Positions 1-26,466 of a DNA stretch of 26,466 nucleotides are shown here, piece by piece. Location of the stretch: the IMG/VR virus record IMGVR_UViG_3300025087_000277, positions 1-26,466 of that record; one strand, given 5' to 3'. The notes below the pieces were generated by a model. That model worked only from the letters and a program-made list of their open reading frames with translations, had not been told where the DNA came from and did no database searches. Both the position numbers and the translations under genes were made by a program. The DNA comes from a virus. Position 1 is the first letter of the stretch. Each line of letters opens with the position of its first letter.

Positions 1-145
1 CCCTTCTTTCATGTATTTTCTCGACCCCCTTTTTAATTGCCCTTTATTATGCGAATATGATACACTTGTTCTGCCTGATCTTAGATCAGGACCGGGCGGC
101 TGGGCGGGGAGGTCGAAGCTCCTTGTTTCGCCGCTCGGACTTTGC
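1..145. other. Non-coding left edge with inverted repeat
   Basis: This stretch lies downstream of the last minus-strand virion gene. A perfect 7-bp inverted repeat with a 3-nt loop (CCTGATC-TTA-GATCAGG, 74-90) sits beside a GC-rich stretch at 91-115. No T-run follows on the minus strand, so I do not call it a Rho-independent terminator. A minus-strand ATG at 12-10 could begin the next gene, but only four codons are in the window and its purine-rich site is far away, so I do not call it. Confidence 0.4.
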
Positions 146-1615
146 TTACTGATTAAGTAAAAGCTTTTCCAAGTTTGGGTATTTTGTTGCCTTATCCGCC
201 TGGCCTGCCTGAAACGCTCCCATTCTCGCGGAGGCTCGTTTGTTATCCAATAGGCGCGTGCCTCTGTTCTTATTCAACAACACGCCAAGTTCGGCTTTTA
301 CTACAGGGTTGTCCACAACGTAATTGATCGCCCCTATTATAGGGTTGCTTGATGCAGACCCTATTGAAGTTTTAAGCGATTGCAGGTCTGAGTTTTGGAT
401 TCTGCCTATTGCCCGGTCTATGCCTTCCTGAAGCTTTATATATGCGGCGTCTTGTTTATTAAGCCCCCTTATCTCTGGGTAAAGTTCTTCAAGCTTCGTC
501 ATTGCGGCATGTGCGAGGCCCTTCTTGCCAGATTCTGCTAACTGTCCACCGAGTGCGGTTTTCTCCGTCCCGCCATAAGTGGCCTCTTTGTAGAGTTGTC
601 TTTTAATGCCGAGTAACTTATCCGTTGGGATCGTATCGCCATAGTCCATAAAGTCTAGTGCCTGTGCGTCCACCATCTCCCGTGCTTTCGTGGGGGCAGA
701 AGACTTTCCTGCCTTTTCATACGTCTTTTCGAGCCCAGGTATAATGATATCTTCCAGCGTTCTCGCTACATCCCCCCGCTGTGCCCCTGAAGAAACAATG
801 TCGTCAGCCTGTCCGCGAACGCCTTTTTCCAAAGAGCGCACCTTCTCAGCTCCGAACGGAGTCGGAAGAACGCTTTTTTCAAGACCCGCTGCAATCGCGG
901 CTTGTCGGTCTGAAATTTCCTTCCCCGGCAAGGTTTCAACCCACTTCTTTCCAATTGGCATTTTAGTTGCACTCCCATAAAGCTTCTCAGGAAGGCTCGT
1001 TGCAGAAAGCGCCTTAACCGCGCCCTTTACCGGGAGCATTGCTATGCTGGCAGGCTCAACCGCGCCCGCTACGGATGAGGTCGCGGCTCCCGCCTTCTGT
1101 AATGCACCTACCTTGCTAAATTGCCCGACCTTTGACAGCGCCCCGCCTGACATACCTAGAAGTGTAGCTAAATCCCCTGCAATGCCTACCGGGTCATTAG
1201 CAAGGGTTTCCTTAATATTCTCCAGACCACCATACCTGTTCCCGTAATAGCCTTTTGCATTCTCAAAAGCCTGTACGTCCTCTTCCTGTAATCGCTCTTC
1301 TGAAACAGGGAGTATTTTACTTGCCCCTTTCGTAATTCCACCTGATATTAAATTCGCAAGAGATGTCCCGGTTTCTACAGGCGAAACTATGGGCTTTACT
1401 AAATTTTTGCCGTATTCTGTCGCACTAGGGACAAGGTTGCTTGCTGCGCGAGACATAACAGATGGCTTTTCAACAGGAGTAGGCGCATGAAGTTCTTCTA
1501 TCTCAACTCCCTCTTCAGCCAAGTATCCGTCAACATCGTCATCAGGCGCACCCTGATCGAGCATCAGCTTCACATTGCCTTTGATACGGTCTATGTTCTT
1601 ATCGCCAATAGGCAT
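146..1615 (-). CDS. Putative internal virion / DNA ejection protein (489 aa)
   Basis: I do not recognise a named domain. The ATG has a GGAG site five bases upstream and starts two bases after the previous stop. The N-terminal 40 residues are acidic. Residues about 80-205 are rich in Gly, Ala, Ser and Leu with weakly hydrophobic stretches, as in proteins that cross or coat a membrane. The rest is a charged helical region, including ELYPEIRGLNKQDAAYIK, that resembles regions I know from podovirus internal proteins. It is the last of three large low-complexity genes following the tail-hub gene, the usual place for ejection proteins in P22-like phages. The role is inferred from position and composition; a structural lysin is not excluded, but I see no lysozyme or transglycosylase motif. 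Confidence 0.6.
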   Translation of the reverse strand: MPIGDKNIDRIKGNVKLMLDQGAPDDDVDGYLAEEGVEIEELHAPTPVEKPSVMSRAASNLVPSATEYGKNLVKPIVSPVETGTSLANLISGGITKGASKILPVSEERLQEEDVQAFENAKGYYGNRYGGLENIKETLANDPVGIAGDLATLLGMSGGALSKVGQFSKVGALQKAGAATSSVAGAVEPASIAMLPVKGAVKALSATSLPEKLYGSATKMPIGKKWVETLPGKEISDRQAAIAAGLEKSVLPTPFGAEKVRSLEKGVRGQADDIVSSGAQRGDVARTLEDIIIPGLEKTYEKAGKSSAPTKAREMVDAQALDFMDYGDTIPTDKLLGIKRQLYKEATYGGTEKTALGGQLAESGKKGLAHAAMTKLEELYPEIRGLNKQDAAYIKLQEGIDRAIGRIQNSDLQSLKTSIGSASSNPIIGAINYVVDNPVVKAELGVLLNKNRGTRLLDNKRASARMGAFQAGQADKATKYPNLEKLLLNQ

Positions 1616-1617
1616 GG

Positions 1618-2841
1618 TTACTCCGTTTTAATGCCGTACTTGGAATACCGAGATGTTCCGGTTTGAGGCGCTACAGGCTGCGGCCCTGATTGAGTCCGAG
1701 GGTCATACGCCGGTTTTGCTTTAGGAAACGCGGGAGAACTTTGCGTTTCAAGCCGTGCCTGTAAAATATCGTCAATGGCCTTCAGTGATGCCTTCATCTG
1801 AGGCAATGAGTACGATGAATTAAGAACGTGCATTTGCTGGTCTACGCCTGCCTGTGCCATAGCTCCAGAATTGACAAGCGCCCTCTGCACTTCCCGAACA
1901 AGTTCATTCCGGTAAGTATTGACTTTTGCAATCCTTGGGTCGCCTGTGTTTTGAAGAAACCAGTTGGCTCCCGCGTTCAACGGGACAATCCCACTGTTGT
2001 TAAGCTCTTCAAACGCCGTATACATATCCTGCATGGGCTTGTCAATAGCCTGAATAAGCGCATTGCTCCGAATCAAACTCAAGTCTTGCTTCTTCTTGAT
2101 ATTGGCCTGCACTTCAGCCAAGTTCAAATCCTTATAGGCAGGATTTGAGCCGAGTTCGTTGATTACCGCCATCCTCGCTGTAGACCTTGCGGGAATTGAA
2201 CTAAGTGAAATTTCCCCGTTTGCCACTTTCCATGCTGCGTTCTTTATTTCATCCTGCGAAGGCTGGTTTGTGCTGATTGACAAAGGCTTTGCAGCCCCAA
2301 TCCTTGTAACCTTACCTGTTTTAGTCCCTACCGTATTGATAACGGGCTTCCCGTTTTCCATTGTCGTTACCGGCATAAGGGTTTGCTTGAGGTTCAAATA
2401 TCTATCAGACTCCTCAGGCGGCAACTCTCCCCCGATATACCGTTCTTCAAGGGTTTTATCCATTCCCAACATTTGCTTCAGCGATATTTCACTAGCCTTT
2501 TCAACAGAATCCTTTGTTCTAGGTATGCGCGTCCAATCAGGGTTGGGCGCAGAAGTCTTTGGAAGCTCTTCAACCGGCCTCTGGATAGTCTCGGGAATTT
2601 CATCGTATCCTTGGGGCTTCTGAATAAGCTCCATTAGCGGACTTTTGCCCTTGTTCATCGGCAATGAGCTTTCCGCGGCTAAAGCGGCCTGTTCCAGCTG
2701 AGATGCCTCTAATTTACTCTTTTCCTGCTCTCTTCCGGACTGTAATTTGCTGCTTAAAAGCAGTTGCGCCAGAGAAGACAATAATTGCCCTCCCTCGCCT
2801 GAATCAGATCGCTGTAACTGCGGTATGTTAAGGACTCCCAT
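1618..2841 (-). CDS. Putative internal virion / ejection protein (407 aa)
   Basis: The start has a clear AAGGAG site six bases upstream. Residues 1-60 are predicted helical (repeated SSLAQLLLSSKLQ and QLEQAALAAE character). A Pro-rich linker at about 65-110 follows, then a mixed region, then a helical block at about 255-370 (for example ALIQAIDKPMQDMYTAFEEL). The C-terminus is Pro/Gln/Ser-rich and disordered. I see no enzyme motif. It lies between the 79-aa and 489-aa genes with gaps of only 10 and 2 bases, so the three are probably co-translated. Function as an internal or ejection protein is inferred from synteny with short-tailed phages. Confidence 0.6.
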   Translation of the reverse strand: MGVLNIPQLQRSDSGEGGQLLSSLAQLLLSSKLQSGREQEKSKLEASQLEQAALAAESSLPMNKGKSPLMELIQKPQGYDEIPETIQRPVEELPKTSAPNPDWTRIPRTKDSVEKASEISLKQMLGMDKTLEERYIGGELPPEESDRYLNLKQTLMPVTTMENGKPVINTVGTKTGKVTRIGAAKPLSISTNQPSQDEIKNAAWKVANGEISLSSIPARSTARMAVINELGSNPAYKDLNLAEVQANIKKKQDLSLIRSNALIQAIDKPMQDMYTAFEELNNSGIVPLNAGANWFLQNTGDPRIAKVNTYRNELVREVQRALVNSGAMAQAGVDQQMHVLNSSYSLPQMKASLKAIDDILQARLETQSSPAFPKAKPAYDPRTQSGPQPVAPQTGTSRYSKYGIKTE

Positions 2842-2851
2842 TATTTTCTCC

Positions 2852-3091
2852 TTATGGCCTGTTATTCAGCCAATAGTCATCAGAAGAACTTGACCAATCC
2901 TGCTCTTTGTTTTTCTTCTTGCCGCCGCCCAGATTAGCCAAAAGAGAGGCAAATCCACCGCCCCCGCCTGAGTTGTTCTGAAGTGTCGATGGGTTAGAAA
3001 GAACACTATTCTTCCTCTTTACATCTTGTATCTGTGGACTTTCACGGTTCATCATACTTCCCAAAATACTAACTAGCGCACCCCAACCCAT
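2852..3091 (-). CDS. Small virion-region protein, Gly/Lys-rich (79 aa)
   Basis: An AGGAGG site lies six bases before the ATG. The N-terminus (GWGALVSILGSMM) is a short hydrophobic helix, followed by a polar Asn/Ser region, a GGGGG tract, a second short hydrophobic patch (FASLLANLGGG) and a KKKNK basic cluster. This pattern could be a small membrane-active or DNA-contacting virion component, but no family is recognised. It lies among the ejection-type genes and probably works with them. Confidence 0.6.
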   Translation of the reverse strand: MGWGALVSILGSMMNRESPQIQDVKRKNSVLSNPSTLQNNSGGGGGFASLLANLGGGKKKNKEQDWSSSSDDYWLNNRP

Positions 3092-3100
3092 TTTATCCTC

Positions 3101-4015
3101 CTAGAACAACAGTCCAGACTTGCCCTGGCTGATTGTTGCCGCCCCTGTTGCCTGAGCGGTCATGATCTCGGCAAGTGCCTTAGCCTCTTCCGTAGTAAGC
3201 GAAGCTTCACCCGTTGCCAAGCGAGCCTGAAGATCCGCAAGGGTTGTTCCCTCTGCCGCCGCCAACTGAGCAAGTGCATTTGTTTCTTGAGCCGTAAGAC
3301 TAGATGATCCTTCTGCAAACCTGGCTTCAAGTCCAGAAACGTATTGTGCCTCCTCTGCTGAAAGTTGCGCTCTTGCCCCGGCTTCCTGCTGGAGCGACCC
3401 CATTGCCCCGGTCATTTCCTGGCGCTTCAACTGCTCATTGCCTATATCTATATCCCTGACTGTATTGGCCCGTTCCGCGCCTAAAGAAGCCGCCGCCCTG
3501 GCAAGGTTTTCTCCGGCCATGCCTTCTGCCGAAGAATCCCCATACATGCTGTTAAGGGAGTCCTGAACAGATCTTAACCCGGTACCATACTCTTCCCTGG
3601 CTTTTGCTTTCTGCATTTCAAGGGTTTCGTCACTCATACCACCTTTACCTAAAACACGGTTAAAAAGCTCCTGCCGGGTAGTGACCATTTCAGGGGTTTC
3701 GTAGTAGCCTTTTGCTTCTTTAAAACCTGCCCTAGCGGTATTGGTTGCCTTGCCATAACCCGAAGAAAGTTCCCTTCTTGCCCTACCATATCCTGCCGCG
3801 CTTCCACTCCTGGCAGTATCGTATCCTGCCCTTGCCGAATCTTCGGCCCTGCCATATCCAGCCCGTAATTGTTCTCTTCCCTTTTGATAAGCAGGAGCAA
3901 TCCCGGCTGCTGCTGCTGCCATTGCATTGGCATAATTCTCCTGATTCTCCCTTTTATTAATACCTAGCCCGCCCAAAGGGTCGATATTGCTTTTAACGGA
4001 ATCTAAAAACCCCAT
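3101..4015 (-). CDS. Repeat-rich Ala/Gly virion protein, probable ejection protein (304 aa)
   Basis: The start is supported by an AAGGGGGA site. Residues about 45-108 hold five imperfect 10-12-residue repeats built on a Gly-Tyr/Phe-x-x-Ala core (RAGYGRAEDSA, RAGYDTARSGSA, AGYGRARRELS, SGYGKATNTA, RAGFKEAKGYY). The C-terminal third is an Ala-rich coiled-coil-like region with a second repeat built on LTxxExxALAxL. Such composition is common in podovirus internal proteins. It is the first gene of the ejection cluster, nine bases downstream of the 128-aa gene. No catalytic motif is visible. Confidence 0.6.
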   Translation of the reverse strand: MGFLDSVKSNIDPLGGLGINKRENQENYANAMAAAAAGIAPAYQKGREQLRAGYGRAEDSARAGYDTARSGSAAGYGRARRELSSGYGKATNTARAGFKEAKGYYETPEMVTTRQELFNRVLGKGGMSDETLEMQKAKAREEYGTGLRSVQDSLNSMYGDSSAEGMAGENLARAAASLGAERANTVRDIDIGNEQLKRQEMTGAMGSLQQEAGARAQLSAEEAQYVSGLEARFAEGSSSLTAQETNALAQLAAAEGTTLADLQARLATGEASLTTEEAKALAEIMTAQATGAATISQGKSGLLF

Positions 4016-4024
4016 AATTCCCCC

Positions 4025-4411
4025 TTATCCTATTGCCAGAAAAAGATACAAAGTTCCCGACTGATTTACGCTTGTGTTGACGCCAAGGGTCACGCTACCG
4101 TTTGAATAAGCCGTAACTGCGTCGTTCACAAAACCCGTTCCAGGGATATAAGAAACTCCTATATTGGCATACAAAGAAAACACCATATCACCAGCAAGCG
4201 GGAAAGTTGTCGTTCCGGTATTAACGCTCTTCGAGATAATCAGTAAAATAGGTGCAAAGCCTATCTCTACGGTCTTGCTCGTTGTTCCATCCCCGGTGTA
4301 GCTGCCACTCAAGCTTTTGAGCCCGTCCCTGGAAATTACCTGGAGAAAGCTTTCAAGCGGAACAATGTAATTATCCAGAGGGGTTCTGAGAATAAAATCT
4401 TTTCTGTGCAT
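4025..4411 (-). CDS. Putative virion protein, beta-rich (128 aa)
   Basis: The start codon overlaps the stop of the 608-aa tail-hub gene (TAATG), which indicates translational coupling. After an N-terminal polar stretch the protein alternates short hydrophobic and Gly/Thr/Ser segments (APILLIISKS, GDMVFSLYANIG, GTLYLFLAIG), the pattern of a small beta-sandwich. I do not recognise the family. Coupling to the hub gene suggests a tail accessory or fibre-attachment role, but this is inference. Confidence 0.55.
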   Translation of the reverse strand: MHRKDFILRTPLDNYIVPLESFLQVISRDGLKSLSGSYTGDGTTSKTVEIGFAPILLIISKSVNTGTTTFPLAGDMVFSLYANIGVSYIPGTGFVNDAVTAYSNGSVTLGVNTSVNQSGTLYLFLAIG

Positions 4412-6237
4412 TACGGTTGCCTTCCAATAAGTTTATAAGTAACTTCCCATCCACGAATAGTCAATGTAGTTCCTACCCCGGACTCGGTGTGTTTAATATA
4501 AAGTCTATATCCAGACAGATTAAATCTTATCGTGGCCCTTCCTGAAGCCGCCCCGCAATCTACGGTTCCAATAGAAGTATACGTTCCTTCTGGATCGTCT
4601 ATAGCCCCATAGACATTTATTGCGGTTCCACTTTCAGGCTTAAAAAGAATCAACAACTCATAAAAGTTCTTTTTCTGCCCAGGCGCAGAGTCAACAGCGG
4701 GGTGGCCTCTGTCTATAACCTCACAGGCTATAGCTGATCCGTCATCAGACCCCCCCGTATCTCCTGTTAATACATATCCTGTGTACCCGGCAAGATAATT
4801 TTGATTCCTGCTTGACGAATCTTTTAACTCTGCAATAAAGTTTGCAGGAGTATTGGTAATCGGCTGAGTGCCCCATTTATCCATTAAATAGTCATACCAA
4901 ATTAAAAGATCACACTGTTCAGAAGATCCATTCGGCACAATCCATCGGCATTGATTCTTTGTCTTATGGACACTCCCAACAATCTTAGAAAGCTGGCCTT
5001 GGTTCAAAGCGTTCAGGTCAATTTCAAGCCCTAAAGCAGTTGGCGCAACGGATACCCCGTTATAAAACCAAAACCTAGCATTAGCGTCTATGAATGCCAG
5101 CACATTACGAATTGGAACGTTGACTATGCAGGCGTTATTGACCGCACCGGTATCCGGAATCATCTTGTTAAAACCGAACGTGTTCCTATCGCTTCCGTAT
5201 GCGTTCCAGATAGAATTTGTTTTGAAAACTGCTAAAAATCCCGGTCCTTTTCTTATTCCTGTGACAACATCGCCGTCATTGGCGTCTAACCCTCTTCTGT
5301 CGTTCGTATCGCAAGCATTAGGCTTATTGACCTTGGAAAACTGCACATAACTTGAGTTAGGGCCTGCCATGAAAGCGTAACCCTGCCAAATCTCAATCAT
5401 GCTGAAAACAGGCGGTACCCCGTTGCCAAAGCCGTCTATTGCTATACCCAAGCTTGTATCTGCAAGGTTATCCGTGTAAGTAGTGGTTGTGTTGTCGTTG
5501 ATCGTTGCTAGCAGGAGCCATACCCCGCCGCCTACTGTTGTTCTCCAGATTCTTCTCTGATTTATCTGTGCATCGGTAGAAACGGGAATATCCGTAAGAG
5601 CTACCTTTCCGTTCGTCGTTTTATCAACTACCGTCACATCGGCTGTAACAGAAGAAGGGTTCGATTCATGCCCCAAGGATGAATTATAGAACGTTATTTT
5701 ATAAGAATACGTTCCGTTTGTAAGATTCCCTGCCCCGACTCCGGCCAAAGCTACAGTTGCCGTAGTTACAGGGGCCGTTATCCCCATATTATAAACAGTG
5801 GTTCCGTTGTACTTCAGGTTCCCGTCAACACCGTTACCAAGGTAAAACAGATCATCAAATACCGCTGCATCGTAAAGATTATCTGCCGTCCCGGTCCTGT
5901 CACCACCTGCGCCTGTAAGAGTAAGAGAATTCCACTGATTTGCAAAAGGAGAACCGTACCGATAAACCCCGCTAAGTCCGGTTGCTGTCTGCTGTCGGGT
6001 AAGGTCTGACTTTACATAATCAAAGAGCCCAGTAAAGGTAGCGGGATTCCCGCCCTCTGTGAGTTGAACAGAGTTTAATATCTGATATCCGGCCCTCTTG
6101 GTGATAGAAAGAGCTTCATCAAGGTTAAATCCTTCAAACTTATACATGCCGTCATCGGCAAGCGAAGGGTTAACTTTCTTGTTAAGCTCGCCAAGAAGCT
6201 GCAAGTAACCGGATTTCATTTCTCTTGCTACTGCCAT
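4411..6237 (-). CDS. Tail hub / packaged-DNA stabilisation-like protein (608 aa)
   Basis: This large beta-rich protein has a probable propeller core (repeated FDDLFYLGNGVDGN, WQGYAFMAGPNSS, GFLAVFKTNSIWNA, LAFIDANARFWFYNG), with a fibronectin-III-like insertion at about 160-255 containing YKITFYNSSLGHESNPSS. The C-terminal 90 residues look like a beta-sandwich. This arrangement matches stabilisation or tail-hub proteins of short-tailed phages (P22 gp10-type role, though it is longer than P22 gp10). Its TAATG start overlaps the stop of the 191-aa gene. Assignment rests on fold-like pattern and position between the fibre genes and ejection proteins, not on a diagnostic motif. Confidence 0.6.
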   Translation of the reverse strand: MAVAREMKSGYLQLLGELNKKVNPSLADDGMYKFEGFNLDEALSITKRAGYQILNSVQLTEGGNPATFTGLFDYVKSDLTRQQTATGLSGVYRYGSPFANQWNSLTLTGAGGDRTGTADNLYDAAVFDDLFYLGNGVDGNLKYNGTTVYNMGITAPVTTATVALAGVGAGNLTNGTYSYKITFYNSSLGHESNPSSVTADVTVVDKTTNGKVALTDIPVSTDAQINQRRIWRTTVGGGVWLLLATINDNTTTTYTDNLADTSLGIAIDGFGNGVPPVFSMIEIWQGYAFMAGPNSSYVQFSKVNKPNACDTNDRRGLDANDGDVVTGIRKGPGFLAVFKTNSIWNAYGSDRNTFGFNKMIPDTGAVNNACIVNVPIRNVLAFIDANARFWFYNGVSVAPTALGLEIDLNALNQGQLSKIVGSVHKTKNQCRWIVPNGSSEQCDLLIWYDYLMDKWGTQPITNTPANFIAELKDSSSRNQNYLAGYTGYVLTGDTGGSDDGSAIACEVIDRGHPAVDSAPGQKKNFYELLILFKPESGTAINVYGAIDDPEGTYTSIGTVDCGAASGRATIRFNLSGYRLYIKHTESGVGTTLTIRGWEVTYKLIGRQP

Positions 6238-6812
6238 TAAAACCTCTTGTTGAAAGTAAGTCCTACCGCTGTTGAATTAGGCATTACTCCCGCCGAAACG
6301 TCCCAATTCTGCTCAGGTCTTTGAGACTTCATTAGATCCATGATCGCGGAAAAGCCCATCATCGGGCGCACGTATTTGTTGCCGGAAATCTTTTTCATCT
6401 CGTCTATGTCGCTATTCTGCGGGTGCTCTGGAGAAGTCTTTACAAGCTTCTTGGATATTCCCGCAACCTGAGCACCTTTTAAAATTGCATTGGCAAGATA
6501 CATCGCCTCTTTTGATTCTTTGTCTTCTATGATCCTTGCAATGTCATCCTGAGCCTTGAACCCAGCGCCTTGAATGGCTATTTCATCTTCTTTGCTCTTA
6601 TCGTAAAGATTCATCCCATACTTAGATGCGTTTTCCTTATCTTTGCTGGTCCATTTTGGGGATTTAGGTCCGTTGTCTCCCCAAGATTCGGTCAGGTTCC
6701 CATAATCAACGGTCATCGGGTATCCCCGGTCATTACCTTCCCTAACATGGCCTTGGGGATGAACTGCACCGCCGCTGACGGCTAAAGCTGCTATGAGTTT
6801 TGAAATGTCCAT
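6237..6812 (-). CDS. Conserved-looking virion-region protein of unknown function (191 aa)
   Basis: It begins with a short hydrophobic stretch (ISKLIAALAVSGGAV) too weak to call a signal peptide, then a His/Gly-rich polar region, a charged middle and a helical segment around 105-125. The Shine-Dalgarno signal is poor (AT-rich upstream), so expression may depend on the upstream gene 24 bases away. Stop and start overlap the next gene. Position between the fibre and the hub suggests a tail component. No family recognised. Confidence 0.55.
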   Translation of the reverse strand: MDISKLIAALAVSGGAVHPQGHVREGNDRGYPMTVDYGNLTESWGDNGPKSPKWTSKDKENASKYGMNLYDKSKEDEIAIQGAGFKAQDDIARIIEDKESKEAMYLANAILKGAQVAGISKKLVKTSPEHPQNSDIDEMKKISGNKYVRPMMGFSAIMDLMKSQRPEQNWDVSAGVMPNSTAVGLTFNKRF

Positions 6813-6836
6813 TGTGTGTAATATTTTTTTGCGCTG

Positions 6837-7988
6837 CTACGTGTATTTTAAAAAAGAAACGTTAATAACTTGTCTGTATCCATTACCTACTCCACCAGTA
6901 TTGGTGATAACACTTTTCATTATAAGTGTACCCCCCGACGTAACAGTGAATACCCCCGTCGCATCGCCTATAAAAACTGTAGCAGAGACTTTTTGTATCC
7001 CATGAATGGAATTTAAGGCATAGCCATCCCAAACAGTCGCAGTGCCAGAAGCTTTTTCTAGCGAAGTTGAAATATAGTTTGCTGGTGTTGAACCTGCATC
7101 TACAGTAATGTTCACATTCATAATAAAAATATCACCCGTTGTGACTGTCCCAAGATCTATCGTAGTTGTCTCTGTCGTCGCTGTAGAAGATGTAGCATAA
7201 AGACACGGCCTGTATCCTTGAAGCTTATCTGCATTTAAATTGCTTACTTTTGTTGTTGATGCAATAGAAAATGGTGCAGTTCCTGTCGCGACTGTTGACG
7301 TAATTTGACCACTTGCGGCTAGCGCTCCACACTCAAACGCCTCAGAAGTACCCCACTTGCATATTTTCCCAGCCGTCTTCGTGGCCGTTGCATTCGCCGG
7401 ATCTTCCACCACAAGACTTGAACCATTCAAAGTAGCAATCCCCGAAGCACTCCCCGGATTCTTCCCGTCTACTGTTTCAGCATCAAGCCCGATCACCTTC
7501 TGACCCTGTGCGTTCGCGTGAAGGATGAACGGAGGTAAGGCGCTTCCAGGGTTAAACGTATGCTGTGCGGTTATGGTCCTTGCAGTTGTGTTATGAACGT
7601 ACTGAGTATGATCGTCTGCGTCCAAGGCTGCAAGGTTGGCATGGACGTTCGTGGCGTCAACGCGCTGATACTGAGCAATCGAAGTATCGTACATGTAAAG
7701 CTGTTTCAGGTCAGTTCTCCAGAACAAATGAAGTTTAAGCGGAGGACTTACGGGGAAAGAGGTTCCACGTAAAACGCCGCCGTCGTCATGGATATTTACC
7801 GCAAGCCTAGTTACTATGTCAGTCACGCTCCCGGCAGGGTTAACGCCTAGCTCGGTTTCAAGCGCAATGATCGCAGAGGCAAGCCCGTTGACGTGCGCTG
7901 CCACTACGTCATCGGTTGAATCGGCGATGAGAGTGCGCGTGTCAAGCGTTGCCGGGTAGCTGGTATCTTCTGTTTTTAAGTCTCCCAT
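6837..7988 (-). CDS. Tail fibre-like protein (383 aa)
   Basis: The N-terminal 60 residues contain VNGLASAIIALETELG, a helix often seen at the virion-attachment end of phage fibres. A shaft-like region follows with the fibre motif DDHTQYVHNTTARTITAQHTF. At about 175-205 it carries a module (ASGIATLNGSSLVV, DPANATATKTAGKI) that recurs in the neighbouring collar protein. LNADKLQGYRP is another fibre-type hinge. The C-terminal 130 residues are beta-rich and probably form the receptor-facing tip. The site AGGGTG precedes the start. It probably recognises the host surface together with the 323-aa protein. Confidence 0.7.
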   Translation of the reverse strand: MGDLKTEDTSYPATLDTRTLIADSTDDVVAAHVNGLASAIIALETELGVNPAGSVTDIVTRLAVNIHDDGGVLRGTSFPVSPPLKLHLFWRTDLKQLYMYDTSIAQYQRVDATNVHANLAALDADDHTQYVHNTTARTITAQHTFNPGSALPPFILHANAQGQKVIGLDAETVDGKNPGSASGIATLNGSSLVVEDPANATATKTAGKICKWGTSEAFECGALAASGQITSTVATGTAPFSIASTTKVSNLNADKLQGYRPCLYATSSTATTETTTIDLGTVTTGDIFIMNVNITVDAGSTPANYISTSLEKASGTATVWDGYALNSIHGIQKVSATVFIGDATGVFTVTSGGTLIMKSVITNTGGVGNGYRQVINVSFLKYT

Positions 7989-7996
7989 GAATCACC

Positions 7997-8968
7997 CTAA
8001 TATTTGATAATGAAATTAATGCCTAAATTTTGAGGCTCAGTGCTGCTCCCTGTTCTAGGTGTTCCGTTTGTTCCGTTAGTTACCAATGCTCTTGCTAAAT
8101 TTTTTAGACCTAAATCGTCTGCCGAAGCTGTGTTCCCGTCTGCTGCAGTGCCTAATCGAACACCACCACCACCACCACCCTCCCTAACCAAGTTATGATA
8201 ATGTCCCTGGAGTTTATCTTGAGAATACGTCCCTAGTGTGGAGGTATATTGACTCCCGGCTGCGTCTACACCAGCCGCCCTTGTTGTTGTGCCTGACCCT
8301 TTCGGGAATATGCCCCTAAAATCAGGAACGCTAAAATGCGTCCCGTCCGCAGCCCCATAAGTGGTCCCGATTACTGCAAATAAATTGGCATAAGTTCCTG
8401 TTCGCTCTAGTGACGATCCGTCACAATTTACCCATCCTGTCGGGGCTGTTGCATTCCCATACATTGTGACCATTCCAACCATAGGGAGCCAACCATGGCT
8501 TAAAAGGCCGCTGCCATCGGCAATGGGAATTTTAGAGGCCGTAGGAGTAGCCGTAGCATTTGCCGGATTTTGAACAACTAAAGAGCTTCCATCGAGAGAG
8601 GCCAATCCGCTTGCTGCAGCCTTGCTGGAAACAAACGTATCAATCTGAGCATGGGTATTTGTTCCAATGTCCGTTAACGACGTGTGACTCTTGGTCGTTA
8701 TATCCGCTATACTCGAAGTCGTTTTGTCAACCTGCGCCCAAGTAGTGTTGTGAGGATCGTTTGTATCTGCTATGTGTGAAGTAGAGGCAGAAACAGCACT
8801 ATCAATCTGTGTATGGGTATTCGTCCCTTTGTCTGCAAGCTCCGTATGGCTGATTGAATTAGCGACAAAGGCCCCGGTAGTCAGATTGAAAAATGGAGAA
8901 AAGAAACTCCTGAGCAAAGTACCCCATGTGTTTTTATCAGTGCTTCCCGTTTGAGGAAATCTAGGCAT
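7997..8968 (-). CDS. Phage tail collar domain fibre protein (323 aa)
   Basis: Residues about 165-235 match the phage tail collar domain: PMVGMVTMYGNATAPTGWV, CDGSSLERTGTYANLF, GAADGTHFSVPDFRGIFPKG. These follow the GW-x-x-CDG and FxxPDxRG pattern of collar/microcystin-dependent-type proteins. The N-terminal half has two shaft repeats (SHTELADKGTNTHTQID and SHTSLTDIGTNTHAQID) and the DPxNATAT module shared with the next gene. A Gly6 tract at 8162-8179 is encoded by a GGT/CCA triplet repeat. The start overlaps the previous stop (TAATG). This is a fibre or collar adhesin. Confidence 0.85.
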   Translation of the reverse strand: MPRFPQTGSTDKNTWGTLLRSFFSPFFNLTTGAFVANSISHTELADKGTNTHTQIDSAVSASTSHIADTNDPHNTTWAQVDKTTSSIADITTKSHTSLTDIGTNTHAQIDTFVSSKAAASGLASLDGSSLVVQNPANATATPTASKIPIADGSGLLSHGWLPMVGMVTMYGNATAPTGWVNCDGSSLERTGTYANLFAVIGTTYGAADGTHFSVPDFRGIFPKGSGTTTRAAGVDAAGSQYTSTLGTYSQDKLQGHYHNLVREGGGGGGVRLGTAADGNTASADDLGLKNLARALVTNGTNGTPRTGSSTEPQNLGINFIIKY

Positions 8969-9249
8969 TAGCTATATACCACCGTGGTAGAAGTTTCAGT
9001 TGAATAAGTAACCGTTATCGCCCCATGCTCTCCTGTTCCAAAATCTCCTGCTCCAAACTCTCCGTCTCCAAAACCGCCCTCAACTGAGAACGTAGAAGTA
9101 GTTGCAGTATCGTCGGTAAACGAAGAAGCGGATTCGTTGTAATTTGTCCCCTCACCGTATTTAAACGAGCCGTATTTCATTAGCAAAATCCTTCTATGAG
9201 ACTCCATCGGAAAATAGATATTAGCAATGGGAAGAAATTTGGTCGTCAT
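8968..9249 (-). CDS. Small Gly/Thr-rich tail protein (93 aa)
   Basis: The C-terminal 70 residues contain KYGSFKYGEGTNYN and a GFGDGEFGAGDFGTGEHG repeat, low-complexity beta structure seen in short virion spacers. The ATG at 9249 is close to the upstream stop but has a poor ribosome site. An internal ATG at 9180 (70 aa) has AAGGA nine bases upstream and could be the true start. The stop overlaps the start of the collar gene, so the two are coupled. Function unknown, probably part of the tail or fibre base. Confidence 0.6.
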   Translation of the reverse strand: MTTKFLPIANIYFPMESHRRILLMKYGSFKYGEGTNYNESASSFTDDTATTSTFSVEGGFGDGEFGAGDFGTGEHGAITVTYSTETSTTVVYS

Positions 9250-9263
9250 TTATATAAATAACC

Positions 9264-9914
9264 CTAAAAAAAGTTTTCCAGATACCCTTCCACAGTCTTG
9301 ATATCGTCGCTCCCCCTGCTCAAAATAGACTGAACCAATTCAGCCTTTCTAATATTGAACAGACCGACAAATTCATCTGCCGATTCTTTATTCTGCGCCA
9401 AAGCTAAAACACAGGTCCAATAAACAAGCATGTCGTGAAAATCCGAAGGTGAAGAAGGAGAATCGCCGTCTACTGCCAGATCGTCCTTACGGGAATCGTA
9501 ATAGATCCTCATGGTATATACGTCATCAGGGATTGGCTCTAGATTAAACTGTGTTCCGAATACCGTATATCTCTTCGGGATTCCCGTCTCAGTAAAAGGC
9601 CATTCCCCTTGCATTTCAGTCCGGGGAAACTTCAATTCGTCTAACTTCTCAATGTCGCTGGCATCTGATGTGCTGTATTTCTCCATACGCCGAATAAACC
9701 GGCAATCAGTCGGGAAAGTATAGGACTTCGTGCTTGCTACCGTGCTGAACGTAGCAGACAGAGTAAAGTAATCCTCTTTAGTGGCGGCTATAATTGAATT
9801 GACGCGCTGATTCGCCTTATTAATATAAGTGTTCAGGTTCGCATCTGTCCAAAATCCTTCCGTGGGCTCGTTCAGAAGAGTCCTTACGTCTGTTCTTATT
9901 TCAGAACGGTTCAT
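9264..9914 (-). CDS. Head-tail connector / adaptor protein (216 aa)
   Basis: The N-terminus (SEIRTDVRTLLNEPTEGFW, TDANLNTYINKANQRVN) is the opening helix pair of phage adaptor proteins, where a Trp-Thr/Ser-Asp motif starts helix 2. The middle holds FPTDCRFIRRM and IPKRYTVFGTQFNLEPIP, followed by MRIYYDSRKDDL, the beta core common in these adaptors. The C-terminal helices (LVYWTCVLALAQNK, EFVGLFNIRKAELVQ) complete it. Such proteins bind under the portal and seal the head (P22 gp4 / lambda gpW-like role). TGAGG lies six bases upstream of the ATG, just after a terminator. Confidence 0.7.
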   Translation of the reverse strand: MNRSEIRTDVRTLLNEPTEGFWTDANLNTYINKANQRVNSIIAATKEDYFTLSATFSTVASTKSYTFPTDCRFIRRMEKYSTSDASDIEKLDELKFPRTEMQGEWPFTETGIPKRYTVFGTQFNLEPIPDDVYTMRIYYDSRKDDLAVDGDSPSSPSDFHDMLVYWTCVLALAQNKESADEFVGLFNIRKAELVQSILSRGSDDIKTVEGYLENFF

Positions 9915-9923
9915 TTAATCCTC

Positions 9924-9966
9924 AAAAAACCGGCAGAGTGTCTTACTCTCCGTTATCCTCTGCCGG
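9924..9966 (-). terminator. Rho-independent terminator after the 249-aa gene
   Basis: On the minus strand a perfect 9-bp stem CCGGCAGAG / CTCTGCCGG (9966-9958 and 9938-9930) with a 19-nt loop is followed at once by six Ts (9929-9924). It separates the capsid-region genes from the adaptor and tail genes, so the tail block needs read-through or its own promoter. Confidence 0.88.
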
Positions 9967-9975
9967 GACTGTAAC

Positions 9976-10725
9976 CTAACGCTCCCAGAATCCCATTTCA
10001 AACTCTGCCGTAGGTGCAGCGGACATTGACGCACCCCACAGATAAACCAGAAGAGAACCGCCCGGATTTACCACAACCGGAGGTGCCGGGAAGGTCTGCA
10101 TGATGCTGGTCGTGCTGGCAAGCTGAGAAGCACTTGCTGAAACCGTGGAGGCTCCGAATGCAAGAATGTACTGGTCGTTGGCTACCGCAATTGCATTGCG
10201 GAACAGACCGCGCCCAACCTGTCTGACGTTTGCTGAAGCTGCCGGTGCGGTAATTGCGCCGACATACAGAAGGCTTGAAGTTGAAGTGCTTATGCCCATG
10301 TTGGCATTTTTGGGAACAATAGCCGTTCCCCCGGAGGTGTACCTGTTGGTACTGTCAAGAAGGATCGCATAATGAACTGCGGCCTCTGCCGTACCCGCGC
10401 CGACAATGTGAAACTTGATGTAATCAGGGATTACATTTGCGCCGCCCGTCGAATTGGCGTTTACAAGAACGACAGTGGGAGTCGTTGCGACCCATGCCGT
10501 ACAAGTTGCGCCTGTAAGGGTTATGGCAGTGCTGATCGTTGCGTTTGTCGCCACATAATACGAACCTTCCTCTGCCAAACCGTGTTTGGTGCTGGTAAGC
10601 GGAATGTTCATCAGTTCCCCACGGTTGCCAAGCCGTGCATAAGCATCGGCCCCGTCGAGGTTGCGAGACGGCATTTCCTTGTAAACCTTGCCCCGAAGGG
10701 CTTCCTGTACTATCACGTTGCTCAT
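9976..10725 (-). CDS. Putative capsid-associated structural protein (249 aa)
   Basis: AAGGAG lies eight bases before the ATG. After a polar N-terminus (ALRGKVYKEMPSRNL), the protein is rich in Ala, Thr, Ser and Val with regular beta-like strands to the end (SLLVYLWGASMSAAPTAEF). The composition fits a capsid decoration or head-surface protein, abundant types often placed next to the capsid gene. No family motif recognised. It is the last gene before a strong terminator. Confidence 0.6.
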   Translation of the reverse strand: MSNVIVQEALRGKVYKEMPSRNLDGADAYARLGNRGELMNIPLTSTKHGLAEEGSYYVATNATISTAITLTGATCTAWVATTPTVVLVNANSTGGANVIPDYIKFHIVGAGTAEAAVHYAILLDSTNRYTSGGTAIVPKNANMGISTSTSSLLYVGAITAPAASANVRQVGRGLFRNAIAVANDQYILAFGASTVSASASQLASTTSIMQTFPAPPVVVNPGGSLLVYLWGASMSAAPTAEFEMGFWER

Positions 10726-10767
10726 TTCTGTTTTCTCCTTTTACACTAGAAGGTTAAATTCAATTTA

Positions 10768-11190
10768 CTACTCATCCTGAAGTTCTGGCCTGACAGTGAT
10801 AGTTACTGCTACCCTGTCCATCGTGGTCCCGCTGCCGGTTGTGGCTTGCAGGAAAAGCGCATCCCCAGCTGCAAACGCATAGTCCGAAGCCGTTGCCGAG
10901 AGCGTTCCGGTTACAATTGCATCAGAAGTCATATCCATGACCGCCGAAAGCACTGTTACCGCTGCCGCCTCAGTAGTTCCCTTGAGCACATTCAACGATG
11001 CCTCGTTTGTGCTTCCCTTTGCGCCAAGCCAGCCTTGAATGCCTGTGATCTTGCCAGCATAAGGGGCAATCCATGCCCCATACGTCCCTGCTGTCACATC
11101 TGCCGCAATCTGAGCTTTGTGAAACAGCGTTACTGTTTCTCGGGCAAAATTGCTGTTGTTCTTGTCGATGTTTCTGTCTCTAATTGCCAT
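10768..11190 (-). CDS. Putative head decoration-like protein (140 aa)
   Basis: A strong GGAGG site precedes the ATG. The N-terminus is polar and basic (MAIRDRNIDKNNSN); the rest is an Ala/Thr/Gly-rich beta protein (GKITGIQGWLGAKGSTN, DRVAVTITVRPEL). It resembles the 249-aa neighbour in composition, and both may be head-surface proteins. I infer this from location downstream of the capsid gene and composition only. Confidence 0.55.
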   Translation of the reverse strand: MAIRDRNIDKNNSNFARETVTLFHKAQIAADVTAGTYGAWIAPYAGKITGIQGWLGAKGSTNEASLNVLKGTTEAAAVTVLSAVMDMTSDAIVTGTLSATASDYAFAAGDALFLQATTGSGTTMDRVAVTITVRPELQDE

Positions 11191-11207
11191 TTACGGACCT
11201 CCTTTCC

Positions 11208-11660
11208 TCAATTGTTAGTTTCCCCCGCGCCTGTCGCGGATTCTGTGTTTCTGCGCCGATCGTTCACGAAAAACCCGCCTTCGTGCTTTTCGCCAACACC
11301 AGCGAACGATATTCTTTCTCCTATCCCGTATTTCAACCGGATATAAGCATCATCGTGTACGGCTTCCATCTTATTGCGGTGTTCCTGTTCCTGAGCCTTT
11401 TCAATACGCTCCTGTTCTTCGTCGATCTTTCGGTTAAGAGCTTTTGCCCCTCCCTGTTTTAAAGGAGAACATTCATACAAGTCTTGTAGAACCCAGGTTC
11501 CGAGAGTTTCAAGCTGGCCTAGCGGGATCTCTTTGATCACGTACTTGACGTTTCTCTTGTCCTTCCCGACAACTTCCCATCTAGCCTTGAGTCCGTTCCA
11601 CTCAAAGTCAAGCCGCTTGTCGAATCTCTTCAGGTCTTCTCGAAAGCTTTGTGGAGTCAT
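11208..11660 (-). CDS. Hypothetical phage protein, charged and helical (150 aa)
   Basis: The N-terminal region (DLKRFDKRLDFEWNGLKARW) resembles a small phage structural-region protein type that is common but unnamed. A coiled-coil-like segment (DEEQERIEKAQEQEHRNKM) lies at about 82-100 and the C-terminus is disordered. The start has a modest AGG-type site. It lies between the two small head-region genes, with gaps of 5 and 17 bases. Function unknown. Confidence 0.6.
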   Translation of the reverse strand: MTPQSFREDLKRFDKRLDFEWNGLKARWEVVGKDKRNVKYVIKEIPLGQLETLGTWVLQDLYECSPLKQGGAKALNRKIDEEQERIEKAQEQEHRNKMEAVHDDAYIRLKYGIGERISFAGVGEKHEGGFFVNDRRRNTESATGAGETNN

Positions 11661-11665
11661 AGGCC

Positions 11666-12052
11666 CTACCTGTTGTTTATGGAGAAGTCTTCTTTTGAAG
11701 CCTTGAGCCGCATCCGGCGCTTCTTTACCGGCGCTCCGTCAATAAGTACACTGTCTTCCCCAAGGCCATCAGTTTCCTTGACCTCAGCAACGTCTTTTTC
11801 GTCCAGGGCACCGTCAGGCAACGCAAAGTCGCCGTCCTGGTCTTCAACTATGTAAAGTCTGCTCTCGACAACCGCACCGGACCCAGGATCCCACCGGAAA
11901 GCATGTTGCTTTATCCCAAGCTCTGCAATCTCACGAGGAAGAGTAAGGCCCTTTCTTCCGGGCTGCACATACCTTTCCCTGCTATCGAACGTGATTGCAA
12001 CCTCATGATCCACCCTTGACTTCAGCGTTACGAAATCTCCAAATTCCTGCAT
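11666..12052 (-). CDS. Hypothetical capsid-region protein (128 aa)
   Basis: AAAGGAG lies before the ATG. The N-terminal half has beta-type segments with charged loops (FVTLKSRVDHEVAITF, YVQPGRKGLTLPREIAEL), ending in RLYIVEDQDGDFALP. The C-terminus is acidic and then strongly basic (PVKKRRMRLKASKEDF). It follows the major capsid gene after a hairpin. Nothing diagnostic is visible; head completion or decoration is a guess from position. Confidence 0.55.
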   Translation of the reverse strand: MQEFGDFVTLKSRVDHEVAITFDSRERYVQPGRKGLTLPREIAELGIKQHAFRWDPGSGAVVESRLYIVEDQDGDFALPDGALDEKDVAEVKETDGLGEDSVLIDGAPVKKRRMRLKASKEDFSINNR

Positions 12053-12095
12053 TTGTGTCTCCTTTCGCCCTTAGAGTAGGCGGCACTTTTTAAGT

Positions 12096-12119
12096 GCGGG
12101 GGCCATCAAAGACCCCCGC
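12096..12119 (-). promoter_or_regulatory. GC-rich hairpin just after the capsid gene
   Basis: A 7-bp stem GCGGGGG / CCCCCGC with a 10-nt loop begins 11 bases after the capsid stop codon. It is followed on the minus strand by ACTTAAAAAGT, a second small inverted repeat, rather than a T-run. It is more likely a partial terminator or mRNA 3' stabiliser, which would keep capsid mRNA in excess, than a full terminator. Confidence 0.5.
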
Positions 12120-12130
12120 TAAGTTAATAA

Positions 12131-13417
12131 CTAATAACTTGCAACATATACGTTGCTCGCAGTAACCCCATCCATCCTGAAGCAGGTAGAAGGCTTTGAG
12201 CAATGGTAGTTCAGCCAACGCCTATAGAAGGCTTCCCAAACGTCCTTACCGGAGGTCTTGGTAAGGATCGCGCCGGAATCATTTGCCCATTCGCCGTCAA
12301 TCTGCGTGTACTTCTTCATGTAACGCTTGTCGAGGCCGAAGAGCATTCCATAAGGAGCGTTCTTGGATTCGATTACCGGCTTGCCGCCAAAGGTCACATA
12401 TGACTTCTTGGAAGAAGCCGCTGCGGCCTTGGTGCCTCCATCGGGAGACTGAAGGTCAGATCCGGAATAGCGCCGGTCTGCTTCCAGGAGGGCCAGATAA
12501 GCGCGTCTTACGCTGTGGTGACAGGCAAGGGTTGAGATTTCCGCATCTCCAAGCTGCGAGGCAATGTCAAAGTTCAACTGAATCGCATCGAGCGAGAGAG
12601 CGCCAACCGCCGACTGTACCCGGCTCTTGAGCTGCGGGTAGGTGGTACGGGAAAGACCGGAAATGGTTTCCAGATAGGTGCCGTCATCAACGAGGCCCAG
12701 GAGCCCGACCGGTTCGTTGTTGTAGCCACCGCCCGCCGCTGCTGTTTCTGCTGTGGTGTTGAAGCGCACAATATAGTCATTGTTGGTAAAGGTCGTTGAA
12801 GGCACCGTTACCGAAAGGCCCGTTGAAGTCACAGCCGAAATAGTCGTAATCGTGCTGGAGCGAAGCGTACCGTCTCCAGGATTGATGCAACCGATGATCA
12901 TGTTCTTGCGGAGATACCGGGCACCACCCGCTGTTTCGGTCACGCCGCCCGGATTGTCCACAACAAGCGTGGTCTGTGCGCCGGTGCAGTTGACGTAAGC
13001 CAGAATGCCCTTTCCGGCACCCCAAATCATACGCGCCTGTTCACGCTTGAGGTTCGTTACAAGCGTATCCATCGACATGTTCATGGCGTTCTTGAACGCA
13101 CCCTTGGAGGTCTTGGCAGATTCCATCATTTGCTTGGTCATCTGGAAAGAACCGGCGAGGTACTTCATGGAAATATTGAACTGCTGAGGATCGAAGTTAC
13201 CGGCAGTCGGGAGGTTTCCGTTTTCCGTGTATGCACCAACACCCTCGTTATAGCTCATGTTGGTCATTTCCACGGCTTTCCGGCCTTCAAACTGCGCGTC
13301 AGAGACTTTTTCAAACATCTCTGCAACCGGGTCAAAGGTCTGCACCTGATCAGTTACTACGTCCTGATAGTCGTCTTTCAGGATTCCATCGAGAATAGTC
13401 AAAGTTTCGAGAGACAT
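12131..13417 (-). CDS. Major capsid protein, HK97-fold type (428 aa)
   Basis: Length, position after the scaffold gene, and the N-terminal pattern support a major capsid protein. The N-terminal arm (ILKDDYQDVVTDQVQTFDPV) leads into FEGRKAVEMTNMSYNEGVGAY, and the FNISMKYLAGSFQMTKQMME region is the typical strand plus spine-helix start of HK97-like capsids of this group. A Gly/Thr-rich loop segment at 140-215 and LACHHSVRRAYLALLEADRRY in the C-terminal half fit the A-domain. The ATG has AAAGGAAG upstream. It will be one of the most strongly expressed genes in the window. Confidence 0.85.
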   Translation of the reverse strand: MSLETLTILDGILKDDYQDVVTDQVQTFDPVAEMFEKVSDAQFEGRKAVEMTNMSYNEGVGAYTENGNLPTAGNFDPQQFNISMKYLAGSFQMTKQMMESAKTSKGAFKNAMNMSMDTLVTNLKREQARMIWGAGKGILAYVNCTGAQTTLVVDNPGGVTETAGGARYLRKNMIIGCINPGDGTLRSSTITTISAVTSTGLSVTVPSTTFTNNDYIVRFNTTAETAAAGGGYNNEPVGLLGLVDDGTYLETISGLSRTTYPQLKSRVQSAVGALSLDAIQLNFDIASQLGDAEISTLACHHSVRRAYLALLEADRRYSGSDLQSPDGGTKAAAASSKKSYVTFGGKPVIESKNAPYGMLFGLDKRYMKKYTQIDGEWANDSGAILTKTSGKDVWEAFYRRWLNYHCSKPSTCFRMDGVTASNVYVASY

Positions 13418-13438
13418 TGTTTTCTTCCTTTTCCGGGG

Positions 13439-14248
13439 CTATCCTGAGATTTTGGCCCAGGCATCGTTCGATGCTTCGTCAAGAGTTTTAGGCTTTGCGT
13501 CCTTAGCTCTCGGAGGAGTCCCCCCTGGCTTGTGTCTCACCATGGGGTTAGGCGGTGCCGGGCCTCGTTTGTGTGCGGATAGCAACCCTTCGTTAAGTTC
13601 TTGTTCAAAGATTTCTTTCATTCGAGAGAAATCACCCATTGCAAACTGTCGCTGCTCTTCCTGCGTCATCTGAGAGAATATTAAATCCTCTATCTTGCTC
13701 TGGTATTTGGAGTCGATCTTGGCCGCTGAAAGCATCCCTGAAAGCTCACTACTGGCCTTGTTCGCTACAGATTCAAGCTTTGAGCCGGACATTTCGCCTT
13801 TCAAGGCTGAAATTTCTTCCCTGAGTTCTTTTAGTGTCTGAATGTCTTTCAGTTCAGGGTAGACCTTCAAAAGCTCTTGCCGGATTCTCTGCTGGTTCTG
13901 TTCGGCGGTGCGGTCGTCATCAGTCATGGAAGATTTTCTTCGCTGCTCTTCAACAGCTTTTTCCCATTCCTGAAGCTTCTGGAGCTTTGACTTGACCTCG
14001 CCGGGATCTCCAAATTCTGCATATTGCTGGTACTTTTCATGGGTCGTTTTATACTTCCCATACACATCGTTCCAGCGTTCAATAGGCTTCCCGTCGATCA
14101 GGTCTTTGAAGACCGGCTTTTCGCCACCCTCGCCGACTACAGGTTCTTCGCCTCTTTCTTCACCGCCCTCTCCCGGTTCGCCTTGTCCGCCCCGGATAGG
14201 CCGGTACTCATCCCGCAACCAGACTTCATACTCAGACAACGTGTTCAT
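13439..14248 (-). CDS. Capsid scaffolding protein (269 aa)
   Basis: This is an acidic, highly charged, mostly helical protein, as expected for a scaffold. Residues 20-45 are Gly/Glu-rich and disordered. Residues about 85-160 form a long coiled coil (KLQKLQEWEKAVEEQRRK; ELREEISALKGEM). The C-terminal 45 residues are basic and Pro-rich (KRGPAPPNPMVRHKPGG), like the coat-binding ends of scaffolds. It lies directly before the capsid gene with a 21-base gap. GAGG lies seven bases upstream of the ATG. Residues 182-218 share the IED, MT-x-EEQ and FA-x-G pattern with the 78-aa gene at 15319-15555. Confidence 0.8.
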   Translation of the reverse strand: MNTLSEYEVWLRDEYRPIRGGQGEPGEGGEERGEEPVVGEGGEKPVFKDLIDGKPIERWNDVYGKYKTTHEKYQQYAEFGDPGEVKSKLQKLQEWEKAVEEQRRKSSMTDDDRTAEQNQQRIRQELLKVYPELKDIQTLKELREEISALKGEMSGSKLESVANKASSELSGMLSAAKIDSKYQSKIEDLIFSQMTQEEQRQFAMGDFSRMKEIFEQELNEGLLSAHKRGPAPPNPMVRHKPGGTPPRAKDAKPKTLDEASNDAWAKISG

Positions 14249-14300
14249 GCTGCTACCTCTTTTCTCGCCCGTAATGTCGGCGGCACGTTTATTCGCTCTT

Positions 14301-14362
14301 GTCGTTAGCGGTACGCAACCTGTTTAACGACCTTTCAGGGAGTCGGCCCCTAGCCACAGGTT
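14301..14362 (-). ncRNA. Candidate H-type pseudoknot in the scaffold/capsid leader
   Basis: On the minus strand four 7-nt segments occur in the order A, B, A', B': AACCTGT (14362-14356), GTCGTTA (14331-14325), ACAGGTT (14323-14317), TAACGAC (14307-14301). A pairs perfectly with A' and B with B', the crossing order of an H-type pseudoknot. The 24-nt first loop holds a small hairpin (AGGG/CCCT) and the 9-nt last loop contains GCG-TAC-CGC. It lies just downstream of a terminator and 52 bases before the scaffold ATG. No known riboswitch class is recognised. Formation in RNA is inferred. Confidence 0.55.
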
Positions 14363-14371
14363 GAAGGCAAT

Positions 14372-14418
14372 AAAAAAAGGCCACATCAAGTAACTTTTCA
14401 GTTACCCAACGTGGCCTT
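14372..14418 (-). terminator. Rho-independent terminator before the scaffold leader
   Basis: On the minus strand AAGGCCAC pairs with GTGGCCTT, and inside it GTAACT-GAAA-AGTTAC forms a perfect 6-bp stem with a stable GAAA tetraloop. Seven Ts end it (14378-14372). It stops or attenuates transcription arriving from the portal and the 269-aa zinc-finger gene before scaffold and capsid. Confidence 0.9.
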
Positions 14419-14431
14419 CGATTACGAATAG
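14414..14431. repeat. Palindromic repeat copy R3 (variant)
   Basis: On the minus strand CTATTCGTAATCGAAGGC, matching R1 and R2 at 15 of 18 positions. The core is TTCG-TAAT-CGAA where R1/R2 have TCCG-TAAT-CGGA, so two changes keep the arms complementary. It lies downstream of the 269-aa gene and touches the terminator stem. No start codon follows, and the Shine-Dalgarno GGAGG has become GAAGG. Confidence 0.7.
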
Positions 14432-14459
14432 CCTTATTTAGTTTTTAATGTATTACTAT

Positions 14460-15269
14460 CTAACCTACCATTGTCCAGTTACTTGGATCAATTCCGGATT
14501 CTCTTAATGCGTTTTCTAAATTCCCAAACCTACTATGAACCACATCCCAAGAAGGAGATCCAACAAAATCTCTTGCATGGACTCTTCCCTTTTTAATATA
14601 TATTTTTCTGATACCAGCTATTATTTCTATATCAGAAATTCTTTTTTGTGCTGGTCGAGGGGCCATCCCTCTATGCTCAATATATTTATTGAATGTTCCA
14701 AATGTCTGCACTATCCTTGTTAATACAGGCTCATCATATTGTCTTAATTCACGCGAGGTAGGTTGCTTCCCTAGCTGCGCGGCGACAATATCAAACCTAT
14801 AATTAACCTGATCAGGGCATAACCCCTTACTATTTAAAGCTGCCAACGTCCCTTTTGCTTCTTTTAACGATATACTTTTATTAATAAAATGTTGTTTTTT
14901 GTTTTTTTTCCTGGCAGCAACCCCTTTAAGTGCTGATTGTTTTAGTATTGCTATATTCTCCGCTGTCATCCCTATCGTTTTTCTAAATTCTTTTATTTCC
15001 TTAGAAACAAGAGAATCTTTATCTCTAAGCCCAAACTTCTTCTTATATTCTTTAACCTTTTTTTTGTGATTTAAAAATATATGATTTGATAAATTATCAA
15101 ACCATTCTCCGCAAATATGGCATTGCAGTTTGCCATCTCCCTCACGCTCTAAAACTACTCCAGGATAGCCATGCCCATCTACCAACTTCCTAAACGGAGG
15201 ATGGAGTTTATAAAGATTGTATGATTTCGTTCCTTTTGGTAACTCAAAATCTACTTTACTCGCTGTCAA
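14460..15269 (-). CDS. Ros/MucR-type zinc finger protein with two homing-endonuclease-associated repeats (269 aa)
   Basis: Start is a TTG with GGAGG nine bases upstream; no in-frame ATG fits as well. Residues 50-68 hold C50-x2-C53-x9-H63-x4-H68 followed by EYKKKFGLRDKDSLVS, the pattern of Ros/MucR C2H2 DNA-binding proteins. Residues about 157-202 and 213-262 are two repeats of the homing-endonuclease-associated type (LGKQPTSRELRQY...TFGTFNKYIEHRGM; KKGRVHARDFVGSPSWDVVH then RFGNLENALRESG). No HNH or GIY-YIG nuclease motif is seen, so it is probably a DNA-binding protein or a relic of a homing enzyme. It is AT-rich compared with its neighbours and bounded by palindromic repeats, suggesting insertion. 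Confidence 0.7.
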   Translation of the reverse strand: MTASKVDFELPKGTKSYNLYKLHPPFRKLVDGHGYPGVVLEREGDGKLQCHICGEWFDNLSNHIFLNHKKKVKEYKKKFGLRDKDSLVSKEIKEFRKTIGMTAENIAILKQSALKGVAARKKNKKQHFINKSISLKEAKGTLAALNSKGLCPDQVNYRFDIVAAQLGKQPTSRELRQYDEPVLTRIVQTFGTFNKYIEHRGMAPRPAQKRISDIEIIAGIRKIYIKKGRVHARDFVGSPSWDVVHSRFGNLENALRESGIDPSNWTMVG

Positions 15270-15277
15270 TTTTTTAT

Positions 15278-15295
15278 CCCTCCGATTACGGATAG
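15278..15295. repeat. Palindromic repeat copy R2
   Basis: On the minus strand CTATCCGTAATCGGAGGG, identical over 18 bases to R1. It contains the core TCCG-TAAT-CGGA and supplies the GGAGG ribosome site of the 269-aa gene. Similarity to R3 continues into the flanking T-rich spacer. Confidence 0.85.
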
Positions 15296-15318
15296 CCCTT
15301 TTTAATTGTTAGAATGTT

Positions 15319-15555
15319 TTACAATTTTGGGAACCACCTTTTTAAATATTTATCAATTAATCTTTTTGCATCAGCTCCGCCAAGTGCAAAAACCTTTTGT
15401 TCTTCTTTGGTCATTTCATAAAACATTGTGTCTTCTATGTCCGGTTGAATTTCTTTTAATCTGATTCGTAAGTGATCAGACAATTGATCTGCAATCTTTG
15501 TAAGCTTTTTAGATTTCACCAACAACAACAATGATTTAATCATACTTAATTTCAT
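15319..15555 (-). CDS. Small helical protein related to the scaffold C-terminal region (78 aa)
   Basis: GGAGG of repeat R1 lies a few bases upstream of the ATG. Residues 1-20 are basic and Leu-rich. Residues 36-71 (IQPDIEDTMFYEMTKEEQ onward, then FALGG) align with scaffold residues 182-218 with the shared pattern Q-x2-IED-x2-F-x2-MT-x-EEQ-x2-FA-x-G. Such similarity next to a scaffold gene suggests a duplicated assembly segment or a regulator competing with it, but this is inference. It lies between repeats R1 and R2 and may have entered with the 269-aa gene. Confidence 0.6.
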   Translation of the reverse strand: MKLSMIKSLLLLVKSKKLTKIADQLSDHLRIRLKEIQPDIEDTMFYEMTKEEQKVFALGGADAKRLIDKYLKRWFPKL

Positions 15556-15558
15556 TTC

Positions 15559-15576
15559 CCCTCCGATTACGGATAG
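15559..15576. repeat. Palindromic repeat copy R1
   Basis: On the minus strand CTATCCGTAATCGGAGGG, identical over 18 bases to R2. It lies just before the ATG of the 78-aa gene and three bases after the stop codon of the 52-aa gene, so the repeat is entirely intergenic and doubles as a ribosome binding site. Confidence 0.85.
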
Positions 15577-15578
15577 AT

Positions 15579-15737
15579 TTAACTTACTTTAAACAAACCC
15601 TTTTCTGTCGATTCCCTCTTCTGCGCTTTCCCGTCTACTATCTCAATCAAAATCCTTGCATGAGACTTCCCTTCTTCGTATTTCCTCAACTCTTCGGAAA
15701 ACCAGACAAGAGCAAGTTTGTTTTCGTTTTGCGTCAT
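15579..15737 (-). CDS. Small hypothetical protein (52 aa)
   Basis: The sequence starts MTQNENKLALVWFSEELRKY and ends in a basic tail (KAQKRESTEKGLFKVS). It lies 18 bases downstream of the 83-aa gene; GGGGAG lies 12 bases before the ATG, a rather long spacing. The fit between its neighbours and the coherent amphipathic pattern support it. Function unknown. Confidence 0.6.
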   Translation of the reverse strand: MTQNENKLALVWFSEELRKYEEGKSHARILIEIVDGKAQKRESTEKGLFKVS

Positions 15738-15755
15738 GCGGTTTACTTTCTCCCC

Positions 15756-16007
15756 TTAACAACATCCATTCCCAAACCAATATTTAAGTAAATACTTTTC
15801 AGAAGGGGGGAATTCTCCTGTTTTTATGATTTCATCCCTCTCTTGCTTAGTCATAGAAACTCCGCAAAGACTCTCGTCTGAATCTAAGTCGTCTATTCTT
15901 GCTTTATGTCCGCACTTCAAGCATTCAAGATTGTTTTCACTAATAGGCAGTGAGATAGCCCAACTATGAACAGTATTAACTAATTCATAAGCCGTCAATT
16001 GGATCAT
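15756..16007 (-). CDS. Small Cys-containing protein coupled to portal (83 aa)
   Basis: The ATG overlaps the portal stop codon (ATGA). C29-x2-C32 followed by KARIDD and two more Cys at the very end could bind a metal ion. The C-terminal third (MTKQERDEIIKTG then KYLLKYWF) resembles the 78-aa protein's MTKEEQ...KYLKRWF end. It may be an assembly-region accessory. No named family recognised. Confidence 0.6.
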   Translation of the reverse strand: MIQLTAYELVNTVHSWAISLPISENNLECLKCGHKARIDDLDSDESLCGVSMTKQERDEIIKTGEFPPSEKYLLKYWFGNGCC

Positions 16008-18028
16008 GCAGGAATCACCTCTTCAGGTATGGGGGGGCTTACTTCCTCCCCAGGGTTCATTGCTGCTTCGCTCTCAGTATCTATTTTCTTCCCACCCTGT
16101 TCCGGCATGGGCTGGCTGTTCATTTCGGCATCGCCTATCATCATGTGCTTGGTGATATGCTGAACGATAATATCCTTAAACTGCCGTCCCCGATCTGTCC
16201 TCAAGAATGCTTTATGTCCTGCAATGTGTATAGGGTGATTGTCAATGAACGGAGTAACATCAATCGGATCACCACGCTCTATGGCCTCATTCTCCAAGGC
16301 TGCGTCAACCACATCATCATCAGCGTTTTCCATCAGCTTGGATATTCCTAAAGACTTCAAAACTTCATATCTCACATTGGGATCTTCAATGTCCACTAAT
16401 TTAGCGTTTATGGCTCCCATGATTTTTGCATTCTCTACCTGAGAGCTTCTTGGAATAGTTGAATCTGAGGCTACACGAACGTTGATAGCGCCCATAAGGT
16501 CCGCGCCCTTGAATTTAGTAAAAGTCCACTGTGTTCCTTTTCCCTTTTTTGCGAATATTCTTTCTGCCTGCTCACCGTAAGTCCGGAGAAATTCTATCTG
16601 ATGCTTCATCCAGACTCTATAGCCTTCTCCGATATTTCTGAGTGAAGGACCAAATCGGGTCATCCCCTGTTCTACAAGCTGATCGACTACAACGCCGGGG
16701 GCTCCCGAGTAAGGGGCCTGACCTTTCAATGCCTCAAAGGTCGATCCGAGATTTTCAATGTCGCTTGTGATCGTGGTTCTATACTGCATGATAGAAGTCG
16801 GGATTTGTTCTCCCGGTATTCTATCGGGCTTTGATGCTTTGTCTCCTATCAGATTATATTTAAGCTGCGCTCCCGGTTCTCCGGAAAAATTGTTTACCAC
16901 CGTCCCTTCCGGAATTAACCAAACGGGAGCGGACATGCGAGTCGCAATTAAAATTATGAGCGAGTCAACTTTATTCAAATCCCTTTGCTTCGGTTTAATA
17001 TCCGTCAGTGGAGTACTTGCATACGCCGCTCCAGGAACAGAATCAAACTTCATGTCTGCAATAGGAATAAACGGTTCTCCACTCGAATCAAGTGGAAGTT
17101 CTTTTTTCTCACAAACCTTACCCCCGGCAACCACGGCATAAAGACCATTTTTATACTTCTCAGTAGGAAGCATAAAGAGTCTTTTAACTTCTACTCGCCT
17201 GATCTTGTTGTTTCCCGCAAGATAAGCATTGGCCGTTGTATCCGAAGTCAAATATCCTATCGTTTCTAAATAATTCGTTCCCTGAGTCTCTTCGAGAGAA
17301 TCAGGATCAATGTCGGGATAATGGTTTTTTACATATTCCTTATCTTTTTTGTGAACAACGAGAATTTTAGGCTGGTTCTCAAATTGCTCAATGGTGTGAT
17401 CTTTCCAAACCTCGAACGGGCTTAAAACTTCTGTGTAGTTCTTATAGCTTTCAATTTGAGGTTCGGGAGTGGGGTCTTCCAGCAACCCTTCTATCTCCCC
17501 TTCCATCCCCATACCGTCCAGCATCGAAGGTTCGGGGGCTTCTCCGTAAACAGGATCTACCCCGGAAAGAAGATAGCAATTCCCCGTATAGGTAAGCCAA
17601 GACGCTATCGGCTGTCTCAAAGAGTCAATCTTGTTTTCTTCGCAAACAACGTCTTCAACGGAGTCGCACATCTGCGCGGCTTGAATATCTTCTGCTCTGT
17701 CAGATTGAGGGACAAATTCAAAATTAGGTTCTATCCGAGACAAAACAGAAACAAGCCTCTGCCCGGTAGCCGCAAATACATTCGTTACTGGAGTAGGAAC
17801 CCAATTTTTAAGACGCTGCTTTCTAAACTTCCCGCTGCCGCCTGCTTGGTCCCAAATGATCCACTGATTGCCCATGCGGAAAAGGATATTCTCGTACCAC
17901 TCGCGTTCAAAAGAAGCCCGCCCCGGCTTAAGCTCTGAATAGGTCTTCTCTACCAACTCAAGCACTTCAGCATCGGTAGCTATCTCTTGCGCCGGGACGG
18001 CTTCTTGTTGTGCAAGCATGTCAAGCAT
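16004..18028 (-). CDS. Portal protein (674 aa)
   Basis: The portal forms the dodecameric ring at one head vertex through which DNA is packaged and released. Length (P22 portal is 725 aa) and position after the terminase fit. The N-terminal helical part (YENILFRMGNQWIIWDQ, NWVPTPVTNVFAATGQRLVS, EPNFEFVPQSDRAEDIQAAQ) is the typical opening of P22-like portals in podoviruses. The middle has wing and stem features (DLNKVDSLIILIATRMSAPVW, PDRIPGEQIPTSIMQY), and the C-terminal 60 residues are Glu/Pro-rich. AAAGGA lies six bases before the ATG. It overlaps the upstream 85-aa gene by eight bases and the downstream 83-aa gene by four. Confidence 0.9.
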   Translation of the reverse strand: MLDMLAQQEAVPAQEIATDAEVLELVEKTYSELKPGRASFEREWYENILFRMGNQWIIWDQAGGSGKFRKQRLKNWVPTPVTNVFAATGQRLVSVLSRIEPNFEFVPQSDRAEDIQAAQMCDSVEDVVCEENKIDSLRQPIASWLTYTGNCYLLSGVDPVYGEAPEPSMLDGMGMEGEIEGLLEDPTPEPQIESYKNYTEVLSPFEVWKDHTIEQFENQPKILVVHKKDKEYVKNHYPDIDPDSLEETQGTNYLETIGYLTSDTTANAYLAGNNKIRRVEVKRLFMLPTEKYKNGLYAVVAGGKVCEKKELPLDSSGEPFIPIADMKFDSVPGAAYASTPLTDIKPKQRDLNKVDSLIILIATRMSAPVWLIPEGTVVNNFSGEPGAQLKYNLIGDKASKPDRIPGEQIPTSIMQYRTTITSDIENLGSTFEALKGQAPYSGAPGVVVDQLVEQGMTRFGPSLRNIGEGYRVWMKHQIEFLRTYGEQAERIFAKKGKGTQWTFTKFKGADLMGAINVRVASDSTIPRSSQVENAKIMGAINAKLVDIEDPNVRYEVLKSLGISKLMENADDDVVDAALENEAIERGDPIDVTPFIDNHPIHIAGHKAFLRTDRGRQFKDIIVQHITKHMMIGDAEMNSQPMPEQGGKKIDTESEAAMNPGEEVSPPIPEEVIPA

Positions 18029-18278
18029 CGGAGTCCTTTACGGGAACTTCTTCAAATATGGATGCAATGTCGCGCAAAGACGGTTGCTTGGATACCAAAC
18101 CCACACCCTGGCCTGCCGGAGGAAGGTCGTTCTTGATTAAAAGAATATCCACAGTCCTTTTATATTCGGCCCGCTCGTCGTTTCGTTCTTGTCTCAAATG
18201 GTCAATCTGTTTTTCAAGAAATGAAATTATCTGATCCTTTGCCGCACAAGCGCCGCACTCACTTTGGAAAAGTATCAT
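18021..18278 (-). CDS. Small coiled-coil protein before portal (85 aa)
   Basis: GAGG lies five bases upstream of the ATG. C8-x2-C11 near the N-terminus is followed by a clear coiled coil (DQIISFLEKQIDHLRQERND), then a Pro/Gly hinge and a C-terminal helix. It overlaps both neighbours by a few bases, indicating translational coupling in the terminase-portal operon. Role unknown; a packaging or portal-assembly accessory is possible. Confidence 0.65.
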   Translation of the reverse strand: MILFQSECGACAAKDQIISFLEKQIDHLRQERNDERAEYKRTVDILLIKNDLPPAGQGVGLVSKQPSLRDIASIFEEVPVKDSDA

Positions 18279-18466
18279 ATCAACCTCATTGATCTAAACG
18301 GATAATAAGATATTCGCAAATGCCACTCTTTATTAAAACGCTCTAATGCTATGTATTTATGCCATGCGCATAAATAATAAATTATAATGTCTATGTTTTT
18401 ATTCAGCGGGGTACTTTTACAAAAGCCAAACCGTGGGAGATCCCCGCCCTCATTAATTTCATACAT
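18275..18466 (-). CDS. Small hypothetical protein between terminase and portal (63 aa)
   Basis: GGGAG six bases upstream of the ATG supports translation, and it overlaps the terminase end by eight bases and the 85-aa start by four. The protein has a hydrophobic aromatic patch (IDIIIYYLCAWHKYIAL) and a basic Tyr-rich end. The coupling supports it; there is no recognisable family. Confidence 0.55.
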   Translation of the reverse strand: MYEINEGGDLPRFGFCKSTPLNKNIDIIIYYLCAWHKYIALERFNKEWHLRISYYPFRSMRLI

Positions 18467-20129
18467 TAAATTCTCCCATTGAAGAACCAGATTGAAGCGC
18501 CATTTCTCTTTTTCTTCGTGACATGTGATAATTTATCGAAGATTCGTTCAAGTGCATCAACTCTGCCGGTATTTCGTCTTCGTCCGGCTCTTTGCTTGCC
18601 GGAGTGCCGTAATCTCTCACTACGTCCTGCAGATAACCGAATGGATCTATAAGGTCATCCCGCTTTGCTTTGATACCGCTTACCGAAATTCTGGTAACCT
18701 GGCTTAAAAAGTCTTCCTTAATCGGGCATTCTTCCGCGATAAAAACTTTTCTGAGCTTTACATAGGGCTCCCACCCGACCACCCGTTGAAACTTAGACCG
18801 TCCACCAGGGAGAAGGTCGCTCAAAATAGCGAAAACCCCCTTCTTGTGAATTTCCTCCTGCAGATAATGCTTCATGTTCCCCATGCCAGCACGTTCAATG
18901 CCTATAATAAAAGGCTTGTAGCGAAGAATCAGGGCCATGGCATACTGAATCGCATCCGTAGGGGAACAAATTTCACAAAACCCGTCAGACAGCATAAAAT
19001 CTTGTGTTGAATTGAGACTCCATAATTCCAATGCGTAATAATCCGAGTCTCTTTTTTCAATATTCTGAGATGTAGGGTCGCCTGCAGGGTCAATCAGTAA
19101 AATATTTCGTGCTGTTTGAAAGTCTCCCCGCTTAATTATTCCAAAACGTTCCTTCGGAAAGATTTGAGTCTTGCCGGAAATCGGAGAAAGCTTGTAATGA
19201 CAGGAAAACTCCGAGTCTGACATTTTCCCGGCTTTAGCTTTCAACGTCTTTACAGAAAACACATTCGGATAAGCAGAAACAGTTTCCTTTTCATCGACGT
19301 AGGCCGATCTTTTAAAGACGTTGCACTTCCCGCCCTCTACCAGTTGAGTGTGAAAGTCAGAATCGTTCCAGAAGACCCCGGCAAAGACCATTTTCGATCC
19401 TTCATCAAGCAAAGGGGTCAAAAGCCTTACCTTTTCTGCCACAGATTCAATTTGCTCCTTCGATCCTGTGTTCTTCTCCGAATGCAGGTCATCAGGGAAA
19501 ATCCAGTCAAAATGACGGCTGTTGACAACAACGTCCAATCCAGCAGTTTCAAAAGTCGCCTCTCGGATCGCCATATTTTTACGAGTGGCTACAACGGCGA
19601 TATTTTCGTTCCATGGAAGCTTTTTAAGACTCCCATCCAGGTTTCCATAGCAAAGCCGGAAGGTCCGGCAGGAGGTGATTACCTGCTTAATAACAGCTAG
19701 TCTCTTCTGCGCCTGTTCGTGGACCTCACCATAGAACAGTATTCTTGAATCTGGCTTCTTGCAAACAATCCAAAGAGCAAAAGCCTGTAAAACAGTAGAC
19801 TTTAATGTACCCCGAGGGCAGAGAATGAGAGAATCTATGTCATTTATCTTTACATCTTCGGGTTTCTCTATCTTGTGCTGCTTCTTATACTCAGAATCAA
19901 GACTTTTAAACGCGTATTCCTGAATCTTCGGTAAATTGTCTTCATAAACAGCCTGGAGAAAATTACAAAGTTCCCTTTGATCCTCTGTAATTCTTGGACC
20001 CTTCGGGTCAGGGTTAAATCCAAATTCACAAATATAAGATGCGAAAAAGAAGAAATCCTCATCGCCCTTAATCTTGTTGGCTTTAATAAGGTCTTCTGTG
20101 GAAAGACTATTTATGTTTTCCAGAGTCAT
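18459..20129 (-). CDS. terL: Terminase large subunit (556 aa)
   Basis: This is the ATP-driven packaging motor and nuclease. The N-terminal ATPase has a Walker A-like CPRGTLKST (residues 104-112), a motif II Trp-x-x-x-Asp-Asp segment HFDWIFPDDLHSE (206-218), and a coupling-type segment (GSKMVFAGVFWNDSDFH, 245-260). The RNase H-like nuclease has its acidic residues in LLIDPAG (D347), IIGIERAG (E412) and DDLIDPFGYL (D491/D492, D495). Total length and domain order are normal for TerL. The Walker A lacks the usual second Gly before Lys, a known variation in some phage terminases. The start overlaps a 39-aa gene by 23 bases; its ribosome site is weak, suggesting coupling. Confidence 0.95.
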   Translation of the reverse strand: MTLENINSLSTEDLIKANKIKGDEDFFFFASYICEFGFNPDPKGPRITEDQRELCNFLQAVYEDNLPKIQEYAFKSLDSEYKKQHKIEKPEDVKINDIDSLILCPRGTLKSTVLQAFALWIVCKKPDSRILFYGEVHEQAQKRLAVIKQVITSCRTFRLCYGNLDGSLKKLPWNENIAVVATRKNMAIREATFETAGLDVVVNSRHFDWIFPDDLHSEKNTGSKEQIESVAEKVRLLTPLLDEGSKMVFAGVFWNDSDFHTQLVEGGKCNVFKRSAYVDEKETVSAYPNVFSVKTLKAKAGKMSDSEFSCHYKLSPISGKTQIFPKERFGIIKRGDFQTARNILLIDPAGDPTSQNIEKRDSDYYALELWSLNSTQDFMLSDGFCEICSPTDAIQYAMALILRYKPFIIGIERAGMGNMKHYLQEEIHKKGVFAILSDLLPGGRSKFQRVVGWEPYVKLRKVFIAEECPIKEDFLSQVTRISVSGIKAKRDDLIDPFGYLQDVVRDYGTPASKEPDEDEIPAELMHLNESSINYHMSRRKREMALQSGSSMGEFNV

Positions 20130-20226
20130 TCGCTGTCTTTAGTCCAGACATCATCTTTTTAGGGTCTTTCGGCCTCAACGTCTGCTGCTTCATCTCTTTA
20201 CGGCTCATCATAGACTTGAAACTCAT
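20107..20226 (-). CDS. Short basic protein overlapping terL (39 aa)
   Basis: The reading frame begins MSFKSMMSRKEMKQQTLRPK and ends in DSGKHK. Its ATG overlaps the stop of the 35-aa gene (ATGA), and its end overlaps the first eight codons of terL in another frame. It shares MSFK with the 35-aa neighbour, and both are Lys-rich, as nucleic-acid-binding peptides often are. Overlaps at both ends argue for translation. Role unknown. Confidence 0.6.
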   Translation of the reverse strand: MSFKSMMSRKEMKQQTLRPKDPKKMMSGLKTANDSGKHK

Positions 20227-20330
20227 GTCTTCACCAACTTCTTAAATCCTGACTTCTTCTTGACGTTCGGAATCTTCTGCGCCCTGGACTTATCCGACTT
20301 CTTATATGTGAGCTTCTTCTTAAAACTCAT
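20223..20330 (-). CDS. Short lysine-rich protein (35 aa)
   Basis: It starts MSFKKKLTYKKSDKSRAQK and ends GFKKLVKT; about 13 of 35 residues are Lys or Arg. The ATG overlaps the stop of the 75-aa gene (ATGA), and the stop overlaps the start of the 39-aa gene. Probably a DNA- or RNA-binding miniprotein of the packaging region; no family is recognised. Confidence 0.6.
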   Translation of the reverse strand: MSFKKKLTYKKSDKSRAQKIPNVKKKSGFKKLVKT

Positions 20331-20554
20331 GGTTTAATCCGCTTAAACCCTGTAGGGTTCAAAGGAACCCATCCACGATCATCGTCCCATTCCCGCTCTA
20401 CACCATCAGAAAATACCTTACGGGTAGCCTTAGAAGATTCATACTCTTCCTTTTTAGGAGGCTCTATAGCCTTCCGAGGCTCAGGCTCGCCCACAGCCTC
20501 ATCAATATCCCGCCTCCGGGTAAGTAATTTTCCAAACCCTTTTGACTCGCCCAC
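20327..20554 (-). CDS. Small acidic/Pro-rich protein (75 aa)
   Basis: The start is GTG with GGGAGG six bases upstream. A basic N-terminus (GFGKLLTRRRDID) leads to a disordered Glu/Pro/Lys middle and a compact end with VEREWDDDRGWVPLNP. Coupled to the 35-aa gene through ATGA. Unknown role between terS and terL. Confidence 0.65.
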   Translation of the reverse strand: MGESKGFGKLLTRRRDIDEAVGEPEPRKAIEPPKKEEYESSKATRKVFSDGVEREWDDDRGWVPLNPTGFKRIKP

Positions 20555-20577
20555 CTTGCGCCTCCCGTAACTGTCCT

Positions 20578-20775
20578 TCAGATCACACCCTCACCCACCC
20601 CAAAGGCCTCTTTCGACCACACCTGAAAATTTTTTTTAACATTAACATCGTAGCTATCATCGTAAGGGTCATCTACCAGTGTAGATCGGGCGTCGCCAAA
20701 CACCCGCTCCCAGGACTTCTCATAATCCTCTGTAGAAGGTGTGCAGAAAATCGGATCTTTAGAAAGATACTTCAT
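20578..20775 (-). CDS. Small acidic protein (65 aa)
   Basis: The ATG has GAAGGTAGG just upstream and lies two bases after the previous stop. The protein is acidic with aromatics (YEKSWERVFGDARSTLVDD, YDDSYDVNVKKNFQVW). No motif recognised. It belongs to the compact string of small genes between the terminase genes. Confidence 0.6.
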   Translation of the reverse strand: MKYLSKDPIFCTPSTEDYEKSWERVFGDARSTLVDDPYDDSYDVNVKKNFQVWSKEAFGVGEGVI

Positions 20776-20777
20776 GC

Positions 20778-20969
20778 CTACCTTCTCGTTTTCAAACCGG
20801 CACTGTAGCCCATACCAGCACCGTTAGGACCGTAGCCAGAAGGCCGGGGCTTAGGTCTTACCATCCCCCCGGACGTTGGTGCACCAATCCCAGGCTTATT
20901 CCCCATACTAGGCCCCATACCGCCTTGACGCATATTCTGGAATATCGATTTGAAGCCCCCCATAGACAT
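20778..20969 (-). CDS. Gly/Met/Pro-rich small protein (63 aa)
   Basis: A GGGGG run lies before the ATG. The N-terminus MSMGGFKSIFQNMRQGG is followed by a disordered Gly/Pro/Met stretch and a basic end (GLKTRR). Similar Gly-Met-rich miniproteins occur in phage packaging regions, but their function is unknown. Confidence 0.6.
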   Translation of the reverse strand: MSMGGFKSIFQNMRQGGMGPSMGNKPGIGAPTSGGMVRPKPRPSGYGPNGAGMGYSAGLKTRR

Positions 20970-20973
20970 CTTT

Positions 20974-21411
20974 CTACCCCCTCATTTCGTTGTGTAATTC
21001 CCTGTGGCAATTCGCGCATAGGGCGATACATTTATCGAGTTCTGTAAGCCTCTTAGCAGTAACACTTTTCGACAACATCTGGCACGGTTCAAGCTCTTTT
21101 TCTTCAGGTTGCGTATGATGAAAATCTATAGCGCCAAAAAATTTATCATATCCGCATCTTTGGCATTTGTTCATGCCGCGAGCTTCTATTATCTCCATCC
21201 ATTTTGCTTTTTTCCTTAATCTATACTGACGCTGTTCCTCTTTAAGCTTTCCTGAATTTTTATATTTTCCCCTGCGCCTAGCTTTTTGGGCTTTTACTTT
21301 ATCCGGGTTATTCAGTTTCCACTTTTTTATGCTGGCTAACGTAGTCACCCTGAATTGTTGGTAGTGCGCTCGCTGCCACGCGTTTCTTTTAACCCTGTCC
21401 TTAATTGGCAT
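20974..21411 (-). CDS. HNH endonuclease (145 aa)
   Basis: Residues 83-140 carry the HNH fold: C83-x2-C86, the catalytic stretch D96-F97-H98-H99 and the second zinc pair C132-x2-C135-H136-R-x2-H140. The N-terminal 75 residues are strongly basic (KVKAQKARRRGKYK), likely DNA-contacting. It is freestanding between terS and the small genes before terL. Two roles are possible: a homing endonuclease, or the HNH partner some phages need for terminase cutting. The poor ribosome site and a long upstream hairpin set it apart from its neighbours. Confidence 0.85.
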   Translation of the reverse strand: MPIKDRVKRNAWQRAHYQQFRVTTLASIKKWKLNNPDKVKAQKARRRGKYKNSGKLKEEQRQYRLRKKAKWMEIIEARGMNKCQRCGYDKFFGAIDFHHTQPEEKELEPCQMLSKSVTAKRLTELDKCIALCANCHRELHNEMRG

Positions 21412-21442
21412 AAACGACTTTTAGAAAATATTACGAAAATTC

Positions 21443-21505
21443 GGAGTGAGGTTAGGGAACCTACTCGGTACCGCCCCTAGGGTTCCTGCCTTACCCCATC
21501 ACTCC
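21443..21505 (-). promoter_or_regulatory. Long imperfect hairpin between terS and the HNH gene
   Basis: Arms GGAGTGA (21443-21449) and TCACTCC (21499-21505) close a stem continued by GGTTAGG/CCTTACC with one mismatch and GAACC/GGTTC, with 3-nt bulges between the helices. The loop contains CGGTACCG, itself palindromic. On the minus strand it is followed by GAATTTTC, a poor T-run. It could be an imperfect terminator, the leader of the HNH gene or a packaging site; the sequence alone does not decide. Confidence 0.6.
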
Positions 21506-21573
21506 CAAACACTCGTTCTATTATTTACGCCATTTGACATAATGTTTATTATCAGACAACACAATATTATCAA

Positions 21574-22071
21574 CTACTTATCTGTGACAATTTTTGTCAC
21601 CTGCTCGTATTGACCCTCGATCACTACCTGTTGTGGTGCCTGCAGCAATCCGAGGTTAGTGATCAGCCGCTCCCGGTCCTCTGCCGTAATCTCGATGCTG
21701 GCATGTAAGGACTTGATTTCCTGACGATTTATCTTTACATCCCCTCTGTCCGCTATTGCATTACATGCGCCCAGGACGTCAGAGCCCTTGATTTCCTTCA
21801 TACTTCCAACCAGTTCGCCCTTTGCGAGCTTTTTAATAGATCTTTTGGCAATAGGCATAAGAGACGCGAGTAGCCCTGTCTCAGCCTTCTTGCTCAGTTT
21901 AGCGACATAGGACCTATTGATATTGAGCACTGCTGCTGCATCCGACTGTGAGAGCCCTTTAGCCTGTAAAGCCTCTACAATCAATGCTTTTTTTTGTTCC
22001 TCAGGCATTTTAGCAATTTCGAGGTTGCCCCTGCCTGTCCGCTCTCTATACTCGCTCACTGGTACTGACAT
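21574..22071 (-). CDS. terS: Probable terminase small subunit (165 aa)
   Basis: Residues about 28-56 form a helix-turn-helix (ALQAKGLSQSDAAAVLNINR followed by SYVAKLSKK). The C-terminal half (GSDVLGACNAIADRGDVKIN, SLHASIEITAEDRERL) resembles the repeated ADR-x-D and EDRERL pattern of small terminase-like proteins. Length is normal for TerS, which binds the packaging start site and recruits TerL. It lies upstream of terL with only small genes and an HNH gene between. Palindromes of the TGACA-TGTCA type lie at both ends. A transcription regulator is the main alternative. Confidence 0.6.
   Translation of the reverse strand: MSVPVSEYRERTGRGNLEIAKMPEEQKKALIVEALQAKGLSQSDAAAVLNINRSYVAKLSKKAETGLLASLMPIAKRSIKKLAKGELVGSMKEIKGSDVLGACNAIADRGDVKINRQEIKSLHASIEITAEDRERLITNLGLLQAPQQVVIEGQYEQVTKIVTDK
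21584..21600. promoter_or_regulatory. 17-bp palindrome at the 3' end of terS
   Basis: GTGACAA-TTT-TTGTCAC has perfect 7-bp arms. It lies inside the last codons of terS and resembles the site at its start. Possible binding site for TerS or a repressor; also partly constrained by coding. Confidence 0.5.
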
Positions 22072-22080
22072 AATTTGTCA
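22066..22080. promoter_or_regulatory. 15-bp palindrome over the terS start codon
   Basis: TGACA-TAATT-TGTCA has perfect 5-bp arms and covers the terS ATG and the bases just before it. On the minus strand it reads GTGACAAATTATGTCA, close to GTGACAAAAATTGTCA at the gene's other end. A protein bound here could block terS translation or transcription. Confidence 0.5.
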
Positions 22081-22091
22081 CTCTTCTTTGG

Positions 22092-22145
22092 TTATTTGGT
22101 CTTTTTACCAAAATTCAGGATAAAAAAATGCCTCTTCTTAGACAT
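22092..22145 (-). CDS. Very short basic ORF before terS (17 aa)
   Basis: MSKKRHFFILNFGKKTK, overlapping the end of the 25-aa ORF and ending 20 bases before the terS start. It is very short; it may be a leader peptide or a chance frame. Its basic ends with a hydrophobic centre are not random-looking. Confidence 0.3.
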   Translation of the reverse strand: MSKKRHFFILNFGKKTK

Positions 22146-22215
22146 GGCCGTGGAACACCATAGCGATTACGGGGAGAGCGTCTATGTATCTGGTTATGTT
22201 TTGAGTGTCACTCAT
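22138..22215 (-). CDS. Very short ORF (25 aa)
   Basis: Starts MSDTQNITRYIDALP and ends with a hydrophobic VIAMVFHGHV. Its ATG overlaps the stop of the 54-aa gene (ATGA), supporting coupled translation. Function unknown. Confidence 0.35.
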   Translation of the reverse strand: MSDTQNITRYIDALPVIAMVFHGHV

Positions 22216-22376
22216 GGGTTGGTTTGCTTGCTCGGCTTGTGCAACAATAAGAAAGCCATTAAAAACCACCAGCCACTGTGATCTTTCCAAAATACAATAT
22301 AAGCGCATCCGCAAATAACTGTTAAATTTATAACGCCTGTTATTAAATTGTCTATTATGCTATTCAGGCTTGGCAT
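22212..22376 (-). CDS. Small membrane protein (54 aa)
   Basis: The frame reads MPSLNSIIDNLITGV onward. Two hydrophobic segments (ITGVINLTVICGCAYIVF, about 12-29, and WWFLMAFLLL, about 36-45) are separated by the charged turn WKDHSGW, consistent with a hairpin in the inner membrane. GGAG lies eight bases before the start codon, and its start overlaps the end of the zinc-ribbon gene by 17 bases. A small holin-like or accessory membrane peptide is possible, but no lysis genes are nearby. Confidence 0.55.
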   Translation of the reverse strand: MPSLNSIIDNLITGVINLTVICGCAYIVFWKDHSGWWFLMAFLLLHKPSKQTNP

Positions 22377-22479
22377 TAATCAATGCTCCAACATTAACTC
22401 CGCAATCATGGCAAAACATCAACTCATCCTCTGTTAGCTCAATCTCACCTAGCTCGTATGAGCAATGAGGACATTTCAC
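22360..22479 (-). CDS. Small zinc-ribbon protein (39 aa)
   Basis: Begins with GTG coupled to the previous stop (GTGA). It has two CxxC knuckles: M-K-C3-P-H-C6 and C23-H-D-C26, 17 residues apart, the layout of a minimal zinc ribbon. Such miniproteins usually bind nucleic acid or other proteins. Its place in the overlapping gene series supports real translation. Confidence 0.65.
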   Translation of the reverse strand: MKCPHCSYELGEIELTEDELMFCHDCGVNVGALINAKPE

Positions 22480-22655
22480 CTGATTTTTACCTCGTCCCCG
22501 ATCCTCAGGCCGTTGCTGAACCCAGGGGCCAGTTTTATCTCTCCCTGTGCTACCTCTGATTTGAGCATTGCCTGATTACTCCTAAAATCCAGAGCCCAGA
22601 CTCGTTTGTGATCATATTTATGGATCTCGGCATAGAGGTTTTGGTTATTTGCCAT
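22476..22655 (-). CDS. Small beta-type hypothetical protein (59 aa)
   Basis: The frame starts MANNQNLYAEIHKYDHKRVW and ends NGLRIGDEVKIR. The ATG has GAGGGG four bases upstream and overlaps the previous stop by 11 bases; the stop overlaps the zinc-ribbon start. The final GLRIGDEVKIR resembles a small beta-barrel (KOW or SpoVT-like) ending, but this is weak. Function unknown. Confidence 0.65.
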   Translation of the reverse strand: MANNQNLYAEIHKYDHKRVWALDFRSNQAMLKSEVAQGEIKLAPGFSNGLRIGDEVKIR

Positions 22656-22851
22656 ACTTCCCCTCGGTTTGCGCCCATGTTAATTTACCGATAGGGTATT
22701 GATATGTATTGTCGCCACACCAGACCGATGGCACATAATACGGTTGAGGAAAATACGGCGACGTTTTTAAACTGTGTAACCTCTCATACACGCTCAAAAG
22801 CTCCTTTACCAGCTCTATCTCTCGTTCCAGCTCTTTAATACGGTCTGACAT
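22645..22851 (-). CDS. Small hypothetical protein with coiled-coil start (68 aa)
   Basis: GAGGG lies five bases before the ATG, which directly follows the stop of the 74-aa gene. Residues 1-25 form a coiled coil (MSDRIKELEREIELVKELL), followed by a Pro/Tyr-rich region (PYFPQPYYVPSVW). Unknown role in the small-gene block before terS. Confidence 0.65.
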   Translation of the reverse strand: MSDRIKELEREIELVKELLSVYERLHSLKTSPYFPQPYYVPSVWCGDNTYQYPIGKLTWAQTEGKYGK

Positions 22852-23076
22852 TTAATCCCTCTGCATTAACTGCTCTCGGGCTCGCTCCAGCAGATACAGA
22901 TTATCCCCGATGTGTGTTTTGCTGCCCGCCGCATAAAATTTATCGCCCTGCCAGCCTAAAACCAACACCTCCTGAACGTCCCCATCTATTGCGGCCTGCA
23001 GTATGGTTTTGGCGGGGATGTCAGCATAGGTCTCGCCACTGCCCCTGTATGTCGGTAATGGGATTAAATCACCCAT
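22852..23076 (-). CDS. Hypothetical phage protein (74 aa)
   Basis: AGGAGG precedes the ATG. It contains an alpha-beta pattern (TILQAAIDGDVQEVLVLGWQ, then FYAAGSKTHIGDNLYLLERA), a type of small conserved protein frequent in phages and prophages but without known activity. Gaps to its neighbours are 0-1 bases. Confidence 0.65.
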   Translation of the reverse strand: MGDLIPLPTYRGSGETYADIPAKTILQAAIDGDVQEVLVLGWQGDKFYAAGSKTHIGDNLYLLERAREQLMQRD

Positions 23077-23077
23077 T

Positions 23078-23302
23078 TTAATCCTCCTGCGATTTTTTCG
23101 GCCTGCCCGGTCCTCGCTCGATCCGCTCTATATCCCCTGCTCGCTCAAATGACACATGATACAATACCTGATTTTCGGTACCAATGAGCTGCCGAACTAC
23201 CTCGCCCATAATCTCTGGCACGTCTATTGCGATTTTCCATCCGCCAGCTGACTGCGTGCTGATTTTAGCTATTGACCCTGTGAGCATAGGACCGATTGAC
23301 AT
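23078..23302 (-). CDS. Hypothetical phage protein (74 aa)
   Basis: GAGG lies five bases before the ATG. The N-terminal 55 residues are beta-type (LTGSIAKISTQSAGGWKIAI, ENQVLYHVSFERAGD) and the C-terminus ends in the basic AT-hook-like GPGRPKKSQED (GRP core), suggesting DNA contact. It is the first gene of the leftward run, downstream of a candidate promoter. Confidence 0.65.
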   Translation of the reverse strand: MSIGPMLTGSIAKISTQSAGGWKIAIDVPEIMGEVVRQLIGTENQVLYHVSFERAGDIERIERGPGRPKKSQED

Positions 23303-23374
23303 TTGACCTCGTTAATTAATTATTTTTTGAATTTAATTGCCAATACTACTCGACCCTTTTTCCCTCATAGCGCA

Positions 23375-23404
23375 GATATATCATAGGTATTCGTTTTTTG
23401 TCTA
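23375..23404 (-). promoter_or_regulatory. Candidate leftward promoter
   Basis: Minus-strand TAGACA (23404-23399), 18-bp spacer and TATATC (23380-23375), upstream of the 74-aa gene at 23302. The match is moderate (5 of 6 and 4 of 6), in an AT-rich intergenic region where a leftward promoter is expected. Confidence 0.4.
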
Positions 23405-23487
23405 TAGTGATTATCAACAACACCAATTTAGTCCTGTATAGAGCCTAATTGCTTGATTTTACTCACTAACATTTTTTACTATTCATC

Positions 23488-23516
23488 TTGACAAATGACA
23501 ATAGCAGGTGTATATT
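23488..23516 (+). promoter_or_regulatory. Strong sigma70-type rightward promoter
   Basis: A perfect -35 TTGACA (23488-23493), an optimal 17-bp spacer and -10 TATATT (23511-23516). The predicted start near 23523 lies about 44 bases before the ATG at 23567. A short stem GCGG-TCAAC-CCGC in the leader sits just before the AGGAGG site. Confidence 0.75.
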
Positions 23517-23566
23517 TGTATCAGATAGAACAAAACAGGCGGTCAACCCGCTCAGGAGGGACGCAA

Positions 23567-23778
23567 TGAAATACATCGTCAAAGAAGTTCAGAACAGAAA
23601 CAGTGAGCGCGAAGGTTCCGAAATAGAAGCAAAAGATTTGTCTGCTGCAAAAAGAACTGCTTCACGCATGCAAGTATTTGAGGGCACCGTGCTGCGCATC
23701 GAAGCGGAAAACGGGGCTGTTCTCTCTACAAAAGAAAGCGGAACGTGGCGCGATGAAATTGCAGCCAACTTCGTATGA
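23567..23778 (+). CDS. Small hypothetical protein, first gene of the rightward island (70 aa)
   Basis: I chose the ATG at 23567 because AGGAGG lies just upstream and an earlier ATG at 23488 falls inside the promoter. The protein starts MKYIVKEVQNRNSEREG and continues as a compact alpha-beta unit (DLSAAKRTASRMQVFEGTVL, then RIEAENGAVLS). This type of small protein occurs in phages without known function. The stop overlaps the next start (ATGA). Confidence 0.7.
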
Positions 23779-23864
23779 CCGCCGCCGATCTCAAGGAGGC
23801 CCGGCTCCGGCTGGGCCTCACTCAAACCCAATCTAACCTACTACACAGGAGGGCGGGGAAATGA
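23775..23864 (+). CDS. 29-aa mini HTH-like protein (XRE-type N-terminus)
   Basis: MTAADLKEARLRLGLTQTQ is the classic opening of Cro/C1-type (XRE) helix-turn-helix regulators (helix 1 followed by the LGLTQ turn into helix 2), but the frame stops after 10 more residues (SNLLHRRAGK). Overlaps of four bases (ATGA) link it to both neighbours, so it is likely translated. It may be a truncated repressor or a coupling peptide. No continuation of the HTH is found in other frames. Confidence 0.5.
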   Translation: MTAADLKEARLRLGLTQTQSNLLHRRAGK

Positions 23865-24130
23865 AAACGACACAAATAATAAACACTGTACTTACCGATG
23901 GTGCAATGCTTATCAGGCCAACCAAAGGAGAGCATGCCAAAGGCACTCCCTGGGAATATGACGTTAAGCCGCTGTTCACCGGCAGCAAAACCGGTTGGGT
24001 TATTCTCGATCACACAACGGCTCATGCCATGAAAACGGTATTCAATGCACTATCAGAAGAAAATAAATTAAAATTCGACAATATTTTTATTACTCGGCTG
24101 ATTGATTTTACCTGGAAGCAAGTAGCATAA
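23861..24130 (+). CDS. Hypothetical protein (89 aa)
   Basis: AGGAGG lies 10 bases before the ATG. The protein reads MKTTQIINTVLTDGAMLI onward, with a beta-rich first half (GWVILDHTTAHAMKTVFNAL in the middle) and a C-terminal helix. It looks like a small phage accessory protein; no family is recognised. Co-transcribed with the two preceding small genes. Confidence 0.65.
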   Translation: MKTTQIINTVLTDGAMLIRPTKGEHAKGTPWEYDVKPLFTGSKTGWVILDHTTAHAMKTVFNALSEENKLKFDNIFITRLIDFTWKQVA

Positions 24131-24150
24131 GTTAAAAAAATCTCGTTTTC

Positions 24151-24184
24151 TTAACCTAATGTGAAATTATGTTAACCCTTAACG
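24151..24184. promoter_or_regulatory. TTAAC direct repeats, possible operator
   Basis: TTAACC at 24151-24156 and 24172-24177, spaced exactly 21 bp (two helical turns), plus TTAACG at 24179-24184. They lie between the 89-aa gene and the frameshifted gene. The spacing suits a dimeric DNA-binding protein, but AT-rich sequence makes chance possible. Confidence 0.3.
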
Positions 24185-24195
24185 CATAAAGAATA
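24183..24195. repeat. CATAAAGAAT repeat, copy 1
   Basis: CGCATAAAGAATA before the ribosome site of the frameshifted gene; identical over 13 bases to 24699-24711. Confidence 0.5.
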
Positions 24196-24207
24196 GAGGA
24201 GGAGAAA

Positions 24208-24410
24208 ATGAGCGCATGGACACAGCCATATCTCGGAGTGCAGCACTTGGAAACGGATAGATACCTTGCACAGTCACCGATTGGGAAACATTCTCTGACT
24301 TAACGATATATCGGAAGCCCATCCGAATATCAGAGGCCCAGGATCACACATTTTACGGCCCCGGCCATTTGGAAAATGCGAAAAATTACTGCGAAAGTGA
24401 AATTAAATAA
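24208..24410 (+). pseudogene. Frameshifted small gene (about 67 aa when joined)
   Basis: A strong GAGGAGGAG site precedes the ATG, but the frame stops after 32 codons (24301-24303). An overlapping -1 frame, open from 24261 to the stop at 24408-24410, carries protein-like sequence (TFSDLTIYRKPIRISEAQDH, then FYGPGHLENAKNYCE). A single missing base between 24261 and 24300 would explain both. No in-phase slippery heptamer is seen, so a mutation or sequencing error is likelier than programmed frameshifting. Confidence 0.5.
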
Positions 24411-24495
24411 TTATTCCGATTTAATATTTATTCCTACCCTCGATTTGCTCTAATTTGAGTTTAAACGAGGTTGCAAGCGGCAGAGTGCCCGCTTT

Positions 24496-24505
24496 CATAA
24501 AGAAT
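24496..24505. repeat. CATAAAGAAT repeat, copy 2
   Basis: CATAAAGAAT before the ribosome site of the 63-aa gene, in the same relative place as copy 1. A stem AAGCGG/CCGCTT lies just upstream. Confidence 0.5.
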
Positions 24506-24520
24506 CAGGAAGGAGTTGTT

Positions 24521-24712
24521 ATGAAAAAAACCAGCTACACAATGCCAATGCTAGCCAAGGCCTGGGGGATCTCCCGGCAGAGAGTGCAACAGCTATTTAC
24601 AGGTGATCGGCTCCCCCCGCCTGACCGATGGGCAGGTACTCAACCCTTGTGGGACTCGATACCTTTAAAACCTGCTGAGATTGTACGAGGACCTAAGGCG
24701 CATAAAGAATAA
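24521..24712 (+). CDS. Small winged-HTH / excisionase-like DNA-binding protein (63 aa)
   Basis: The ATG at 24521 has AGGAAGGAG upstream; an in-frame ATG at 24455 lacks a site and would add unlikely residues. YTMPMLAKAWGISRQRVQQL is a helix-turn-helix, followed by DRLPPPDRWAGTQPLW, the wing pattern of MerR/excisionase-like small proteins, where W closes the wing. It probably acts as a transcription or recombination regulator of the rightward island. It ends exactly next to the convergent gene at 24713. Confidence 0.7.
   Translation: MKKTSYTMPMLAKAWGISRQRVQQLFTGDRLPPPDRWAGTQPLWDSIPLKPAEIVRGPKAHKE
24699..24711. repeat. CATAAAGAAT repeat, copy 3
   Basis: CGCATAAAGAATA, identical over 13 bases to copy 1; here it forms the last codons and stop of the 63-aa gene. 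Confidence 0.5.
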
Positions 24713-24919
24713 TTAATCAATTTTCGTTTTATTTGATTTGATGACCGCAAAAACCTCTGAACGAAAAACTGCCGGGTGCCCGTTGATCCTTCTCAAAACC
24801 CCAAGAGAAATAAATAATTTCTCTGCGGGGCGGTAATCTTTAAGCTCTGGCCGATCAAGAATCTTGGCGGCCAGCTGTATCAGCGGCTTCCATTCTATCA
24901 GCGGAATTTCGTCGTCCAA
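24713..24919 (-). CDS. Hypothetical protein (68 aa)
   Basis: The start is TTG, with AGGAGG seven bases upstream. The protein is helical (EWKPLIQLAAKILDRPELKD, EKLFISLGVLRRINGHP) and ends basic. Its start region is nearly identical over 18 bases to that of the next gene, suggesting shared control or duplication of the start. Function unknown. Confidence 0.6.
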   Translation of the reverse strand: MDDEIPLIEWKPLIQLAAKILDRPELKDYRPAEKLFISLGVLRRINGHPAVFRSEVFAVIKSNKTKID

Positions 24920-24930
24920 AGATAGTCCTC

Positions 24931-25089
24931 CTAAAAGTTATCTGCGTAGAATTTTGCAATTGCTACTTCTAACTTCTCTTCTCCAAACCCTCCCCCCTCT
25001 CCGTCTCCACCAATCTCTATCCAAATTACGCCTGTTGCCGTGCGAGTTAATCGGAAGTCGCCTATTCTGATTGTTTCAATGTGCTCCAA
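24931..25089 (-). CDS. Hypothetical small protein (52 aa)
   Basis: I chose the TTG at 25089 over an upstream TTG at 25161 because GGGAGGAG lies seven bases before it and the same start region precedes the neighbour. The protein starts MEHIETIRIGDFRLTRTATG and contains a Gly-rich loop (GGDGEGGGFGEE) before a C-terminal helix. Its stop (TAG) lies inside the ribosome site of the next gene. No family recognised. Confidence 0.55.
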   Translation of the reverse strand: MEHIETIRIGDFRLTRTATGVIWIEIGGDGEGGGFGEEKLEVAIAKFYADNF

Positions 25090-25198
25090 AGATACTCCTC
25101 CCTGAATAAATTTAGTGCCGGTCTTCCCCGGCTGCCAGCCCTTATCCAAGGGGCGATCCAAATCCTAATCCTGTTGGTGCTTGGGCTTCCTTTCTCTT

Positions 25199-25241
25199 CC
25201 GCGTTCAATCGCGGGAAATTAGCTGACGCTTCGATCAGCTA
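25199..25241 (-). promoter_or_regulatory. Tandem hairpins after the lysine-rich ORF
   Basis: TAGCTGA-CGCTTCGA-TCAGCTA (25220-25241, perfect 7-bp arms) is followed by CCGCG-TTCAAT-CGCGG (25199-25214). On the minus strand they lie just after the 21-aa ORF. The intervening ATTTCCC is a weak T-run, so termination is uncertain. Confidence 0.45.
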
Positions 25242-25304
25242 GCACGGCATTTTCTTAGTCGGCATGGTCTTCTTCTTTGCTGCTGGTTTCTTCTTTGCGG
25301 CGAT
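25239..25304 (-). CDS. Possible 21-aa Lys-rich peptide with ATC start
   Basis: Frame AAKKKPAAKKKTMPTKKMPC after an ATC codon, with AAAGGAGG nine bases upstream. The composition (9 Lys, 4 Ala, 3 Pro) is that of histone-tail-like DNA-binding peptides and not random. The only concern is the rare ATC start; an ATG in another frame lies too close to the site (two bases) and gives a less sensible product. Confidence 0.35.
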   Translation of the reverse strand: MAAKKKPAAKKKTMPTKKMPC

Positions 25305-25324
25305 AGGTCATCACCTCCTTTCAA

Positions 25325-25660
25325 CTAATCATCTTTACGCTTTTTAGGAACAAGCGGTTGGTTAAATACTGTCTCTACCCATTGGAACGCTTTACGAAAT
25401 ATATGCGGAGCTACATCAAAAAGTGCCGCCCATAGATTCACAACTGGAACAATTGATGCAATGCCGCGTCCTATCAGCGTTCCTATCGTGTCCGTCGGGC
25501 TATAATATTTTTCTTTTTCGCGTTCAGATTTATCCTTCATGTAGTTTTGTGCAGTTCTAATCGTGTATCCAACCCAACAGAAGGAAAGCGGAACCCAATA
25601 AAGCAGTATCCCAAGAAAACTATTGAACTGAAAATCTCTGATCCAATTGACTATGAACAT
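25325..25660 (-). CDS. Small membrane protein (111 aa)
   Basis: AAAAGGAGG lies six bases before the ATG. A strongly hydrophobic helix (FLGILLYWVPLSFCWVGYTI, about 15-34) is followed by a charged cytoplasmic-type loop (KDKSEREKEK), a second weaker hydrophobic segment (GIASIVPVVNLWAALFDV, about 66-83) and a basic tail (PKKRKDD). Two-segment topology is likely. Function unknown; lysis or superinfection-type roles are possible but unsupported. Confidence 0.7.
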   Translation of the reverse strand: MFIVNWIRDFQFNSFLGILLYWVPLSFCWVGYTIRTAQNYMKDKSEREKEKYYSPTDTIGTLIGRGIASIVPVVNLWAALFDVAPHIFRKAFQWVETVFNQPLVPKKRKDD

Positions 25661-25697
25661 TTACAACCTCCTTTTAAAGTGAATTTAAAATTCCCTA

Positions 25698-25776
25698 ACA
25701 AGCGCATTGAGACGGGCTGCGCTTCGCTTGCCGCTCATGCGGCATGTTCTCACGCTAATGCGAACAAAACGCTTGT
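25698..25776. repeat. Long bulged hairpin, attC-like
   Basis: Three paired blocks fold the same region: ACAAGCG (25698-25704) with CGCTTGT (25770-25776), CATT with AATG (25705-25708 and 25757-25760; GCATT/AATGC is the alternative register) and GAGA with TCTC (25709-25712 and 25748-25751), separated by bulges, plus a perfect top stem TGCCGC-TCAT-GCGGCA (25729-25744). Bulged multi-block stems with CTAACAAGCG resemble integron attC sites, but only one imperfect core-like 7-mer (GTTAGGG on the minus strand) is present. It overlaps the 3' end of the 87-aa gene. Confidence 0.4.
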
Positions 25777-26013
25777 ATTTCTATACCGCGTGTTTTTGCT
25801 ATAACCCTTTGCCTTACCTTTTTTTACCAGACTCAATAGAGCCTCGTAAGCGTCAGGAGAGCAAACCTGTGGTGATCCGCACCACGCGGAACACTCCAGC
25901 GAGGAAAACGACAGAGGTTTCTTTTTCAGATACCTCAATATCGTTATTTCATTTTCGGTAAGCGTGACAAAAAACGGCTCGACTGCGACCGCTTTTTCAT
26001 TCTTGCTTTGCAT
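25750..26013 (-). CDS. Hypothetical protein, probable winged-helix fold (87 aa)
   Basis: I chose the ATG at 26013 over a GTG at 26088 because the longer form overlaps the upstream gene by 41 bases and GGGAG lies before 26013. PFFVTLTENEITILRYLKKK, then SPDAYEALLSLVKKGKAKGY, reads as helix-turn-helix followed by a basic wing. Two Cys (in SLECSAWCGSPQVC) could bind metal. A small regulator is possible. Confidence 0.55.
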   Translation of the reverse strand: MQSKNEKAVAVEPFFVTLTENEITILRYLKKKPLSFSSLECSAWCGSPQVCSPDAYEALLSLVKKGKAKGYSKNTRYRNTSVLFALA

Positions 26014-26047
26014 TCGGTTTTCTTTCTCCCGGCGCGTCAGCCGGGCG

Positions 26048-26425
26048 TTATCGTGAAACGGAAACATCGGCATCCGGGTATTGCTCACAGGCCGCCAGAT
26101 AGTTTGCTATCCAAGTAACAAAGTTATCATACGATCCCCATCCGTTTTCTGGATTGAATTTCTTAAAATGGTCTGGTCGCTCTCTCATTAAAGCAAGCCC
26201 ACTTCGGAGAGGTTCGATTAACTGATGCGCTTTTGTTATCCCGATTTCATCCGGTCGCCACAACACCTGATATATACCAGCCTGACCCGCCATATTGTTA
26301 AGATTGTGGGTTACATTGGCCCCGTACAATTGTTCCGTTTCTTTTCGGGTGTGCTCGTGGTCACAGTGCGAACAACGGCACTGGACTTCTTCGGTTTTGC
26401 CGGTCAAATAAACGTCTAAACTCAT
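26048..26425 (-). CDS. Hypothetical phage protein with Cys/His cluster (125 aa)
   Basis: GGAGG lies five bases before the ATG. An N-terminal CRCSHCDHEH cluster (16-25) is likely to bind zinc. A conserved-looking middle (LNNMAGQAGIYQVLWRPDEI) and C-terminal helices with WGSYDNFVTWIANYLAACEQ follow. This type of protein starting MSLDVYL is common in phages and prophages but has no known activity. It may continue an operon from beyond the right edge. Confidence 0.7.
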   Translation of the reverse strand: MSLDVYLTGKTEEVQCRCSHCDHEHTRKETEQLYGANVTHNLNNMAGQAGIYQVLWRPDEIGITKAHQLIEPLRSGLALMRERPDHFKKFNPENGWGSYDNFVTWIANYLAACEQYPDADVSVSR

Positions 26426-26466
26426 AATGTCCTCCGATGATACGATAACCAGGCTGCTCCAGCGCG

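Follow-up and report, generated by a model that had tools for sequence, protein, structure and literature searches.

Tandem H-type pseudoknots in phage scaffold-gene leaders and their possible role in scaffold translation

What kind of RNA structure precedes the scaffold-like gene of an uncultured tailed phage, and what might it do there? The window, by which we mean the whole 26.5-kb stretch of DNA analysed here, is an uncultured tailed-phage record whose late genes lie on the minus strand in the order TerL, portal, an inserted block, a scaffold-like gene (13439..14248; 269 aa, with an acidic N-terminus), the major capsid protein (MCP) gene (12131..13417; phrog_14242 major head protein, E 5e-38) and more virion genes. 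The scaffold-like protein of the window falls in no Pfam or PHROGs family, and its putative function is taken from gene order and from homologues in the same position. In the leader of this gene, the initial annotation had drawn a possibly regulatory pseudoknot of no recognized class, made of two crossing 7-bp stems with a nested hairpin, directly behind a terminator.

As a description of the letters, this drawing is accurate. On the minus strand, AACCTGT (14362-14356) complements ACAGGTT (14323-14317) as stem A, GTCGTTA (14331-14325) complements TAACGAC (14307-14301) as stem B, and the two cross in the order A-B-A'-B' at the positions where they had been placed; the nested hairpin AGGG...CCCT is present, a terminator (14376..14419, minus strand) does lie directly upstream, and 52 bases do separate the last base of the element from the scaffold ATG at 14248. 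The annotation was also right that the arrangement is unlikely by chance: when the 62 bases were shuffled 20,000 times with dinucleotides preserved, a crossing perfect 7-bp pair arose in 0.05% of the shuffles, and at least one perfect 7-bp pairing in 6.4%. Ordinary minimum-free-energy folding, a method blind to pseudoknots, gave the leader an energy that is not unusual (z = 0.0). The distinct scaffold leaders of seven near relatives, with MCPs 61-73% identical, separate the two stems. The compensatory changes that the annotation had sought in both are found for stem A (GGAACCGA/TCGGTTCC in L004, TGAGTA/TACTCA in L006, CGAGTA/TACTCG in L007), whereas stem B has no partner in these three leaders, the best match being 4-5 of 7 bases. 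What finds support is a pseudoknotted, probably regulatory, unclassified leader RNA before the scaffold gene; the particular knot proposed for it does not.

The terminator does not belong to the conserved element either, and is part of the inserted homing-endonuclease-like gene (14460..15269, minus strand; HNH_repeat and ROS_MUCR in Pfam) that lies between portal and leader. The inserted block (~16007-14376) is composed of two small ORFs, this gene and the terminator, and among the near relatives it is confined to the window and to L002, an identical copy of it; L004, L006 and L007 lack the terminator, and their leader directly follows the portal stop codon without insert. Within the block, a repeat, GGCTATCCGTAATCGGAGGGG, found at 15578, 15293 and 14434 (minus strand), makes a small hairpin with a Shine-Dalgarno (SD) sequence at its end; its copies precede ORF 15319-15555 and the endonuclease-like gene, and the degenerate third copy lies at the start of the terminator. 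Elsewhere in the window, a second HNH endonuclease gene (20974-21411; phrog_2255) has a 160-nt gap 5' of it that looks structured.

The structure that the leaders conserve is, as read from their sequences, a tandem array of ~22-nt H-type pseudoknots of one class. Each unit of this kind, hereafter type 1, runs through S1 (3-5 bp), a 2-nt L1 (GC, GU, AC or GA), S2 (4 bp, usually CGCC/GGCG), L2 (1-2 nt), S1', a short L3 that ends in AAG, ACG or similar (nAAG/nACG) and S2', and it is an H-type pseudoknot because stems S1 and S2 cross. Two descriptor matches lie on the minus strand of the window leader: PK1 (14328..14351; AGGG GC CGAC U CCCU GAAAG GUCG), whose S1 (AGGG/CCCU) is the nested hairpin of the initial annotation and whose S2 pairs CGAC (14345-14342) with GUCG (14331-14328), and PK2 (14294..14315; CGU AC CGCU A ACG ACAAG AGCG). 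Both are compensated in the relatives, PK1 in L006 (AGGG GC CGAC A CCCU UAAG GUCG), L007 (AGGA/UCCU) and L004 (CGAGU/ACUCG), and PK2 in L004 (CGC/GCG) and L006 (ACGG/CCGU together with CGCC/GGCG). A weak third unit, PK3 (14266..14287, minus strand; (C)GU GC CGCC G AC AUUACG GGCG), was read from the sequence and fits the class only in part, its S2 being perfect and its S1 having two Watson-Crick pairs; 3-4 perfect S1 pairs occupy the same position in L004, L006, L007 and L003. Five bases 3' of PK3 comes the SD-like AGAGG of the scaffold gene (14256..14260, minus strand). Stem A (14317..14362, minus strand) appears as an outer stem that encloses PK1 and is specific to near relatives. As for stem B, it overlaps bases of the conserved PK1 S2' and PK2 S1' and so competes with both, as would be required of a switch whose other state is PK1 plus PK2; both stems of the A/B knot are perfect 7-mers, and their crossing is rare by chance, but with B lacking a counterpart in L004, L006 and L007, we think it highly improbable that this knot is functional in the window phage, as a switch state or otherwise.

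Arrays of 2-3 tandem units were found in the window, L003, L006, L007, L189 and L119, the leaders of L003, L006 and L007 having three each. The strict descriptor recovers 2-3 units in most near-relative leaders against 0.06-0.12 in shuffles, a count which, taken alone, is partly circular since the descriptor was derived from the same leaders. A single unit also lies behind the MCP gene of the window (12066..12087, minus strand; AGU GC CGCC U ACU CUAAG GGCG), where the SD of ORF 11666-12052 follows immediately, and L015 has AGG GC CGCC G CCU AAUCG GGCG in the same place. Between the end of the MCP gene and this unit, the window has a strong hairpin, GCGGGGGTC-TTTGAT-GGCCCCCGC (12119-12096, minus strand), which L081 and L085 have too.

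Does the pairing hold where it was not selected? Here, we scanned IMG/VR with a one-unit DNA pattern in which the closing S1 pair was left free as Y and R. The 77 stretches recovered amount to 60 distinct contexts, most of them just 5' of a scaffold-like gene followed by major capsid genes of unrelated families, and the free Y and R are complementary in 59 (41 T-A, 18 C-G), the single non-complementary context not being before an ORF. Among 33 further units beside pattern matches, picked by an anchor that ignores S1 entirely, 23 have at least three Watson-Crick S1 pairs, versus 2.2 expected and a maximum of 8 over 2000 shuffles. When 20 distinct units chosen without S1 are set together (one obvious chance match of other length being omitted), each of three S1 pairs changes on both sides, and the S1 cells, which count sequences and not events, are 97.9% paired versus 72.6% when shuffled, with a covariation of 0.598 versus 0.108; sliding the S1 partners by one column brings pairing below 46%. 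The 100% pairing of S2 is uninformative because selection required it, and S2 varies too (CGAC/GUCG, CGCU/AGCG, CGCA/UGCG, CUCC/GGAG). The carriers spread over 15 MCP clusters at 50% identity and over four components that blastp does not link, one of them a single sequence. A second DNA pattern returned mainly chance matches, with a paired 4-bp S1 in 1 of 54, and this negative set puts isolated chance units at ~7 per 0.95 Mb of strand. The same pattern led to an array of three tandem units in L143 (~4770-4870, reverse complement) and L157 (1058-1160) that precedes a 170-aa ORF of unknown kind and then a capsid-like ORF; given that downstream ORF, this array is not tied to scaffold genes alone.

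As to position, the 529 kb of carrier contigs contain 84 units in the leader, a single same-strand unit outside it, which lies behind an MCP gene as in the window, and one antisense unit. From the last unit to the start codon, the median distance is 17 nt (quartiles 13-22.5), usually with the SD right after the unit; a few leaders are without a clear SD, and S2' mostly ends short of it instead of pairing with it. The gene 5' of the units is often portal, and of the 48 cases in which an upstream ORF was identified, 19 have its stop codon at or in S1. The units are typically followed by an acidic ORF of 200-320 aa (mean net charge of the N-terminal half, -10.7), and the gene after that matches an MCP family in nearly all of 36 cases (phrog_1357 or phrog_334; Phage_capsid_4 or Phage_capsid_3), the MCP of the window belonging to a third family. 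Neither a PHROG scaffold family nor a common family was detected among the scaffold-like proteins of the carriers, which owe the name to gene order and to annotated relatives.

The type 1 element occurs widely but unevenly. With one uncultured scaffold protein as query, tblastn led, through protein similarity alone, to the Pseudanabaena phages Pam1, Pam5 and Pan3; a scaffold gene follows portal in Pam1 and Pam5, Pan3 has an equivalent ORF, and the portal-scaffold gap holds units in all three. Over the whole 36-kb Pam1 genome, the strict descriptor has two matches, both in that gap. Phage CBW1004C-Prop1, found via MCP similarity, has one unit, and the Rhizobium tubonense prophage L189, found via the DNA pattern, has three before its scaffold and MCP pair; a profile search of genome contigs with the MCP alignment found nothing. 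The idea that every MCP relative has the unit failed, as it is absent from 12 more distant named or deposited phages (including Page, KPP25, PEp14, JC1, LASTA and API480) and from P22, whose portal-scaffold gap is 13 nt, so that the element is not required for scaffold expression in general. In PEp14, JC1 and LASTA, which have an MCP of the same superfamily and no pseudoknots, a gene for a CsrA-like RNA-binding regulator lies directly 5' of the MCP gene (2155-2346 in L200, Erwinia PEp14; 2103-2297 in L203, Burkholderia JC1; 2193-2402 in L206, Klebsiella LASTA), perhaps as another post-transcriptional route to capsid-gene control.

More distant MCP relatives have a different knot in the same place before the scaffold gene. 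This second architecture consists of S1 (4-6 bp), no L1, S2 (4 bp), RA and an A-rich L3, as in CGCGG-ACAC-GA-CCGCG-TTAAAAA-GTGT, and its S2 changes on both sides (ACAC/GUGU, UCAC/GUGA, UCGC/GCGA, ACGC/GCGU), with 96.8% pairing versus 79.5% shuffled in a set of only seven sequences. Over 302 kb searched on both strands, its descriptor has 11 matches, of which 10, all sense, lie directly 5' of the gene in scaffold position, before its SD. One such contig, L209, and Brevibacillus phage Abouo have scaffolds of the SPP1 gp11 family (PF06810); in Geobacillus phage phiOH2 the S2 of this knot is 3 bp long, as it is in Jimmer1 when read by eye, and, as no more than a lead, the leaders of SPP1 and Ray17 can be read by eye as the same architecture with a weak S2. 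The two architectures may form one family or be convergent. The GC-rich soil-phage relatives (L022, L027, L033, L035, L037, L041 and L046) have yet another leader, ~50-150 nt before the scaffold start, in which the apical loop of one hairpin (CCTCG, CCTAG, CCTTGG) complements the loop of a second (CGAGG, CTAGG, CCAAGG), and part of the second hairpin also belongs to an intrinsic terminator ~50 nt 5' of the scaffold ATG; by eye, this reads like an attenuator with a kissing-loop antiterminator.

What, then, could the units do? Since the last one ends a median of 17 nt upstream of the start codon, they most likely serve to control scaffold translation, and a covarying, sense-strand fold held beside the scaffold ribosome-binding site suggests to us, at about an even chance, that the tandem pseudoknots control initiation at the scaffold gene and thereby the scaffold:coat ratio. 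The last unit, once folded and probably stabilised by a bound protein, would compete with the 30S subunit for the ribosome-binding site, and further units would increase affinity or cooperativity. Free scaffold and coat protein are candidate binders, and either would provide feedback that halts the synthesis of scaffold once assembly stalls; in leaders whose S1 contains the upstream stop codon, a ribosome that reaches it would melt the unit and so couple scaffold translation to the preceding gene. Both the repeated units and the scaffold feedback observed long ago in P22 would be accounted for if a bound assembly protein acted as repressor. On the other hand, one shared phage-encoded ligand is not obvious, because no common scaffold family was detected among the carriers and their MCP groups are unlinked by blastp, and a host factor or a ligand-free role fits this as well or better.

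The best rival is stabilisation of the mRNA, since the units stand at the border between one low-copy and two high-copy products. Compact knots would block a 5'-to-3' exonuclease (RNase J type) or an endonuclease scanning from the 5' terminus; the long portal-scaffold-coat transcript would then decay to a stable scaffold-coat mRNA and yield far more coat and scaffold than portal. A location exactly between the portal gene and the scaffold and coat genes is what this predicts, tandem copies of fixed architecture and free stem sequence suit a physical block, and the additional copy that the window and L015 carry right after the MCP gene is in keeping with it; however, a block to decay could sit anywhere in the gap, yet the distance from last unit to start codon is narrow, and we regard stabilisation as rather unlikely. 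That same placement just 5' of a free SD would also be expected of translational enhancers, stable folds that would keep the ribosome-binding site single-stranded or recruit ribosomal protein S1 or the 30S subunit, for constitutively high scaffold and coat synthesis without feedback. Hosts as different as cyanobacteria and Rhizobium, combined with unrelated scaffolds, suggest a host-side partner of this sort. Nevertheless, type 1 units have no conserved single-stranded A/U-rich site for S1, their strong covariation and conserved L3 suggest specific recognition, and the A-rich class occurs in Firmicutes phages too, whose hosts are not known to have a canonical ribosomal protein S1; enhancement therefore seems unlikely to us.

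Pairing rules alone cannot separate RNA from single-stranded DNA, and the stems might form at the DNA level, in a packaging, recombination or replication site. A comparison of G-U with A-C mismatches as a sign of RNA or DNA gave 8 against 2, too small a sample to decide and mostly from one lineage; the units are almost always sense to the scaffold gene (84 versus one antisense) and keep their distance to its start codon, which makes a DNA-level function very improbable. Other candidates were dropped by eye: for hammerhead, HDV-like and pistol ribozymes, the conserved bases are absent and Rfam gives no match; for frameshifting or stop-codon readthrough, the frame past the upstream stop closes, in the cases read, within a few codons, and no slippery heptamer is apparent.

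Returning to translational control, one may tentatively go further and ask whether tailed phages in general could control capsid assembly through a hitherto unrecognised layer of pseudoknots beside the scaffold ribosome-binding site. The CGCC class (in cyanophages, in prophages of alphaproteobacteria and in many phages not yet cultured) and the A-rich class (in SPP1-family and other scaffold leaders) would then serve as operators that feed the state of assembly back on scaffold synthesis; we hold this to be possible, if doubtful. The scaffold/coat proportion in phages is an old question, and the RNA side of its control is largely unknown. In this regard, scaffold leaders of unrelated capsid families are marked by a compact element that can be recognised by eye and by a simple descriptor, and its presence in cultured cyanophages makes the question of control directly testable. 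The element would also substantially enlarge the small set of known phage mRNA pseudoknots and would provide a small, stem-programmable part for expression control.

How do these leaders relate to known systems? With Rfam 15 (cmscan), neither the window nor 35 loci with or near the element gave a match at the gathering threshold, and a permissive search (E<=5) of the window and L119 leaders gave nothing credible, the best weak matches in the window leader being microRNA-like and on the terminator. No earlier description of scaffold-leader pseudoknots was found in open full text; subscription papers and preprints lay outside that search, so an earlier account is possible. Riboswitches of the preQ1 and SAM-II type share a compact H-type fold that has an A-rich loop and meets the ribosome-binding site; the scaffold-leader units differ from them in having no Rfam match, no metabolic gene and a free S1 sequence. 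For the gene 8 scaffold of P22, post-transcriptional feedback on scaffold synthesis was reported decades ago, which resembles the feedback proposed here, although P22 itself has no unit. The closest counterparts in type are STAXI, with its tandem pseudoknots, and the operator of T4 gene 32. The STAXI motif (RF01728) is a simple pseudoknot in two or three tandem repeats (PMC2864571), and type 1 units share this tandem repetition; they differ in that the window and the carriers do not match the RF01728 model, that STAXI has UUCG tetraloops where type 1 units have no tetraloop, that STAXI stands before ssb, topoisomerase, antirestriction or integrase genes instead of among portal, scaffold and MCP genes, and that its hosts are Enterobacteriales, unlike those of the type 1 carriers. 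According to a 2010 review, the T4 gene 32 operator is possibly the only viral pseudoknot in translational autoregulation (PMC3014915). The operators of T4, T2 and RB69 are, like type 1 units, phage H-type pseudoknots in the leader of a phage gene; they occur only once, 67 nt upstream, have an A+U-rich tract of repeats between knot and start codon to which gp32 binds, and precede the gene of an ssDNA-binding protein, whereas type 1 units are often tandem, adjoin the SD and precede a scaffold-like gene across the short gap that holds it.
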